Shown here: in pieces, positions 1 to 64,000 of the stretch
Layout: each line of letters opens with the position of its first letter
Position numbering within the stretch: position 1 is the stretch's first letter
NCBI RefSeq assembly: GCF_001699815.1
Contig: NZ_MCGB01000057.1
Coordinates: forward strand, 1 to 64,000
Source of the DNA: Ralstonia pickettii
Lineage (GTDB): Bacteria > Pseudomonadota > Gammaproteobacteria > Burkholderiales > Burkholderiaceae
Direction: 5' to 3'
DNA length: 64,000 bases
Notes under the pieces: generated by a model
Told to the model about the DNA's origin: nothing
Database searches by the model: none
Seen by the model: only the letters and a program-made list of their open reading frames with translations
Translations under genes and position numbers: made by a program

Positions 1-254
1 GCGGCAGCAGCGCCCTGCTCTTCGAGCAACAGCACCAGCGAGCCTTCCGACACGGTGTCACCCACCTTGATCTTCACTTCCTTGACGACGCCGCTCTTGG
101 GCGAGGGCACGTCCATGGTCGCCTTGTCCGATTCCAGCGTAACCAGCGAATCTTCGGCGTTGACGGTATCGCCCGCCTTGACCAGCACTTCGATCACCGG
201 GACGTCTTTGTAGTCGCCGATGTCCGGCACCTTGATTTCTACGACTTGACTCAT
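1..254 (-). CDS. aceF: Pyruvate dehydrogenase E2 (dihydrolipoamide acetyltransferase), N-terminal part
   Basis: Only the first 84 codons are in the window; the gene continues past the left edge. The translation is a lipoyl domain beginning MSQVVEIKVPDIGD and carrying the lipoylation motif ESDKATMDVPSP, whose lysine receives lipoate. The following GVVKEVKIKVGDTVSEGS stretch completes the beta-barrel fold, and the sequence then enters an Ala-rich linker. E2 transfers acetyl groups from E1 to CoA in the cytoplasmic pyruvate dehydrogenase complex. It lies about 150 bp downstream of aceE on the same strand, as expected for an aceE-aceF operon, with no terminator visible between them. Confidence 0.93.
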   Translation of the reverse strand, partial: MSQVVEIKVPDIGDYKDVPVIEVLVKAGDTVNAEDSLVTLESDKATMDVPSPKSGVVKEVKIKVGDTVSEGSLVLLLEEQGAAA

Positions 255-406
255 TCTTCTGTCTCCAGAGGGTCTGGCGGCGAGAGCATCCGGCGGCGGA
301 CACGCGGTGCCCGCAGGCTACCGCATCGTGCAGGCAAATGCACGTTGCGGAAAGTCTGTCAGGGCGGTGCCCAGCCGGAACGCAACCCGCGCGCCCGGCG
401 GCTCCG

Positions 407-3097
407 TTATACGGTCATCGGGTTGGGCTTGTTCGGATCGAGGTTGTACTTCTTCAGTGCCTCGGCCACCTTCTCGCGCGGCAGCACGCCTTCATCGGCG
501 AGCGCCTTGAGCGACGCAACCGTCACCCAGTAGCGATCCACCTCGAAGAAGTGACGCAGCTTCTCGCGGGTATCCGAGCGGCCGAAGCCGTCGGTGCCCA
601 GCACCACATAGCGACGCGGCACGAAGGCGCGGATCTGCTCGGCGAAAGTACGGACGTAGTCGGTCGAAGCGATGACCGGACCGCGTGCGTTCTTGAGGAG
701 CTTCTCGACGTGCGACTCGCGTTGCGGTGCCGTCGGGTTGAGCAGGTTCCAGCGCGCGATGGCGTTGCCTTCACGGGCCAGCTCGGTAAAGCTCGGGCAG
801 CCCCACAGGTCGGATTCCACGCCCCAGTCCTTCTTGAGCAGCTCGGCGGCGGCGATCACCTCGCGGAAGATCGTGCCCGAACCCAGCAGTTGCACGCGCG
901 GTGCGTTGCTGTTTTCGACGCCCTTCTTGAACTGGTACATCCCCTTGATGATGTCCGCCTCGACACCCGCCGGCATTTCCGGGTGCTCGTAGTTTTCGTT
1001 CATCACCGTCAGGTAGTAATAGACGTCTTCCTGCTCGACATACATGCGACGCAGGCCGTCTTGCATCACCACCGCCAGTTCGTACTGGAAGGTCGGGTCA
1101 TACGAGATGCAGTTCGGGATGGCAGCGTGGTACACGTGCGAGTGGCCGTCTTCGTGCTGCAGGCCTTCGCCGTTCAGCGTGGTACGGCCAGCTGTGCCGC
1201 CCAGCAGGAAGCCGCGCGAGCGCATGTCGCCGGCGGCCCAGCAGAGGTCGCCGATACGCTGGATGCCGAACATCGAGTAGTAGATGTAGAACGGGATCAT
1301 CGCCACGCCATGCGTCGAATACGACGTAGCGGCCGCGATCCAGTCGCACATGGCACCGGCTTCGTTGATGCCTTCCTGCAGCACCTGACCCGTCTGCGAT
1401 TCCTTGTAGAACATCAGTTGGTCGTGATCCTGCGGCACGTACTTCTGGCCTTCCTGGTTCCAGATACCCACCTGGCGGAACAGACCTTCCATGCCGAACG
1501 TACGCGACTCATCGGGCACGATGGGCACAACATGCTTACCGATGTTCTTGTCCTTCAGCAGGATGTTCAGAATGCGCACAAAGGCCATCGTCGTGGACAC
1601 TTCGCGGCCTTCACCGGTGGCTTTGAGCAACGCGTCGAACGCAGCCAGCGCGGGAATCTGCAGCGCGTCGGCCTTCTGGCGACGGGCCGGCAGGTAGCCG
1701 CCCAGGTCCATACGGGCCTTGCGCATGTATTCGAGTTCCTTCGAGCCTTCTTCGAACTTGACGTACGGCACGTGCTCGAGCTGGTCGTCGGCAACCGGAA
1801 TGTTGAAGCGATCACGCAGCTTGCGGATGGCGTCCACCGGCATCTTCTTCTGCTGGTGGGCGATGTTCATCGCTTCGCCGGCCTCACCCATGCCATAGCC
1901 CTTGATGGTCTTGGCGAGAATGACGGTCGGCTGACCCTTGTGGTTGGTCGCCGACTGGAATGCCGCGTAGATCTTGTGCGGATCATGGCCGCCACGGTTC
2001 AGCGCCCAGATGTCGTCGTCGGACCAATCGGCCACCATGGCCTTGAGTTCCGGCGTGTTGAAGAAGAACTCGCGCACATAAGCGCCGCTCTTCGATTTGA
2101 AGGTCTGGTACTCGCCGTCGACGCATTCCATCATGCGGCTCATCAGCAGGCCCTTCGTGTCGCGGGCAAGCAGCTGATCCCAGCGGCTGCCCCAGATGAC
2201 CTTGATGACGTTCCAGCCTGCGCCGCGGAATTCCGATTCCAGCTCCTGGATGATCTTGCCGTTGCCGCGCACCGGACCATCCAGGCGCTGCAGGTTGCAG
2301 TTGATCACGAAGACGAGGTTGTCCAGCTTTTCACGGCCGGCCATGCCAATCGCTCCCAGCGATTCCGGCTCGTCGGTTTCGCCGTCGCCCAGGAACGCCC
2401 AGACCTTGCGGTTTTCCCAGTTCTGGATCAGGCCGCGGCTGGCCAGGTACTTGGTAAAGCGCGCCTGGTAGATCGCCATGATCGGGCCCAGGCCCATCGA
2501 CACGGTCGGGAATTGCCAGAAATCCGGCATCAGCCACGGGTGCGGGTACGACGAGATGCCCTTGCCGTCGACTTCCTGGCGGAAGCTGTCGAGTTGCTCC
2601 TCGCTTAGACGGCCCAGCAGGAATGCGCGCGAGTACACGCCCGGCGCCGAGTGCCCCTGCACGAAAACCATGTCGCCGCCGTGCTTGTCCGACGGGGCGT
2701 GCCAGAAGTGGTTGTAGCCGACGTCATACAGCGTGGCCGCCGAAGCGAACGACGAGATATGCCCGCCGACGTTGGTGTCCTTGTTCGCGCGCAGCACCAT
2801 CGCCATGGCGTTCCAGCGCGTATACGAACGGATGCGATGCTCGATTTCCTGGTTGCCAGGAATGCGGTCCTGGTTCTCGACCGGGATCGTATTGATATAG
2901 GGGGTTTCTGCGTGCAGCGGAGACGTCACGCCGTTGATGCGCGCGTACTCGATCTGCTTGTCGAGGAGGAATGCCGCGCGCTGCGGGCCTTCCGCGCCGA
3001 TGACGCCTTGCAGCGCCTCCAGCCATTCCTTGGTTTCCTGGGGATCAACGTCGCTGGCGCTCGTGGCACCCAGGACTTGTTCTGGTACGGCCGACAT
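407..3097 (-). CDS. aceE: Pyruvate dehydrogenase E1 component, homodimeric type
   Basis: 896 residues, the usual size of a homodimeric E1. It decarboxylates pyruvate with thiamine diphosphate and acetylates the lipoyl groups of AceF. The ThDP motif GDGETDEPES is present, as are the family segments GHISSFASAATLYDVGYNHF and TAGRTTLNGEGLQHEDGHSH. The C-terminus reads LRHFFEVDRYWVTVASLKAL and continues to NPMTV. I chose the ATG at 3097 because AAGGAG sits 6-7 bases upstream; the frame is open for another 25 codons, but that extension looks non-coding. It is followed by aceF. A sensor kinase gene is divergent from it across a 313-bp gap. Confidence 0.97.
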   Translation of the reverse strand: MSAVPEQVLGATSASDVDPQETKEWLEALQGVIGAEGPQRAAFLLDKQIEYARINGVTSPLHAETPYINTIPVENQDRIPGNQEIEHRIRSYTRWNAMAMVLRANKDTNVGGHISSFASAATLYDVGYNHFWHAPSDKHGGDMVFVQGHSAPGVYSRAFLLGRLSEEQLDSFRQEVDGKGISSYPHPWLMPDFWQFPTVSMGLGPIMAIYQARFTKYLASRGLIQNWENRKVWAFLGDGETDEPESLGAIGMAGREKLDNLVFVINCNLQRLDGPVRGNGKIIQELESEFRGAGWNVIKVIWGSRWDQLLARDTKGLLMSRMMECVDGEYQTFKSKSGAYVREFFFNTPELKAMVADWSDDDIWALNRGGHDPHKIYAAFQSATNHKGQPTVILAKTIKGYGMGEAGEAMNIAHQQKKMPVDAIRKLRDRFNIPVADDQLEHVPYVKFEEGSKELEYMRKARMDLGGYLPARRQKADALQIPALAAFDALLKATGEGREVSTTMAFVRILNILLKDKNIGKHVVPIVPDESRTFGMEGLFRQVGIWNQEGQKYVPQDHDQLMFYKESQTGQVLQEGINEAGAMCDWIAAATSYSTHGVAMIPFYIYYSMFGIQRIGDLCWAAGDMRSRGFLLGGTAGRTTLNGEGLQHEDGHSHVYHAAIPNCISYDPTFQYELAVVMQDGLRRMYVEQEDVYYYLTVMNENYEHPEMPAGVEADIIKGMYQFKKGVENSNAPRVQLLGSGTIFREVIAAAELLKKDWGVESDLWGCPSFTELAREGNAIARWNLLNPTAPQRESHVEKLLKNARGPVIASTDYVRTFAEQIRAFVPRRYVVLGTDGFGRSDTREKLRHFFEVDRYWVTVASLKALADEGVLPREKVAEALKKYNLDPNKPNPMTV

Positions 3098-3410
3098 GGC
3101 GGTCTCCTTGGTAGCAGTAACGGTAGTTGCGTCTCTTGTGAGGCGCCCACTGGCACGCGCGTTCACACGCACGCAAGGGCCACCCCGACTTTTGCGCTGA
3201 TTCTATGGGCACCCGCAAACGCAGCACAAGCGGAATTTTCAAATTGCGATATGGTTTTTTATAATGTGGAATATTGCCGCGACGCAAAACAAATCACCTT
3301 TGACATTGCAGCGCAGCATTTTCCGAGCGAACAAGACACCTCACCAAGCGGTTTCCCCAAGCGACCCGCAGGTTGATTGCCGTTACACTTAGTTTTGCGC
3401 AGTTGCACAG
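3098..3410. promoter_or_regulatory. Divergent aceE / sensor-kinase control region with overlapping promoters
   Basis: This 313-bp gap has no gene. It contains an AT-rich island at 3230-3300 that stands out from the GC-rich surroundings. On the minus strand a candidate sigma70 promoter for aceE has -35 TTGCGT (3282-3287) and -10 TATAAA (3258-3263), 18 bases apart, giving a leader of about 150 nt. On the plus strand a perfect TATAAT (3260-3265) occupies almost the same bases and could serve the kinase gene, although its -35 is poor. The two -10 elements overlap, so transcription in the two directions may be mutually exclusive. This is inferred from sequence only. Confidence 0.5.
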
Positions 3411-5987
3411 ATGTCCACTCCTTTACCTCCGCAGAATTCCGGCGTTCGTCCGCCCATCATGCTTGCCCCCTCCCACGCTTCGCAGGACCCGGCCGCCAAG
3501 TCCGAGCCGTCAACGCCTGCGGCGCCTGCGCCCATTTCCGTGAACGCGTCCGAACAGCCGTCGGACGAGGCCGTTCGCCCGAACATGCCCCGCCGCCTGT
3601 GGCTGACCCGCCTGGGCCGGCTGTGGACGACCAACTGGTTCATGTTCATCCCGCTGGTGGCAATCGTCCTGTTTGCTGGCGCGATGATTTTCATCCTGTA
3701 TCAATTGCACGCCACGGAGGTGCAGCAGCAGCGCGACGCCCTCTACCGCGATGCCGCCTGGGCCGAGCAGAAGGTTCGCCTGTCCCTGCAGAGCAACCAG
3801 GATCAGGTGGCCGCCCTGGCACGCGACATCGGTGCTGCGCAGCTTGACCCGAGCGCCTATCGCGATGCCGCCCGCCAGCTCCTGCGCGAGAACCCGGAGC
3901 TTGTCTTCATCAACTGGCTGGATGCCACGCGCCGCCCGCGCTGGGCGTTCCCGTCCACCTCCGAATTCACGGCGCGCGTGCGCGAAACACGCGACCATCC
4001 GCTCGAACCCGAAATCCAATCTGCCTACGATGCCGCGCGTGAAACGCAGCGTGCCGTCTATTCGCGCCCCATCCAGAACGAGCGCGGCGAGAGCTTCATG
4101 CTGATGGAAGTCCCGATCGTGCGCGACAACGAATTCCTCGGCACGGTGGGCGCCATGTATTCGGTCACGGGCATCCTCACGCAACTGCTGCCGGGCGAGT
4201 TGACAGACCGCTACCGCTTCTCGCTGGTCGACAAGAACAACGTGGTCCGCGCAAGCACGTCGTTGCGGCCGGTGCCCAAGGCGGCGGCGTCGTACGAGGT
4301 GCTGCTCGACCCACCGGGACATTCGCTCTCGCTGCGGGCCGAGGCGTATCCCGCTCCGTCCAACCTGCCCAACAACATGCTGATGTGGCTGGTGGCCGGC
4401 CTGTCGTGCTTCGTGATCTGGAGCCTCTGGAGCGTGTGGCGCCACACCAGCCGCCGCTCTGAAGCGCAGCGCGCGTTGCTGGCGGAAACGTCGTTCCGCC
4501 GCGCTATGGAAAACTCCATGGTGATCGGCATGCGTTCGCTCGACCTCAACGGCCGCATCACCTACGTGAACCCGGCGTTCTGCCGCATGATCGGCTGGAC
4601 GGAAGCCGAGCTGGTCGGGCGCATGCCGCCCTTCCCGTATTGGCCGCCCAATGAGATCGGCGAGATGCAGAAGCACATCGAGCTGACCTTGCGTGGCAAG
4701 GCGCCCGCCAACGGCATGGAATTGCGCATGATGCGCCGCGACGGTACGAGCTTCTATGCGCGGATGTACGTCTCGCCGCTGATCGATGCGCGCGGCCGGC
4801 ACACGGGGTGGATGAGTTCCATCACGGACATTACTGAGCCCAAACGCGCCCGTGAAGACTTGGCCGCCGCGCACGACCGCTTCACCACGGTGCTGGAGAG
4901 CCTGGATGCGGCCGTGTCCGTGCTCTCGACCGACAAGGCGGAGCTGCTGTTCGCCAACCGCTACTACCGCCAGCTTTTCGGCTGGGAGGCGTTCGGCCAC
5001 CTGCAGCTCTCCGGCAACGACGTCAACACGGAAGACGTTTCCAGCGATGCACTCGACCTGGTGGACGCCTACGCCGGCCTGCCCGCGTCCGAGTTGACAC
5101 CGCACGCGGCAGATGCGCGCGAAATCTATGTGCCATCGATGCAGAAGTGGTTTGAAGTGCGGCGCCGCTACATCCAGTGGGTCGACGGCCACCTCGCACA
5201 GATGCAGATCGCCACCGACATCACCGTGCGCAAGGCCGCCGAAGAGATGACGCGCCAGCACGAAGAGCGCCTGCAGTTCACCAGCCGCCTGACGACGATG
5301 GGCGAGATGGCCTCATCGCTGGCGCACGAGCTGAACCAGCCGCTGGCTGCCATCAACAACTACTGCATGGGCGCCGTCGGCCGCCTGAAGAGCGGACGCA
5401 GCACGCCGGAAGAGCTGATCCCGGTGCTTGAGAAGACCTCCGCCCAGGCCGTGCGTGCCGGCACCATCATCCAGCGCATCCGCGGCTTCGTGAAACGCAG
5501 CCAGCCGCAGCGGCGCGAATCCGACCTGCGCGAGATCGTTGCCGACGCCGTGGGTCTGGCCGAACTCGAAGCCACGCGGCGCGGCATCACCATTCTCACG
5601 CGCCTGCCAGGCGACTTGCCGCATCTGTATGTCGATCCGGTGCTCATCGAGCAGGTGCTCGTCAATCTGCTCAAGAACGCCGCCGAAGCCATGGCCGCCC
5701 ACCCGCGCCTGCGCGCCGCCAGCGTGCTGCGCCTGCACGCCAACCTGATCAACGACCCGGAAAATTCCGTGCTGATCGAGGTGATCGACCAGGGCCCGGG
5801 CGTGGACGACAGCACTAAGGAGCGGCTGTTCGAGCCGTTCTTCAGTACAAAATCCGACGGCATGGGTATGGGACTGAATATCTGCCGCTCCATCATAGAA
5901 TCCCACCTCGGCAGGCTCTGGGTAGAAAACAACGCCGATGGCATCGGCTGTACGTTTAAAATCATCTTGCCGCTGAATCCGCTGTAA
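3411..5987 (+). CDS. Membrane sensor histidine kinase with PAS domains (FixL/TtrS-like)
   Basis: 858 residues. A Pro/Ala-rich cytoplasmic N-terminus is followed by a membrane segment at about 76-98, a roughly 220-residue periplasmic sensor region, and a second membrane segment at about 323-343. Two PAS-like regions come next; the first contains the typical GRITYVNPAFCRMIGW. The kinase core is HisKA with phospho-acceptor His639 in LAHELNQPLAAINNY, then an HATPase domain with the N box VLVNLLKNAAEAM and the G boxes DQGPGVDD and GMGMGLNICRS. It presumably phosphorylates the response regulator 40 bp downstream. The signal is unknown. Lying next to aceE suggests a link to central carbon or redox state, but this is inference. 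No clear ribosome-binding site precedes the ATG. Confidence 0.9.
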   Translation: MSTPLPPQNSGVRPPIMLAPSHASQDPAAKSEPSTPAAPAPISVNASEQPSDEAVRPNMPRRLWLTRLGRLWTTNWFMFIPLVAIVLFAGAMIFILYQLHATEVQQQRDALYRDAAWAEQKVRLSLQSNQDQVAALARDIGAAQLDPSAYRDAARQLLRENPELVFINWLDATRRPRWAFPSTSEFTARVRETRDHPLEPEIQSAYDAARETQRAVYSRPIQNERGESFMLMEVPIVRDNEFLGTVGAMYSVTGILTQLLPGELTDRYRFSLVDKNNVVRASTSLRPVPKAAASYEVLLDPPGHSLSLRAEAYPAPSNLPNNMLMWLVAGLSCFVIWSLWSVWRHTSRRSEAQRALLAETSFRRAMENSMVIGMRSLDLNGRITYVNPAFCRMIGWTEAELVGRMPPFPYWPPNEIGEMQKHIELTLRGKAPANGMELRMMRRDGTSFYARMYVSPLIDARGRHTGWMSSITDITEPKRAREDLAAAHDRFTTVLESLDAAVSVLSTDKAELLFANRYYRQLFGWEAFGHLQLSGNDVNTEDVSSDALDLVDAYAGLPASELTPHAADAREIYVPSMQKWFEVRRRYIQWVDGHLAQMQIATDITVRKAAEEMTRQHEERLQFTSRLTTMGEMASSLAHELNQPLAAINNYCMGAVGRLKSGRSTPEELIPVLEKTSAQAVRAGTIIQRIRGFVKRSQPQRRESDLREIVADAVGLAELEATRRGITILTRLPGDLPHLYVDPVLIEQVLVNLLKNAAEAMAAHPRLRAASVLRLHANLINDPENSVLIEVIDQGPGVDDSTKERLFEPFFSTKSDGMGMGLNICRSIIESHLGRLWVENNADGIGCTFKIILPLNPL

Positions 5988-6027
5988 ATCGTTTTTAAAA
6001 CATAGAACGTAGACCGAGGACTCCTCC

Positions 6028-6663
6028 ATGAGCACAACGCCCGCCGCAGTTGCGCCGCGCAACGAAACCGTGTTCGTCGTCGATGACGATGAAGCCATGC
6101 GTGACTCGTTGACGTGGCTGCTCGAAGGCAACGGCTACACCGTCCGCACCTACCGCAGCGCAGAAGAATTCCTGGTCGACGACAAGCGCGGCGAAGGCGT
6201 CGGCTGCCTGATCCTTGACGTGCGCATGCAAGGCATGAGCGGCCCCGAGCTGCAAGACCGCCTGTTGGCAGAGAACAACCGCATGCCGATCGTCTTCGTC
6301 ACGGGCCACGGCGACGTGCCGTTGGCCGTGTCGACCATGAAGAAAGGCGCGGTCGACTTCATTGAAAAGCCGTTCGACGAATCCGAACTGCGCGAGCTGG
6401 TGGAACGCATGCTCAGCAAGGCGCGCAGCGAAGACTCGGTCGCCCGCGAGCAAAAGGCCGCCAAGGACCTGCTCGGCCGCCTGACCACACGCGAGCAGCA
6501 AGTGCTGGAGCGCATCGTCGCCGGCCGCCTGAACAAGCAGATCGCCGACGATCTGGGCATTTCCATCAAGACGGTGGAAGCACACCGCGCCAACATCATG
6601 GAAAAGCTCAACGTGAATACGGTGGCAGACCTGCTGCGCCTGGCCCTGTCGCGCAACGCCTGA
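6028..6663 (+). CDS. Two-component response regulator, FixJ/NarL (LuxR-HTH) family
   Basis: 211 residues. The N-terminal receiver domain has the acidic pocket VVDDDEAM, the phosphorylation site Asp in CLILDVRMQGMSG, the Thr of FVTGHGD and the Lys of EKPFDE. The C-terminal LuxR helix-turn-helix reads LTTREQQVLERIVAGRLNKQ, followed by ISIKTVEAHRANIMEKL. It begins 40 bp after the sensor kinase with a good GAGGA ribosome-binding site, so the two genes form an operon and a cognate pair. By family it is a DNA-binding transcription factor activated by phosphorylation; its targets cannot be read from the sequence. Confidence 0.93.
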   Translation: MSTTPAAVAPRNETVFVVDDDEAMRDSLTWLLEGNGYTVRTYRSAEEFLVDDKRGEGVGCLILDVRMQGMSGPELQDRLLAENNRMPIVFVTGHGDVPLAVSTMKKGAVDFIEKPFDESELRELVERMLSKARSEDSVAREQKAAKDLLGRLTTREQQVLERIVAGRLNKQIADDLGISIKTVEAHRANIMEKLNVNTVADLLRLALSRNA

Positions 6664-6720
6664 TTCGGCTGCAGGAAAAACCAAGCGATCATCCGGGCGG
6701 CCGGAAGGGAGGCGGCGATT

Positions 6721-6726
6721 TATAAT
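6721..6726 (+). promoter_or_regulatory. -10 element (TATAAT) upstream of folD
   Basis: A perfect TATAAT lies 33 bases upstream of the folD ATG. The -35 region is GC-rich and poorly matched. It implies a folD transcript separate from the two-component operon, with a short leader. Confidence 0.5.
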
Positions 6727-6758
6727 CGCGGTTTGCCCTCTCCCTCCTCCGCCCAGCC

Positions 6759-7628
6759 ATGACCGCCCAACTCATTGACGGCAACGCGCTTGCCAAACAA
6801 CTCCGCGCCGAGGCCGCACAGCGCGCCGCCGCCCTGACCGCGCGCGGCCACCAGCCCGGCCTCGCCGTCATCCTCGTCGGCGAAGACCCGGCCAGCCAGG
6901 TCTACGTGCGCAACAAGATCAAGGCCTGCGAAGACAACGGCTTTCTGTCCAGCTTCGACCGCTACCCCGCCGACCTGTCCGAAGCCGACTTGCTCGGCCG
7001 CATCGACGCCCTGAACCGCGACCCGCGCATCCACGGCATCCTGGTCCAGCTGCCGCTGCCCAAGCACATCGACAGCCACAAGGTGCTCGAAGCCATCGCG
7101 CCCGAGAAAGACGTGGACGGTTTCCACGTGGCCAATGCCGGCGCCCTGATGACCGGCGCCCCGCTGTTCCGCCCGTGCACGCCGTACGGCTGCATGAAGA
7201 TGCTGGAATCGATCAACTACCCGGTGCGCGGCGCCAATGCGGTGGTGGTCGGCGCCTCGAACATCGTCGGCAAACCGATGGCGATGCTGCTGCTGCAATC
7301 CGGCGCCACCATCACGATCTGCAACAGCAAGACGCGTGACCTTGCCGCCCACACGCGTGAGGCCGACATCATCGTGGCCGCCGTCGGGCGCCGCAACATC
7401 ATTACCGCCGACATGGTCAAGCCGGGCGCGGTCGTCATCGACGTGGGCATGAACCGCGACGACGCCGGCAAGCTGTGCGGCGACGTCGACTTTGCCGGCG
7501 TCAAGGAAGTCGCCGGCTACATCACGCCGGTGCCGGGCGGTGTCGGCCCGATGACGATCACCATGCTGCTGATCAACACCCTGGAAGCCGCCGAGCGCGC
7601 TGCTGAAGGAGCCGCGCTGGCGGCGTAA
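6759..7628 (+). CDS. folD: Methylenetetrahydrofolate dehydrogenase / methenyl-THF cyclohydrolase
   Basis: 289 residues, the standard bifunctional FolD length. It interconverts 5,10-methylene-, 5,10-methenyl- and 10-formyl-tetrahydrofolate with NADP, supplying C1 units for purine and fMet synthesis. The signature motifs are all present: the catalytic-Lys segment [33 protein letters not shown] and the dinucleotide loop [13 protein letters not shown], with the C-terminal signature [13 protein letters not shown]. It is a single gene with its own -10 element and a strong terminator 28 bases after the stop. Confidence 0.97.
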
Positions 7629-7655
7629 GCTTCACCCTGATCCAGTTGGAAACGG

Positions 7656-7693
7656 AAAAAGCGTCCCCACCTGTTGGATCGGACGCTTTTTTT
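7656..7693 (+). terminator. Rho-independent terminator after folD
   Basis: Stem AAAAAGCGTCC pairs with GGACGCTTTTT across a 14-base loop, followed by a T run. It separates folD from prlC. Confidence 0.88.
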
Positions 7694-7722
7694 GTCCCCC
7701 GAGTTTCTCTACCGAGCCCGCC

Positions 7723-9837
7723 ATGACCGACATTTCGCCCAAGGTTGCCACTCCGGCCAACAATCCGCTGCTCGATTTTTCTGGTCTGCCGCGCTTCGCG
7801 GACATCCGCCCGGAACACATCACGCCGGCCGTCGACGTGCTGCTCGAGCGTGCCGCATCCGCGGTGGCGCAGGTCAAGGACCCCGCCACGCCTGTCAGCT
7901 GGAACACCGTCGTGACCGCACTGGAAGAGGCCACCGAGCCACTGGGCCGCGCCTGGGGCATCGTCAGCCACCTGAGCGCCGTCGCCGACACGCCAGAGCT
8001 GCGCGAAGCCCATGCCGCCAATCTGCCGCGCGTGACCGAATTCTGGTCGGGCCTCGGCCAGGATCTGGAGCTGTTCGAGAAGTACAAGGCGATTGCCGAC
8101 AGCGCGGAATACGCCACGCTGTCGCCCGCGCGCAAGAAGCTGCTTGAGAACGAACTGCGCGGTTTCCGCCTGGGCGGCGCGGAGCTGCCCGAAGACCAGA
8201 AGCCGCGCTTTGCCGCCATTCAGGAACAGCAGGCGCAACTGACCAAGGCCTTCAGCGATCACGTCCTGGATGCGACCAACGCCTACGCTCTCGTCATCGA
8301 CGACGAAGCCCGCCTCGCCGGCTTGCCCGACGACGCCAAGCAGGCTGCGCAGGAAGCTGCACGCCGCGACAACCCTGATGCGACGGGCTGGAAGTTCTCG
8401 CTGCACTTCCCGTCGTATTTCCCGGTGCTGCAATACGCGGATGACCGCGCGCTGCGCCGCACGCTGTACGAAGCCAACGTCACGCGTGCGTCCGAACTGG
8501 GCGCGCAGTACGGCGGCGGCAAGGCCGAGTGGGACAACACCGCCAACATGGCCGAGCAGCTCACGCTGCGCACCGAAGAAGCGCACATGCTGGGCTATCG
8601 CAATTTTGGCGAAGTGTCCCTCGTGCCCAAGATGGCCGATTCGCCCGAAGACGTGCTGCGCTTCCTAGGTGAACTGGCCGACCGCGCCCGTCCGTTTGCC
8701 GAGAAGGATTGGGAAGAGCTCCAGGCCTTCGCCAAGACCACGCTCGGCATCGACAAGCTCGAACCGTGGGACATGGCCTACGCGTCGGAAAAGCTGCGCG
8801 AGGCACGCTACGCATTCTCCGAGCAGGAGGTGAAGCAGTACTTCCCGGAACCGGCCGTGCTGGATGGCCTGTTCAATGTCGTGCAGACGCTGTTCTCGGT
8901 GAAGATCCGGCCAGAGGCAGCGGCGGTGTGGCACCCCGACGTACGCTTCTTCCGGGTCGAATCGCCCCAGGGTGAGCTGCTCGCACAGTTCTACGTCGAC
9001 CTGTACGCGCGCGAAGGCAAGCGTGGCGGTGCATGGATGGACGACGCGCGCGGCCGCAAGCTGCTGGGCGATGCGGGTGTGCAAACCCCCGTGGCTTACC
9101 TCACCTGCAACTTCTCCGGCCCGGTCGGCAACAAGCCCGCGCTGTTCACCCACGACGAGGTCATCACGCTCTTCCACGAGTTCGGCCACGGCCTGCACCA
9201 CATGCTCACGCAGGTGGATGAGCTGGGCGTATCGGGCATCAACGGCGTTGAATGGGATGCGGTGGAGCTGCCGTCGCAGTTCATGGAGAACTTCTGCTGG
9301 GAATGGGAAGTGCTCTCGCGCATGACCCGCCATGTGAATTCCGGCGAACCGCTGCCGCGCAAGCTGTACGACAGCATGCTGGCCGCGAAGAACTTCCAGA
9401 ACGGCATGGCGACGCTGCGCCAGATCGTGTTCTCGACGTTCGACATGCACCTGCACACGGACTTCGACCCGAAGGGCGCGACGTCGGTGCTGGAGCTATC
9501 GCGCCAGATCAACAATCGCTTCCACGTGGTACCGCAGGCCGAGTTGTCGCGCTGGCCGAACACGTTCAGCCACATCTTTGCGGGCGGCTATGCGGCGGGC
9601 TACTACAGCTACAAGTGGGCCGAGGTGCTGTCCGCCGATGCCTATGCGGCGTTCGAAGAGGCCAGTAAGCTGGGCGGCTCGGTGCTCGATGCGGAAACCG
9701 GGGCACGCTATCGCCGTGAAGTACTGGCCGTTGGTGGCAGCCGCCCGGCCATCGAATCGTTCACGGCTTTCCGCGGCCGCGCTCCCAGCATCGACGCACT
9801 GCTGCGCCATGGCGGCATGATGGCGGAAGCCGCGTAA
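7723..9837 (+). CDS. prlC: Oligopeptidase A (M3 zinc metallopeptidase)
   Basis: 704 residues, close to the 680-700 typical of M3A oligopeptidase A. The zinc site HEFGHGLHH fits HExxH, and a downstream glutamate in the NGVEWDAVELPSQFMEN segment supplies the third ligand. The Gly/Tyr-rich segment FAGGYAAGYYSYKW is characteristic of the family. It is a cytoplasmic enzyme that degrades short peptides, including cleaved signal peptides. The gene lies between two intrinsic terminators, so it is probably transcribed alone. Confidence 0.96.
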   Translation: MTDISPKVATPANNPLLDFSGLPRFADIRPEHITPAVDVLLERAASAVAQVKDPATPVSWNTVVTALEEATEPLGRAWGIVSHLSAVADTPELREAHAANLPRVTEFWSGLGQDLELFEKYKAIADSAEYATLSPARKKLLENELRGFRLGGAELPEDQKPRFAAIQEQQAQLTKAFSDHVLDATNAYALVIDDEARLAGLPDDAKQAAQEAARRDNPDATGWKFSLHFPSYFPVLQYADDRALRRTLYEANVTRASELGAQYGGGKAEWDNTANMAEQLTLRTEEAHMLGYRNFGEVSLVPKMADSPEDVLRFLGELADRARPFAEKDWEELQAFAKTTLGIDKLEPWDMAYASEKLREARYAFSEQEVKQYFPEPAVLDGLFNVVQTLFSVKIRPEAAAVWHPDVRFFRVESPQGELLAQFYVDLYAREGKRGGAWMDDARGRKLLGDAGVQTPVAYLTCNFSGPVGNKPALFTHDEVITLFHEFGHGLHHMLTQVDELGVSGINGVEWDAVELPSQFMENFCWEWEVLSRMTRHVNSGEPLPRKLYDSMLAAKNFQNGMATLRQIVFSTFDMHLHTDFDPKGATSVLELSRQINNRFHVVPQAELSRWPNTFSHIFAGGYAAGYYSYKWAEVLSADAYAAFEEASKLGGSVLDAETGARYRREVLAVGGSRPAIESFTAFRGRAPSIDALLRHGGMMAEAA

Positions 9838-9860
9838 CGGCCTGCTCGGCCAGCCGTGAC

Positions 9861-9895
9861 AACGCCGCTTCGCGCCTCGTACCGAAGCGGCGTTT
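9861..9895 (+). terminator. Rho-independent terminator after prlC
   Basis: AACGCCGCTTCG pairs with CGAAGCGGCGTT around a 10-base loop and ends in TTTT, 24 bases after the prlC stop. Confidence 0.85.
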
Positions 9896-9987
9896 TCATT
9901 CGGGCCCGCAGCGCTTGATGGCACAATATCGCACCCCTGGACGGCGCCAAAGTGCGCGCCGTCGCCATTTGCAAGGACCGAGCCCTC

Positions 9988-10797
9988 ATGCGTGTCGCCA
10001 CCTGGAACGTCAACTCTTTGAAGGTCCGCCTACCGCACGTGCTGCAGTGGCTGGCTGAGCGCGAAGCCGACGCCACGCCCATCGACCTGCTCTGCCTCCA
10101 AGAGCTCAAGCTGCCCGATGACCGCTATCCGCTCGCCGAACTGGACGCAGCGGGCTATACGTCGTTGTTCACAGGCCAGAAGACCTACAACGGCGTTGCC
10201 ATCCTCTCGCGCAAGGCCTCTGTGCCAGAAGGCCGCGATGTGGTGAAGAACATCCCGGGCTTTGCCGACGAGCAGCAGCGCATCGTAGCCGCCACGTATG
10301 ACGTGGACGGTGGCCCGGTCCGCGTGATTTCTGCCTACATCCCAAATGGACAAGCACTCGATTCCGACAAATTCGTCTACAAGCTGCGCTGGCTGGAGGC
10401 ACTGCAGGCATGGCTGACGAGCGAGTTGGCGGCAAACCCACGCCTGATGCTGCTGGGCGATTTCAACATCGCTCCCGAAGATCGCGACGTGCACGACCCG
10501 AAAAAGTGGGAAGGCCAGAACCTGGTGTCTCCGGAGGAGCGGGCGGCGTTTCGAGCGATGCAAGGCGCCGGGCTGGTCGATGCCTTCCGCATGTTCGAGC
10601 AGGAAGACAAGCTGTTCTCGTGGTGGGATTACCGCATGTTCGGCTTCAAGCGCAACGCCGGCCTGCGGATCGACCACATCATGCTGTCGCCTGAACTCGC
10701 CAAGCTGTGCGAGTCGTGCCATATCGACCGCGTGCCACGCACGTGGGAGCAGCCTTCGGACCACACACCCGTGGTCGCCGCCCTGCGCCGCGCATAA
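9988..10797 (+). CDS. xthA: Exodeoxyribonuclease III (AP endonuclease family)
   Basis: 269 residues. It begins MRVATWNVNSLKVRL, the canonical ExoIII start, so I prefer the ATG at 9988 to a GTG 36 bases upstream. Further signatures are LCLQELKL (metal-binding Glu), SAYIPNG, LLGDFNIAPEDRD (Asp/Asn pair), and GLRIDHIMLSP with the terminal catalytic His in PSDHTPV. It removes abasic sites and 3'-blocked ends in base-excision repair. The downstream hpaR start follows the stop by 12 bp, so the two genes may be co-transcribed although they are functionally unrelated. Confidence 0.95.
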   Translation: MRVATWNVNSLKVRLPHVLQWLAEREADATPIDLLCLQELKLPDDRYPLAELDAAGYTSLFTGQKTYNGVAILSRKASVPEGRDVVKNIPGFADEQQRIVAATYDVDGGPVRVISAYIPNGQALDSDKFVYKLRWLEALQAWLTSELAANPRLMLLGDFNIAPEDRDVHDPKKWEGQNLVSPEERAAFRAMQGAGLVDAFRMFEQEDKLFSWWDYRMFGFKRNAGLRIDHIMLSPELAKLCESCHIDRVPRTWEQPSDHTPVVAALRRA

Positions 10798-10809
10798 GGA
10801 GTGCCCGGC

Positions 10810-11274
10810 ATGGCTTCCGCCTTCAAGCACCGCAATCTTCCGCATCTCCTGCTGCGCGCGCGTGAGACCTTCATGGCGCGCTTTCGGCCGATCCTGCGCG
10901 AGCATGGCATCACCGAACAGCAATGGCGCGTGTTGCGTACGCTCAACGATACCGGCGACATGGAGCCCAACCAACTCGCCGATGCATGCCTGATCCTGAG
11001 CCCAAGCCTGACGCGCATGCTGGCGGCGATGGAACAATCCGAGATGATCGTGCGGACGAAGTCGTCGGTGGACCAGCGCCGGCAGGTGATTTCACTCACG
11101 CCTAAGAGCCGCCAGTTCCTGGCCGACGTGGAACCGCAGGTGGATGCCGAGTACGCGCGCATTGAGGCGCAGCTGGGCCGCGCGCGGCTGGACGCGCTCT
11201 ACGCCGCCATCGATGAGTCGATCCACGTCATGGAAACGCGCACGCCGATGGGGCGCTTCACTGGCGACGCGTAA
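10810..11274 (+). CDS. hpaR: Homoprotocatechuate operon repressor, MarR family
   Basis: 154 residues, a full-length MarR protein. The winged helix reads EQQWRVLRTLNDTGDMEPNQ and continues with LILSPSLTRMLAAME and the wing SSVDQRRQVISLT. HpaR in enterobacteria represses the hpaG operon and is relieved by pathway aromatics. Here the gene points toward the hpa operon, ending 6 bp from the hpaI stop on the other strand. AAGGAG lies 8 bases before the ATG at 10810. The assignment rests on both MarR homology and the adjacent hpa genes. Its likely operator is the palindrome at 17256. Confidence 0.88.
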   Translation: MASAFKHRNLPHLLLRARETFMARFRPILREHGITEQQWRVLRTLNDTGDMEPNQLADACLILSPSLTRMLAAMEQSEMIVRTKSSVDQRRQVISLTPKSRQFLADVEPQVDAEYARIEAQLGRARLDALYAAIDESIHVMETRTPMGRFTGDA

Positions 11275-11280
11275 CACCCG

Positions 11281-12087
11281 TCAATACACGCTGCCGGCCG
11301 GCTGCGGCTTGGCACCGCCCTCTTCCTTGAATGCCTGCGCCAGCTGTTCGGCGCTGCGCGCCAGCAGGGTGACATCCGTCCCTACCGCAACAAAGGTCGC
11401 ACCGAGCGACAGGTAGTGCTTCGCTTGCGCCTGATTCGCCGACAGAATGCCCGCCGCCTTGCCCGACGCGACGATGCGTTGAATCGCGCCGTCGATCGCC
11501 TGGCTGACTTCCGGATGCCCCGGCGCGCCGAGGTGCCCCATGGACGCCGCGAGATCGCCCGGGCCGATGAAGACGCCGTCCACGCCTTGCACAGCAAGAA
11601 TCGCGTCGAGATGCTCCAGGCTCTCTGCAGTTTCGACCTGGACGAGCGTGCACATCTGCGCATCGGCCTGGTGGAGGTAATCGCCCACGCGGTTCCAGCG
11701 CGATGCGCGAGCCAACGCGCTGCCAACGCCGCGAACACCGTTGGGCGGATAGCGCATCGCTTCCACGGCGGCACGCGCTTCGTCGGCGTTCTGGACCATC
11801 GGCACCAGCAGGGTCTGCGCGCCGATATCCAGCAGGCGCTTGATCTCGACCGAATCGTTCCAGGCAGGCCGCACGATGGGATGCGAAGCATACGGCGCAA
11901 CCGCCTGCAATTGCGCGAGCGTCGATTGCAGTTGGTTTGGCGCGTGCTCGTTGTCGATCAGCAGCCAGTCAAAGCCGGCGCCCGCGACGATCTCCGCCGG
12001 GTACGGATGCGTCATTGCCAGCCACAGGCCGATCTGCGGCCGGCGTTCGGCCAGCGCGCGCTTGAAGTTGTTCACCGGAAGTTGCAT
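11281..12087 (-). CDS. hpaI: 4-hydroxy-2-oxoheptane-1,7-dioate aldolase (HpcH/HpaI family)
   Basis: 268 residues. This class II pyruvate aldolase makes the last cut of the pathway, giving pyruvate and succinate semialdehyde. Family motifs include [30 protein letters not shown], the metal-binding Glu of VQVETAESL, and [13 protein letters not shown] with its Asp ligand. It is the last gene of the operon and lies 29 bp after hpaH. The C-terminus is extended by a Pro/Gly-rich tail. Its stop nearly abuts that of convergent hpaR, leaving no room for a shared terminator hairpin outside coding sequence. Confidence 0.95.
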
Positions 12088-12116
12088 GGCGAGGCCATCC
12101 TTTGAGCGTTAGACGG

Positions 12117-12920
12117 TTAGGCGAAATGACAGGCGATGCTGCCAAGCGGACCGTAGTCGCAATGGAATGTATCACCGGGCCGAGCGGCCACCGGCCGCGT
12201 GAACGAGCCGCCAAGGATGACCTGCCCGGGCTCCAGCGCCACGCCGTGCGGCGCCAGCTTGTTGGCCAGCCAGACGACACCGTTGGCCGGGTGATTCAGC
12301 ACGCCGGCCGCCACACCCGTCTCTTCGATGACGGCGTTGCGTGAAAAGATGGCGCTGACCCAGCGCAGATCCACATCGCGCATGCGGATGGGCCGGCCGC
12401 CCATCACGACGCCGGCATTGGCGGCGTTGTCGGCGATCGTGTCAAACACCTTGCGTGGACGCCCGCTGTCGGGATCGATCGATTGCGAGCGCGCGTCGAT
12501 GATCTCCAGCGCGGGAATCACGTGATCCACCGCGTCATACACGTCGAACAGCGTCACCTCCGGCCCCTCCAGCTGCTTACCGAGCACGAAGGCGAGTTCC
12601 ACTTCCACACGCGGCACGATGAAACGGCTGGCGGGGATCTCACTGCGCTCGGCAAAGAACATGTCGTCGAGCAGCGCACCGTAGTCCGGCTCGTCGATCT
12701 GTGACGACTGCTGCATCGCACGTGAGGTCAGTCCGATCTTGTGCCCCTTCAGGCGTCGCCCCTCTGCCTGCTTCATCGCGACCCATTCGCGCTGGATGGC
12801 GTAGGCGTCTTCGATGGTGATCTCGGGGTGGTCAAGCGAAACCTGGCGGATCTGCTTGCGATCGATCTCGGCCTGGTGCAAGCGGCGCGCGATGGTTTGG
12901 ATGGTCGTGGTGTCGAGCAT
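12117..12920 (-). CDS. hpaH: 2-oxo-hept-3-ene-1,7-dioate hydratase
   Basis: 267 residues, typical for HpaH/MhpD hydratases of the FAH-like fold. It adds water to 2-oxohept-3-enedioate, forming the HpaI substrate. Recognisable segments are [20 protein letters not shown], the metal-ligand run [12 protein letters not shown] (Glu-x-Glu), ALEIIDARS, and the C-terminal [16 protein letters not shown]. It starts 3 bp after the hpaF stop, so translation is probably coupled. Confidence 0.95.
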
Positions 12921-12923
12921 GCG

Positions 12924-13313
12924 TCAAGCCTTGCGAAAACGCGCGTGGATGTTGTTGTGCTTGTAGCTGCCGCCCTCGTCAAACTCGGTCAACTCCATCG
13001 ACAGCGCCAGATAACGGCGCGCAAAGGCCTCGGCAAAATGTGCCTTGACTGCCTCGAACAGCGCGTCGCACGCGGCTTTCTTGACCTCGGGCGTACGGCC
13101 CGCTGCGATCTTGAGCGTGACATGGACGAAGGCGTCGTCCTCTTTTCCGTCGGCCACGCGGTAGTCGGTCAGCTTGATGGCGCGCGAACGGATCCCGCCG
13201 GTCGGAAACACACCGTTCTGCGCCATCAGCGTCTCGTTCATCGCCTGCAGCAATTGCGGGATGCGGGCGTCATCGCCCAGGTTGTCGGTGTATTCGACGA
13301 TGACATGCGGCAT
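12924..13313 (-). CDS. hpaF: 5-carboxymethyl-2-hydroxymuconate delta-isomerase
   Basis: 129 residues, tautomerase superfamily CHMI. The mature protein begins with the catalytic N-terminal proline (MPHVIVEYTDNL), which decides the start at 13313; GAGGAG sits 6 bases upstream. The frame is open far upstream, but that part overlaps hpaD in another frame. It isomerises 5-carboxymethyl-2-hydroxymuconate to its oxo tautomer before decarboxylation by HpaG. The gene lies 10 bp from hpaD and 3 bp from hpaH in the operon. Confidence 0.94.
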   Translation of the reverse strand: MPHVIVEYTDNLGDDARIPQLLQAMNETLMAQNGVFPTGGIRSRAIKLTDYRVADGKEDDAFVHVTLKIAAGRTPEVKKAACDALFEAVKAHFAEAFARRYLALSMELTEFDEGGSYKHNNIHARFRKA

Positions 13314-13323
13314 GTCGATCTCC

Positions 13324-14193
13324 TCAGGCTTGAACTTGATCACGTCCGGGCAACGGAAAGATCGCGTTGATCTGGCCCGTGCCGGAACTGGCGAAATATT
13401 CGGTGACGATCTCGACCCCTTTGTCGTAGGCATCCCAACCAAGCAGGCCGAGCAGCATGGCGGTGTCGTGCATGCCGCCCTCGCCTTCACACAGCGATGC
13501 GTACTCGGGCAGCATCGCGCAGAAGGTCTTCCAGTCACCCTGCTTCCATAGCTCGACCACGCGCAAATCGACCTGCCTGAAGAACTCGCGGCTGATCTGG
13601 TGAATGGATTCTTCGGGGCTGCCGTTGTCGTTGAAACGGTGCGAGAGCGATCCGCTGGCGAGAAATGCGACGGTGCTGTCGCTGGCCTCGATGGCCTCGA
13701 GCAGCGCTGCGCCGAAGCGGTGGCTTTCTTCCAGTGTGTGCCACGCACACCACCCGGCAATCGACACGACCTTGAAGTGCTGTTCGCTGTTCATGTACCG
13801 CATCGGCACAAGCGTGCCGTATTCGAGTTCGAGGCTGTTGATCTCGTGCGCACGGGTGAACACGCCGCGCGCCGTTGCCGTCTCTGCAATCAATCGGCCC
13901 AGCGCCGGATTGCCGGGATACGCATATCGCATGTCCTTGATGAAATGCGGCAGCTCGTTGCTCGTATAGACGCCTTCGAAGCGCGCGTTGCAATTGACGT
14001 GGTAACCGGCGTTGACGAGCCAGTGCACGTCGGACACGACGATGGTGTCCACGCCCATATCGCGGCAACGCTGTCCGATGATGCGGTGGCCCTCGATGGC
14101 CGCCTCGCGGCAGCCATGATGCTTGCCCGGCAGCTCCGACAGGTACATCGACGGCACGTGGGTGATCTTCGCAGCCAAGGCCAGCTTGCCCAT
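13324..14193 (-). CDS. hpaD: 3,4-dihydroxyphenylacetate 2,3-dioxygenase (extradiol, LigB type)
   Basis: 289 residues. This is the ring-cleaving enzyme: it opens homoprotocatechuate next to the hydroxyls using Fe(II) and O2. It is a type III (LigB-like) extradiol dioxygenase. The active-site histidines are in KITHVPSMY and in VSDVHW, and a Ser-His pair lies in ASGSLSHRF. The ATG at 14193 has AAGGAG 6 bases upstream; the frame is open 15 codons further, but the start MGKLALAAKITHVP fits the family. It lies between hpaE (42 bp upstream) and hpaF. Confidence 0.95.
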   Translation of the reverse strand: MGKLALAAKITHVPSMYLSELPGKHHGCREAAIEGHRIIGQRCRDMGVDTIVVSDVHWLVNAGYHVNCNARFEGVYTSNELPHFIKDMRYAYPGNPALGRLIAETATARGVFTRAHEINSLELEYGTLVPMRYMNSEQHFKVVSIAGWCAWHTLEESHRFGAALLEAIEASDSTVAFLASGSLSHRFNDNGSPEESIHQISREFFRQVDLRVVELWKQGDWKTFCAMLPEYASLCEGEGGMHDTAMLLGLLGWDAYDKGVEIVTEYFASSGTGQINAIFPLPGRDQVQA

Positions 14194-14234
14194 GGTGTCT
14201 CCTTCCGCCCTTGTTGTGGTGTGTCGGCCGCGCG

Positions 14235-15716
14235 TCAAACGCCCCAGCGCGGGATAGGGTGACTGCCCATTGAGATGCAGACGTTCTTGATTTCGGCAAA
14301 CACCTCCAGACTGTACTCGCCGCCCTCACGCCCCGTGCCGGACGCTTTGACACCGCCGAAAGGCTGACGCAGGTCGCGCACGTTCTGGCTATTGACGAAT
14401 ACCATGCCGGCCTCGATACCGCGCGCCACGCGGTGCACCTTGCCGACGTCCTGCGTCCAGATGTACGAGGCCAGACCGTATTCCACGTCATTGGCCAGTT
14501 TCAGGCCATCGGCCTCATCCTTGAACGGGATCAGGCAAGCCACGGGGCCAAAGATTTCTTCCTGCGCCACCCGCATGCGGTTGTCGACGTTGGCCAGCAC
14601 CGTGGGCGCCACGAAGTTGCCGTTCTGCAGGTGGCCGGGCAGGCCAGCGGGCTTCTCCGCGCCGCCGGCCAGAACCTTCGCGCCCTCCTGTTCGCCCAGA
14701 CGGATGTAGCCCGTGACCTTCTCCCAATGTGCGCGCGTGATCATCGAGCCGACATGGGTTGTCTCATCCGCCGGGTCGCCCACCACAAGCCGCTTGGCAC
14801 GTTCGGCAAACTTGCGTACGAAATCATCGTAGACGCTCTCTTGCACGAAGATGCGCGAGCCGGCCGTACATCGCTCACCGTTGATCGAGAAGATGGTGAA
14901 CAGCGACGCATCCAGCGCGCGATCCAGGTCCGCATCGTCGAAGACCAGCACGGGCGATTTACCGCCCAGCTCCATCGAGAATTTCTTCAGGCCCGCACGC
15001 TCCATGATGCGCTTGCCGGTCGTCGTACCGCCGGTGAAGGACACCACCCGCACATCCGGATGACGCACCAGCGCATCGCCAGCCGTCGCGCCATAGCCTT
15101 GCACCACGTTCAGCACGCCCGGCGGAATGCCGGCTTCCAGCGCCAGACGGCCGAGTTGGTCCGCTGTCAGCGGCGACAACTCCGACATCTTGAGCACGGC
15201 CGTATTGCCCAGCGCCAGGCACGGTGCGACCTTCCACGTGGCGGTCATGAACGGCACGTTCCACGGCGAGATCAACGCGCAAACGCCCACCGGCTGATAC
15301 AGCGTGTAGTTCAGCATCTGGTCATCGACCGGATACGTGTGACCGTTAACTTGCGTGCACACCTCGGCGAAGAAATGGAAGTTCTCGGAAGCGCGCGGAA
15401 TGAGCTGCTTGCTCGTCTGCGCGATCGGCAGCCCGGTGTCCATCGTCTCTAGCGCGGCCAGGTGCGGCACGTTCTGCTCGATCAGCTCGCCCAGTCGGCG
15501 CATCAGCTTGGCGCGCTGCTTGGCTGGCGTGTTGGCCCAGGCCGGAAATGCCGCCTTGGCCGCCGCAACCGCCGCGTTGATCTCCGCCTCACCGCCCGAT
15601 GCCACCTCGGTAATGGCCTCGCCCGTGGCCGGATTGGTCGTGACGAAACGCTCGACGCTGTCGACCTGGCGACCGTTGATCCAATGCTTGACAGGGTCCA
15701 TGTTGACGCGACTCAT
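14235..15716 (-). CDS. hpaE: 5-carboxymethyl-2-hydroxymuconate semialdehyde dehydrogenase
   Basis: 493 residues, aldehyde dehydrogenase superfamily. It oxidises the ring-cleavage semialdehyde with NAD to the tricarboxylate that HpaF/HpaG process. The ALDH motifs are present: SPWNVPFM, the cofactor loop SFTGGTTTGKRI, MELGGKSPVLVFDDAD (catalytic Glu) and GERCTAGSRIFV (nucleophile Cys). Its start overlaps the hpaG2 stop by 4 bases (ATGA type), so translation is coupled. The specific substrate is assigned from operon context. Confidence 0.95.
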   Translation of the reverse strand: MSRVNMDPVKHWINGRQVDSVERFVTTNPATGEAITEVASGGEAEINAAVAAAKAAFPAWANTPAKQRAKLMRRLGELIEQNVPHLAALETMDTGLPIAQTSKQLIPRASENFHFFAEVCTQVNGHTYPVDDQMLNYTLYQPVGVCALISPWNVPFMTATWKVAPCLALGNTAVLKMSELSPLTADQLGRLALEAGIPPGVLNVVQGYGATAGDALVRHPDVRVVSFTGGTTTGKRIMERAGLKKFSMELGGKSPVLVFDDADLDRALDASLFTIFSINGERCTAGSRIFVQESVYDDFVRKFAERAKRLVVGDPADETTHVGSMITRAHWEKVTGYIRLGEQEGAKVLAGGAEKPAGLPGHLQNGNFVAPTVLANVDNRMRVAQEEIFGPVACLIPFKDEADGLKLANDVEYGLASYIWTQDVGKVHRVARGIEAGMVFVNSQNVRDLRQPFGGVKASGTGREGGEYSLEVFAEIKNVCISMGSHPIPRWGV

Positions 15717-16483
15717 GCGGGCTCCTTGTTCGATTCTTCGGCAACGATGGTGCTCACCAGCCTGCCGATGCCTTCAATTTCGGTGATGACTTCGTCGCCG
15801 GGTTGCGTGTCCGCCAAACCCTCGGGCGTGCCGGTCAGGATCATGTCGCCGGGGCTGAGCGTCATGAAACTCGAGAACCACGCGATCAACGCGGGAATGT
15901 CGAAGATCATGTCGCGCGTGCTGCCTTCTTGCGTGACACGGCCGTTGACGGTGGTGCGCAGCGCGAGGTGCATCGGATCGGGCACATCGTCACGGTCAAC
16001 GAGCCATGGCCCGATGGGCGTACAGGTGTCGCGGCTTTTCACCCGCAGGTTCGGGCGGTAGTAGTTCTCGAGGTAGTCGCGGATAGCGTAATCGTTGGCC
16101 ACCGTATATCCGGCCACGTAGTCATAGGCATGCTCGCGCGGCACATTGCGCGCGGTCTTGCCAATCACCATGACCAGCTCGCATTCGTAGTGCATGAACG
16201 TCACGCCATCCGGGCGTACGGTGCGGGCGCGATGGCCGATCAGCGTATTCGGCCCTTTCAGGAACGCGAGCGGCTCCTCGGGCGCCTTGAAGGCCAGTTC
16301 CTTGGCGTGGTCGGCATAGTTCAGGCCCAGTGCGAAAACCGTGCGCGGCTCGATCGGCGGCAACCAGACGACTTCGCTTTCATGCAAGACGCGGCCGTCG
16401 GCCAGTCGCAGGTGAGCGTCGTCGCCGGGCATGGCCGTGGCGTGATGGATCGCGCCGTCATAGGCAATACGCGCGTGTTTCAT
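15713..16483 (-). CDS. hpaG2: Homoprotocatechuate isomerase/decarboxylase, metal-binding subunit
   Basis: 256 residues, FAH family. Together with HpaG1 it corresponds to enterobacterial HpaG/HpcE, which decarboxylates 5-oxopent-3-ene-1,2,5-tricarboxylate and isomerises the product. This half keeps the metal site: Glu-x-Glu in YECELVMVIGK and Asp in VANDYAIRDY. The conserved ends LGLNYADHAKE and SPGDMILTGTPEGLA are also there. It overlaps both neighbours by 4 bases. In E. coli the two halves are one fused polypeptide; here they are separate genes. Confidence 0.92.
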   Translation of the reverse strand: MKHARIAYDGAIHHATAMPGDDAHLRLADGRVLHESEVVWLPPIEPRTVFALGLNYADHAKELAFKAPEEPLAFLKGPNTLIGHRARTVRPDGVTFMHYECELVMVIGKTARNVPREHAYDYVAGYTVANDYAIRDYLENYYRPNLRVKSRDTCTPIGPWLVDRDDVPDPMHLALRTTVNGRVTQEGSTRDMIFDIPALIAWFSSFMTLSPGDMILTGTPEGLADTQPGDEVITEIEGIGRLVSTIVAEESNKEPA

Positions 16484-17232
16484 CGCGAAGCTTCCTGCGC
16501 GTGGCGAATCAACGCCGTCGTCAGCGTGCCAATGTGGGCGATGTCGATATCGATGCGATCACCGGCCCGCGCCAGCGGTGGATTCTCCGGCATGCCAACG
16601 AGCAGCACATCGCCAGATTCAAGCGTCATGAATGCCGTCACGTCGGCAAGCAGCTGCGCGATTGGCCGCACCAGCGTCGACGTATTTGCGCGCTGCTTGA
16701 CCTCGCCGTTGATGCGCACGGTGATATCGAGTGCATCGGCGTTAGGAACATCGTCGCGGTCGACCATCCAGGGCCCCATCGGGCAAAAACCATCGCGGCA
16801 CTTGTGGCGGATCGCCGGTCGGTAGTAGCTCGCATGCGGCACGGTCAGGTCGTTGACGATGGTGTAGCCGGCGATGAAATCCGCGGCGTGCTGCGCAGGC
16901 ACACGCGTGGCAGTACAACTGATCGCCACGCCCAGGCAAGCTCCAGCCCAAACGCCATCGACGTCTGCCGGCAGCGCAACCTCGTGACCATGGCCGATAC
17001 GCGTGTTGGCCGGCTTCAGATACAGGATGGGCGCCTTGGGCGGCGCTTGGTATGGCGGCGCAGACAGCGTGTCACTCAGCGCATCGAGTTCTCCGCGGTA
17101 GTTGAGCAAGGCCCCGACGACCGTGCCTTCGACTGGCGGCAGCCAGCGCCAAGAATCTGCGGGTTCCGTGGCAGACGCAAACAGGGTTTCCCGTACCCGG
17201 CCGTCCGGCAATGTCACTCTGGCTCGCCGCAT
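16480..17232 (-). CDS. hpaG1: Homoprotocatechuate isomerase/decarboxylase, metal-free partner subunit
   Basis: 250 residues, FAH family, first gene of the hpa operon. It matches the N-terminal repeat of fused HpaG. The metal-binding Glu-x-Glu of HpaG2 is replaced by neutral residues (WAGACLGVAIS), so this subunit probably cannot bind the catalytic metal and acts as a structural or substrate partner. The fold is otherwise retained (LYLKPANTRIGHG, IVNDLTVPH, ESGDVLLVGMPE). GAGGAGG precedes the ATG at 17232. The operon promoter and operator lie directly upstream. Confidence 0.9.
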   Translation of the reverse strand: MRRARVTLPDGRVRETLFASATEPADSWRWLPPVEGTVVGALLNYRGELDALSDTLSAPPYQAPPKAPILYLKPANTRIGHGHEVALPADVDGVWAGACLGVAISCTATRVPAQHAADFIAGYTIVNDLTVPHASYYRPAIRHKCRDGFCPMGPWMVDRDDVPNADALDITVRINGEVKQRANTSTLVRPIAQLLADVTAFMTLESGDVLLVGMPENPPLARAGDRIDIDIAHIGTLTTALIRHAQEASR

Positions 17233-17255
17233 TGCGCCTCCTCCTCTCTCATGTA

Positions 17256-17296
17256 ATTAACATGTTAATAATCAAATCGGATTGCGTCCATGTCAA
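17256..17296 (-). promoter_or_regulatory. hpaG1 promoter overlapped by a perfect palindromic operator (probable HpaR site)
   Basis: Read on the minus strand: perfect -35 TTGACA (17291-17296), a 17-base spacer, then -10 GATTAT (17268-17273). The perfect 14-bp palindrome ATTAACATGTTAAT (17256-17269) overlaps the -10 by two bases and covers the predicted start of transcription. This is a classic repressor position. MarR proteins bind palindromes of this size, and hpaR lies at the other end of the operon. The promoter and palindrome are seen directly; HpaR as the ligand is inferred. Confidence 0.82.
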
Positions 17297-17318
17297 GTCA
17301 GGAAACTTCGGCGCAATG

Positions 17319-17346
17319 AAAAAGCCGGCCACGCGGACCGGCTTTT
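17319..17346 (-). terminator. Bidirectional hairpin terminator between the DUF1488 gene and the hpa promoter
   Basis: AAAAGCCGG pairs with CCGGCTTTT, with A/T runs on both sides, so it can act on either strand. It most likely ends the minus-strand DUF1488 transcript and shields the hpa promoter from read-through. Confidence 0.75.
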
Positions 17347-17419
17347 CAGGCGGCGGACGAAGTGTCCGCCATGCACAGGCATCGGACACGCCGATGTCTA
17401 CACGAGCAATCGATCAGAC

Positions 17420-17710
17420 TCAAGCCACGGCAATATGCGCGCGCTTGACCACGATCGGTTGCGGCAAATCTTCTAATCCATGAGATCGCTGCACGCCGTC
17501 AGCAATCAGCACGCGCGCGGCATCCTGGATCCGCTCTTGGCCAGCCTCGAAGGCTGCCTGAAGCGACAACACCTGGTCACCTTCCAGGCCTTCCCAAAGC
17601 GCCTCGCGCGTTGCCACGCAAGTCACCTTTTCACCGTCGACGAGTGCGTCGAACAGCAGGCCTTCGTTGTTGATGTCGTACGCCTCTTTCTTTTCGAACT
17701 TGATTTCCAT
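17420..17710 (-). CDS. DUF1488 family small protein
   Basis: 96 residues. It begins MEIKFEKKEAYDINNEGLLF, followed by DALVDGEKVTCVATREALWE, which is the layout of DUF1488 proteins (short, cytoplasmic, function unknown). The start at 17710 has GGAGGG 9 bases upstream; an upstream in-frame extension of 13 codons looks non-coding. It is a single gene with a terminator about 70 bases after the stop. An 8+8 inverted repeat lies about 80 bp upstream and may be its operator. Confidence 0.8.
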   Translation of the reverse strand: MEIKFEKKEAYDINNEGLLFDALVDGEKVTCVATREALWEGLEGDQVLSLQAAFEAGQERIQDAARVLIADGVQRSHGLEDLPQPIVVKRAHIAVA

Positions 17711-18240
17711 CGTCAAAGCCCTCCGATTGCAATGGACAACAACGCACACGCTGTTGCGTGGAAACCGTGCGGGGGGGCCGGCAAGGTTTCGTCAGACATG
17801 TGTCTGACTGCACAGATCATTTTAACCACAGCTTGCAATGCACGTGCGAGCGTCATATGCGGCATCGCAGCCGTTAAGCCGTGGCTCGATGCCGCCATCC
17901 CAGGCGGCATCAGGCCTCGCGCGCCCCTCGTCGTAGCTATGCTTTTTTGTCAGGGTCGCGCATTGGCTCGTTTGAGCAAAGCGAGAGCCACATGCAAGGC
18001 GCGTGCCGGACGCGCAGCCACGGTGTGCTTGCTAATGCAACCACATAGTTTGCGACACGTTGATGTCAGCGCCAGATGCGTTGGAACCATCGCCCCAAAA
18101 AGCGCGGCGGTTGAACGCAATACATCGGCGTTGTAATAGTTGCGCGCCGACTGAGGGAAAAACCGCTCAGCCGGCGCCCTGAACGACAGTGTTCAGCCGC
18201 GTGGCAACCATGTCGTCAGGGAATGGACGCGCCTTCCTGA
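17711..18240. other. Intergenic region of 530 bp with an inverted repeat; no convincing gene
   Basis: Open frames here are short and have poor codon use. At 17791-17808, GTCAGACA and TGTCTGAC form a perfect inverted repeat around a 2-base centre, about 80-100 bp upstream of the DUF1488 start; this is a plausible regulator site. A run of seven G at 17771-17777 lies just beside it. I see nothing else beyond the downstream flank of the permease gene. Confidence 0.5.
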
Positions 18241-19671
18241 TCAGTGCACCGTTTCGGAAACGGGTGCAGCGCCATGCTCCGACGTGTGCAGCAGCGAGCG
18301 GCGGCGCGCGTAGCCGAAGTACACCAGCAAGCCGATCGCGACCCACACCAAAAAGGCGATCCAGGTGACGGCCTGCAGGTGGCTCATCAGGAACAGGCAC
18401 ATGCCGATGGCCAGCAGCGGCACCACCGGCACGCCTGGGCAACGGAAGCCGCGATGAAGGTCTGGACGGGTACGGCGCAGCACCAGCACGGCAACGGCAA
18501 TCAGCGAGAACGCTGCCAGCGTTCCGATGTTGATCAGCTCAGCCAACACGTTCAGCGGCACGAATGCGGCGATCACCGCGAAGACGATGCCGACCACCCA
18601 GGTGTTCAGGAACGGCGTCGCGTAGCGCGGATGAATGTGCGACAGGCGCTTGGGCAGCAGACCGTCGCGCGACATCGCGAAGATGATGCGAGTCTGGCCA
18701 TACGCCATCACCAGGATCACCGTGGTCATGCCAATGATGGCGCCCAGATCAACAAAGCCTGCCACCCAGCTTTCGCCGGCCACTTGCAGCGCCAGCGACA
18801 CGGGGTGATCCACGCCTGCAAACTTCGCGAACGGCACGATGCCCGTCATGATGGCGGCCACCAGTACATAGAGAATCGTGCAGACCGCCAGTGAACCGAT
18901 GATGCCGATCGGCAAGTCGCGCTTGGGATTGCGCACCTCTTCGGCCGCGGACGTCACCGCATCGAAGCCGATGAAAGCGAAGAACACGATGGCCGCCGCG
19001 CCAAACACGCCTTCCATGCCGAACGGCATGAACGGCTGCCAGTTGGCCGGCTGCACATGGCGCACACCCACGACGATGAACAGCACCACCACCGTTACCT
19101 TGATCGCCACCATGATGTTGTTGGCACGCGCCGATTCGCGAATGCCAAACGACAGCAGCGTCGTGATCAGCAGCATGATCACCAGCGCCGGAAGGTTGAA
19201 CAGTGTCTGCACGCCCGGGATTGCGCCCGGAGCGGCAGTGAGCGCCACCGGCAGATGAAGGCCGAAGCCCGACAGCAGCGACTGGAAATAGCCGGACCAA
19301 CCCACCGAAACAGCAGATGTGGCCAAGCCATATTCGAGCATCAGATCCCAGCCGATGATCCAGGCGACCAGCTCGCCCATCGTGGCGTAGGCATACGTAT
19401 AGATGGAGCCCGACACGGGAATGGTCGAGGCGAATTCGGCGTAGCACAGCGCGGCAAACCCGCATGCAAGCGCTGCGATGATGAAGGACAGCGTGAGCGC
19501 CGGCCCTGCCGTCAGCGCGCCGGTGCCGGTCAGCACGAAGATGCCGGTTCCGATGATGGCGCCGACACCCAGGAAGGTCAGGTCGAGGGGCCCGAGGACT
19601 TTCTTCAGGCCGGTGTCGCTGTGGCCCGTGCGGATCATGTGATCCACGTTTTTGGTACGAAACAAACTCAT
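18241..19671 (-). CDS. Amino-acid permease, APC superfamily (cationic amino-acid transporter type)
   Basis: 476 residues with about 12 hydrophobic segments. The N-terminal MSLFRTKNVDHMI and the first-helix signature GVGAIIGTGIFVLTGTGAL are typical of the YfnA/CAT branch of the amino acid-polyamine-cation superfamily. It is an inner-membrane secondary transporter; the substrate cannot be fixed from sequence. The start at 19671 has AGGAGA 9 bases upstream. It is a single gene, with dinB on the same strand 189 bp further upstream. Confidence 0.9.
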   Translation of the reverse strand: MSLFRTKNVDHMIRTGHSDTGLKKVLGPLDLTFLGVGAIIGTGIFVLTGTGALTAGPALTLSFIIAALACGFAALCYAEFASTIPVSGSIYTYAYATMGELVAWIIGWDLMLEYGLATSAVSVGWSGYFQSLLSGFGLHLPVALTAAPGAIPGVQTLFNLPALVIMLLITTLLSFGIRESARANNIMVAIKVTVVVLFIVVGVRHVQPANWQPFMPFGMEGVFGAAAIVFFAFIGFDAVTSAAEEVRNPKRDLPIGIIGSLAVCTILYVLVAAIMTGIVPFAKFAGVDHPVSLALQVAGESWVAGFVDLGAIIGMTTVILVMAYGQTRIIFAMSRDGLLPKRLSHIHPRYATPFLNTWVVGIVFAVIAAFVPLNVLAELINIGTLAAFSLIAVAVLVLRRTRPDLHRGFRCPGVPVVPLLAIGMCLFLMSHLQAVTWIAFLVWVAIGLLVYFGYARRRSLLHTSEHGAAPVSETVH

Positions 19672-19860
19672 TACTGCGTCTCCTGTCTGCGTGCGGCCGA
19701 ATGTGACGGCATGCACTGTCGCGCACGTTTGATGCGCGGCGGCGGATTATGCAAAAAAGCGAGCATTTTACCCGCAGGCGACATTCCGCCCTTCTATCGC
19801 CGTCGTGCAGACAGGAAAATAGGACAATTCGCACCCGATTGCCGGGTCGAGGGGGCAACC

Positions 19861-20934
19861 TCAGCTGGTGGCGGCCGGGTCTTCGGCAAACAGCGGTTGC
19901 TGGCGCGCGTGCGCGTCGGACTCGTACAAGCGCACGCCCACGCCGAGCAACCGCACGGGAATGCCGCGGCGCTCAAACCCCTGCGCCAGCAACTTGGAGA
20001 ACACCGGCAAGGACACCTGGGGCGAGATGCACTCCACCGTCGTGCCACGAAAATCGGCAAAACGCAGCTTGACGTAGGTTTTGTGGATCATGTTGCCTGC
20101 GCGCGCACGCTCGACGCGGGCGGCAAGCTGCTCGACGAGGATGATCAGCTCACGCTGGCAGTCGTCGAGCGTGCGCAGATCGGTGGCGTACGTTTCTTCC
20201 ACACTGACCGACTTGCGGATCTGCGAAGGTTGCACCTGCCGATGGTCGATGCCTCGGCAAAGGTCGTGGAGCCGGAAACCGAACACGCCGAAATGCTGCT
20301 GCAAGCGGTCGGTGCCCCAGGCGCGCAAGTCACCACAGGTTTCTGCGCCCAGGCGACGCAGCTTCGCAGCGGTCACCTTGCCCACCCCGAACAGGCGGTC
20401 CACCGGCAACTCCGCAACAAACGCGTCGATCTGCTCCGGCCGCACGACGAACAGGCCATCGGGCTTGTTCCAGTCGCTGGCAATCTTGGCGATGAACTTG
20501 TTGGGCGCAACGCCCGCCGATACGGTAATGCCGATCTCTTCGCGCACGCGGCGGCGGATGTCTTCTGCGATGCGGGTGCCGCTGCCGGCGAGCATCGGGC
20601 TGTCGGTCACATCCAGATATGCCTCGTCCAGCGAGAGCGGCTCCACCAGCGGCGTGTAGCTGTGATAGATGGCGAAGATCTGGCGCGCAACCTGGCGGTA
20701 CTTCTCCATGGACGGCGGCACGATCAGCAAGTCCGGGCAGCGCTTGACGGCCTGCGCCATGGGCATCGCCGAATGAATGCCGAACTTGCGCGCTTCGTAG
20801 TTGCAAGTCGCGACCACGCCGCGCCGCTCCGGCCGTCCACCGACAGCCAGCGGCTTGCCAACGAGGCGCGGATCGTCGCGCATTTCGATGGCAGCGTAAA
20901 AACAGTCGCAGTCGCAGTGGATGATCTTTCGCAC
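19861..20934 (-). CDS. dinB: DNA polymerase IV (Y-family translesion polymerase)
   Basis: 357 residues, normal DinB length. The catalytic acidic residues are in KIIHCDCDCFYAAIE and in EPLSLDEAYLDVT. The thumb and little-finger regions follow, and the C-terminus has a beta-clamp binding peptide, RQQPLFAED. It copies past damaged bases without proofreading. The start codon is GTG, with no good ribosome-binding site and no alternative in-frame start upstream, suggesting low translation. The usual family motif is HVDMDCF; here cysteines replace Val/Met. Confidence 0.95.
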   Translation of the reverse strand: MRKIIHCDCDCFYAAIEMRDDPRLVGKPLAVGGRPERRGVVATCNYEARKFGIHSAMPMAQAVKRCPDLLIVPPSMEKYRQVARQIFAIYHSYTPLVEPLSLDEAYLDVTDSPMLAGSGTRIAEDIRRRVREEIGITVSAGVAPNKFIAKIASDWNKPDGLFVVRPEQIDAFVAELPVDRLFGVGKVTAAKLRRLGAETCGDLRAWGTDRLQQHFGVFGFRLHDLCRGIDHRQVQPSQIRKSVSVEETYATDLRTLDDCQRELIILVEQLAARVERARAGNMIHKTYVKLRFADFRGTTVECISPQVSLPVFSKLLAQGFERRGIPVRLLGVGVRLYESDAHARQQPLFAEDPAATS

Positions 20935-21104
20935 GGCACAAGGCCAGAACCGGCTGCAGGAAGCTGCGTCGGTGTCGGGCTTGCTCGTTCAGGAGGACCG
21001 CAAGCGTATCAGCTTCCGCCGGCTGCGCACGCAACGCGGCGCAACAATGCATTTCGCCGATATTGCGACGCAGCATCGGCGAATGCAGGAATCGGAAAAG
21101 CGGC

Positions 21105-21481
21105 TTAGCGGCCGATATCGTGCGCGACGGCGCCGAGTTCGTCGTTCAGGGCGCGCTGCTCGTCGCCAGACAAGCCGCCGCGATGCTGGCTGGCCATGTC
21201 GTTGGCTTCCTGGCGGATGCGGCGCAGGCGGTCGCGCAGGCCATCCGCGCGGTACGGATCGATGTAGCCCTCCGATTGGCGAACGTCGATACGGTGGAAT
21301 TCTTCTGCGAGGCGGCCCTGCACCTGATCAAAGCGCGCGCGCGGGTCCACGGGTGCAGCGCCGCGACCGGAACCGGCTCACGCACCACCACCGTTCGCGT
21401 GGGCTGCGGCGGCGCCACGACACAGCCGGTCATGGAGGCCGCCAGTACAGCACACAGGGTCACACGCGGAAGAATCGACAT
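21105..21481 (-). pseudogene. Small lipoprotein gene with an apparent single-base frameshift
   Basis: The first part (from the ATG at 21481) encodes a lipoprotein signal peptide, MSILPRVTLCAVLAASMTGC, then PPQPTRTVVVREPVPVAA. At about 21355-21365 the coherent coding frame shifts. The downstream frame (VDPRARFDQVQGRLAEEFHR, continuing to the stop at 21105) has normal GC-rich codon use and helical, charged character, while the original frame turns to Ala/Arg/Ser nonsense before stopping at 21146. Adding one base in the GCGGCGCT run restores VPVAAAPVDPRARF. This is either a real one-base deletion or a sequencing error. Function unknown; probably an outer-membrane or periplasmic lipoprotein. Confidence 0.75.
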
Positions 21482-21583
21482 GATTGGGCTCGTATTGTCG
21501 TTGTAGAAGCGCGCAGTCGCGCGGGAACTGGCGCTATCTTACGAACCGCTTCACGCAAAGCTGTGACGATTGGTAACAGCAGA

Positions 21584-21721
21584 TTACTTCCGCGACACCT
21601 CCGGTGGCTCGACGGGCGGCGGTGGCTCATCGGGCGATGGCAGATCGGGAGGAATCCCCGGCGGCGAAGGCTCGTCGGGTGGGGGAACGGTATGTGCGGG
21701 CAGCACGCAATTGACGGACAT
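21584..21721 (-). CDS. 45-residue proline-rich protein
   Basis: The product begins MSVNCVLPAH and is then almost entirely Pro/Asp/Glu (VPPPDEPSPPGIPPDLP, then PPPPVEPPEVSRK). GGAGGG lies 5-6 bases before the ATG at 21721, which supports translation. It has no membrane segment or known domain. A second proline-rich gene at 54266 shares the PPPDEP motif and similar size, which makes both more credible. Function unknown. Confidence 0.5.
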   Translation of the reverse strand: MSVNCVLPAHTVPPPDEPSPPGIPPDLPSPDEPPPPVEPPEVSRK

Positions 21722-21768
21722 GGTTTCCCTCCGGGCAAAACGCATTGACAATCTAGTACGCGATTCCC

Positions 21769-22734
21769 ATGCCAACAAGTCACTCCACCCCAGCCATGCA
21801 CGACCTGCCCACCGCCTGCTTCCAGGACCGCACGCTCATCCGCATCGGCGAGCCGCACACCGATGGCTCCATGCTGCTGCTCGCGCCTGAAGCCGGCGGC
21901 CGGCTGGTGCGCTGGCGCCATCGCGGCGAAGACATCCTCTTCTGGCCCGAGCCGGCCGATTGGTCCAATCCGGCCAAGGTCCGTGGCGGCAATCCGCTGC
22001 TGTTTCCCTTCATCGGCCGGCATTTCGTGGAGGGCGAAGTCGGCCGCTGGCGCGATGCGCGCGGTCGACTTTACACACTGCCGCAGCACGGCTTCGCCCG
22101 CGACTTGCCGTTCGAGGTGGAAGACGCAAGCGATGCGCACATCGTCCTGTTGCTGCGCGACAGCCCCCACACGCGCCAAGGCTATCCGTTCGCCTTTGAA
22201 TTTCGCGTGACGTACCAACTGATCCACGATGGGCTGGAAGCAACCCTCTCCGTCAAGCATCTGGACGAAAGCGACGCGCATGCCCCGATGCCCTTCTACG
22301 CCGGTCATCATTTCTACCTGGCGCTCCCGCATGCATTGCGTGGCGCCACCGAGCTGCTGATGCCGCCGGCTCGGCTGTCGCGCCAACTGCCCGATGGCAG
22401 TCTAGACAGACCCGAGCCAGGGCGCCGGACCTACCAGCTCGACGACCCGGCGCTGCAAGACCGCTATCACCTGCTCGACGACACCGGCGTGGCCACGCTC
22501 GTCATCCCGCCGCATGCGCAAGCGCCGCTCGGCCGGCGCATTCGTATCGAGGTAGACGGCGCACCGGTGCCCTGGCACGCCATCACCACCTGGACAGAAA
22601 ACGCCACGTCGGACTTCTACTGCGTCGAACCATGGATGGGCCTGCCGAATGCGATCCACCACGGCGAGGGCTTGCACCTGCTCGCGCCCGGTGAGACCCG
22701 ACAGGCAACCTGTCGCATGCGGATCGCACGGTAG
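21769..22734 (+). CDS. Aldose 1-epimerase (mutarotase) family protein
   Basis: 321 residues from 21769; an ATG at 21796 (MHDLPTACF) is equally possible, as neither start has a clear ribosome-binding site. The galactose-mutarotase fold is suggested by GGNPLLFPFIGRH, LPQHGFARDLPFEVE, a catalytic-type His in PFYAGHHFYLALP, and the terminal DFYCVEPWMGLPNA with its conserved Glu. It acts on a cytoplasmic sugar or sugar phosphate; the exact substrate is not evident. It is convergent with the AhpD-like gene, with 9 bp between stops. Confidence 0.85.
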   Translation: MPTSHSTPAMHDLPTACFQDRTLIRIGEPHTDGSMLLLAPEAGGRLVRWRHRGEDILFWPEPADWSNPAKVRGGNPLLFPFIGRHFVEGEVGRWRDARGRLYTLPQHGFARDLPFEVEDASDAHIVLLLRDSPHTRQGYPFAFEFRVTYQLIHDGLEATLSVKHLDESDAHAPMPFYAGHHFYLALPHALRGATELLMPPARLSRQLPDGSLDRPEPGRRTYQLDDPALQDRYHLLDDTGVATLVIPPHAQAPLGRRIRIEVDGAPVPWHAITTWTENATSDFYCVEPWMGLPNAIHHGEGLHLLAPGETRQATCRMRIAR

Positions 22735-22743
22735 CCGACGCGG

Positions 22744-23079
22744 TCAGGCCTTCTCGTAGGCCTGCACGGCGTCCATCACGCGCGCCGAGTACACCAACGC
22801 TGCCCCGGCATTGAGCGAGATCGCCACGCTCAGCGCGTCGGCAATCTCCTCATGCGTTGCGCCATGCTTGATCGCCTCGGCCGTGTGCACAGTGATACAG
22901 CCATCGCAACGCGTGGTCACCGCCACGGCCAGCGCGATCAGCTCACGCGTCTTCGCGTCGAGACTGCCCGTCGTGGCAGCCGACAGCGTCTTATAGCCCT
23001 TGACGGTATCCGGCGTGATCTGACCGATCTCGCCAATGCGACCCAGCAATTCCTTCCGATACTCGACCCAGTTCAGCAT
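22744..23079 (-). CDS. AhpD-like carboxymuconolactone decarboxylase family protein
   Basis: 111 residues. The CxxC-x3-H redox motif is present as RCDGCITVH, within the helical AhpD fold (ELIALAVAVTTRCDGC, then EAIKHGATHEEIADALSVAI). Such proteins act as peroxidase-like or thiol-disulfide enzymes. The ATG at 23079 has GGAG upstream. An AraC-family regulator gene is divergent 115 bp away, so this gene is its most likely target. Confidence 0.9.
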   Translation of the reverse strand: MLNWVEYRKELLGRIGEIGQITPDTVKGYKTLSAATTGSLDAKTRELIALAVAVTTRCDGCITVHTAEAIKHGATHEEIADALSVAISLNAGAALVYSARVMDAVQAYEKA

Positions 23080-23194
23080 GATGTGCTCCGGTGGTGTGGC
23101 GCTGGCCTGATGTCGGCGCCGTTGGAAAGAGTATTGTCTTTAAGGGCGATCCACTGAATACTTCTTTCACGCAATTTCTGTCGAAATCGTCTCA

Positions 23195-24109
23195 ATGGAC
23201 GCGCTCAGTCAATTCATACAGCTCACCCGGCCGCAGGCCAGCCTCGATTTGCGCTGCCTGTTCCAGGGACCGTTCTCGATCCCACATGATCCGGAGCCGA
23301 ATGGTCAGGTGCCGTTCCACCTGGTGCTCTCGGGCAGATGCCTCGTCGACACCGGCGGCCGCACGCTCTCACTGCACGAAGGCGATTTCATCCTGTTCCC
23401 GCACGGCGAGGCACACACGATTCACGACCCCGGCGCTGCCGACGCACCCACGCGAAAACCCCGCGCATCGCACGATGGCATGCTGCCGGTTCGCCAAACT
23501 GGCCGCGGTGCCGCGGAGGTCGATCTGCTGTGCGGCCGCTTCGTCCACGAACACGGCTCGACCACGCTGCTGGTGCGTACGCTGCCCGACCCACTGCACG
23601 TGTCATTGAGTGATAGCGCGTCGTTTCCGGCGCTGCAAGCACTCATTGGGCTGATGCGCGACGAAGCCGAAACGCGCGCGCCCGGCACGCTGGCGATCGT
23701 TACCTCACTGAGCCAGGCGTTGCTCACAATGGCACTGCGCGTCTACGGCCAGCGGGAAAACGCGAGCCCCGGCACGCTGACGCTGCTATCAGACGCGCGC
23801 CTCGGCCCATCCGTACAAGCCATGCTCGGTGCGCCCGAACGCGCATGGACCATCGACAGCCTCGCCGATCTGGCGGCCATGTCCCGCGCCACCTACGCGC
23901 GACACTTCAAGGCGCGCGCCGATATGACGGTGTGGGACTTTCTCACGCGCGTGCGCATGACGCTCGCGTGCGACGCGTTGATCCATACGCGGCTCAGCGC
24001 AGGCGAAATCGGCGCGCGTGTCGGCTATCAATCGGAGGCGGCGTTCGGCAAGGCGTTCAAGCAACAACTGGGAATGACGCCAGCGCGGTATCGGCGGGCG
24101 ACGAGTTGA
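23195..24109 (+). CDS. AraC-family transcriptional regulator with cupin sensor domain
   Basis: 304 residues. The N-terminal half is a cupin (PFHLVLSGRCLVDT, then LHEGDFILFPHGEAHTI). The C-terminal AraC double helix-turn-helix includes WTIDSLADLAAMSRATYARH and GEIGARVGYQSEAAFGKAFK, ending GMTPARYRR. The pair AraC-cupin / divergent AhpD-like protein is common in proteobacteria and suggests control of that redox gene. No ribosome-binding site is evident at the ATG. Confidence 0.9.
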   Translation: MDALSQFIQLTRPQASLDLRCLFQGPFSIPHDPEPNGQVPFHLVLSGRCLVDTGGRTLSLHEGDFILFPHGEAHTIHDPGAADAPTRKPRASHDGMLPVRQTGRGAAEVDLLCGRFVHEHGSTTLLVRTLPDPLHVSLSDSASFPALQALIGLMRDEAETRAPGTLAIVTSLSQALLTMALRVYGQRENASPGTLTLLSDARLGPSVQAMLGAPERAWTIDSLADLAAMSRATYARHFKARADMTVWDFLTRVRMTLACDALIHTRLSAGEIGARVGYQSEAAFGKAFKQQLGMTPARYRRATS

Positions 24110-24134
24110 TCATCCTCCCGCGTCGCCACCTTCG

Positions 24135-24590
24135 CTAGCGCTCTGGCTTGCGGCGAATGCCCGTTTTCGCGGTGCCTTGCGGCAGGTTGGACTCGCGTGC
24201 AGGGCGCGTTCCGGTCGCCACCCATTCGCCGTAGAAATCGATCTTGCTGTCGATCAACGCGAGCGAGCGCGTCCACTCGGCAATCGTCTGCGTCACCTGC
24301 GCGCGGTGTGCAACCAGCAGCGCATGCCGAGCTTTCAGGGCGCTGCGGCCCTCGCACACCAGCGCCGTATATTCGCGCATCTGCGCGACCGACATCCCCG
24401 AACTGCGCAGGCGCTCCATCAACTCGAGCCAGTTGACGTGCTGCTCGGTATACACACGTCGGACCGCCGCATCGCGCGCAACGCCAGGAATCAACCCCTG
24501 CGTCTCGTACCAACGAATCGTATGAATGCTGCGGCCCGTGCGTTCAGCCAGGGCACCGATCAGCAATCGAGCCGGGTCGCGCTCAGCCAT
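24135..24590 (-). CDS. MerR-family transcriptional regulator
   Basis: 151 residues. The N-terminal MerR helix-turn-helix reads LIGALAERTGRSIHTIRWYE, then the wing TQGLIPGVARDAAVRRVYT. The long dimerisation helix covers about residues 75-115. The C-terminus lacks a cysteine-based metal site. Its start overlaps the stop of the upstream NTF2-like gene by 8 bases, so the two are co-translated. Confidence 0.88.
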   Translation of the reverse strand: MAERDPARLLIGALAERTGRSIHTIRWYETQGLIPGVARDAAVRRVYTEQHVNWLELMERLRSSGMSVAQMREYTALVCEGRSALKARHALLVAHRAQVTQTIAEWTRSLALIDSKIDFYGEWVATGTRPARESNLPQGTAKTGIRRKPER

Positions 24591-25008
24591 GGGACTCGAT
24601 GCAGACGACCGCCGGATCGCCGAGTGCCCGGTTGACGAGATCGGTGTCGAAGTATTCGATCAGTTCGCGCATCTTGCCCTCCGGCATGTGGATGACGAAA
24701 CAGTACTGATTGTTATAGGCAACACCATCGCGCGTCGTGTTGCGACCTTGCGCTTCGACGACCACGGTCTCGCCATCGGCAGTGAAGCGGCTGGCAACCG
24801 TAGTGATGCGCCCGAGCTTCGCGCGTAGCGGAGCGAACAGTTCGCCCGGCACCGCCTGCTTGCCAGCATAGCGTCGCGACCACAGCGTCGTACCGGTGCA
24901 AACCCAACAGAAATCATCCGTCATGAGATCAACGAAGGGCTTGGCGTAGCTGGTAGCGAGCTCGGCAAAAGCGGCCTGCAATATCGGCTTGTTCTCGAGC
25001 GCGTTCAT
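24583..25008 (-). CDS. NTF2/SnoaL-like protein (DUF4440/ketosteroid isomerase-like fold)
   Basis: 141 residues with the cone-shaped NTF2-like pattern: the helix ALENKPILQAAFAELATSYA, then FVDLMTDDFCWVCTGTT, strands VVVEAQGRNTTRDGVAYNNQ and YCFVIHMPEGKM, and ending REYFDT-like (LIEYFDTDLVNRAL). AGGAG sits 7 bases before the ATG at 25008. It is the first gene of a two-gene unit with a MerR regulator. Such proteins often bind or isomerise small hydrophobic ligands; the substrate is unknown. Confidence 0.82.
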   Translation of the reverse strand: MNALENKPILQAAFAELATSYAKPFVDLMTDDFCWVCTGTTLWSRRYAGKQAVPGELFAPLRAKLGRITTVASRFTADGETVVVEAQGRNTTRDGVAYNNQYCFVIHMPEGKMRELIEYFDTDLVNRALGDPAVVCIESHG

Positions 25009-25157
25009 GGGAGTCTCCTGGTGTGAACGCTTCGATTACAGGTGCTAGAGCGCACTCTAGCGCAAGGACTTTCTCCGTCGCTGCCATGAGCAACCCGCCC
25101 CCACGGTGCTTGCTCAAACTGCGAGCGAACTACTAGTCATCGGCGCCACGCCTCTGT

Positions 25158-25163
25158 TATACT
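25158..25163 (+). promoter_or_regulatory. -10 element of the tRNA-Pro gene
   Basis: TATACT lies 10 bases before the mature 5' end of the tRNA. The GC-rich TTTCAGGC between them could act as a stringent-control discriminator. The -35 is weak. Confidence 0.55.
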
Positions 25164-25172
25164 TTCAGGCTT

Positions 25173-25251
<79 letters not shown>

Positions 25252-25253
25252 AC

Positions 25254-25291
25254 AAAAGCCCGCGTAACGGATCACGTTACGCGGGCTTTTT
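25254..25291 (+). terminator. Rho-independent terminator after tRNA-Pro
   Basis: A 16-bp perfect stem, from AAAAGCCCGCGTAACG and its complement, encloses a 5-base loop and ends in a T run. It can also stop minus-strand transcripts coming from the ihfA-merR side. Confidence 0.93.
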
Positions 25292-25328
25292 CGTTTCTAT
25301 CTGCGCGCTTCTTGTCTGCAATATCGGC

Positions 25329-25760
25329 TTATGGCTTGTCGGTACGCAGCAATTCCAACACGGCCGACAACGCACGCCGCAAGCTCTGAACGTCAACCGA
25401 ACCGCTTGCAGCAGCGGGCGTCGATGCCGCAACATCCATCTCCGGCTCATCGGCCTCGACCGGCGACGCAGCCGCCGTACCATGCCGCAACTCATCCAGC
25501 CGATTCCGCGCGCCATTGATCGTGAAGCCCTGCTCGTACAGCAGCTCGCGAATACGCCGGATCAGCAGCACCTCATGATGCTGGTAGTAGCGCCGATTGC
25601 CGCGCCGCTTGACGGGCTTGAGCTGAGTGAACTCCTGCTCCCAGTAGCGCAGCACGTGCGGCTTGACAGCGCACAAGTCACTGACCTCACCAATGGTGAA
25701 GTAGCGTTTGGCAGGAATCGGCGGCAGGTTGACCCGCTCCGTGTGTTTATCGGCGGCCAT
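25329..25760 (-). CDS. MerR-family regulator downstream of ihfA
   Basis: 143 residues. The helix-turn-helix reads YFTIGEVSDLCAVKPHVLRY, followed by WEQEFTQLKPVKRRGNRRYY and the helix VLLIRRIRELLYEQGFTI. This MerR type lying directly after ihfA is a conserved arrangement in beta- and gammaproteobacteria; its ligand and targets are not known. The C-terminal 50 residues are a low-complexity Ala/Ser/Glu linker plus a short helix. The gene starts 74 bp after the ihfA stop with no clear ribosome-binding site. Confidence 0.9.
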   Translation of the reverse strand: MAADKHTERVNLPPIPAKRYFTIGEVSDLCAVKPHVLRYWEQEFTQLKPVKRRGNRRYYQHHEVLLIRRIRELLYEQGFTINGARNRLDELRHGTAAASPVEADEPEMDVAASTPAAASGSVDVQSLRRALSAVLELLRTDKP

Positions 25761-25834
25761 ACAGGGCTGAGCTACAGGGCTGGCGAAAGAGGCGGATTGA
25801 ACAGACGGCGGCTGAACGAAATCACGTAGCAGAA

Positions 25835-26251
25835 TTACCCGATGTCGACCGGCAGCGGCTCGACGCGCTCTTCAACGAGCGCCTTGAGCTTTTGGCTCGC
25901 GTGGAACGTAACGACGCGACGCGCGGTGATGGGAATGATCTCGCCCGTCTTCGGATTTCGGCCCGGGCGCTGCGGCTTGTCGCGCAACTGGAAGTTGCCG
26001 AAGCCAGACAGCTTGACGCTGTCACCCTGCTCGAGCGCCTCGCGAATCACGTCGAAAAACGCTTCGACCATGTCCTTCGATTCACGCTTGTTCAAGCCGA
26101 CCTGCTCGAACAGCATCTCGGCAAGCTCGGCCTTGGTAAGCGTCGGCACATCCTGACCGCGCGCATCACGCGCGTCGGCCAGAGCAGACGAAGAGGAACC
26201 GAGCGAGTCGTCCAAGGAGGCTGCCAATGCAGGCGCGTGTTGATCGTTCAT
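25835..26251 (-). CDS. ihfA: Integration host factor alpha subunit
   Basis: 138 residues; the usual IhfA is about 100. The core begins at about residue 37 ([20 protein letters not shown]) and contains the DNA-bending arm with the intercalating proline in [14 protein letters not shown]. With IhfB it forms a heterodimer that bends DNA sharply. The first 36 residues are an Ala/Ser/Asp-rich extension; the ATG at 26251 lacks a good ribosome-binding site, so a shorter form starting near the core cannot be excluded. It follows pheT by 78 bp, as in E. coli. Confidence 0.94.
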
Positions 26252-26329
26252 AGGATTCGCTTGGCGTATTCGATCCGAATGCGGAGGTTCGTTCGAGCTG
26301 TCTCTAGCGCAGTGCGGACGTCTGCGACG

Positions 26330-28759
26330 TCAGCCGCGCAGGCGCGCGCCGAATGCATCGCCGGCCGCTCGAATCAGTTGCTGTGTGGCGGCCTCGACAA
26401 TGTCGTCCTGAAGGGTGCTGTCAGTATCTTGCAACGTAATTCTGAAGGCAAGGCTTTTCTCCTGCGCCCCAATGGCAGCCGTGGCGGCCTTCGGACGGAA
26501 TTCATCGAACAGCACAACGCCCTGCAGATAACGCTGCCACGGCGCGCCGACAGCCGCTTTCTCAAACGTGTCGACCAGATCCTGCACCGCCACATCCTGC
26601 CGCACGACCAGCGCGATGTCGCGCGTCACAGCCGGCACACGCGGCACTTCCCGATACTTCGGCAGACCCACCGCGGTGATGGCGTCGAGCTCCACTTCCC
26701 ACACCACCGGCGCAGTCGGCAAATCGTACTTCTGCAGCCAACGCGGATGCAGCTCACCAATCCAGCCGACGGCGCGGCCATTCAGCACCACGCGCGCGGA
26801 GCGTCCCGGATGCAGCGCGGGATGCTCAGCGCGCTCGAAGCGCGCCTTCAGCGGCCACAGCAGTGACTCGACATCGCCTTTCACATCGAAGAAATCAACC
26901 GGGCGTGTCTGCACGCCCCACTGCTCTTCCTTGGACGGACCATACGCAATGCCGCCCGCCATCATCGGCTGTGCGTAGCCCGCGATCGACAGACCACCGT
27001 CGGCGACGTCTGCATCACGGTGGAACACACGTCCCACCTCGAACAAGCGCACGCGCGAAGCCTTGCGGTTCACGTTGTAGCGCACCTTGTCGAGCAAGCC
27101 GCCGATGAGCGTGCTGCGCAACACCGAGTACTGGCTGGCAATCGGGTTCAACAGCGGAATCGGATTGGTGTTGCCGGCAAAGTCGGCTTCCCATTCCGCC
27201 TCGACAAAGGCGAAGTTGACGACCTCGTGGTAATCGCGCGCGGCAACGGCGTGACGCACGTCGTGCATCGTCCGGCGTGCCTCGTCGGTCGGGCGCATCG
27301 CGCTCTCGGCCACGGGCGGCTTGGCGGGAATCCGCTCGAAACCATAGATACGGGCGACCTCTTCGATCAGGTCTTCCTCGATTTCCAAGTCGAAGCGGTA
27401 CGACGGCGGCTCGACGATGAACACATCGCCGTCCACGCTGAACGTAAGGCCGAGGCGCTTGAACACGTCCGCCACGACGTCGTGCGACAGCGGAATACCG
27501 AGCACGCGCGCAGCACGTGCAACGCGCATGCGCACCGGCTCGCGCTTCGGCAAGTTGACGATCTGATCGTCGATCGGGCCAGCCTGGCCGCCGCAGATTT
27601 CGAGGATCAGCGCGCTGATGCGCTCGATGTGTTCAACGGTGGTCGCATAGTCAACGCCGCGCTCGAAGCGATGGCCCGCATCGGTCGAGAAGTTGTAGCG
27701 GCGCGCGCGGCCCTGGATGGCTTCCGGCCACCAGAATGCGGCTTCGACGTAGATGTTCTGCGTATCGAGCGTGACGGCCGTCTTGTCGCCGCCCATGATA
27801 CCGGCGAGGCTTTCAATGGCCTGCTCGTCCGAGATCACGCCGACCTTTTCGTCGACGGTGATGGTGTCGCCGTTGAGCAGCTTCAGCTGTTCGCCAGCCT
27901 TGCCCCAGCGCACCGTCAGGCCGCCGTGGATCTTGTCCAGGTCGAACACGTGCGACGGACGGCCCAGCTCCAGCATCACGTAATTCGAAATATCGACCAG
28001 CGCCGACACGCTGCGCATGCCTGCGCGCTCGATGCGCGACACCATCCAGGCCGGCGTCTTCGCGTGTGCATTCACGCCGCGGATGATGCGACCCGAAAAG
28101 CGGCCGCACAGGTCCGGCGCCACAACCTTGACGGGCAGCCTGTCAGCCAGCGTCACCGCCACGGGCGCCATCGACGGCATCGTGATCGGCGCGCCCGTCA
28201 GCGCGGACACTTCACGCGCCACACCATGGATCGACAGGCAGTCGGCCTTGTTCGGCGTGAGCTTAATGATGAAGACCTGGTCGTCCAGATCGAGCACCTT
28301 GCGGATGTCCTCGCCCACCGGCGTGTCTTCCGGCAGGATCAGCAGTCCGCCGTGGTCTTCCGACAGCTTCAGCTCGCGCGCCGAACACAGCATGCCGTAG
28401 CTCTCCACGCCACGCAGTTTGCCGATCTTGATCTTGAACGGCTTGCCATCTTCGCCGGGCGGCAACTCGGCGCCGACCATCGCGCACGGCACCTTGATGC
28501 CCACCGACACGTTCGGCGCGCCGCAGACGATCTGCAGCAGTTCGCCCGTGCCGGCATCGACCTTACACACGTTGAGGCGATCGGCGTCCGGATGCTTGTT
28601 CACCTCGACCACATGGCCGACAACGATCTGCGAGAACGGCGGCGCAACGGGGTCGACCTCTTCCACCTCGAGGCCAGCCATCGTCAGGCGATGGGAGAGT
28701 TCATCCGTGGTGATCGACGGATTGACGAAACTGCGAAGCCAGGATTCCGGAAATTGCAT
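26330..28759 (-). CDS. pheT: Phenylalanyl-tRNA synthetase beta subunit
   Basis: 809 residues. Domain order: N-terminal domain [14 protein letters not shown], an EMAP-like tRNA-binding fold ([20 protein letters not shown]), the B3/B4 editing domain, B5 ([20 protein letters not shown]), the core domain ([18 protein letters not shown]), and the C-terminal anticodon-binding FDX-ACB domain ([18 protein letters not shown]). It forms an alpha2-beta2 enzyme with PheS and edits mischarged Tyr-tRNA(Phe). It lies 63 bp after pheS and before ihfA. Confidence 0.98.
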
Positions 28760-28822
28760 GGCGCGACAGGAAAGAGAATTCGATTAACGGGGCGATGAAG
28801 TACCAGTGCGAGCGCTTGGCGC

Positions 28823-29857
28823 TTACGCGAACTGACGCAGGAAACGCACATCGCCCTCGAAGAACAGGCGCAGATCGTTGATGCCATAGCGCAGCATCGT
28901 CAGACGCTCCAGGCCGGAGCCGAATGCAAAGCCGATGTAGCGCTCAGGGTCCAGGCCCATGTTGCGCACCACGGTCGGATGCACCTGGCCGGAACCGGAA
29001 ATCTCCAGCCATTTGCCGTTGCCGAACGCCATGTCGATCTCGGCCGACGGCTCGGTGAACGGGAAATACGATGGGCGGAAACGCACCTGGATGTCGTCGC
29101 GCTCGAAGAAGTTCCGCAGGAAATCGGTGTACACGCCCTTCAGATCGGCAAAGCTGATGTTGTCGGCAATCCAGAGGCCTTCGACCTGATGGAACATCGG
29201 CGAGTGCGTAGCATCGCTGTCGACACGGTATGTGCGGCCCGGCGCGATGACCTTGATGGGGGGGATACGGTCGAGATGCTTGTACTTCTCGACGTGCATG
29301 CGGGCATAGCGCACCTGCATCGGGCTGGTGTGCGTGCGCAGCAGCAGGAGCTTGTCTTCGCTGTCGCGACCGTCGATGTAGAACGTGTCCTGCATCGAGC
29401 GCGCCGGATGGTTGTCCGGGTTGTTCAGCGCCGTGAAGTTCATCCAGTCGGATTCGATTTCGGGGCCGTCAGCCACATCGAAACCGATCGAGCCGAAGAT
29501 CTTGGCGACGCGCTCCCAGGTGTTCATCACCGGGTGCAAGCTGCCCTCGGCCACGTCGCGGCCGGGCAGCGTTACGTCGATCGCCTCGGCTGCGAGGCGT
29601 GCGTTCATCAGCGCGTCGGCCAACGCCTGGCGGCGGGCCGTCAATGCCTCTTCAACGCGGCTCTTGGCTTGGTTGATACGCGCGCCTTCGGTCTTGCGTG
29701 TCTCCGGATCGAGCTTGCCCAAGCCTTTGAGCAAGTCGGTCAGCACGCCGGACTTACCGAGAAAGCGTGCCTTCTCGTTTTCCAGCGAGGCGTTGTCCTC
29801 CACCGAGGCAAACGCATTTTGGGCATCGACGACGACTTGATCCAGATCCAGTGACAT
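28823..29857 (-). CDS. pheS: Phenylalanyl-tRNA synthetase alpha subunit
   Basis: 344 residues. An N-terminal coiled coil (about 1-85) is followed by the class II catalytic core: motif 1 near [20 protein letters not shown], motif 2 with [19 protein letters not shown], and motif 3 [18 protein letters not shown]. The phenylalanine-pocket run [17 protein letters not shown] is present. It charges tRNA-Phe together with PheT. An intrinsic terminator lies between rplT and pheS, so part of the transcription from upstream should stop before this gene. Confidence 0.98.
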
Positions 29858-29910
29858 GGGAAGGCGAGCGAAAAAATTCGGGTGATTCGGGTCCGCGAAA
29901 TGCGCGGAAT

Positions 29911-29938
29911 AAAAAACGGGGCTCGGTGAGAGCCCCGT
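29911..29938 (-). terminator. Intrinsic terminator between rplT and pheS (possible attenuator)
   Basis: Stem ACGGGGCTC / GAGCCCCGT with a 5-base loop, followed on the minus strand by TTTTTT. It lies in the 141-bp rplT-pheS gap, the place where E. coli has the pheM attenuator. I find no Phe-rich leader peptide, so ribosome-mediated attenuation of the E. coli kind is not supported. Confidence 0.85.
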
Positions 29939-29998
29939 CAGGGTGATCAGCCGGCAAAGTTACTGGGCAACTCCAGCAGCCCGCCCGGCCGATCCAAT

Positions 29999-30355
29999 TC
30001 AGGCGACGTTGGCTTTCACCTGGTTCACGATGGCAGCAAAAGCCACCTTGTCGTGAATGGCCATGTCCGACAGCACCTTGCGGTCCAGCTCGATGGACGC
30101 CTTCTTCAGGCCGTTCATGAACTTGCTGTAGGTCAGACCATGCTCGCGTGCGCCAGCGTTGATACGTGCAATCCAGAGCGCACGGAACACGCGCTTCTTG
30201 TTGCGACGATCGCGGTAGGCGTACTGGCCAGCACGCATGACCGCCTGCTTGGCGATGCGATAAACGTTATTGCGGCGGCCGCGGAAACCCTTGGCTGCGC
30301 TGATAACCTTCTTATGACGGGCCCGCGCTGTGACCCCACGTTTTACTCGAGGCAT
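29999..30355 (-). CDS. rplT: 50S ribosomal protein L20
   Basis: 118 residues, exact family length. The N-terminus [18 protein letters not shown] is the long basic extension that threads into 23S rRNA. The C-terminal globular part ([20 protein letters not shown]) is also standard. L20 is an early assembly protein and in many bacteria represses its own operon by binding leader mRNA. It lies 28 bp after rpmI. Confidence 0.99.
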
Positions 30356-30383
30356 GAAATGCTCCTTTCGTAGTTAGTTAGGG

Positions 30384-30581
30384 TTAGGCGTACGGCATCA
30401 TTGCGCGAACGGACTTCAGGTTCGTCTCATGGACGCCCTCGGTACCGCGCAGGTGACGCTTGTTCTTGGTGGTCTTCTTGGTCAGGATGTGACGCTTGAA
30501 GGCTTGGCCACGTTTGATCGTGCCACCAGGACGGGCAGTAAAGCGCTTGGACGCGCTTTTCTTCGTCTTCATCTTCGGCAT
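30384..30581 (-). CDS. rpmI: 50S ribosomal protein L35
   Basis: 65 residues, exact family length, beginning [14 protein letters not shown] and containing the conserved [16 protein letters not shown]. The start at 30581 is set by the family; the frame is open 19 codons upstream. Between infC and rpmI is a 167-bp gap with several GC-rich stems that could hold an L20 autoregulatory site, though I cannot define one. Confidence 0.98.
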
Positions 30582-30748
30582 GGAACAACTCCGTTTTTGA
30601 CATGAAGCCAGGTGGACGGCTGGCGCCGACACTTGCAAGACCCGGGCTCACTTGTTGTATCGCGGCAGGCTTTGACATCTGCCGCGTCTTCCGACGTTTC
30701 CGTCTGGAACCTGCTCAGCGCAGCCGGAACCGCCCGGCCGCCGCTGCA

Positions 30749-31270
30749 TTATTTTTTCTTCTTGGGCGCCAACATCATCACTGCCTGGCGACCTTCCATC
30801 TTAGGCATCTGCTCAACCTGACCGAATTCCTCCAGGTCAGACTTGATACGCTCCAGCACGCGCATGCCGAGTTCCTGGTGAGCCATTTCGCGGCCGCGGA
30901 AACGCAAGGTCACCTTTACCCTGTCGCCATCCTCCAGGAAGCGCGTCGCGTTGCGCAGCTTGACGCCGTAGTCGTTGTCGTCGGTGCCAGGGCGGAACTT
31001 GACTTCCTTCACCTGGATCACCTTCTGCTTCAGCTTGGCGTCATGGGCCTTTTTCTGCTCCTGATACTTGAACTTGCCATAGTCCATCAGGCGGCAGACG
31101 GGCGGCTGCGCGGTCGGCGCGATCTCGACCAGGTCGACGTCTTTCTCTTCTGCCAGACGCAGCGCGTCGAACAGCTTGACGATGCCGAGCGCTTCTCCCT
31201 CAACCCCGGTCAGCCGGACTTCCGGTGCGCTGATCTCGCGGTTGATGCGGTGAGATTTCTCAGTAGCGAT
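30749..31270 (-). CDS. infC: Translation initiation factor IF-3, non-canonical ATC start
   Basis: 173 residues when started at ATC (31270). The N-terminus is then (M)[19 protein letters not shown], as in other betaproteobacterial IF-3, and GAGGA lies 7 bases upstream. An in-frame stop at 31289 excludes any upstream ATG/GTG/TTG, and the first ATG (31087) would remove the whole N-terminal domain. IF-3 keeps 30S subunits free and rejects non-AUG starts, so the AUC codon gives autogenous repression, as AUU does in E. coli. The C-terminal domain spans [17 protein letters not shown]. It lies 42 bp after thrS. Confidence 0.96.
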
Positions 31271-31312
31271 GTTGATGTCCTCAAAGAATCAAAAAAACAG
31301 GCCGTGCCCAGC

Positions 31313-33220
31313 TCATGACTTGTTGGCGAGATCGTTCTTCAGTCGCTCAACGAACGCCGACAACGGCATGGAGCCTAGATCGACGTTGCCACGGGCACGC
31401 ACGGCCACCTGATTTTCATCCCGTTCTTTATCGCCAACCACAACCTGGTATGGGACCTTCTGCACGGAATGCTCGCGGATTTTATACCCAATCTTCTCAT
31501 TCCGCAAATCGACGACCGCCCTAAATCCTTGTTTTTGCAGGGATTGCGCAACGGATTGTGCGTATTCGGCGTGCGAATCGGTGATGCTGAGCACCACGAC
31601 CTGCACCGGGGAAAGCCACGTCGGCAGCGCTCCGGCATATTGCTCGATCAAGATACCGATAAAGCGCTCGAGGCTGCCAACGATGGCTCGGTGCAGCATG
31701 ATCGGGCGATGGCGCGCGCCATCTTCGCCGACAAATTCAGCATCCAGGCGCTCCGGCAGGTTCGGGTCGACTTGGATCGTGCCGCACTGCCACTGGCGAC
31801 CAAGTGCATCTTTAAGCACATACTCGATCTTGGGACCGTAGAACGCCCCCTCACCCGGCAGGTACTCAAATTCGCAACCCGACGCACGCAAGCCCTCGGC
31901 CAATGCCGCTTCGGCGCGATCCCAGCTTTCTTCCGTGCCGATGCGCTTGTCCGGACGCGTCGACAGCTTGTAAAGAATCTCGGTAAAGCCGAAATCCTTG
32001 TAGACCTTCTGCAGCAACGTCGTAAACGCCGTCACCTCGGCCTGGATCATGTCTTCCGTACAAAAGATGTGGCCGTCGTCCTGCGTGAAGCCGCGCACGC
32101 GCATGATGCCGTGCAAGCCACCTGAAGGCTCGTTGCGGTGGCACGCGCCGAATTCGCCGAAGCGAAGCGGCAGGTCGCGGTAACTCTTGATGCCTTGCTT
32201 GTAGATGAGGATGTGGCCGGGGCAGTTCATCGGCTTCAGCGCGTATTCGCGCTTTTCCGATTCCGTGATGAACATGTTCTCGCGGTACTTGTCCCAGTGG
32301 CCGGTCTTCTCCCACAGGGTCTTGTCGAGAATCTGCGGCCCCTTCACTTCCTGGTAGCCGTTCTCGCGATAGACGCGGCGCATGTACTGCTCGATCTCCT
32401 GCCACAGCGTCCAGCCCTTGGGGTGCCAGAACACAGTGCCGGGCGAGTACTCGTCGATGTGGAACAGGTCGAGCTCACGGCCGAGCTTGCGGTGGTCACG
32501 CTTCTCGGCCTCTTCCAGCATGTGCAGGTAGGCGTCCTGGTCTTCCCTCTTGGCCCAGGCCGTGCCGTAGATGCGCTGGAGCATCTCGTTGTTGTGGTCG
32601 CCACGCCAGTAGGCACCGGCCACCTTCATCAGCTTGAAGACCTTGAGCTTGCCCGTGGACGGCACGTGCGGGCCACGGCAGAGGTCGACGAAATTGCCCT
32701 CGCGGTACAGGCCAATCTCCTGGTCTTCCGGAATGGAGGCGATGATCTCGGCCTTGTACTTCTCGCCCATGCCCTGGAACAGCTTGACGGCGTCGTCGCG
32801 GCTCAGCACTTCCCGCGTGACCTTCTCGTCTTTCTTGGCGAGTTCGCCCATCTTCTTTTCAATGGCAACAAGGTCATCGGGCGTGAAGGGGCGCTTGTAG
32901 GCGAAGTCGTAGTAAAAGCCGTTCTCGATGACCGGACCGATGGTGACCTGCGCGTCCGGATACAGCTCCTTGACGGCGTAGGCCAGCAAGTGCGCCGTAG
33001 AGTGACGGATCACGTCGACGCCGTCGGCGTCCTTGTCGGTGATGATGGCGAGCTTGGCATCATGATCGATCGTGTAGCTCGTGTCGACCATCTGGCCGTC
33101 CACGCGGCCCGCCAGGGCTGCCTTGGCCAGGCCTGCACCGATGCTTTGCGCCACTTCTGCGACAGTCACCGGGCCGGGAAACTCACGCCGGGAACCATCC
33201 GGCAACGTGATTGCGATCAT
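31313..33220 (-). CDS. thrS: Threonyl-tRNA synthetase
   Basis: 635 residues. Domains in order: TGS ([16 protein letters not shown]), the editing domain with [10 protein letters not shown], the class II catalytic core with the zinc ligands in [10 protein letters not shown] and DGHIFC, motif 2 [12 protein letters not shown], and the C-terminal anticodon-binding domain ([20 protein letters not shown]). It charges tRNA-Thr. The ATG at 33220 has AGGAG 6 bases before it. It is the first gene of the thrS-infC-rpmI-rplT-pheST-ihfA group. Confidence 0.98.
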
Positions 33221-33602
33221 GCTTGCTCCTGTGGAGTCACCGTCGCGCATTTCAGGTTTCAGAGATGCACAGCGGTCGTTATTCTGTCGTGCGCCGCGCC
33301 AAGTCAGCGCAGCAGGTTGTCGAATCGAATGCTTCGAAGCGCTTTCAGCTTGATCGCCACGCGTGACACGAAACTGCGGACGAAAAAAAACGCGGCCAAG
33401 GCCGCGTTTTCATTTGCGCTATCCACTGCTTGGGTGGACCGCAAAGGGCGAAAAACGCACCTTGACTACTGTCGCTCCGAAGCGGTTGTAGTTCGCGGTG
33501 CCTGAATCATATTTCGCCTTGTGTTCTGTTGTACGGGACAAACCCGGGAATTGCGAGGATGACGGCTTGGACACCCTACCCGACGCGTCCTGCCAAATGC
33601 GT
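33221..33602. other. Gap between tRNA-Val and thrS: thrS leader plus a terminator
   Basis: No gene is visible in these 382 bp. The part next to thrS (33221-33360) is the presumed promoter and leader; I see no T-box and no tRNA-Thr-like anticodon stem. A strong hairpin at 33387-33410 ends the upstream tRNA-Val transcript. The stretch 33411-33602 has no recognisable element. Confidence 0.5.
33387..33410 (-). terminator. Rho-independent terminator upstream of thrS
   Basis: AAAACGCGGCC pairs perfectly with GGCCGCGTTTT around a 2-base centre; on the minus strand it runs into eight T. It ends transcription from the tRNA-Val side. Confidence 0.88.
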
Positions 33603-33679
33603 TGGTAGGCTCGATTGGACTCGAACCAACGACCCCCACCATGTCAAGGTGGTGCTCTAACCAGCTGAGCTACGAGCCT
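33603..33679 (-). tRNA. tRNA-Val (anticodon GAC)
   Basis: 77 nt with encoded CCA. The acceptor stem AGGCTCG/CGAGCCT, anticodon stem CCACC/GGTGG, loop TTGACAT with anticodon GAC, and T-loop GTTCGAGTC are all standard. It reads GUC and GUU codons. It lies 22 bp after the relA stop on the same strand and may be co-transcribed with it. Confidence 0.97.
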
Positions 33680-33701
33680 GCCGAAGAACGAAACTATACC
33701 G

Positions 33702-35927
33702 TCACTTCCTTCGAGCTGTCAACACCCCCTGCACCTCTTCGATCAAAGTCAGCGCGCGCTGCAGCTGTGTCGCCTCTGCCACCTCCGCGGTGAACTGCAT
33801 TTTTGCGACGCCTTTGCTCGACAGCGTGCGCACGCCGGTCACGTTGATCTTCTCGCGCGAGAGGATTTCCGAGATGTCACGCAACAATCCCTGCCGGTCC
33901 AGCGCCTCGACCTGGATGTCGATCGGATAGACCGAATCGCTGCGCTGGCCCCATTCCGTCTGGATTACACGGCCGGGCGCCCGGGCAGCCAGTTGCTGAA
34001 AGGTCGCGCAGCTCTGACGGTGGATCGATACGCCGCGCCCACGCGTGACAAAACCAACGATGGGGTCCGGCGGTGCCGGCTTGCAGCAACGCGACATCTG
34101 CGTGAGGAGCGAATCGACGCCCACCACGAGCACGCCGCTCTTGGCGCCACGAGCCACGCTGGTGGCGCGGCTCTTCTTGGTGATGGCCGCTTCGTCGTCG
34201 ACGGGCGCGGGCGGCGGCGCCCCATCCGAGCGCAAAACGGCCTCGATGCGGCGCAGGCTCAGTTCGTCCTTGGCGACCACGGCATAGAGATCGTCCGACG
34301 TCTTGTAGCCGAGCTTGGCGGCCAGTTCTTCCAGGTTGACGGCGGTCTTGCCCTCACGCTGCAGCGTCTTGTCGATAAGCGCCCGGCCCTGCGCGAGCGT
34401 CTCTTCCAGTTCCATCGCGTTGAACCACGCGCGCACTTTCGTGCGGGCGCGCGGGCTGACAAGATAGTGCAGCTCGGTGTTCAGCCAATCACGTGACGGC
34501 CCGCCGTGCTTGACGGTAACAATCTCGACGGTCTGGCCGTTCTTGAGCGGCGTGTTCAGCGGCACCATCGTGCCGTCGACGCGCGCGCCGCGGCAGCGGT
34601 GGCCGAGATCGCTATGCAGGTAATACGCAAAATCGACGGGCGTCGCACCTTGCGGCAACGCGATCACGCGCGCCTGCGGCGTCAGCACGTAAATGTGGTC
34701 ATCCAGCTCGGTGTGCTTGAGCTGCTCCCACGGCGAATCCTCGTGCGCGACGGTGTGCTCGGCGTCATCTTTCCAGGCGAGCAACTGGCGCAGCCACGCG
34801 ATCTTCTCGTCGTAGCGCTCGCTGGCAGAGAACTGGCCGGCGTAGCCCTTGTTGCCCGCCTCCTTGTAGCGCCAGTGCGCAGCCACGCCGTACTCGGCAA
34901 AGTGGTGCATCTCGCGCGTGCGAATCTGCACCTCGAGCGCACGGCCGTCGTCGCCGATCACCACCGTGTGCAGCGACATGTAGCCGTTGGCCTTTGGGCG
35001 TGAGATGTAGTCGTCGAACTCTTTCGGGATCGGCTGCCACATGTGGTGCACGAAACCGAGCACCGTGTAGCAATCCTTGATGTCGTCGACGATGACACGG
35101 AAGGCGCGCACGTCGTACAGATCGGCAAAGTCCAGTTCCTTGCCTCGCATCTTCTTCCAGATGCTGTAGATGTGCTTGGGCCGACCGCTGACCTCAGCCT
35201 GAATGCCGGCATCGTGCAATGTCTTTTGGAGTTGCTCGATGGCCTGGCCGATGAACTTCTCGCGCTCGATGCGCTTTTCGTCCAGCAGGCGCGCGATGCG
35301 CTTATAGGTATCGGGATCCTCAAAGCGGAAGCCGAGGTCTTCAAGCTCCCACTTCAGCTGCCAGATGCCCAGGCGGTTTGCGAGCGGCGCGTAGATATCC
35401 AGCGTCTCGCGCGCCATGCCTTCCGGCGCCGACCGCTTCGTCTGGGCCAGCCAGCGAAGCGACTGCAACCGCGACGCCAGGCGGATCATCACCACGCGAA
35501 TGTCTTGCGCGAACGCGAGCAACATCTTGCGCAACGCCTCGACTTGCGCGCGGCGTGCTTCGGCTTCGTTCTTGCGCGTAATGCTGGCATCGGTCGGGCT
35601 GACGAGGCCCGCAATCGCGCCAATGCGCAGCAGTTGCCGCACGTCGTGCACGAGCTTGACGACCTCGGCACCGAATGCAGGCTCGAGCGCCTTTTCGCTG
35701 TCCATTGCCAGCGTGGGCAACAGAAACAGCGCGGCCGCCTGCAACGACGGCGTGTCGACACGCAACCCTTCAAGGATGGCGATCGTGCCGCGCGCATGCG
35801 ACTCCAGCGGCTCGCCGGTCAGCGTGACGCTGTCTGCGGCATTGGCCGCGAGGTATTCGATCGCCCGAGCGACCTGCTCTGCCGTCGATCCGGGCAACTC
35901 GGCCGGCCGTTCGGTCTTGTTCTCCAT
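33702..35927 (-). CDS. relA: GTP pyrophosphokinase RelA, (p)ppGpp synthetase
   Basis: 741 residues. The N-terminal hydrolase-like domain has lost the HD-x-x-ED catalytic pattern (VKLVHDVRQLLRIG), so it should not degrade ppGpp. The synthetase domain has GRPKHIYSIWKKMRGK and the RelA-type acidic EFDD motif in IPKEFDDYISRPKANGY, which separates it from bifunctional SpoT (RxKD). TGS (DDHIYVLTPQARVIALPQGA), the zinc-finger region with MSRCCKPAPPDPIVGF, and a C-terminal ACT/RRM domain follow. It makes the alarmone on starved ribosomes. Confidence 0.96.
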   Translation of the reverse strand: MENKTERPAELPGSTAEQVARAIEYLAANAADSVTLTGEPLESHARGTIAILEGLRVDTPSLQAAALFLLPTLAMDSEKALEPAFGAEVVKLVHDVRQLLRIGAIAGLVSPTDASITRKNEAEARRAQVEALRKMLLAFAQDIRVVMIRLASRLQSLRWLAQTKRSAPEGMARETLDIYAPLANRLGIWQLKWELEDLGFRFEDPDTYKRIARLLDEKRIEREKFIGQAIEQLQKTLHDAGIQAEVSGRPKHIYSIWKKMRGKELDFADLYDVRAFRVIVDDIKDCYTVLGFVHHMWQPIPKEFDDYISRPKANGYMSLHTVVIGDDGRALEVQIRTREMHHFAEYGVAAHWRYKEAGNKGYAGQFSASERYDEKIAWLRQLLAWKDDAEHTVAHEDSPWEQLKHTELDDHIYVLTPQARVIALPQGATPVDFAYYLHSDLGHRCRGARVDGTMVPLNTPLKNGQTVEIVTVKHGGPSRDWLNTELHYLVSPRARTKVRAWFNAMELEETLAQGRALIDKTLQREGKTAVNLEELAAKLGYKTSDDLYAVVAKDELSLRRIEAVLRSDGAPPPAPVDDEAAITKKSRATSVARGAKSGVLVVGVDSLLTQMSRCCKPAPPDPIVGFVTRGRGVSIHRQSCATFQQLAARAPGRVIQTEWGQRSDSVYPIDIQVEALDRQGLLRDISEILSREKINVTGVRTLSSKGVAKMQFTAEVAEATQLQRALTLIEEVQGVLTARRK

Positions 35928-35965
35928 GATGCGTCCTGCTTGCGTCCTGCTGTGACGCGACGGGC

Positions 35966-36334
35966 TCAGCTTTTCTGCGCGGCCGTCACGACGATTTCGA
36001 TACGGTACTTCGGATTGGCCAGCGCGGCCTCAACGGTGGCGCGCGGCGGCGAGTTCTTGGAATCAGCGGCGACCCACTGGTCCCACACCTTGTTCATCTC
36101 ACCAATCTCGCCGATGTCTTTGAGGAAGATCTGGCACATCAGGATGCGCGTCTTGTCGCTGCCGTTGGCGGCCAGCACGCGATCGATGATGGCGAGCACT
36201 TCCGCCGTCTGCTCGGCAATGCCGGCGTCCAGCGTGGTCTCGGGCACCTGGCCGGCCACGTAGACGACGCCGTTGTAGACGGCCGCGTCGGAATAGCGAT
36301 GTTCGACGTTGTAACGCTTCAGTTCAGTGCTCAT
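35966..36334 (-). CDS. RidA/YjgF-family protein
   Basis: 122 residues. The YjgF fold is seen in YSDAAVYNGVVYVAGQVPE, AEVLAIIDRVLAANGSDKTR and PPRATVEAALANP, which has the conserved Arg used to bind enamine/imine substrates. Canonical RidA deaminates reactive 2-aminoacrylate; this sequence belongs to a divergent subgroup (no GPYSQA motif), so its substrate is uncertain. It lies 30 bp after the hydrolase gene and 38 bp before relA on the same strand. Confidence 0.9.
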   Translation of the reverse strand: MSTELKRYNVEHRYSDAAVYNGVVYVAGQVPETTLDAGIAEQTAEVLAIIDRVLAANGSDKTRILMCQIFLKDIGEIGEMNKVWDQWVAADSKNSPPRATVEAALANPKYRIEIVVTAAQKS

Positions 36335-36364
36335 CTTGCAAATCGAATGGGGTCAGACAAACGG

Positions 36365-37234
36365 TCATTGACCGAGGAAGAACTTGCGGGCGATCGCCAC
36401 CTGATCTGGCTGGATGAAGGTCGGCGCGTGGCCCACATCTGGAATTTCCACCGTGTTCACATGTTGGCCGCGCTGCATCATGGCCTCGACGGTCTCGCGC
36501 GTGAGCAAATCTGAATGCGCGCCGCGTACGACCAGGACCTCGCCGGGAATCGCCTCGAACAGCTTCCAGAGCGTCGCTTCGCCGGCAGCAATCATCTCGG
36601 GCGTGGTGTTCTTGAACGGCTCGGCCAGGCGCGGATCGTAATGCAGAATCCACTCGCCGCCCTGCGGTTTCAGGATCGCGGTATTCAACTCACGCCATTG
36701 CTCCGGCGTGTGGGGGCCGAATGAAGCGCTGATCGTCTTGAGGTATGTCAGCCCTTCATCAAACGTCTTGAAGCGGACGTTCAGTCCGAGATACGCGCCG
36801 ATGCGCGTCAACGACGATTCCGTCACGCGCGGGCCCACATCGTTGAGCAGCAGCTTGCGAATCGGCGATTTCGGCAAGCCTGCCAAGCCAATGCCGATCA
36901 GGCCACCCATCGAGGTACCGAACCAGTCGACGGACTCGGCATTCAGGCGCGCGAGTAGCGTGACCATGTCGGAGGCGTACTGCGGCAGCACATAGCCCTT
37001 CGGATCGGCCAGCCAATCGGAGCGCCCACGGCCCACCACATCGGGGCAGACGACGCGATAGTCATTGCACAGCGCCTGCGCCAGCACGTCGAAATCGCGC
37101 CCCGTGCGCGAGAGGCCGTGCACGCAAACCAGCACACGCGGATTCTGCGAATCGCCCCACTCGTGATAAGCCATCCGGTGCAAGCCGGACGGACTCAGGC
37201 ACTGCACGAAGGCAAGGCGCGGCGAAACTGGCAT
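36365..37234 (-). CDS. Alpha/beta-fold hydrolase
   Basis: 289 residues. The nucleophile elbow is GTSMGG (Ser), the oxyanion region is VCVHGLSRTGRDF, the acid lies near VVRGAHSDLL, and the His in IPDVGHAPTF. It is a soluble esterase-like enzyme; the substrate is not evident. I chose the ATG at 37234, which has AGGAG 7 bases upstream, over a TTG two codons earlier. It heads a likely operon with the RidA gene. Confidence 0.88.
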   Translation of the reverse strand: MPVSPRLAFVQCLSPSGLHRMAYHEWGDSQNPRVLVCVHGLSRTGRDFDVLAQALCNDYRVVCPDVVGRGRSDWLADPKGYVLPQYASDMVTLLARLNAESVDWFGTSMGGLIGIGLAGLPKSPIRKLLLNDVGPRVTESSLTRIGAYLGLNVRFKTFDEGLTYLKTISASFGPHTPEQWRELNTAILKPQGGEWILHYDPRLAEPFKNTTPEMIAAGEATLWKLFEAIPGEVLVVRGAHSDLLTRETVEAMMQRGQHVNTVEIPDVGHAPTFIQPDQVAIARKFFLGQ

Positions 37235-37337
37235 GAACAACTCCTACATGTGAATGACGGAGACAGCGAAGCCTGATTGTACGCGGGCCCGCAGGCATGC
37301 GGCGGCGCAGCAAACATTCACGCCGGCCAAAAACAAA

Positions 37338-37364
37338 AAAGCCTCGCCGCAGCGAGGCTTCTTC
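37338..37364 (-). terminator. Rho-independent terminator after hbdH
   Basis: AAGCCTCG pairs with CGAGGCTT around a 6-base loop, followed on the minus strand by TTTTTTG. It ends the scoA-scoB-hbdH operon. Confidence 0.85.
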
Positions 37365-37378
37365 AGAAGCAGATCGGC

Positions 37379-38158
37379 TTACTGCGCCACCCAGCCACCA
37401 TCCATGTTCCACGCCACGCCGCGCACCTGCTCCGCCGCGTCGCTGCACAGAAACACCGCCAGCGCGCCAAGCTGATCGGGCGTCACGAACTCACGCGAAG
37501 GCTGCTTTTCCATCAGCAGATCTGTCTTGGCTTCGAGCGCGGACAGGCCATCCTTCTCGGCGCGCGCATCGATCTGCTTCTGCACCAGCGGCGTCAGCAC
37601 CCAGCCCGGGCAGATCGCGTTGGACGTGATGCCCGTCTGTGCGGTCTCCAGCGCCACCGATTTGGTGAAGCCGACGATACCGTGTTTGGCCGCCACGTAC
37701 GCCGATTTCTGCGCCGATGCCACCAACCCATGCACCGATGCGACGTTGATGATGCGGCCCCAGTTCTTGCGCTTCATGCCCGGCACAGCAAGCCGCGTCG
37801 TGTGGAAAGCCGAGGTGAGGTTGATGGCGATGATGGCGTCCCAGCGTTCGGTCGGGAAATCCTCGACATTGGCCACATACTGGATGCCGGCGTTGTTGAC
37901 GAGGATGTCCACGCCGCCAAACTCTGCGTCGGCATAGGCGAACATCGCTTCGATCTCGGCTGGCTTGCTCATGTCGGCGCCGTGATATCCGATGCGGATG
38001 GCATTTTTGCCCGCGGCCGCGATCTGCGCCTTGGGTGCTTCCACATCGCCAAAGCCATTCATGATGATGTTGGCGCCCTGCGCGGCCAGCGAACAGGCAA
38101 TACCCAGACCAATCCCGCTGGTCGAGCCCGTGACGAGGGCGGTTTTTCCTTGCAGCAT
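37379..38158 (-). CDS. hbdH: D-3-hydroxybutyrate dehydrogenase
   Basis: 259 residues, short-chain dehydrogenase. The NAD loop is TGSTSGIG, followed by NNAGIQYV, the catalytic Ser region NVASVHGLVASAQKSAY and the YVAAK Tyr-Lys pair. The C-terminal AWNMDGGWVAQ and the overall pattern match 3-hydroxybutyrate dehydrogenases. It oxidises 3-hydroxybutyrate to acetoacetate, the first step in using PHB breakdown products. It lies 22 bp after scoB, and the operon supplies the next step, CoA transfer. Confidence 0.94.
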   Translation of the reverse strand: MLQGKTALVTGSTSGIGLGIACSLAAQGANIIMNGFGDVEAPKAQIAAAGKNAIRIGYHGADMSKPAEIEAMFAYADAEFGGVDILVNNAGIQYVANVEDFPTERWDAIIAINLTSAFHTTRLAVPGMKRKNWGRIINVASVHGLVASAQKSAYVAAKHGIVGFTKSVALETAQTGITSNAICPGWVLTPLVQKQIDARAEKDGLSALEAKTDLLMEKQPSREFVTPDQLGALAVFLCSDAAEQVRGVAWNMDGGWVAQ

Positions 38159-38180
38159 GCGTATCTCCGGAGGTCAGCGA

Positions 38181-38816
38181 TTACAACAGGTTGACGCCAG
38201 TCTTGGCCTGGATCTCTTCGCGGGAAACGCCCGGCGCGGTTTCGATCAGCTTCAGTCCCTGCTCGGTCACGTCGATCACGCCGAGGTCCGTAATGATGCG
38301 ATCCACCACGCCCACACCCGTCAGCGGCAACGTGCACTTGGGCAGGATCTTCATGTCTTCGGTGCCGTCCTTTTTCTTGGCGGTGTGTTCCATCAGAACG
38401 ATCACCCGCTTGACGCCGGCCACGAGGTCCATCGCGCCACCCATGCCCTTGACCATCTTGCCGGGGATCATCCAGTTGGCCAGGTCGCCCGTCTCGCTCA
38501 CCTGCATCGCACCGAGAATCGACAGGTTGATCTTGCCGCCGCGAATCATCGCAAAGCTCTGATCGCTGCCGAAGATGGCGCTGCCGGGCAGCGTGGTCAC
38601 GGTCTGCTTGCCTGCGTTGATCAGGTCGGCATCCACTTCGTCTTCCATGGGAAACGGACCGATGCCCAGCATGCCGTTTTCGCTTTGCAGCCAGACTTCC
38701 TTGTCGCCGGTGTGGTTGGCAACCAGCGTCGGGATACCGATGCCGAGGTTGACGTAGAAACCGTCTTGCAACTCCTGGGCAGCGCGCGCCGCCATTTGGT
38801 CTTGTGTCCAGGCCAT
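38181..38816 (-). CDS. scoB: Succinyl-CoA:3-ketoacid CoA-transferase subunit B
   Basis: 211 residues. The catalytic glutamate is in [10 protein letters not shown], and [11 protein letters not shown] and [15 protein letters not shown] are family signatures. With ScoA it transfers CoA from succinyl-CoA to acetoacetate. The gene is 10 bp after scoA. Good GGAG sequence precedes the start at 38816. Confidence 0.96.
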
Positions 38817-38826
38817 GTCGGTCTCC

Positions 38827-39528
38827 TTAGTTGGCTACTCGGATGGTGCGCTTCTCGATGCGCTTCTCGGGCGTGGCATTGAGCACGATGCGGTGCACAT
38901 AGATGCCGGGCAGATGGATGTCGTCGGGTGCAAGCTCGCCCACCTCGACGATCTCTTCGACCTCAACGATGCAGATCTTGCCGGCCGTTGCCGCAGCCGG
39001 ATTGAAGTTGCGTGCGGTCAGGTTGAAACGCAGGTTGCCGGACTTGTCAGCCACCTGGGCTTTCACCAGCGCCACGTCGGGCACCAGCGAGCGCTCCATG
39101 ACGTACGTCTCGCCGTCAAACTCGCGCAGCTCCTTGCCTTCGGCGACAAGCGTGCCGACACCGGTCTTGGTGAAGAACGCCGGGATGCCGGCGCCGCCAG
39201 CGCGCAGCTTTTCGGCCAGCGTGCCTTGCGGGGTGAATTCCAACTCGAGTTCACCGGCCAGATACTGGCGCTCGAACTCCTTGTTTTCGCCCACGTAGGA
39301 CGAAATCATCTTTTTGATCTGGCGGGTTTCCAGCAGCAAGCCCAGGCCGAAACCATCGACGCCGGCATTGTTGGAAATGCAAGTGAGATTCTTGACGCCC
39401 GAATCGCGCAGCGCGGCAATCAGCGCTTCCGGAATACCGCACAGGCCGAAGCCGCCCACGGCGATGGTCTGGCCGTCCCTGACGACGCCCGCGAGCGCCT
39501 CGCTGGCGCTGGCGAAGATTTTGTTCAT
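38827..39528 (-). CDS. scoA: Succinyl-CoA:3-ketoacid CoA-transferase subunit A
   Basis: 233 residues. It starts [15 protein letters not shown] at 39528, with AAGGAG upstream; the frame is open further but without coding character. Family signatures are [33 protein letters not shown] and [11 protein letters not shown]. It pairs with ScoB and is the first gene of the ketone-body operon. A PAS-LuxR regulator gene is divergent 153 bp away. Confidence 0.96.
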
Positions 39529-39681
39529 GCGTGCTCCTTCCTTGGTGGTCCAACGAATCCGGCTCGGTTTTGACCGCACGCACACTTGGGGTTTGTGCGG
39601 TGCAGCGCCGGAAAATAGTAACGATACAATCTGGCGAGAATACGCAAGCGTCGCGCGACGCAGCAATACGTACGAATACAT

Positions 39682-40227
39682 ATGCCCGCCCTCGACTATC
39701 AGACTGCGTTCCAGCTTGCCCCTGTCGGCATGGTGATGTCCCGCGAGCGGGTGATGCTCGACGTCAATGACGAAGCCGCTCGCATCTTCGGCCACGCGCG
39801 TACCACCATGATCGGCCAATCGTTTGAACTGCTGTATCCAACGCACGACGAATACGAGCGCACCGGCGCGCGCATCATCCCCGTCATGAATGCGCGCGGC
39901 AGCTATTCTGACGAACGCATCATGAAGCGCGCCAACGGTGAACTGTTCTGGTGCCACGTCACAGGCCGCGCGCTGGACCGTGCCAAACCGCTGGGCGAAG
40001 GCATCTGGACGTTCGAGGATCTGTCAGCGCATCGCCCCGTTACAGCAGCGCTCACGCCGCGCGAACGCGACATCGCCGCGCAGCTTGTTGAAGGCAAGAC
40101 CAGCAAGCAGATCGGCAAGCAGTTGGAGATCAGCCCGCGCACGGTTGAAATCTATCGCGCGCGGCTGATGAAGAAGTACGCCGCCAACACCTCGCTCGAA
40201 CTTGTGCAGCGGCTGATGGGGCATTGA
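39682..40227 (+). CDS. PAS-LuxR transcriptional regulator, divergent from scoA
   Basis: 181 residues. A single PAS domain (FQLAPVGMVMSRERVMLDVN through GELFWCHVTGRAL) is joined to a LuxR helix-turn-helix (LTPRERDIAAQLVEGKTSKQ, then ISPRTVEIYRARLMKKY). There is no phospho-receiver, so it should sense a ligand directly. Its position suggests control of scoAB-hbdH. A perfect 14-bp palindrome of GC-rich sequence lies at 39648-39661, just upstream of its ATG, and may be its own site. Confidence 0.88.
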   Translation: MPALDYQTAFQLAPVGMVMSRERVMLDVNDEAARIFGHARTTMIGQSFELLYPTHDEYERTGARIIPVMNARGSYSDERIMKRANGELFWCHVTGRALDRAKPLGEGIWTFEDLSAHRPVTAALTPRERDIAAQLVEGKTSKQIGKQLEISPRTVEIYRARLMKKYAANTSLELVQRLMGH

Positions 40228-40240
40228 GGCCGCCGAAGCG

Positions 40241-41026
40241 TTACACCATGCCGTCGTCGGCGTTGATGACGGCACCGTTGATGAAGTCGGACTGATCCGA
40301 CGCCAACAGCAGAATCAGCCCATCGAGGTCTTCCGGCTTGCCGACGCGCTTGCGCGGCAGCATCTGCACCAGCTTCTGGCCAGGTTCGGTTTCCCAATGG
40401 TGATGATTGATTTCGGTGTCGATATAGCCCGGGCAGATCGCGTTGGTATTGATGCCGTAACGGCCCCACTCCAGCGCCATGGCCTTGGTCATGTGCACCA
40501 CAGCTGCCTTGCTCATGCAATACACGCCAATCTGCGACAGCACCTTCAGCCCCGCCACAGATGCAATGTTGACGATGCGCGATTGCGGCAGCGGCGAGCC
40601 GTTCTTCTCCGCGCCCTTGGCCCGCGCAATCATGCGCTTGGCCGTTTCCTGCGCCACAAAGAAGGCGCCACGCGTGTTGGTATCAAATACGAAATCGAAG
40701 TCATCGGGCGTGACGTCCACCATGCGCTGCGTGGTCGAAACGCCAGAGTTGTTGACCAGGATGTCGATCGTGCCGGCTTCGGTTTCAGCGTGGGCGATGG
40801 CCGATCGGATGCTGTCCGGATCCGTCACGTCCAGACGTACGACGTGGGCGCTGCCGCCCTTCGATTCGATGTCGGCGCGCAGTTCTTTCAGCCGTTCGAC
40901 ACGGCGCGAGGCCAGCACGACTTTCGCGCCGGCGGCCGCCAGCGTGTGCGCGAAACGCGCGCCCAGGCCGCTCGACGCGCCCGTGATCAGCGCGACCTTG
41001 CCTTCCAGATTGATCGACAAACCCAT
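40241..41026 (-). CDS. Short-chain dehydrogenase/reductase
   Basis: 261 residues, classical SDR. The cofactor loop is ITGASSGLGARF, with an Arg pair (SRRVERL) suggesting NADP preference. Other motifs are VNNSGVSTTQRM, the catalytic NIASVAGLKV, and Tyr-Lys in VYCMSKAAV. The substrate is unknown. It is divergent from the ETF-ubiquinone oxidoreductase gene, and a shared 12-bp palindrome in between suggests joint control, perhaps within fatty-acid metabolism. Confidence 0.9.
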   Translation of the reverse strand: MGLSINLEGKVALITGASSGLGARFAHTLAAAGAKVVLASRRVERLKELRADIESKGGSAHVVRLDVTDPDSIRSAIAHAETEAGTIDILVNNSGVSTTQRMVDVTPDDFDFVFDTNTRGAFFVAQETAKRMIARAKGAEKNGSPLPQSRIVNIASVAGLKVLSQIGVYCMSKAAVVHMTKAMALEWGRYGINTNAICPGYIDTEINHHHWETEPGQKLVQMLPRKRVGKPEDLDGLILLLASDQSDFINGAVINADDGMV

Positions 41027-41117
41027 GATGCGTGATCCCCGTAGATTGGTTTGGCATGCGCCGGGCTGCTCGGAAGCAACATCGGCATGTGATTTGAGCG
41101 CAGCTTAGCAAAAAATC

Positions 41118-41129
41118 GAACGATCGTTC
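41118..41129. promoter_or_regulatory. Perfect palindrome GAACGATCGTTC between divergent SDR and ETF-QO genes
   Basis: The palindrome lies 91 bp upstream of the SDR start and 108 bp upstream of the ETF-QO start, within an AT-richer patch of the 210-bp intergenic region. Sites of this shape are typical of TetR-family regulators. No TetR gene is in the window. Operator function is inferred. Confidence 0.55.
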
Positions 41130-41236
41130 AGAAAATTCCCTTGCCGCATCCGGGCGTGTCCCGGACAATGCGGAAAATTCTAATGCAGCAATCCGTCATA
41201 CCAATAAGCAAACGCCCTACAAGCGAAGAGACACTT

Positions 41237-42922
41237 ATGAACCAGCAGCAGCTCCTCGAACAATACGGCCCGCGAGAGTCCATGGAGTATGACGTCGTTA
41301 TCGTCGGCGGCGGCCCCGCCGGCCTGGCGACTGCGATTCGCGTCAAGCAACTGGCTGCCGAGACGGGCAAGGACGTGTCCGTCGTCGTGCTGGAAAAGGG
41401 TTCCGAGCCGGGTGCACACATTCTTTCGGGCGCTGTGATGGACCCGCGCGCCATCAACGAACTCCTCCCGAACTGGAAGGCCGACGGCGCCCCGCTCAAC
41501 CAGGCGGTCACCGGCGACGATGTGCTCTTCCTGAGCGAAACCGGCTCCAAGCGTACGCCCGACTGGCTCGTGCCGCGCAACTTCCATAACCACGGCTGCT
41601 ACGTGATCTCGCTGTCGAACGTGGTCAAGTGGATGGCCACGCAGGCCGAAGCGCTGGGCGTCGAGATTTTCCCGGGCTTTGCGGCAGCCGAAGTGCTGTA
41701 TGACGACAATGGTGCCGTGCGCGGCGTTGCCACCGGCAACATGGGCATCGGCAAGGACGGTGAGCCGACCGAGAACTTCCAGCTCGGCATGGAGCTGCTC
41801 GGCAAGTACACCATCTTCGCGGAAGGCGCGCGCGGGCATCTCGGCCGCCAGTTGCTGGAGAAGTTCAAGCTCAACGCCGGCAAGGACCCGCAGACCTTCG
41901 CCATCGGTATCAAGGAACTCTGGGAAATCGATCCGGCCAAGGCCAAGCCCGGCCTCGTGGTGCACACCGCGGGCTGGCCGATGGAAGATGACACCTTCGG
42001 CGGCGGCTTCCTGTATCACCTGGAAGACAACAAGATCACGCTCGGCTTCGTGATTGGGCTGGACTACAAGAACCCTTGGATGAGCCCGTTCGAAGAGATG
42101 CAGCGCTGGAAGGCCCACCCCGCCATCCGCGCGCACATCGAAGGCGGGAAGCGCATCGGCTACGGTGCACGCGCCATCAACAACGGCACGCCGCAGGCGC
42201 TGCCGAAAACGGTGTTCCCAGGCGGCGCCCTGGTCGGTTGCGATGCAGGCTACCTGAACGCGGCGCGTATCAAGGGCAGCCACGCGGCCATTAAGAGCGG
42301 CATGATGTGCGGTGAAGCCGTGTTCGAAGCCGTGACCGCTGGCCGCTGCGCAGACGAGTTGTCGGCCTACCCCGCCGCCTTCGAACAGAGCTGGCTGAAG
42401 GAAGAACTGGACCAGTCGCGCAACTTCAAGCTGTGGTTCAAGAAGAGCCCGACACTGGGCAAGATCATGACCGGCATCGAACAGTGGCTGCTGCCCAAGA
42501 TTGGCGTCAGCAACCCACCTTGGACGCTGCACGGCACGAAGTCGGACAACCAGTCGCTCAAGCCGGCATCGGAATGCCCGAAGATCGAGTATCCGAAGCC
42601 GGACGGCAAGGTCACGTTCGATCGCCTGTCGTCGGTGTTCATCTCGAACACGAACCACGAAGAGAACCAGCCGGCTCACCTGACGCTGAAGGATCCGACC
42701 GTTCCGACGCGCATCAACCTGACGCAGTTTGCCGGCCCCGAGCAGCGCTACTGCCCGGCTGGCGTGTATGAGTTCGTCAAGAACGATGAGGGCACTGAGC
42801 GCCTGCAGATCAACGCGCAGAACTGCGTGCACTGCAAGACCTGCGACATCAAGGACCCGACGCAGAACATTGTGTGGGTCACCCCGGAAGGCGGTGGCGG
42901 GCCGAACTACGTCGGCATGTAA
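41237..42922 (+). CDS. Electron transfer flavoprotein-ubiquinone oxidoreductase
   Basis: 561 residues. The FAD loop is YDVVIVGGGPAGLATAIRV. The C-terminus holds the single [4Fe-4S] cluster site, with a Cys in QRYCPAGVYEF and the CVHCKTCDIKDP ferredoxin-like motif. It is membrane-associated and passes electrons from ETF (acyl-CoA and amino-acid dehydrogenases) to ubiquinone. I chose the ATG at 41237, which begins MNQQQLLEQYGPRE; the frame is open 32 codons further. A terminator follows the stop. Confidence 0.95.
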   Translation: MNQQQLLEQYGPRESMEYDVVIVGGGPAGLATAIRVKQLAAETGKDVSVVVLEKGSEPGAHILSGAVMDPRAINELLPNWKADGAPLNQAVTGDDVLFLSETGSKRTPDWLVPRNFHNHGCYVISLSNVVKWMATQAEALGVEIFPGFAAAEVLYDDNGAVRGVATGNMGIGKDGEPTENFQLGMELLGKYTIFAEGARGHLGRQLLEKFKLNAGKDPQTFAIGIKELWEIDPAKAKPGLVVHTAGWPMEDDTFGGGFLYHLEDNKITLGFVIGLDYKNPWMSPFEEMQRWKAHPAIRAHIEGGKRIGYGARAINNGTPQALPKTVFPGGALVGCDAGYLNAARIKGSHAAIKSGMMCGEAVFEAVTAGRCADELSAYPAAFEQSWLKEELDQSRNFKLWFKKSPTLGKIMTGIEQWLLPKIGVSNPPWTLHGTKSDNQSLKPASECPKIEYPKPDGKVTFDRLSSVFISNTNHEENQPAHLTLKDPTVPTRINLTQFAGPEQRYCPAGVYEFVKNDEGTERLQINAQNCVHCKTCDIKDPTQNIVWVTPEGGGGPNYVGM

Positions 42923-42942
42923 GCACCGGGCGGTCGCCCAAC

Positions 42943-42971
42943 AAAAAAGACGGCTTGAAGCCGTCTTTTTT
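42943..42971 (+). terminator. Bidirectional terminator between ETF-QO and aroC
   Basis: AAAAAAGACGGCTT pairs with AGCCGTCTTTTTT around a 2-base centre. The genes on both sides are convergent, and the hairpin has an A run on one side and a T run on the other, so it serves both. Confidence 0.92.
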
Positions 42972-42990
42972 GTTGTCTGCGCAAATCGAT

Positions 42991-44091
42991 TCAGGAAGCT
43001 TTTGCCGGAATGGCCGGCGTCTCCACGGACACATCGCCACATTGCGCACGATGACGCAGCGCGTGGTCGATCAGCACCAGCGCCAGCAGCGCCTCGGCGA
43101 TCGGCGTGGCACGAATGCCCACGCATGGATCATGGCGGCCGAACGTTTCCACCACCGCCGGGTCACCCGCCTTGTCGATCGAACGGCGCGGCGTGCGGAT
43201 GCTCGACGTCGGCTTGATCGCCAGCGACACAGAGATATCCTGCCCCGTCGAAATCCCACCCAGGATACCGCCGGCGTTGTTGCCGACGAAGCCCTCCGGC
43301 GTCAGCTCATCACCATGCTCGGAACCGCGCTGGCTGACCGCGTGGAAGCCTGCACCGATCTCAACGCCCTTGACTGCGTTCAGACCCATCATGGCGTGGG
43401 CAATGTCTGCATCCAGGCGATCGAACAGCGGCTCGCCCCAACCGACGGGCACGCCCGTGGCCACCACTTCAATGCGCGCGCCGACGGAATCGCCATCTTT
43501 GCGCAGTGCATCCATGTAGGTTTCCAGCTCGGGAACGATCTCGGCATTGGGCGCGAAGAACGGGTTGTTCGGCACCTCGTTCCAGTCCATGAACGGAATG
43601 TGGATATCGCCCAGTTGCGACATGAAGCCGTGGATTTCGATGCCGAACTTCTCACGCAGCCACTTCTTGGCGACAGCACCTGCGGCCACCGTCGGCGCCG
43701 TCAATCGTGCGGAAGAACGGCCACCACCACGCGGGTCACGGATGCCGTATTTGTGCCAGTACGTGTAATCGGCATGGCCGGGACGGAATGTCTCGGCGAT
43801 GTTGCTGTAGTCCTTGCTGCGCTGATCTGTGTTGCGGATCAGCAGACAAATCGGGGTGCCCGTGGTCTTGCCTTCGTACACGCCGGAGAGGATCTCAACA
43901 AGGTCTTCCTCCTTGCGCTGCGTCACGTGCCGCGAGGTGCCGGGCTTGCGGCGATCCAGATCGGGCTGGATGTCTTCTGCCGATAGCGTCATGCCGGGTG
44001 GGCAGCCGTCGATGACAGCGCCGATGGCCGGGCCATGCGACTCGCCGAAAGTGGTGACGGAAAACAGCAGGCCCAAGGTATTGCCAGACAT
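42991..44091 (-). CDS. aroC: Chorismate synthase
   Basis: 366 residues, the usual length. Signatures: [58 protein letters not shown] and [10 protein letters not shown], then [13 protein letters not shown]. It makes chorismate from EPSP with reduced FMN, the last common step to aromatic amino acids. It is a single gene. Confidence 0.98.
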
Positions 44092-44176
44092 GATCGTGCT
44101 CAGGAAGGCGCCGCGACGGCCGCGGCGCGAAACATCAGGAAAACGCTATTGTAAGGCCGATCCACCGGCCTCCAGA

Positions 44177-44590
44177 TCAGCCACCGATACCCAGCAGCTC
44201 GACGTCAAAGTTCAGCGTGGAGTTGGGCGGAATCGTGCCCGGCACGCCGCGCTCGCCGTAAGCAGTGGCTGCCGGGCACGTCAGCTTGGCTTTGCCGCCC
44301 ACCTGGATCTTCTGCACGCCTTCGGTCCAGCACGGAATCACGCGATTCAGCGGGAAGGAGATCGGCTGGCCGCGCTTGTAGGAGCTGTCGAACTCGGTAC
44401 CGTTGGTGAGCGTGCCGCGGTAGTGCACCTTGACCGTGTCGCTGGCCTTGGGCGACGGGCCGGTGCCTTTGGTCAGCGTCTGGACGATCACACCGGAAGG
44501 CAGCGTCTCGGATGCGGGCGATGCGGCTTGCGCGCTAACGGCAGCCAGGGCAAGCAACGAAGCACACAGCAGCGGGGAAACGTGTTTCAT
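44177..44590 (-). CDS. Secreted FKBP-type peptidyl-prolyl isomerase
   Basis: 137 residues. A cleavable signal peptide (MKHVSPLLCASLLALAAVSA, cleavage after AQA) is followed by one FKBP domain: VKVHYRGTLTNGTEFDSSYK, the active-site GQPISFPLNRVIPCWTEGVQ, PAATAYGERG and IPPNSTLNFDVELL. It should speed prolyl isomerisation in the periplasm. It is a single gene between aroC and the MFS-acyltransferase gene. Confidence 0.93.
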   Translation of the reverse strand: MKHVSPLLCASLLALAAVSAQAASPASETLPSGVIVQTLTKGTGPSPKASDTVKVHYRGTLTNGTEFDSSYKRGQPISFPLNRVIPCWTEGVQKIQVGGKAKLTCPAATAYGERGVPGTIPPNSTLNFDVELLGIGG

Positions 44591-44685
44591 GGCAGGTAAC
44601 GGGAAAGTTGGAGGTCAGAAAAAACGCATGAAGGCCGATTGCAGGCCGACCGGCAGTGTATCGAAGTCCGCAGGGGCGCCAGGCG

Positions 44686-46593
44686 CTAGAGCCGCTCGCC
44701 GCGCAACGCCAGCACGGCGGCCTGCATCGCTTCCAGCGACACGGCCTGCGCCGGCACCGGCGTGCCGATGCACAGTTCCAGCTTGTTGAGGAAGCCGCGA
44801 CGGAACGGGCGCGACATCGCCGCCCCGCCCTTGCGCGAGAAAAAGCTGCCCCAGAGGCCGCGCAGCGCCATCGGTACCACCGGCACGGGTGTGCGTTCGA
44901 TGATGCGGCGCATGCCTTCCTTGAACGGGTTCATCTCGCCCGTGCCGGTGATCTTGCCTTCGGGGAAGATGCAGACGACCTCGCCCTCCGCCAGCGCGGC
45001 GGCAATGGTGTCGTAGGCGCGGCTGAGCATCTCCGGGTCTTCGTGCATCGGCGCAATCGGAATCGCCTTGACCGTGCTGAAGAACCACGACAGCACCGGC
45101 ACCTTGAAGATGCGGTGATCCATCACAAAACGCACGGGGCGGCGCACGAACGCGCCCACCACCACGGCATCGACGAAGCTCACGTGGTTGCAGACCAGCA
45201 GGCAGGGGCCTTCATCGGGAATCTGCTCCGAGCCCTCCACCTTCACGCGGTAAACGGTATGGATCAGCAGCCACATCACGAAGCGGATCAGGAATTCCGG
45301 CACCAGCGTGTAGATGTAGATCGCCACCACGGCATTGAGGATGCCGGTGACCAGAAATAACTGCGGGATCGTGAACCCGGCACGCGTGAGCACCATCGCC
45401 AGCACGGCAGAAGCGATCATGAACAGCGCGTTGAGGATGTTGTTGGCGGCAATGATGCGCGCACGATGCGTCGGTTCGCAGCGGCTCTGGATCAGCGCGT
45501 ACAAGGGCACGCTGTAGAAGCCGCCGAACATCGCCAGCAGGAACAGATCGGCCAGCACGCGCCAATGGCGATGGTTCTGCAGGAACCCGGAAATGCCCGT
45601 CAGCACGTCGTGCGCGACCAATGCCTCGGCATGCGAAGCAAAGTACAGGTCCACCGCGAAGACCGTCATGCCGATCGAGCCAAACGGCACCAGGCCGATC
45701 TCCACCGTGCGGCCCGAGAGCTTTTCGCACAGCACCGAGCCCAACCCGATGCCCACCGAAAACACGGCCAGCAGTAGCGTCACGACATTCTGGTCGCCGC
45801 CGAGCACATTGCGCGCGTAGGCAAAGAACGACGTCAGGAACGTCGCGCCCACGAACCAGAGCCACGAGATGCCCAGCAGGCTGAGAAACACCGCGCGCTG
45901 GTTGCTCGCCAGCTTCAGGTTGCGCCAGGTCTCGGAGATCGGGTTCCAATTGATGCGCAGGTCCGGCTGCGACGCCGGCGAGACGGGCACACCGCGCGCG
46001 GTCAGCCACCCGGCCACGGCAATGACAATGCACGCAATACCGGTAAACAGCGGGCCGACCAGCTCGCCGTTGCGGGTGTAATTGGCCAGTTCGCCGCCGC
46101 CAATGGTGCCGATCAGGATGGCGACAAAGGTGCCCATTTCCACCAGCCCGTTGCCGCCCACCAATTCAGCCGATTGCAGATGCTGGGGCAGATAGGCGTA
46201 CTTCACGGGCCCAAACAGCGTCGAGTGCACGCCCATCAAGAACGTGCAGAGGTACAGCAGTTCAACGTGGCGCAGCGCGAAACCTGCACAGCCGATCACC
46301 ATGATGGCGATTTCCAATGTCTTCACCAGACGGATCAGGCGCGCCTTGTCCATGCGGTCGGCAATCTGCCCGCTGGTGGCAGACAGCAGCACAAACGGCG
46401 CGATGAAGATCGCTGAAATCAGGAACGCTGCGGACGCCGGGTCCGCATTGCCGAACAGCGCAGCGTGGTACGTGACCAACGAGGAAAACGCCACCTTGAA
46501 AACGTTATCGTTCATCGCGCCCAGGAACTGGGTCCAGAAGAACGGTGCAAAGCGAAGCTGCTTCAGCAGGGAAAACTGGCTCGATTGGCTCAT
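44686..46593 (-). CDS. Fused MFS transporter (LplT-like) and 1-acylglycerophosphate acyltransferase
   Basis: 635 residues. Residues about 1-400 form a 12-helix MFS transporter resembling lysophospholipid flippase LplT (FFWTQFLGAMNDNVFKVAFS, FGPVKYAYLPQHL). Residues about 425-635 are a PlsC-type acyltransferase with the catalytic HxxxxD in NHVSFVDA and FPEGKITGTGEMNPFKEGM. In E. coli LplT delivers lysophospholipid to the separate Aas protein, which has PlsC plus acyl-ACP synthetase; here the synthetase is missing. Likely role: lysophospholipid import and re-acylation in the inner membrane. Confidence 0.9.
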   Translation of the reverse strand: MSQSSQFSLLKQLRFAPFFWTQFLGAMNDNVFKVAFSSLVTYHAALFGNADPASAAFLISAIFIAPFVLLSATSGQIADRMDKARLIRLVKTLEIAIMVIGCAGFALRHVELLYLCTFLMGVHSTLFGPVKYAYLPQHLQSAELVGGNGLVEMGTFVAILIGTIGGGELANYTRNGELVGPLFTGIACIVIAVAGWLTARGVPVSPASQPDLRINWNPISETWRNLKLASNQRAVFLSLLGISWLWFVGATFLTSFFAYARNVLGGDQNVVTLLLAVFSVGIGLGSVLCEKLSGRTVEIGLVPFGSIGMTVFAVDLYFASHAEALVAHDVLTGISGFLQNHRHWRVLADLFLLAMFGGFYSVPLYALIQSRCEPTHRARIIAANNILNALFMIASAVLAMVLTRAGFTIPQLFLVTGILNAVVAIYIYTLVPEFLIRFVMWLLIHTVYRVKVEGSEQIPDEGPCLLVCNHVSFVDAVVVGAFVRRPVRFVMDHRIFKVPVLSWFFSTVKAIPIAPMHEDPEMLSRAYDTIAAALAEGEVVCIFPEGKITGTGEMNPFKEGMRRIIERTPVPVVPMALRGLWGSFFSRKGGAAMSRPFRRGFLNKLELCIGTPVPAQAVSLEAMQAAVLALRGERL

Positions 46594-46614
46594 CGGCAGG
46601 CGGTTCTGGGTTCA

Positions 46615-46648
46615 ACAAAAAACCCGCTCGCAACGGCGGGCGGGTTTC
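46615..46648 (-). terminator. Terminator after the CBS-domain gene
   Basis: AACCCGC pairs with GCGGGTT at the base of a longer GC stem, followed on the minus strand by TTTTTTG. It separates the CBS gene from the MFS-acyltransferase gene. Confidence 0.75.
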
Positions 46649-46675
46649 AGGGATGCGGTGAGGAGATCGCGCAGG

Positions 46676-47131
46676 TCAGTCTTCGTTGGCCTTTTCTTCG
46701 GGCCAGTCGCGAATGTACGCCTTGAGCATCTTGTTCTCAAAACTTTGGTCTTCGAGCACGGCTTTGGCGACGTCGTAGAACGAAATCACGCCCATCAACG
46801 TGCGGCTGTCGAGCACCGGCAGGTAGCGCACATGGTGCTCCAGCATGATACGGCGTACTTCGTTGACCTCGGTTTCGGGGGTGCAGGTGACGGGATGATC
46901 GTCCATCACCTTGCGGATGGTCGTGCCCTCGCCCACGGAACCGTGATTCTTGGCAACAACCTTGATGATTTCTCGAAAGGTCAGCATGCCGACCAGTTCG
47001 CCGTACTCCATGACCACGAGCGAGCCGATGTCTTTCTCCGCCATCGTCTGCACGGCCACCTGGAGCTTGGTTTCAGGTGCCACGGTGTAGAGCGTGTTGC
47101 CCTTCACGTGGAGGATATCGCTGACTTTCAT
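46676..47131 (-). CDS. CBS-domain pair protein
   Basis: 151 residues from the ATG at 47131 (MKVSDILHVKGNTLYTVAP). Two CBS domains fill the protein: about 10-65 (VQTMAEKDIGSLVVMEYGEL) and 75-135 (TIRKVMDDHPVTCTPETEVN, then HHVRYLPVLDSRTLMGVIS). Such pairs bind adenine nucleotides and act as stand-alone sensors. The frame is open 58 codons upstream but without coding character. Target unknown. Confidence 0.93.
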   Translation of the reverse strand: MKVSDILHVKGNTLYTVAPETKLQVAVQTMAEKDIGSLVVMEYGELVGMLTFREIIKVVAKNHGSVGEGTTIRKVMDDHPVTCTPETEVNEVRRIMLEHHVRYLPVLDSRTLMGVISFYDVAKAVLEDQSFENKMLKAYIRDWPEEKANED

Positions 47132-47370
47132 ATTGCGTCTCCCAGAGTTCGGGGTGCCGGTCTGCCGGGGAGCGACCGCGCGCGGGTTGTGGTTATGGTT
47201 ATGTTTCGATCCTAGCCCAAACCGGATCGCTTCGACAAGCATGCAGCGCAGAAAAAACCTGTCAAAAACCGCGCCCGCTCGGCGTTTGCCCGGAATGCGC
47301 TGCAACAGGGAGCAGTGCTAGCATGCCGCGTTCAAACCTGTTCCCGCGCCCTTTCCGGGTGCCTGAATCC

Positions 47371-48705
47371 ATGTCCAAAGCCCGCTTCGACACGCTGGCC
47401 CTGCATGCCGGCGCCGCGCCCGACCCGGCCACCGGCGCACGCGCCACGCCGATTCACCTGAGCACGTCCTTTGTGTTCCGCGACAGCGAACATGCGGCGT
47501 CATTGTTCAATATGGAACGCGCGGGCCACGTCTACTCGCGCATCTCCAACCCGACCGTTGCCGTGTTCGAAGAGCGCATGGCCGCGCTGGAAAACGGCGT
47601 AGGCGCCATCGCCACGGCTTCGGGGCAGGCGGCGCTGCATCTGGCCATCGTCACGCTGATGGGTGCCGGCTCGCATATCGTCGCGTCCTCGGCGCTGTAT
47701 GGCGGCTCGCACAACTTGCTGCACTACACGCTGCGCCGCTTCGGTATCGAGACAACCTTCGTCAAACCCGGCGACATCGATGGCTGGCGCGCTGCCATCC
47801 GCCCGAACACGCGGCTGCTGTTTGGCGAGACGCTCGGCAACCCGGGGCTGGATGTGCTCGACATCCCGACCATTGCATCGATTGCGCATGACGCGGGCGT
47901 GCCCCTGCTGGTCGACTCGACCTTCACCACGCCTTGGCTGCTGCAGGCGTTCGCGCATGGCGCAGATCTCGTCTATCACTCGGCCACCAAGTTCCTGGGC
48001 GGGCATGGCACGACCATCGGCGGCGTGCTTGTCGACGGGGGCACATTCGACTACGTGGCCGCCGGTAAGCACCCCGAACTGACCGAGCCGTACGCGGGCT
48101 TTCACGACATGGTGTTTGCCGAGGAGAGCACCGTCGCGCCCTTCCTGCTGCGAGCGCGCCGCGAGGGCCTGCGCGACTTCGGCGCCTGCATGAACCCGAT
48201 GGCCGCATGGCAACTGCTGCAAGGCATCGAGACACTGCCGCTGCGCATGGCGCGACATGTGGACAACGCCCGCCGCATCGTCGCCTTCCTGGCGAGCCAC
48301 CCAATGGTGGCGTCGGTCGCCTACCCGGAGCTGGAATCGCACCCCGATCACGCACTGGCCAAGCGCCTGCTGCCGCGTGGCAGCGGCGCGGTGTTCAGCT
48401 TCGATCTGCGCGGTGATCGGCGTGCCGGCCAGCAGTTCATCGAATCGCTCGGACTGTTCTCGCACCTTGCCAACGTGGGCGATGCGCGCTCGCTGGTCAT
48501 CCACCCCGCGTCGACAACGCACTTCCGCATGGACGCCGACGCGCTGGCCGCAGCCGGCATCAGCGAAGGCACGATCCGCCTCTCCATCGGCCTTGAAGAC
48601 GCCGACGACCTGATCGACGATCTCAAGCGCGGCCTGAAAGCTGCCGAGCGCGCGATGTCGGCCGTGCCGGGCAAAGCCGCCGTCAAAGCAACGGGAGCCC
48701 GGTGA
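47371..48705 (+). CDS. metY: O-acetylhomoserine sulfhydrylase
   Basis: 444 residues, PLP-dependent Cys/Met metabolism family. The PLP lysine is in YHSATKFLGGHGTTIGG; phosphate and Tyr contacts are in VYSRISNPT and TASGQAALHL, and HPASTTHF is a MetY-type feature. The length and insertions favour MetY over the shorter MetZ. It makes homocysteine from O-acetylhomoserine and sulfide. A start at 47323 (MPRSNL) with AGGGAG upstream is an alternative; MSKARFDTLALHAG at 47371 is the usual family start. A hydrolase gene overlaps its stop (TGATG). Confidence 0.93.
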   Translation: MSKARFDTLALHAGAAPDPATGARATPIHLSTSFVFRDSEHAASLFNMERAGHVYSRISNPTVAVFEERMAALENGVGAIATASGQAALHLAIVTLMGAGSHIVASSALYGGSHNLLHYTLRRFGIETTFVKPGDIDGWRAAIRPNTRLLFGETLGNPGLDVLDIPTIASIAHDAGVPLLVDSTFTTPWLLQAFAHGADLVYHSATKFLGGHGTTIGGVLVDGGTFDYVAAGKHPELTEPYAGFHDMVFAEESTVAPFLLRARREGLRDFGACMNPMAAWQLLQGIETLPLRMARHVDNARRIVAFLASHPMVASVAYPELESHPDHALAKRLLPRGSGAVFSFDLRGDRRAGQQFIESLGLFSHLANVGDARSLVIHPASTTHFRMDADALAAAGISEGTIRLSIGLEDADDLIDDLKRGLKAAERAMSAVPGKAAVKATGAR

Positions 48706-49529
48706 TGGAATGGACCGTACAAAGCGAGCGCGCCTACGCCTACACCGGCGGCAAACCGTTCAACGCCGAACTGCCCTGCGTCGTCTTCGTGCATGGCGCG
48801 CAGAACGACCATTCGGTCTGGGGCCTGCAGACGCGATGGTTCGCGCATCACGGCTTCAGCGTGCTGGCGGTCGATCTGCCGGGCCACGGTCGCAGCGCCG
48901 GCGCCCCTCTGCAGACCGTGGAAGCCATGGCCGACTGGGTGATGGCGCTCGTGCACGCAGCCGGCGTCACCCAGCCAGTGGTTGTGGTCGGCCACAGCAT
49001 GGGCTCGCTGATTGCGCTGGAGTGCGCGTCACGGTACGCCAGTCGCGTGCGCCGCATCGCGCTGGTAGCGACGGCCTGGCCGATGAAGGTGTCGGATGCG
49101 CTGCTTGACGCCGCGCTCAACAACACGCCGGCCGCCATTGATATGGTGAATACCTGGTCGCATTCCAGCCTGGCGAACAAGCCGTCAGCGCCGGGGCCGG
49201 GCTTCTGGATGCATGGCGGCAGCCAGCGGCTGATGGAACGGATAGCGCGCGGCACGGACGCGCCCGTCTTCCACACAGATTTTGCTGCCTGCAATGCCTA
49301 TGCGCGCGGCGCCGAAGCCATGGCCGCCGCGAAGTGCCCGTCACTCGTGATTGTGGGAGAAAAAGATCAGATGACGCCAGCAAAAGCCGGCCGTCAGGTT
49401 GCGGCAGGACTGGCCGGCAGCCGCGTTGTGGGGCTGCCTGGCGGGCACGCGATCATGGGAGAATGCCCCGACGGCACACTCGACGCGCTGATCGCCTTTG
49501 CACGCGAACGAGACACGGTCGCCGCATAA
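48705..49529 (+). CDS. Alpha/beta-fold hydrolase coupled to metY
   Basis: 274 residues. Catalytic Ser in VVVGHSMGSLIALE, oxyanion strand VVFVHGAQNDHSVWG, and His in VVGLPGGHAIMGE; the acid is probably in VGEKDQMTP. The ATG shares bases with the metY stop (TGATG), so translation is coupled. It is not homoserine acetyltransferase (too short, motifs differ). The substrate is unknown; co-expression with metY suggests a sulfur or acyl-ester link, which is inference. Confidence 0.88.
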   Translation: MEWTVQSERAYAYTGGKPFNAELPCVVFVHGAQNDHSVWGLQTRWFAHHGFSVLAVDLPGHGRSAGAPLQTVEAMADWVMALVHAAGVTQPVVVVGHSMGSLIALECASRYASRVRRIALVATAWPMKVSDALLDAALNNTPAAIDMVNTWSHSSLANKPSAPGPGFWMHGGSQRLMERIARGTDAPVFHTDFAACNAYARGAEAMAAAKCPSLVIVGEKDQMTPAKAGRQVAAGLAGSRVVGLPGGHAIMGECPDGTLDALIAFARERDTVAA

Positions 49530-49550
49530 GTCGCCTCCTGGAGACGCATC

Positions 49551-49868
49551 ATGGGCACCACCGACACCCGCAGCTTCGGCAGCTTCGCCGAGTTCTATCC
49601 GTACTACCTGAGTGAGCACCGGGATCGCACCTGCCGGCGCCTGCACTTTGTCGGCTCGACGGTGGCGCTGGTGTGTTTGATCCTCCTGGTGTTCACGGGC
49701 AACCTGTGGTGGTTGCTGGGGGCGGCCGTGAGCGGTTACGCGTTCGCGTGGGTCGGACATTTCGGGTTCGAGAAGAACCGGCCCGCCACCTTCCGCCACC
49801 CCTTCTACAGCTTGCTGGGTGACTGGGTGATGTATCGCGACATCTGGACGGGCAAGATCCCGTTCTGA
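49551..49868 (+). CDS. DUF962 (Mpo1-like) membrane protein
   Basis: 105 residues with two hydrophobic stretches (HFVGSTVALVCLILLVFTG and LLGAAVSGYAFAWVGHFGFE). The family signature is YLSEHRDRTCRRLHFVGS with GHFGFEKNRPATFRHPFYS. Yeast Mpo1 of this family is a dioxygenase in 2-hydroxy fatty-acid alpha-oxidation using conserved histidines; bacterial members are mostly uncharacterised. It lies 21 bp after the hydrolase gene and may belong to the metY operon. Confidence 0.88.
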   Translation: MGTTDTRSFGSFAEFYPYYLSEHRDRTCRRLHFVGSTVALVCLILLVFTGNLWWLLGAAVSGYAFAWVGHFGFEKNRPATFRHPFYSLLGDWVMYRDIWTGKIPF

Positions 49869-49872
49869 AACG

Positions 49873-51204
49873 TCAGGCGCTCGCGTTGGCAGCGGCGGGC
49901 ACTGCTGAAGCCGGCGCCGGTGCCATAGCAGCCTGCGCAGCCGCCGCCACCCCGCGTTCGCCAGTCGTGAAAATGCTCTCGAGCGTGGCGTCGAGCGCGG
50001 GATTCTGCAGTTGGCTGACCAGCGCGCGCGTGTCACCCAGATGGCGCGCCAAGGCAGTGCGCGGCAAGCGCGGCAGATTCAACACCAGCCTTTCATAGAG
50101 CGGCCGCAGCGTGGTCGTGTGCACATCGCACAGCAGCGCCCAGTGGGTCTCACCGCGATCCTGCTGCAGCTTGCCGATCAGGTGCAGTGCCTTCAGCTTG
50201 GTCAGCAGGTCAACCAGGTAATCGGCTTCCAACTGCAGGCGCCGGCCAATATCGCGCTCGGCGACCGTACGCGGCGCCTGTTCTCGCGCGCGATACAGCA
50301 GCAACAGAACACCCAGCGCATCAAAGAACTCGCTGCCCGGAAATGTGCGCCGCTGCCAGTAGCCCTGCCGGATGATCGGCAGCGTCGAGGCGATGGTCGC
50401 ACCGAGCAGCGTCACCAGCCAGCTCACATAGATCCACGTCAGGAAGATCGGCAGCGTGGCAAACGCGCCGTAGACGGCCGTGTAGGTGGGGATATGCGCG
50501 ACGTAAGCGCCAAAGACGCGCTTGGCGATTTCAAATGCCCCGGCGGCAATCAGGCCGGCAATGAACGCATCGCGCCGTTCCACGTTGGTATTCGGCACGA
50601 ATACGTAGAGCATCGCAAATGCAATCGCCGACAGCAGGATCGGGACCAGGCTGACGATCACGCCCAGACCAAACGGCAGCTTGTGCACATAGCCCGCCGA
50701 AATCGACACGAGGTACGAACTGACCGACAGGCTCGCGCCAATCAGCACCGGCGCAAATGTCATCAGCGCCCAGAACACCAGGACGCGATGCGCCAGCGGC
50801 CGACGATGACGCACGCGCCAGATCGCGTTCAATGCGTTCTCGACGGTGAGCAATGTCATTACCGACGTCACGACCAGGCCGATCAGGCCCGCTGCCGTCA
50901 GCCCCTTGGCGTTGGTGGAAAACTGATTCAGATACGTCAGGATCGGCCGACTGATGCTGCCCGGCACGAGGTTGCTGAACATGTAGCCTTCGATGTCCGC
51001 CCGGAAGCTCTTGAACATCGGGAATGCCGTGAACAGCGCAAACGCCACCGTCAAAATCGGAACCAACGACAGCACCGTCGTGAATGTCAGGCTACCAGCC
51101 ACTTGCGGCAGGTGGTCTTCACCGGCGCGGCGCAAGGCGTAACGCGCCAGCGCACGCAGCTTGGCGGCATTCCATTTGCGAAGCGCACGGGTGTCAAAAA
51201 GCAT
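49873..51204 (-). CDS. YihY/BrkB-family inner-membrane protein
   Basis: 443 residues. About six membrane helices in the first 290 residues carry the family pattern (QVAGSLTFTTVLSLVPILTV, LTVENALNAIWRVRHRRPLA, YGAFATLPIFLTWIYVSW). A cytoplasmic winged-helix-like tail follows (RDIGRRLQLEADYLVDLLTK) and ends in an Ala/Pro-rich segment. The family is annotated as UPF0761/BrkB; it is not a ribonuclease despite old names, and its function is unsettled. The start at 51204 has only a weak ribosome-binding site. It is convergent with the DUF962 gene (4 bp). Confidence 0.9.
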   Translation of the reverse strand: MLFDTRALRKWNAAKLRALARYALRRAGEDHLPQVAGSLTFTTVLSLVPILTVAFALFTAFPMFKSFRADIEGYMFSNLVPGSISRPILTYLNQFSTNAKGLTAAGLIGLVVTSVMTLLTVENALNAIWRVRHRRPLAHRVLVFWALMTFAPVLIGASLSVSSYLVSISAGYVHKLPFGLGVIVSLVPILLSAIAFAMLYVFVPNTNVERRDAFIAGLIAAGAFEIAKRVFGAYVAHIPTYTAVYGAFATLPIFLTWIYVSWLVTLLGATIASTLPIIRQGYWQRRTFPGSEFFDALGVLLLLYRAREQAPRTVAERDIGRRLQLEADYLVDLLTKLKALHLIGKLQQDRGETHWALLCDVHTTTLRPLYERLVLNLPRLPRTALARHLGDTRALVSQLQNPALDATLESIFTTGERGVAAAAQAAMAPAPASAVPAAANASA

Positions 51205-51206
51205 GA

Positions 51207-52255
<1,049 letters not shown>

Positions 52256-52261
52256 TCCGCC

Positions 52262-53674
52262 ATGATTCACAATGCCTTTCTTCAAGCCTGCGTTGAAGCT
52301 ATCGGTGCAACGCACGTCCTGACTGCACCTGAAGACCAGGCGCCTTATCTCACGGACTGGCGCAAGCGCTTTTCGGGGCGCGCACGCGCAGTGTTGCGCC
52401 CGGGGAGCGCAGACGAGGTGGCGGCGCTCGTGCGCCTATGCGGCGAACACGGCGTGCCCATCGTCCCGCAAGGCGGCAACACCGGCTTGTGCGGCGGCGC
52501 CACGCCCGACATGAAAGGCGACGCGGTGGTGATCTCGTTGCAGCGCATGCAGCGCGTGCGCGCCGTCGACCCGATCAACAACACCATCACCGTGGATGCC
52601 GGCTGCATCTTGGCCAACGTGCAGCAGGCCGCCGCAGATGCCGACCGCCTCTTCCCGCTGAGTCTGGCTGCAGAAGGCAGTTGCACAATCGGCGGCAATC
52701 TTGCGACCAATGCTGGCGGCACCGCGGTCCTGCGCTACGGCAACGCGCGCGAATTGTGCCTCGGCATCGAAGCGGTGCTGCCCAACGGCGAACTGTGGAA
52801 CGGCCTGCGCGGCCTTCGCAAGGACAACACCGGCTACGACCTGCGTGACCTGCTGATCGGCGCGGAAGGCACGCTCGGCATCATCACTGGGGCGATGCTG
52901 AAGCTGTTTCCGCAACCGCGCGCCAAGGTGACTGCGCTGGCGGCCCTGCAATCGCCGCGTCAGGCGCTGGCGTTTCTATCGCTGGCGCAAGGCCATGCAG
53001 GAACGCTGCTGACGGGCTTCGAGCTGATGTCGGCGTTTTGCCTGGACCTCGTGCGCAAGCATTACCCGCAGTTGCGCGTGCCGTTCACGCAGGCGTATCC
53101 GCAATACGTGCTGCTGGAATTGTCCGATCTGGAAAGCGAAGACCACGCGCGCGCGCTGTTCGAATCGCTCATGGAAGACGCGCTCGCTCGCGGCGTGATC
53201 GACAATGCGGCGGTGGCGGAATCAGTGGCCCAGTCGCGCGACTTCTGGAACCTGCGCGAGCACATTCCGCTGGCGCAGGCCGATGAAGGCAAGAACATCA
53301 AGCACGATATTGGCGTGCCCATTTCGCGCATTGCCGACTTCATTGACGTGACCGACCGCGCGCTGGCCGCGGCCTACCCCAACATCCGCATGGTGACGTT
53401 CGGCCATCTTGGCGATGGCAATCTGCACTACAACGTGTCGCCGCCGGAAGGCCATGCGCACGATGCTTTCCTGGCCAACCAGGACGGCATCAACCGCATC
53501 GTGCACGACAGCGTGCATGCGCACGGCGGCTCCATCTCAGCCGAACACGGCATCGGCCAGCTCAAGCGCGAAGACAACGCGCGCTACAAGAGCCCCGTTG
53601 AACTGGCCGCCATGCGCGCGATCAAGCAGGCGCTGGACCCGCGCGGCCTGATGAATCCGGGGAAGGTGTTGTAA
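52262..53674 (+). CDS. FAD-binding oxidoreductase, GlcD/D-2-hydroxyacid dehydrogenase type
   Basis: 470 residues. The FAD PCMH domain has VPQGGNTGLCGGATPD, SCTIGGNLATNAGGT and GAEGTLGIITGAMLKL. The C-terminal cap domain has GHLGDGNLHYNVSPP and SAEHGIGQLKRE, which provide the metal/substrate site. It resembles D-2-hydroxyglutarate and D-lactate dehydrogenases of the GlcD family. The exact 2-hydroxyacid is uncertain. It lies 6 bp after the DUF2069 gene in the same operon. Confidence 0.92.
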   Translation: MIHNAFLQACVEAIGATHVLTAPEDQAPYLTDWRKRFSGRARAVLRPGSADEVAALVRLCGEHGVPIVPQGGNTGLCGGATPDMKGDAVVISLQRMQRVRAVDPINNTITVDAGCILANVQQAAADADRLFPLSLAAEGSCTIGGNLATNAGGTAVLRYGNARELCLGIEAVLPNGELWNGLRGLRKDNTGYDLRDLLIGAEGTLGIITGAMLKLFPQPRAKVTALAALQSPRQALAFLSLAQGHAGTLLTGFELMSAFCLDLVRKHYPQLRVPFTQAYPQYVLLELSDLESEDHARALFESLMEDALARGVIDNAAVAESVAQSRDFWNLREHIPLAQADEGKNIKHDIGVPISRIADFIDVTDRALAAAYPNIRMVTFGHLGDGNLHYNVSPPEGHAHDAFLANQDGINRIVHDSVHAHGGSISAEHGIGQLKREDNARYKSPVELAAMRAIKQALDPRGLMNPGKVL

Positions 53675-53691
53675 GGCGATCCGGCCTTGCT

Positions 53692-53895
53692 TCAGCCGAA
53701 CAGCTTCAGCGTGTAGTTCGCCACTGCGAAGAGGACTGTCGCGGCCAGCAGCCACAACAGCATGCGCGGTACTCCGCTGGGCGGCAGACGATGATCGCTC
53801 GGGCTGGAACGATCGCCGATGCGCCCACTCTGGGCGCTACGGATGTAAGTGGTGCGTGACGACCCTGCCGGGCGTCGTGCATGACGCGTGCTCAT
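53692..53895 (-). CDS. Hypothetical 67-residue protein with one C-terminal membrane segment
   Basis: A basic, Ser/Arg-rich N-terminal 43 residues is followed by VPRMLLWLLAATVLFAVANY, a single transmembrane helix, and a short KLFG tail. GGGAGGA lies 5-6 bases before the ATG at 53895, which supports translation. I recognise no family. The topology would place the basic N-terminus in the cytoplasm. Confidence 0.6.
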   Translation of the reverse strand: MSTRHARRPAGSSRTTYIRSAQSGRIGDRSSPSDHRLPPSGVPRMLLWLLAATVLFAVANYTLKLFG

Positions 53896-54265
53896 TGTTT
53901 CCTCCCTGCCCCATGGCTAGCGCCTCACCTGGCCCCCCTGCAGCCATGGCGAAACACAGCAGCCTCATGGATCGCTCCATGGCTGCCCAAACAAGACTCC
54001 CTGATTTCCCGTCTGGTCGGAACCGAAAAGGCTTCGTCACGCCCGTTTGGCGTGCGTAGGCACGATGTTCCGCGTCATTGCGCGGAATTTCGAATGGAAC
54101 GTTATTGTTGTGTGGCACTACCCGACGCCACGAAATGTATCAAAAATCCCCCCAATTGGGGGGTACGTATTTTAGGTATGTGGCCTTTTGGATGAGGCGC
54201 AGGAACGACGCTTGCGGGCTCGATTAGGGCAAACCCCGAATTCGACCCATGTATGGAGGCAGCCC
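53896..54265. other. Intergenic region with a perfect C6-AATT-G6 palindrome
   Basis: These 370 bp contain no convincing gene. CCCCCCAATTGGGGGG at 54148-54163 is a perfect 16-bp palindrome, about 100 bp upstream of the proline-rich gene. NarL/FixJ-type and other dimeric activators bind symmetric sites of this size, and the distance fits an activator site, but the regulator is not identified. The rest shows nothing further. Confidence 0.55.
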
Positions 54266-54463
54266 ATGCCCGCTTTGCCCGATCTGACCAAGCGCGCCCA
54301 CATCACGCCGCCGCAGCCGCCCGAGCAGCCCCCGCCCCCGCCGCCCGAAATGCCGCCGCCCGATGAACCAGTGCATGACCCGGTGCACGACCCCGAACCC
54401 CAAACGCCCCCAATCGAACTACCACCCGGCGAGCTACCACCGGAAATCCCGCCCCAGCACTAG
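54266..54463 (+). CDS. 65-residue proline-rich acidic protein
   Basis: After MPALPDLTKRAHI the sequence is a Pro-rich string with PPPPPPEMPPPDEPVHDP and a short HDPVHDP duplication, then PPIELPPGELPPEIPPQ. GGAGG lies 7 bases before the ATG. It has no signal peptide or known domain and should be extended and disordered. It shares PPPDEP with the 45-residue gene at 21584. Upstream is the C6-AATT-G6 palindrome, and a terminator follows. Confidence 0.65.
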   Translation: MPALPDLTKRAHITPPQPPEQPPPPPPEMPPPDEPVHDPVHDPEPQTPPIELPPGELPPEIPPQH

Positions 54464-54491
54464 CGCTGCGCAACATCCCATCTGTTAGAAT

Positions 54492-54527
54492 CGCGGCCTC
54501 CCAGGCACCCGGAGGCCGCGCGTTTTT
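54492..54527 (+). terminator. Hairpin terminator between the proline-rich gene and tRNA-Arg
   Basis: CGCGGCCTCC pairs with GGAGGCCGCG around a 9-base loop and runs into TTTTT. A TAGAAT (54486-54491) sits just before it and may instead be the -10 of the tRNA transcript. Confidence 0.75.
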
Positions 54528-54559
54528 GGTATGCCTGGGCAGCCTGCACATCTGCATAT

Positions 54560-54636
54560 CTGCCCATAGCTCAGTTGGATAGAGCATCGGCCTTCTAAGC
54601 CGACGGTCGGGGGTTCGAATCCCTCTGGGCAGGCCA
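54560..54636 (+). tRNA. tRNA-Arg (anticodon TCT)
   Basis: 77 nt with encoded CCA. The acceptor stem CTGCCCA/TGGGCAG, anticodon stem TCGGC/GCCGA, loop CTTCTAA with anticodon TCT, and T-loop GTTCGAATC are standard. It reads the rare AGA/AGG codons. tRNA-Arg(TCT) genes are frequent integration sites, and the sequences downstream have accessory character. Confidence 0.97.
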
Positions 54637-54806
54637 AAGATCCTTATGGATCAAGCACTTACGTTAAGCGTCACCGCGACGGTTGAACGAGTGAGCACGG
54701 GAAAGTCTGCTCAGATTTTATCCTTGGCACGTATCCCACAATCTCGACTGACCCTCAACGCCACTTTCCCCCCACCACTCGCCACACAGATTAGCCTCGT
54801 GCCCCC
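54637..54806. other. Spacer after tRNA-Arg with att-like sequence, no gene
   Basis: The tRNA 3' end is followed by AAAGATCCTTATGGATCAAG and CACTTACG. A small ATCC/GGAT inverted repeat leads into a sequence of a type often found beside integrase targets. No integrase or second copy of the tRNA end is in the window, so an old attachment site is only a possibility. Confidence 0.3.
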
Positions 54807-55322
54807 CTATTGCTGAGGGCTTGTTGGCTGCGAAGTTGGCACGCTTTCAAGAATGATCTCCACGCGTCGGTTCAACGCCCTGCCCGCGGCGGTGCGGTTG
54901 TCTCCAACGGGATCTTTCACGCCACGACCAATGATGGACAAGCGATCCGAAGCGATCCCGCGCTCTTGAAGATGTCGCGCGACCGCCGTGGCGCGTGCGG
55001 TTGACAGCGCGAGGTTCGACTCCATGCGATCGCGCGGGCCGGGGGCATCGTCGGTGTGCCCGAGGACGGTCACCTTGCCACGCGTGTCGGCAAGCACGGT
55101 GGCGAGCCGGTCGAGTTGGCGCGCGAGCATCAGCATAAGGTCTGCTCGGCCGGAGGCGAAACCTTCGTCGCTATTGAAGGAGATATAGATTCGATCGTCT
55201 TTTGTGCTGATGCCGACCGGGGCCGCCCCGGCTTCGGGAGCCAGCGCGCGCGCAATGCGTTCCGACAACGACTCACGCTGCTTGGCTAATTGCGCGGACA
55301 GTGCCTCCACCCAAGCCCTCAA
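54807..55322 (-). CDS. OmpA/MotB-type peptidoglycan-binding domain protein lacking a signal peptide, possibly truncated
   Basis: 171 residues from a TTG at 55322, or 167 from a GTG at 55310; no ATG is available. The C-terminal 120 residues form an OmpA-like domain (FNSDEGFASGRADLMLML, TVLGHTDDAPGPRDRMESNL, SIIGRGVKDPVGDNRTAAGR, ALNRRVEIIL). The start is a short helix with no signal peptide or membrane anchor, unusual for a periplasmic domain. The TTG overlaps the stop of the upstream Lrp gene (TTGA). It may be the 3' remnant of a longer MotB-like or type VI secretion TssL-like gene, or a coupled short protein. Confidence 0.6.
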   Translation of the reverse strand: MRAWVEALSAQLAKQRESLSERIARALAPEAGAAPVGISTKDDRIYISFNSDEGFASGRADLMLMLARQLDRLATVLADTRGKVTVLGHTDDAPGPRDRMESNLALSTARATAVARHLQERGIASDRLSIIGRGVKDPVGDNRTAAGRALNRRVEIILESVPTSQPTSPQQ

Positions 55323-55789
55323 TCCCCCTGCCCCCCATCCCGCACCGGCAGCGCAGTCGAATACTTGATCTGCTCCATCGAAAACGATGAGCTCACATCC
55401 GACAGCGGAACGGACTTGATGAGGTGTTTGTACACGCGGTCGTAATCTTCAATGCCCGCCACCGCCACACGCAGCAGATAGTCCATCTCGCCGCTCATCC
55501 GGTAGACCTCCACCACCTCGGGCATATCGCGCACCACCTGCGTGAAACGCTGCGCCCATTTCTCGGTGTGTTGATCGGTGCGCACGGCCACGAATACCGT
55601 GGTGCCGACGCCCAGCTTGCGTGCGTCGCACAGCGCCACCTGGGCGCGGATGACGCCCGTGTCCTTGAGTCGCTGCACCCGCTTCCAGCACGGTGTTTGG
55701 GAGAGGTTCACGCGCTGCGCAAGCTCTGCGATGGGCAGCGTCGCATCGGCCTGCAACAGCCTCAGTAGTTCGCGGTCAATGGCGTCCAT
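55319..55789 (-). CDS. Lrp/AsnC-family regulator, divergent from the cysteine desulfurase gene
   Basis: 156 residues. The N-terminal helix-turn-helix reads LLQADATLPIAELAQRVNLS, followed by QTPCWKRVQRLKDTGVI; the C-terminal RAM ligand domain includes EVVEVYRMSGEMDYLLRVAV. It is divergent from the desulfurase fusion gene across a 145-bp AT-rich gap. Lrp proteins usually regulate the divergent gene in response to an amino acid; cysteine or a related compound is a reasonable guess, not shown. Confidence 0.9.
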   Translation of the reverse strand: MDAIDRELLRLLQADATLPIAELAQRVNLSQTPCWKRVQRLKDTGVIRAQVALCDARKLGVGTTVFVAVRTDQHTEKWAQRFTQVVRDMPEVVEVYRMSGEMDYLLRVAVAGIEDYDRVYKHLIKSVPLSDVSSSFSMEQIKYSTALPVRDGGQGD

Positions 55790-55934
55790 TTCGGTGTAAA
55801 AATTATCTTCTATAGATTCTTAATTTTAGGGAATATTTTCTGCCACATCGAGCAACTCACAGGAAACTTTGAATTATTTTTCTGGGCTGTCCGCCGTATC
55901 ATTTTCCCTGCCTCCACCGCAGCACAGAAACGAA

Positions 55935-57413
55935 ATGAGCGACAGCAACACCCTCCACTACCTCGACTACGCAGCCACCACGCCGGCCGACCCACGCGTG
56001 ATTGCGGCCATGACCGCCTGCCTTGGCATGGAAGGCGCCTTCGGCAACCCTGCGTCGAGTTCACATGCGACCGGCCGCGTCGCGCGGAACAAGGTCGAGC
56101 AAGCGCGCGAGCAAGTCGCCGCGCTCATTGGCGCTGATGCCGACGAGATCATCTGGACGTCGGGCGCCACCGAATCCAACAACCTCGCGCTGAAGGGCTA
56201 TGCAGACGCCGCCACAGGCAAGCGCCACCTCATCACCAGCCGCATCGAACACAAGGCCATTCTCGACACGATGGCGAACCTGTCGGCGCGCGGCCGTTCG
56301 GTGACGTATCTCACGCCAACACGCGACGGCGAAATTACGCCTGAAGCCGTGGCCGTTGCGATGACGCCCGACACCGGTCTCGTATCGCTGATGCTGGTGA
56401 ACAACGAGCTGGGCACGCTGACCGACGTTGGCGCGATCGCGCAGATCGTGCATGCCGCCGGCGCGCTGTTCCACGTCGACGCCGCACAGGCACTCGGCAA
56501 GACGCCGATCGATGTGCGAGCGCTCGGCATCGACATGCTCTCGATGTCCGCCCACAAGGTGTATGGCCCCAAGGGGATCGGCGCACTGTATGTCCGCCGC
56601 GACATTGCCTCGCGCATTGCACCGCAAATCCACGGCGGCGGCCACGAGCGCGGCCTGCGCTCGGGCACGCTGGCGACGCATCAGATCGTCGGTATGGGCG
56701 TGGCGTGTGAATTGGCCGCTGAAGAGCTGGAGCACGAGACCGCCCGCATTGCTGCGCTGAGCCAGCGGCTGAAGGCAGCGGTGCTGGCCCTCGGCGACGT
56801 GGTGCAGAACGCCGATGTGGCACGCCGCATTCCCCACACCCTCAGCCTCACGGTCAACGCGCCCGGCTTCTTGCCGATGATGCTCGGCGACGACCTTGCC
56901 GTGTCGTCCACATCGGCGTGCAACTCCGCTGCGGGCACGCCCTCGCACGTGCTGACGGCCATCGGCCTGGATGCCGATGCCGCAGGCCGCACCGTGCGGA
57001 TCAGCCTGGGCCGCTTTGCGACCGAGCACGACGTCGATTTTGCCGCTGTCTGTTTCCAGCGCGCGATCGAGCAATGCCGCGCCACGGCATCGAGCGGGTT
57101 GACCGCTTCGCGACAGATCATGCCGGCGGATCTCAAGGCCATCCGCAATGCAGGTTTCCGCTCGGTGATCTGCAACCGCCCAGATGGCGAGAGCAGCGAC
57201 CAGCCCTCCTTTGAAGTCATTGCCGCTGCCGCCCGCGAACTCGGCCTGGAAGCGCGCTACCTGCCTGTCGAGCCAAACGGCATTGGCGATGCAGACGTCG
57301 CGGCATTCGGCGTATTGGTCGATACGCTGCCCAAGCCCATCCTCGCGTATTGCAGGAGCGGCAACCGGGCCGGCATGCTCTGGAACCGCCTGATGGACCA
57401 GCGCAAGGGCTGA
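55935..57413 (+). CDS. Cysteine desulfurase fused to a C-terminal DUF442-type phosphatase/rhodanese-like domain
   Basis: 492 residues. Residues about 1-385 are a NifS/IscS-type desulfurase: YLDYAATTPADPRV, ATESNNLALKG, the His-rich HVDAAQALGK, PLP lysine in MSAHKVYGPKGIGALY, and the sulfur-carrying Cys in SSTSACNSAAGTPSHVL. Residues about 395-492 match a DUF442/TIGR01244 domain (MPADLKAIRNAGFRSVICNR, then LAYCRSGNRAGMLW), whose C-x5-R motif resembles a dual-specificity phosphatase or rhodanese active site. The fusion suggests sulfur is passed from one cysteine to the other. The start at 55935 has a weak ribosome-binding site. Confidence 0.9.
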   Translation: MSDSNTLHYLDYAATTPADPRVIAAMTACLGMEGAFGNPASSSHATGRVARNKVEQAREQVAALIGADADEIIWTSGATESNNLALKGYADAATGKRHLITSRIEHKAILDTMANLSARGRSVTYLTPTRDGEITPEAVAVAMTPDTGLVSLMLVNNELGTLTDVGAIAQIVHAAGALFHVDAAQALGKTPIDVRALGIDMLSMSAHKVYGPKGIGALYVRRDIASRIAPQIHGGGHERGLRSGTLATHQIVGMGVACELAAEELEHETARIAALSQRLKAAVLALGDVVQNADVARRIPHTLSLTVNAPGFLPMMLGDDLAVSSTSACNSAAGTPSHVLTAIGLDADAAGRTVRISLGRFATEHDVDFAAVCFQRAIEQCRATASSGLTASRQIMPADLKAIRNAGFRSVICNRPDGESSDQPSFEVIAAAARELGLEARYLPVEPNGIGDADVAAFGVLVDTLPKPILAYCRSGNRAGMLWNRLMDQRKG

Positions 57414-57440
57414 ACCTCCGCCCCGCCCGGCCAAGCGACG

Positions 57441-57962
57441 CTACGCCACTGGCAGCTCCGTCGTCGACAGCACCTGCTTGAGCACCATGAACGTCCGGAT
57501 CTGCCGCACGCCCGGCAGATACAGCAGCTGTTCGGCGTGGAGCCGGTTGTAGCCTTCGTTGTCTTTCGTGCGCACGAGCATGAAGTAATCGAATTCGCCC
57601 GTCACGACGTGGCATTCCAGGCAACCGGGCACCTTCTGCACCGCTTTCTCAAATGCCGTGAACGATTCCGGCGTCGAGCGATCCAGCACGACGCCGATCA
57701 TCACCAGCGACCCCAGATCCAGCGCACGAGGATCGAGCAGCGCAACAATCCCCTTGATCAGCCCCAGCTCCTTGAGCCGTTCCACGCGGCGCAGGCAGGC
57801 CGGCGGGCTGAGGTTTACCTTGGCCGCGAGGGCCACGTTGGAGATAGACGCATCGCGCTGGAGCGCCCTGAGAATCGCGCGATCAGTGCGATCCAAGGCG
57901 TGGCGCGCAGAAGCCGCCGACGCGTCAGGGCGCTCCTGCAATTTTGTTTCGCTCTTTTTCAT
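57441..57962 (-). CDS. acdR: Lrp-family regulator of ACC deaminase (AcdR)
   Basis: 173 residues with a 20-residue polar N-terminal extension. The helix-turn-helix is LQRDASISNVALAAKVNLSP, followed by PACLRRVERLKELGLI; the RAM domain has GCLECHVVTGEFDYFMLVRT. It is divergent from acdS with 145 bp between the starts, the arrangement known for AcdR in other acdS-bearing bacteria, where it activates acdS in the presence of ACC. Assigned by family and context. Confidence 0.88.
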   Translation of the reverse strand: MKKSETKLQERPDASAASARHALDRTDRAILRALQRDASISNVALAAKVNLSPPACLRRVERLKELGLIKGIVALLDPRALDLGSLVMIGVVLDRSTPESFTAFEKAVQKVPGCLECHVVTGEFDYFMLVRTKDNEGYNRLHAEQLLYLPGVRQIRTFMVLKQVLSTTELPVA

Positions 57963-58107
57963 TTTTAAGAAATAAAGAGATTATTAATCCGATCTACGAT
58001 CAGCTAAGTTCTGGATAGTAGACGATCTTTGCAACCTCATTTCGTAGCGCTCTGCGTACCATTGGTTTCCGACATCCCGCCATTCGCGGCACTGAAGGAG
58101 CCCCCTC

Positions 58108-59124
58108 ATGAACCTGCAGCGATTTCCCCGCTATCCCCTGACGTTCGGCCCGACGCCCATCCAGCCGCTGAAACGATTGAGCGCGCACCTGGGCGGCAAG
58201 GTGGAGTTGTTTGCCAAGCGCGAAGACTGCAACAGCGGCCTGGCCTTCGGCGGCAATAAAACGCGCAAGCTGGAATACCTGATCCCGGAAGCGCTGGAAG
58301 GCGGGTACGACACGCTGGTGTCCATTGGCGGCATTCAGTCGAACCAGACGCGCCAGGTGGCCGCCGTGGCGGCGCACCTCGGTCTGAAGTGCGTGCTGGT
58401 GCAGGAAAACTGGGTGAACTACTCCGACGCCGTGTACGACCGCGTCGGCAATATCGAGATGTCGCGGATCATGGGCGCCGATGTGCGCCTCGATTCTGCG
58501 GGCTTCGACATCGGCATCCGGCCCAGTTGGGAGCAGGCCATGGACGACGTGCGCAAGCGCGGCGGCAAGCCGTTCCCGATTCCGGCCGGCTGCTCCGAAC
58601 ACCCGCTTGGCGGACTGGGCTTTGTGGGCTTTGCTGAGGAAGTGCGCCAGCAGGAAGCGGAGCTGGGCTTCAAGTTCGACTACATCGTGGTGTGCTCGGT
58701 CACGGGCAGCACGCAGGCCGGCATGGTCGTCGGCTTTGCGGCGGATGGCCGGGCCGATAAGGTGATCGGCATCGATGCCTCGGCCAAGCCGGAACAGACG
58801 CGCGCGCAGATTCTCCGCATTGCGCAGCACACCGCCGAGCTGGTCGACCTCGGCCGCAACATCACCGAAAGGGACGTGGTGCTCGACACGCGCTATGGCG
58901 GCCCGGAATACGGCCTGCCCAACGAAGGCACGCTTGAAGCGATTCGCCTGTGCGCGCGCCAGGAAGCCATGCTGACCGACCCGGTGTACGAGGGGAAATC
59001 CATGCACGGCATGATCGACATGGTGCGCAACGGTGAATTTCCTGCGGGCTCGCGCGTGCTCTACGCACATTTAGGCGGTGTGCCGGCACTCAACGCGTAC
59101 AGCTTCATCTTCCGCAACGGTTGA
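58108..59124 (+). CDS. acdS: 1-aminocyclopropane-1-carboxylate (ACC) deaminase
   Basis: 338 residues, the exact AcdS length. The residues that separate true ACC deaminase from D-cysteine desulfhydrase are all at their reference positions: PLP Lys51 (GGNKTRK), Ser78, Tyr294, Glu295 (DPVYEGK) and Leu322 (YAHLGG). It breaks ACC into 2-oxobutyrate and ammonia, which lets plant-associated bacteria lower host ethylene and use ACC as nitrogen. AAGGAG lies 8 bases before the ATG. Divergent acdR lies upstream, and an AceE-like relic begins on the last base of its stop codon (TGATG). Confidence 0.97.
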
Positions 59125-59516
59125 TGCGGCGCATCCAGGCGTTGCGCGAGTTCTTCGAGGTGGAGCGCGCCTCCATCGTCATCGCCGCACTGAAGACGCT
59201 GGCCGACGGCGGTGAACTGGAGTGCCCCAGATGCGCTGAGAAACCCTCAGTCACGAGGCATTTAGCTCGACGCGCGGAGATCGGAACTCGAGGGTTGAGG
59301 CTTTTTGCTCCGCGCCTCGAGCTTTTTACTCGGCGAGTCGAGCTTTTTACTCGGCGAGTCGAGCTTTTTACTCCGCGTGCCGAGCTTTTTGCTCCGCGTG
59401 CCGAGCTTTTTGCTCGGCGCTTGAGGATCAGAGCTCGGCCCACGGGGCTTTTTGCTCGACTGTCCGAACTTTTTGCCTCGCACGTCGCGGTTTGCCGTTG
59501 GCGCGTGGCGCACTGA
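59124..59516 (+). pseudogene. Relic of an AceE/MdeB-type 2-oxoacid dehydrogenase E1 C-terminus, running into repeats
   Basis: The frame opening on the last base of the acdS stop (TGATG) reads [20 protein letters not shown], then AALKTLADGGEL. Over 26 residues it aligns with the C-terminus of AceE in this same window (LRHFFEVDRYWVTVASLKAL, then ADEGVL) with 16 identities. After about residue 35 the similarity ends and the frame becomes Arg/Leu/Phe repeats encoded by the 21-bp array. The fragment is too short to be an enzyme. MdeB-type E1 proteins oxidise 2-oxobutyrate, the AcdS product, so a lost downstream gene is a sensible reading. It may still be translated by coupling. Confidence 0.72.
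59301..59489. repeat. Tandem array of 21-bp repeats with phased T5 tracts
   Basis: CTTTTT begins at 59301, 59322, 59343, 59364, 59385, 59406, 59448 and 59469, all in exact 21-bp register, with one degenerate unit at 59427. The units share the form CTTTTT(A/G)CTC(C/G)GCG. Because 21 is a multiple of three, every frame shows 7-residue repeats; the minus frame (SKKLGTR, SKKLDSP) has the best GC-ending codon use. One T5 tract per two helical turns could bend the DNA. No CRISPR-like spacer variation. Confidence 0.9.
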
Positions 59517-59692
59517 ACCTCGGCCGGGCGCGCGGTCGATGCATCGGCGCAGCGAAATGTGAAATCGGTCGTGCGGCGGATTCAGCCCAGGGCGTTTCGT
59601 CAGCCCGCTTTTTCGTTTCCAAATGTTACGGCGTGCATCGAGGTCGACTTGGCCTAGCGCAAGCAGCGAGGCCGTGCAGTACAGTCCATGCC

Positions 59693-60112
59693 ATGAAAAA
59701 CGCCCTCACCTGTACGTCTCTCGTCCTGCTGGTCTTGCTCGGTGCTTGCGCTTCGCACCCGCAACAGCAGCCCGTCGACTCGACCAGCGCCGCCGCCGCG
59801 GCCACTGCTGCCAGCGCAGACAACGGCTGGCAGACGCTGCGTGCCAACTACATGGCGTGCGTCCAGCGCCAGGCAGATAGCGGCGTGCCGGGCACCACGC
59901 AGACGAAGGCCGTGGTCGCCTCCGCGCTCGACGCCTGCGAAGGCGACCTGCGCACCATGCACGACGGTTTCCGCGATCACCTCAGCGCGTCGATGTCGTC
60001 GTCCGGCGCGCGCAAGGCAGCCGACCGCGTCACCAAAGACACACGCGACAAAGCCCGCGTCTACCTGATGGGCTACGTCGATCACGCGCGCTACCTGGCG
60101 AAGTCGCGCTGA
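59693..60112 (+). CDS. Small lipoprotein of unknown function
   Basis: 139 residues. The signal peptide MKNALTCTSLVLLVLLGACA contains a lipobox (LLGAC), so Cys19 should be lipidated. An Ala/Ser/Thr-rich linker follows, then a helical domain with two conserved-looking cysteines (NYMACVQRQADSG and ALDACEGDLRTMHDGF) that may form a disulfide in the periplasm. There is no clear ribosome-binding site. It lies between the repeat array and the aldo-keto reductase gene, with which it is convergent. Confidence 0.82.
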   Translation: MKNALTCTSLVLLVLLGACASHPQQQPVDSTSAAAAATAASADNGWQTLRANYMACVQRQADSGVPGTTQTKAVVASALDACEGDLRTMHDGFRDHLSASMSSSGARKAADRVTKDTRDKARVYLMGYVDHARYLAKSR

Positions 60113-60116
60113 GCGG

Positions 60117-60950
60117 TTACAGCATCTCCAGCGCGCTCGGCCCCTTGGGCGGCGGGAAGATGCTGTCCAGCATCGCAAGCTGCTCAGCCGTGAGCGTGTG
60201 CGATAACGCGCCGATGTTTTCGCGCAGCCGGTCACGATGGCCGGTCTTGGGAATCGCGATGATGTCGTCGCGCGCCAGCAGCCACGCCAGCGCCACCTGT
60301 GCCGGCGTCATGCCGCACGCCTGCGCGAAGCGCACCAGCTTCGGATGCCGAATGAGCCGCGCCTGCTCGATGGGCGAATAGGCCATCACCGGCACACGGC
60401 GCTCGCGCAGCCAGGGCAACACATCCCATTCGATGCCGCGCCGGCTGAGGTTGTAGAGCAGCTGGTTGACGGCAATCTGATCGCCGCCGGGCACGTCCCA
60501 CCATTCCTGCATGTCGGAGAGGTCGAGATTGCTCACGCCGTACTGGCGGATCTTGCCCTCGCGCTGCAGGGCCTGCAGGCCTTCCAGCGTGTCGTCGAAC
60601 GGCACATCGCCGCGCCAGTGCAGCAGGTACAGATCGAGGCGGTCGGTGCCGAGGCGGCGCAGGCTGCGCTCGCACGCCGCAGCAATGCCGCGCCGACTGG
60701 CGTTGTGCGGATAGACCTTGCTCACCAGAAAGACTTCATCGCGCCGCCCGGCAATGGCCTCGCCAATCAGCGATTCAGAGAGGCCTTCGCCGTACATCTC
60801 GGCGGTGTCGATCAGGCGCAAACCCAGGTCGAGGCCCAGGCGCAGCGTGGCGATTTCTTCGGCGCGCGTGGCGCGGTCGTCGCCCATGTTCCAGGTGCCC
60901 ATGCCGAGTGCAGGGACGCGTTCGCCGTTGGGCAGAGTGACGTGTTTCAT
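60117..60950 (-). CDS. Aldo-keto reductase
   Basis: 277 residues from the ATG at 60950 (MKHVTLPNGERVPALGMGTW). The catalytic tetrad of the AKR superfamily is present: Asp in LIDTAEMYGEG (Asp-Tyr), Lys in FLVSKVYPHNA and His in LYLLHWRG. The C-terminal NADPH-binding segment is IAIPKTGHRDRLRENIGA. It reduces small aldehydes or ketones; the substrate is unknown. It is a single gene. Confidence 0.92.
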   Translation of the reverse strand: MKHVTLPNGERVPALGMGTWNMGDDRATRAEEIATLRLGLDLGLRLIDTAEMYGEGLSESLIGEAIAGRRDEVFLVSKVYPHNASRRGIAAACERSLRRLGTDRLDLYLLHWRGDVPFDDTLEGLQALQREGKIRQYGVSNLDLSDMQEWWDVPGGDQIAVNQLLYNLSRRGIEWDVLPWLRERRVPVMAYSPIEQARLIRHPKLVRFAQACGMTPAQVALAWLLARDDIIAIPKTGHRDRLRENIGALSHTLTAEQLAMLDSIFPPPKGPSALEML

Positions 60951-61039
60951 GTCGTGCTTTCCGATCGGAGGCAAAACATGAATCTACAAGAGACGCGGCG
61001 CATCGGTAAGGCTGCGCCGGTCCGGTCAGAAAATACGCG

Positions 61040-62275
61040 CTAGCGCGCCTGGCGTTGCGCCGTCCATCGACGATAGCGCCGCGACTGGCACGCTGCGGCC
61101 AGTTGCTGCTGAATCAGCGCGCGCAGCGGCGACACGCGCGGGTCCGTCGTGCGCCCCTCGCTCAGCCGGTTGAGCTGAAACTTGACGACCGCCATGTTGG
61201 CCAGTGCGCCCAGCGCCTTGTTCTTCCACGTGATGGTCTGCAGCGCGGGCGCGTTGTTCTTGCCGCCAGCCCAGTCGCGCGGCAGGTTTGGTTCGATGGA
61301 CAGCGCAGTCGCAATGCCCACCATATCGACACCGCTGTCGACCACCTGCTCCGCCACCGCCCGACGCCGGATGCCGCCCGTGACCATCAGCGGCATGCGT
61401 GCGATGGCGGCAATGTCGCGCGCAAATTCCAGGAAATACGCTTCGCGGGCAAGCGTGCGGCCGTCGCGCGCGTGCCCTTGCATGGCAGGCACTTCATAGC
61501 TGCCGCCGGACAGTTCGACCAGATCGACGCCCAGCGGGTTGAGCAGCTCGACCACCTGCTTCGCATCGTCAGGGCTGAAGCCGCCGCGCTGGAAATCGGC
61601 CGAGTTCAGCTTGACCGCCACCACGAACTGCGGCGACACGGCGGCACGCACGCTGCGCACGATATCGAGCAGCAGGCGCGCACGGTTTTCGATCGGGCCG
61701 CCCCACTGATCCTGCCGCCGGTTGGAAATGGGCGACAGAAACTGGCTCAGCAGATAGCCATGGGCGGCGTGGATCTGCACGCCGGTAAAGCCGCTCTGCT
61801 CGGCCAGTTGCGCGCTGCGCGTGAAGCGCTGCTGGACTTCGCCGATATCCACCTCGGTCATCTCGCGCGGCACCGGAAACTGCTTGGACAGCGCGCCCAA
61901 CGCCAGCGGAACTGCCGACGGCGCCAGCGTCGGCTGCCCGAGCGATGCCGGCATCTGGCGCCCCGGATGGTTGATCTGCACCCACGCATGCGCGCCGTGC
62001 GCACGCGCCACCTGGGCCCAGCGGCGGAAGCGCTCGAGATGCGCGCCGTCTTCGAGGACGACGCCGTTCGGGCCGGTCATGGCGCGGTGGTCGATCATCA
62101 CGTTGCCGGTCAGGATCAAGCCCGCGCCACCTGCCGCCCACGCCTCATACAGGCGCAGCAACGCGTCGGAAGGCGCGTGATCGGCATCGGCCATGTTTTC
62201 TTCCATGGCGGCTTTGGCAAGGCGATTTGGGATCACCGCGCCGTTGGGCAGAACGAGGGGCGTGAAGAGCTTCAT
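61040..62275 (-). CDS. NADH:flavin oxidoreductase, Old Yellow Enzyme family
   Basis: 411 residues from the ATG at 62275 (MKLFTPLVLPNGAVIPNRLA). FMN-barrel motifs: QINHPGRQMP, GFTGVQIHAAHGYLLSQFLS (substrate-binding His pair), NRRQDQWGGPIENRARLLLD and LMVTGGIRRR. OYEs reduce activated C=C bonds with NAD(P)H. A MerR-family gene is divergent 88 bp away, with a MerR-type operator in between, so expression is probably induced by an electrophile or similar signal. Confidence 0.93.
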   Translation of the reverse strand: MKLFTPLVLPNGAVIPNRLAKAAMEENMADADHAPSDALLRLYEAWAAGGAGLILTGNVMIDHRAMTGPNGVVLEDGAHLERFRRWAQVARAHGAHAWVQINHPGRQMPASLGQPTLAPSAVPLALGALSKQFPVPREMTEVDIGEVQQRFTRSAQLAEQSGFTGVQIHAAHGYLLSQFLSPISNRRQDQWGGPIENRARLLLDIVRSVRAAVSPQFVVAVKLNSADFQRGGFSPDDAKQVVELLNPLGVDLVELSGGSYEVPAMQGHARDGRTLAREAYFLEFARDIAAIARMPLMVTGGIRRRAVAEQVVDSGVDMVGIATALSIEPNLPRDWAGGKNNAPALQTITWKNKALGALANMAVVKFQLNRLSEGRTTDPRVSPLRALIQQQLAAACQSRRYRRWTAQRQAR

Positions 62276-62315
62276 GGTGGCATCCGCGTGGGATTTGACA
62301 TTTGACGAGACCTCA

Positions 62316-62334
62316 ACCCTAAGCTTAAAGTCAA
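62316..62334 (-). promoter_or_regulatory. Probable MerR operator/promoter of the OYE gene
   Basis: On the minus strand, -35 TTGACT (62329-62334) runs into the imperfect 16-bp dyad ACTTTAAGCTTAGGGT (62316-62331; 12 of 16 symmetric). A dyad just inside the -35 is the hallmark of MerR-regulated promoters, in which the spacer is over-long. The -10 is poorly matched. Confidence 0.65.
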
Positions 62335-62363
62335 CTTGAATGTCAAGTCTGCGGAGCACGCAC

Positions 62364-62822
62364 ATGAAGATTGGTGAACTGGCGCGCCTGAGCGGCGTGG
62401 CCGCCTCGCGCATCCGGTTCTATGAAGCCAGCGGCCTGTTGCAGCCGGCTGAGCGGCAGTCCAATGGCTATCGGGAGTACGCGCCGGAATCCGTCACGCG
62501 GCTGCAGATCATCCTGCGCGCGCAAAGCGCGGGGTTCTCGCTGGAAGAGATTCGCGCCCTCTTGCCCGGACACCAGGGCGCGTGGCCACGCGAAGAACTT
62601 CTGCAGGCGCTGCACAGCAAGGTCGCGGAAATCGGCGTGCTTGAGCAGCGCCTGGCGCAAAACAAGCGCGACTTGCTTGCGCTCATCCGCGAAGTCGACC
62701 ACGAGCCCGACGGCGAAGACTGCACCGACCGCGCCCGCCGCATGTTCGACAAGATGAACCTCCGGCCGCTCGCGCAACCTGCCGCCGAACCGCAGATGCG
62801 CCACGCACGAAAGCGCGGCTGA
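62364..62822 (+). CDS. MerR-family transcriptional regulator, divergent from the OYE gene
   Basis: 152 residues from the ATG at 62364 (MKIGELARLSGVAASRIRFY). The winged helix continues EASGLLQPAERQSNGYREY, and the coiled-coil dimer helix spans about residues 80-115. The C-terminal part has a single Cys (EDCTDRARR), so metal sensing of the CueR/ZntR type is unlikely. It most likely controls the divergent OYE gene. Confidence 0.92.
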   Translation: MKIGELARLSGVAASRIRFYEASGLLQPAERQSNGYREYAPESVTRLQIILRAQSAGFSLEEIRALLPGHQGAWPREELLQALHSKVAEIGVLEQRLAQNKRDLLALIREVDHEPDGEDCTDRARRMFDKMNLRPLAQPAAEPQMRHARKRG

Positions 62823-63228
62823 GGCCGCAGCCTATTCCGAGACACGCGCAAACGTGTCGGCGTTGGTCATCACCGGGTGCCTTCGCCGCTTGTGGCCCGG
62901 TCCGACAGAACGTGCCAGACGGCCTCCAACCTGCCCGCACGCAGCACGCCGGTGAATGCGCACACCATGTCGCCCTTGGGCGTGGCACCGGCGAAGGCGA
63001 AGGCGACGCACTGGTTCTGCTGTGCGGCGACTCGCAACCACGTGACCTGGTTACGCTGGATATGGAAACGCTGCTGGCGCTCCAGCTCATTACGCTGGAA
63101 CGCCTGAGCCCCGGCGTGAGCGCGCCGCGCGTCACGCTGCAGGGGCATGCGCTGTTGAAGTCGCTGGGGGTCCTCCGCGCGCGCAAGGGCGTGCTGGCGG
63201 CGGTGGCGTAACGGGTAGCGGAATCGAA
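62823..63228. other. Ambiguous 406-bp region with coding-like signal on both strands
   Basis: No gene can be fixed. On the minus strand, 62870-63050 reads VTWLRVAAQQNQCVAFAFAG, then ATPKGDMVCAFTGVLRAGRL and a plausible end (VWHVLSDRATSGEGTR), with GC-ending codons. On the plus strand, about 62990-63211 reads LVLLCGDSQPRDLVTLDMET onward with equally good codon use. Neither has a clear start with a ribosome-binding site. This could be a degraded gene or two gene fragments back to back. Confidence 0.4.
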
Positions 63229-63870
63229 TCAAAATCCGCGCAGGGCGTGATGCAGCAGCAAGGCGGACAGCACCAGCATCGTCACGCCAATCAACCCATC
63301 CAATACCTGCCACGCCTTGGGCCGGGCAAACCACGGTGCGAGCCAGCGCGCGCCAAACCCCAGCGATACAAACCAGAACAGGCTGGCCGACCCTGCCCCC
63401 GCCACAAACCAGCCACGCAATGCCGAGGCTTGCTGCGCGCCAATGCTGCCCACGAGCAGCACCGTGTCCAGATACACATGCGGATTGAGCAGCGTAAAAG
63501 CTGCCGCCTGCGCCAACGCTGCGCGCCGGCTGAGGCCATCTCCGCCCGCGACGGCCCGTAACTGGTTGGAATGCCGGGCCCGCCGCAGCGCCTGCACGCC
63601 ATACAGCAACAGGAATGCGGCGCCCGCCAACCCGAGGAATCGCGCGAGACTGGGCCGCTCGCCCAGGGCCTGCGCCATACCAAGCACGCCCGCCAGGATC
63701 AGCACCGCATCGGCCATCGCACAGAACAGCACGACGCTGCCCACATGCTCACGGCGCAGGCCCTGACGTAGCACGAACGCGTTCTGCGCGCCGATGGCCA
63801 CGATCAGGCCCAGGCTCAGGGCCAGGCCCTGCAGGAAGACGGAAGAGGAAGTCGCTATCGAGGTCGTCAT
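63229..63870 (-). CDS. LysE/ArgO-family amino-acid exporter
   Basis: 213 residues with about six membrane helices. The family signature is LIVAIGAQNAFVLRQGLRRE, plus the TM4 NPHVYLDTVLLVGS motif. It exports basic amino acids (lysine/arginine) through the inner membrane to prevent toxic build-up, for example during growth on peptides. A LysG/ArgP-type LysR gene is divergent from it, as in Corynebacterium lysE-lysG and many proteobacteria. Confidence 0.95.
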   Translation of the reverse strand: MTTSIATSSSVFLQGLALSLGLIVAIGAQNAFVLRQGLRREHVGSVVLFCAMADAVLILAGVLGMAQALGERPSLARFLGLAGAAFLLLYGVQALRRARHSNQLRAVAGGDGLSRRAALAQAAAFTLLNPHVYLDTVLLVGSIGAQQASALRGWFVAGAGSASLFWFVSLGFGARWLAPWFARPKAWQVLDGLIGVTMLVLSALLLHHALRGF

Positions 63871-63944
63871 GCGCGCAGCTTGCCGGCCCGATTGAATGAA
63901 GACAAACTATCTTTTCTTCATTTGATTCAGTTTTCCTAACTCAC

Positions 63945-64000
63945 GTGCTGGATTATTCCGCCCTGGCGGCGTTGGCTGCCGTCATCCGAGAAGGCAGTTT
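63945..64000 (+). CDS. LysR-family regulator, LysG/ArgP type (5' end only)
   Basis: Only 18 full codons are in the window: GTG start, then LDYSALAALAAVIREGSF, the beginning of the LysR helix-turn-helix in the ArgP/LysG branch. It is divergent from the lysE gene, 74 bp apart, and would be expected to activate lysE when basic amino acids accumulate. The GTG lacks a strong ribosome-binding site; the rest runs off the right edge. Confidence 0.82.
   Translation, partial: MLDYSALAALAAVIREGS

Follow-up and report, generated by a model that had tools for sequence, protein, structure and literature searches.

The window analysed here is a stretch of 64,000 nucleotides from Ralstonia pickettii, and its features are listed in table 1. 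Its acdS gene is intact, with 653.5 bits against the ACC deaminase model TIGR01274 (cut-off 392), and the divergent ORF ahead of it encodes a putative Lrp/AsnC-type regulator, probably AcdR-like. Each of the 15 Ralstonia acdS loci compared (L109-L123) has a homologue of this regulator in the same divergent position.

The frame noticed in the first-pass annotation does open at the last base of the acdS stop codon, where TGA (59122-59124) and an ATG overlap as TGATG. The same overlap occurs ahead of the spacer in six of the seven Ralstonia loci with an intact E1 gene, and is incidental to the stub described below. Further downstream lies a 21-bp tandem array, whose unit resembles GAGCTTTTTGCTC and whose copy number varies among Ralstonia loci. 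Since the array is also present 3' of the E1 gene in five of the seven intact relatives, as judged by eye, it predates the deletion in the window. Two terminator-like matches were seen within the array (59300-59419).

Table 1. Coordinates of the features discussed, in the window and (last four rows) at Variovorax loci.
Feature	Position	Strand	Basis
aceE, housekeeping E1, comparison gene	407..3172	-	TIGR03186, 1262 bits, below cut-off of 1408
acdR-like divergent ORF, 173 aa, Lrp/AsnC-type regulator	57441..57962	-	ORF list
acdS, ACC deaminase, intact, 338 aa	58108..59124	+	TIGR01274, E=5.9e-197
acdS stop codon and residual acdS-E1 spacer, including ATG at 59124	59122..59134	+	alignment with seven intact loci
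Deletion junction 1, CCAGGCG	59135..59141	+	repeat comparison with intact relatives
27-codon E1 remnant (codons 849-875 of intact 899-codon gene)	59142..59222	+	alignment; TIGR03186, E=2.1e-6
E1 terminal codons and stop (TGA 59237-59239), out of frame	59222..59239	+	alignment with intact loci
21-bp tandem array, 5.7 copies	59300..59419	+	repeat analysis; alignment with intact loci
Variovorax E1 C-domain ORF	L041:9043-9471		
Variovorax E1 C-domain ORF	L073:9032-9457		
Variovorax E1 C-domain ORF	L169:1501-1929		
Variovorax E1 C-domain ORF	L171:1501-1926		

Remains of an E1 gene behind acdS

Both profile and alignment data indicate that the frame from 59124 contains what was once the C-terminus of an E1 of the homodimeric 2-oxoacid dehydrogenase type. 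In an NCBIfam scan, the 50-aa stub peptide matched TIGR03186 (E=2.1e-6) and TIGR00759 (E=6.4e-5), the sole two models up to E=10; a Pfam scan of the fragment gave no match. Local alignment with the AceE of the window yielded a score of 78, against a maximum of 44 in 2000 shuffles of the 43-aa peptide. The best non-stub tile from the six frames of the window (42 aa, one per 20 residues, stops as X, region 300-3200 excluded) scored 47. The first-pass annotation had seen an E1 remnant at 59124..59250, and a remnant it is, with homology limited to 59135-59222 plus an out-of-frame tail to 59239 that contains the old E1 stop. The codons ahead of about 59135 are residual intergenic spacer.

A search of the whole genome of the window with TIGR03186 returned three matches: the stub itself (59136-59228), aceE and, at another place, a partial match of 25 bits. 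None exceeds the cut-off; 27 codons are too short to reach this full-length threshold. Only these codons and the tail remain of 899, and the thiamine-diphosphate domains are absent, which rules out a functional acdS-linked E1 in the window.

The similarity to the C-terminus of AceE pointed out in the first-pass annotation is real, although it amounts to 15 of 26 residues and not 16, and it raises the question of whether recombination with the aceE gene of the window could have left the stub as a scar. The DNA tells otherwise: over the same 81 nt, aceE is identical to the stub at 51 positions (15 of 27 residues), whereas the intact E1 genes adjoining acdS in seven other Ralstonia are identical at 68-73 (22-24 of 27 residues). 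These seven sister genomes also carry the intact E1 at the very same place. The aceE gene is therefore rejected as the source by DNA identity and synteny, and an origin that the first-pass annotation had considered less likely is in practice excluded. Profile and synteny agree in assigning the stub to the TIGR03186 paralogues.

Intact genes in other Ralstonia and decay in the window

Among 16 Ralstonia genomes, one per species, acdS was found in 15, with at least 97% identity in 11 and 79-81% in four; the remaining genome (G004) has a distant match only (27%). An intact E1 gene of 899 codons lies 90-92 nt 3' of acdS in seven of the 11 genomes with near-identical acdS (G001, G003, G005, G006, G007, G011 and G015), in agreement with the former operon suspected in the first-pass annotation, and is missing from four, that of the window included. 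The seven encoded proteins score 1732-1745 bits against TIGR03186 (cut-off 1408). Values of omega between 0.046 and 0.108 over 21 pairs reveal purifying selection on the intact Ralstonia genes. Altogether, TIGR03186 members that pass the curated cut-off occur in eight of the 16 genomes. The eighth (G014) is placed 3' of a methionine gamma-lyase gene with a divergent Lrp-type gene, the three forming a row at L134:1538-6112, and the lyase exceeds the cut-offs of both NF005695 and TIGR01328.

Immediately 5' of the stub there is a piece of spacer, GGCGCATCC, shared with the intact loci. The motif CCGGGCG is present both in the spacer and in the 3' end region of E1 in four of the seven intact relatives (G015, G006, G005, G001), in the spacer only in G003 and G007, and in E1 only in G011; the window's own copy reads CCAGGCG. 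Where measured (G015, G005, G001), the two copies are 2604 nt apart, and breakpoint pairs with at least 7 nt of homology represent 0.10-0.20% of those in the tested region. The aligned sequences indicate a deletion of about 2.6 kb between the copies of this 7-nt direct repeat, the stub being the remaining 3' end of E1. Another deletion, of about 58 nt, removed most of the last E1 codons and left the old stop out of frame.

The stub has four codons that are not seen in any of the seven intact genes, and three of them alter an amino acid that is uniform across all seven. Nonsynonymous differences average 4.29 between stub and intact genes versus 1.90 among the intact genes, while synonymous differences are alike (5.71 and 6.52, respectively). 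The stub is a pseudogene relic with no function of its own.

The locus could also be read as a small ORF that is co-transcribed with acdS and functional, as a 131-aa frame (59121-59516) is open across the stub and the 21-bp array, its ATG overlaps the acdS stop, and Variovorax has a stand-alone E1 C-domain ORF behind acdS that appears to be under purifying selection (see below). However, much of the frame lies within the array, where each 21-bp unit is a whole number of codons, and the nonsynonymous excess in the stub speaks against such a role. Moreover, of the other E1-less Ralstonia, G013 has retained another piece (49-53 nt) and two (G008 and G009) have none above control, so we regard a functional ORF as very improbable.

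In our opinion, the stub is very probably the relic of a TIGR03186-paralogue E1 from a former acdR / acdS-E1 unit, with presumed loss of a 2-oxobutyrate outlet. The sister species retain this E1 at full length, and the stub is what the internal deletion of about 2.6 kb and that of about 58 nt left of its 3' end. The strain of the window would thereby have kept ACC deamination and lost its dedicated outlet for 2-oxobutyrate. The deletion is known from a single genome of this species; because seven sister genomes keep the gene whole, the stub can be read as marking a pathway step that has been lost.

The piece retained in G013 comes from the same E1 end and lies directly 3' of the acdS stop, with 40-46 identities and scores of 29-39 against 12 for the control. 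The junction is common to G008 and G009, where E1 scores of 12-17 do not clearly exceed the control (12-13). A single deletion common to all four E1-less Ralstonia is not supported, as three different junctions are found (window, G008 = G009, and G013). Trees of acdS, lrp and aceE leave the branching of the window's lineage unfixed: the concatenate groups it with G008/G009 (support 77), and the aceE tree alone places G008/G009 with G005 (78) and G003 (89). We therefore count at least two losses of E1 in Ralstonia, and probably three.

Distribution of the acdS-E1 linkage

We examined 80 named acdS loci, drawn from a larger list in which 538 relatives were matched. E1 was found directly 3' of acdS in six of them (L001, L002, L005, L006, L008, L022) and elsewhere in the fetched flank in ten, and a C-domain-only ORF was present in two (L041, L073). 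In 62 loci, some on short contigs and one of them that of G013 (L003), E1 was found by neither search. Short stubs elsewhere may go unseen, because the HMM search of the flanks misses the G013 remnant. The E1 adjoining acdS in Acidovorax sp. SUPP3334 (L006:4099-6706) is split over two frames, and a divergent E1 near acdS in Polaromonas sp. P2-4 (L023:3430-6064) over several, which reflects either decay or assembly error.

The family was sampled with 150 genomes, in which an E1 paralogue over the cut-off was found 53 times and acdS 71 times, the two together in 43. The paralogue is thus present in 43 of 71 genomes with acdS versus 10 of 79 without it (Fisher p=7e-10, an overstated value because the genomes are related). 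The two genes are less than 2 kb apart on the same strand in 14 of the 43, that is, in six Ralstonia, in three genomes with E1 downstream (G062, G135, G017) and in five with E1 upstream (G079, G117, G144, G124, G075). In the E1 tree, the seven linked genes of Ralstonia form one group (support 99), and those of Lampropedia, Paracidovorax and Paucibacter form another with G062, G135 and G017 (support 100). Linked genes of the upstream type lie in a third part, four of the five together (100) and that of G079 apart. The arrangement with acdS directly upstream of E1 occurs in Ralstonia, Lampropedia, Acidovorax, Paracidovorax and Paucibacter loci. A TctC-type solute-binding gene is found between acdS and E1 in G135 and G017 (L130 and L131; profile-tested in L130).

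Neighbouring genes were called by codon usage around 40 E1 loci (L124-L163) fetched from the family and G014. An Lrp-type gene is directly divergent from E1 in 26 of them, five being of the acdS-linked upstream type. In one locus methionine gamma-lyase stands between the Lrp-type gene and E1, in three acdS lies upstream of E1, and the other ten have neither. According to clustering, an E2 gene follows E1 in five loci (L136, L137, L138, L139, L162), four of which also have E3, and the L136 genes were profile-tested as TIGR01348 (E2) and TIGR01350 (E3). These five loci perhaps encode a complete extra 2-oxoacid dehydrogenase complex.

Outside the family, in the order of a Halomonas, TIGR03186 members over the cut-off were found in six of 293 genomes, and methionine gamma-lyase was absent from the 1.5-kb flanks of all six. 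From this set, L228-L250 were excluded as ordinary-AceE-like (closer to AceE and adjoining an E2 gene), and L227 lies just under the cut-off.

The C-domain-only ORFs belong to Variovorax, where an ORF of 142-143 codons lies 3' of acdS in four of 101 genomes (G152, G153, G156, G211), starting 10-25 nt past the acdS stop codon. The copies in the other three genomes share 71-94% identity with the G152 copy, the closest relative is the acdS-linked E1 of Lampropedia (41%), and the matches to a custom E1 profile span 719-866 in L041 and 722-857 in L073. The ORF is without the GTDGFGRSD motif, and a Pfam scan assigned it to no family. Over six pairs, omega ranges from 0.16 to 0.39, versus 0.02-0.08 for acdS. 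All four genomes carry a second E1 match elsewhere, in a frame of 890-912 codons, although the full-length match of G153 holds a stop. Judging from these values, and in contrast to the stub of the window, the Variovorax ORF appears to be a gene under selection, if a relaxed one. We can only speculate, and think it rather unlikely, that acdS-linked E1 genes erode repeatedly and that their remains can be recruited; the Variovorax C-domain would then be a selected small protein, translated from the acdS message, with the full-length E1 encoded elsewhere in the genome as its target, for example in a docking or inhibitory role.

A paralogue of AceE and its proposed role

Sequence comparison establishes the acdS-linked E1 as a paralogue family distinct from AceE (TIGR00759), at about 55% identity and within the same protein family. 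Six catalytic positions of E. coli AceE (106, 407, 522, 571, 599 and 640) are kept: His106, His407, Glu522, Glu571 and His640 are invariant across the 58 paralogues, and Tyr599 is present in 56, with Phe in the other two. The 58 paralogues are separated from AceE, represented by four Ralstonia sequences, by 63 alignment columns. Among these columns is that of Val192 in the FPTVSMG stretch (E. coli chain numbering), which is Gly in all 58. At Gly141, 54 paralogues have Pro and four have Ala. The two substitutions could possibly widen the pocket.

ACC deaminase and methionine gamma-lyase have a common product, 2-oxobutyrate. Because both partner enzymes make this compound, the most plausible role of the acdS-linked E1 is to oxidise it to propionyl-CoA. 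The proposal is based on genomic context, namely linkage to acdS in several clades, a methionine gamma-lyase neighbour in a single genome, and the Lrp-type genes nearby. A neighbouring enzyme that makes 2-oxobutyrate is present in the intact relatives; against the proposal, no acdS or Cys/Met-PLP homologue was recognised in 31 of the 40 fetched flanks, in a search confined to these two enzyme types. As for the acdS-mdeB operon cut down to a stub that the first-pass annotation proposed, the deletion of an E1 gene stands, and an MdeB-type role of this gene is suggested by its context.

It may be argued that the position next to acdS says nothing about the substrate and that the gene encodes a second pyruvate or 2-oxoglutarate dehydrogenase E1. 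NCBIfam indeed names TIGR03186 AKGDH_not_PDH, that is, alpha-ketoglutarate dehydrogenase, and the six catalytic positions checked are as in AceE, bar the two Tyr-to-Phe changes. Nevertheless, separate E1 clades are linked to acdS and another to methionine gamma-lyase, with 2-oxobutyrate as the shared product, and this context favours 2-oxobutyrate over the substrate in the family name. We therefore consider a second pyruvate or 2-oxoglutarate dehydrogenase rather unlikely.

The gene order of G014 is reminiscent of mdeRAB, the methionine catabolism cluster of Pseudomonas putida, with MdeB as its AceE-like E1: both combine an AceE-like E1, a gene for a PLP enzyme that makes 2-oxobutyrate and an Lrp-type regulator. 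The locus of the window differs in that acdS is the partner and the E1 gene has been deleted to a stub. Compared with the acdR-acdS cluster, the divergent Lrp-type regulator and acdS are alike; E1 as a third gene is the difference, unseen in the literature searched.

In an intact unit, AcdS would open ACC to 2-oxobutyrate and ammonia, E1 would convert 2-oxobutyrate to propionyl-CoA with the E2 and E3 of the pyruvate dehydrogenase complex, and propionyl-CoA would enter the methylcitrate cycle. We found prpB in all 16 Ralstonia genomes and prpD in five; as prpD was not found in the other 11, which include that of the window, methylcitrate dehydratase would be another one there.

Among the matches listed by full-text searches, no title or opening of an abstract mentions an acdS-E1 unit, most of the subscription literature lying outside the scope of these searches. 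The main text of PMC4563596 leaves the 2-oxobutyrate from ACC deaminase at 'further metabolised', and that of PMC4048297 names no dehydrogenase for 2-oxobutyrate; the word dehydrogenase is absent from the main text of both.

The acdS-E1 unit thus provides a concrete candidate gene for the step after ACC deaminase. It also suggests that TIGR03186, labelled as alpha-ketoglutarate dehydrogenase, may be misnamed. The E1 step was lost repeatedly and acdS was retained, and for this reason ACC deamination and full use of ACC carbon may be separate traits.
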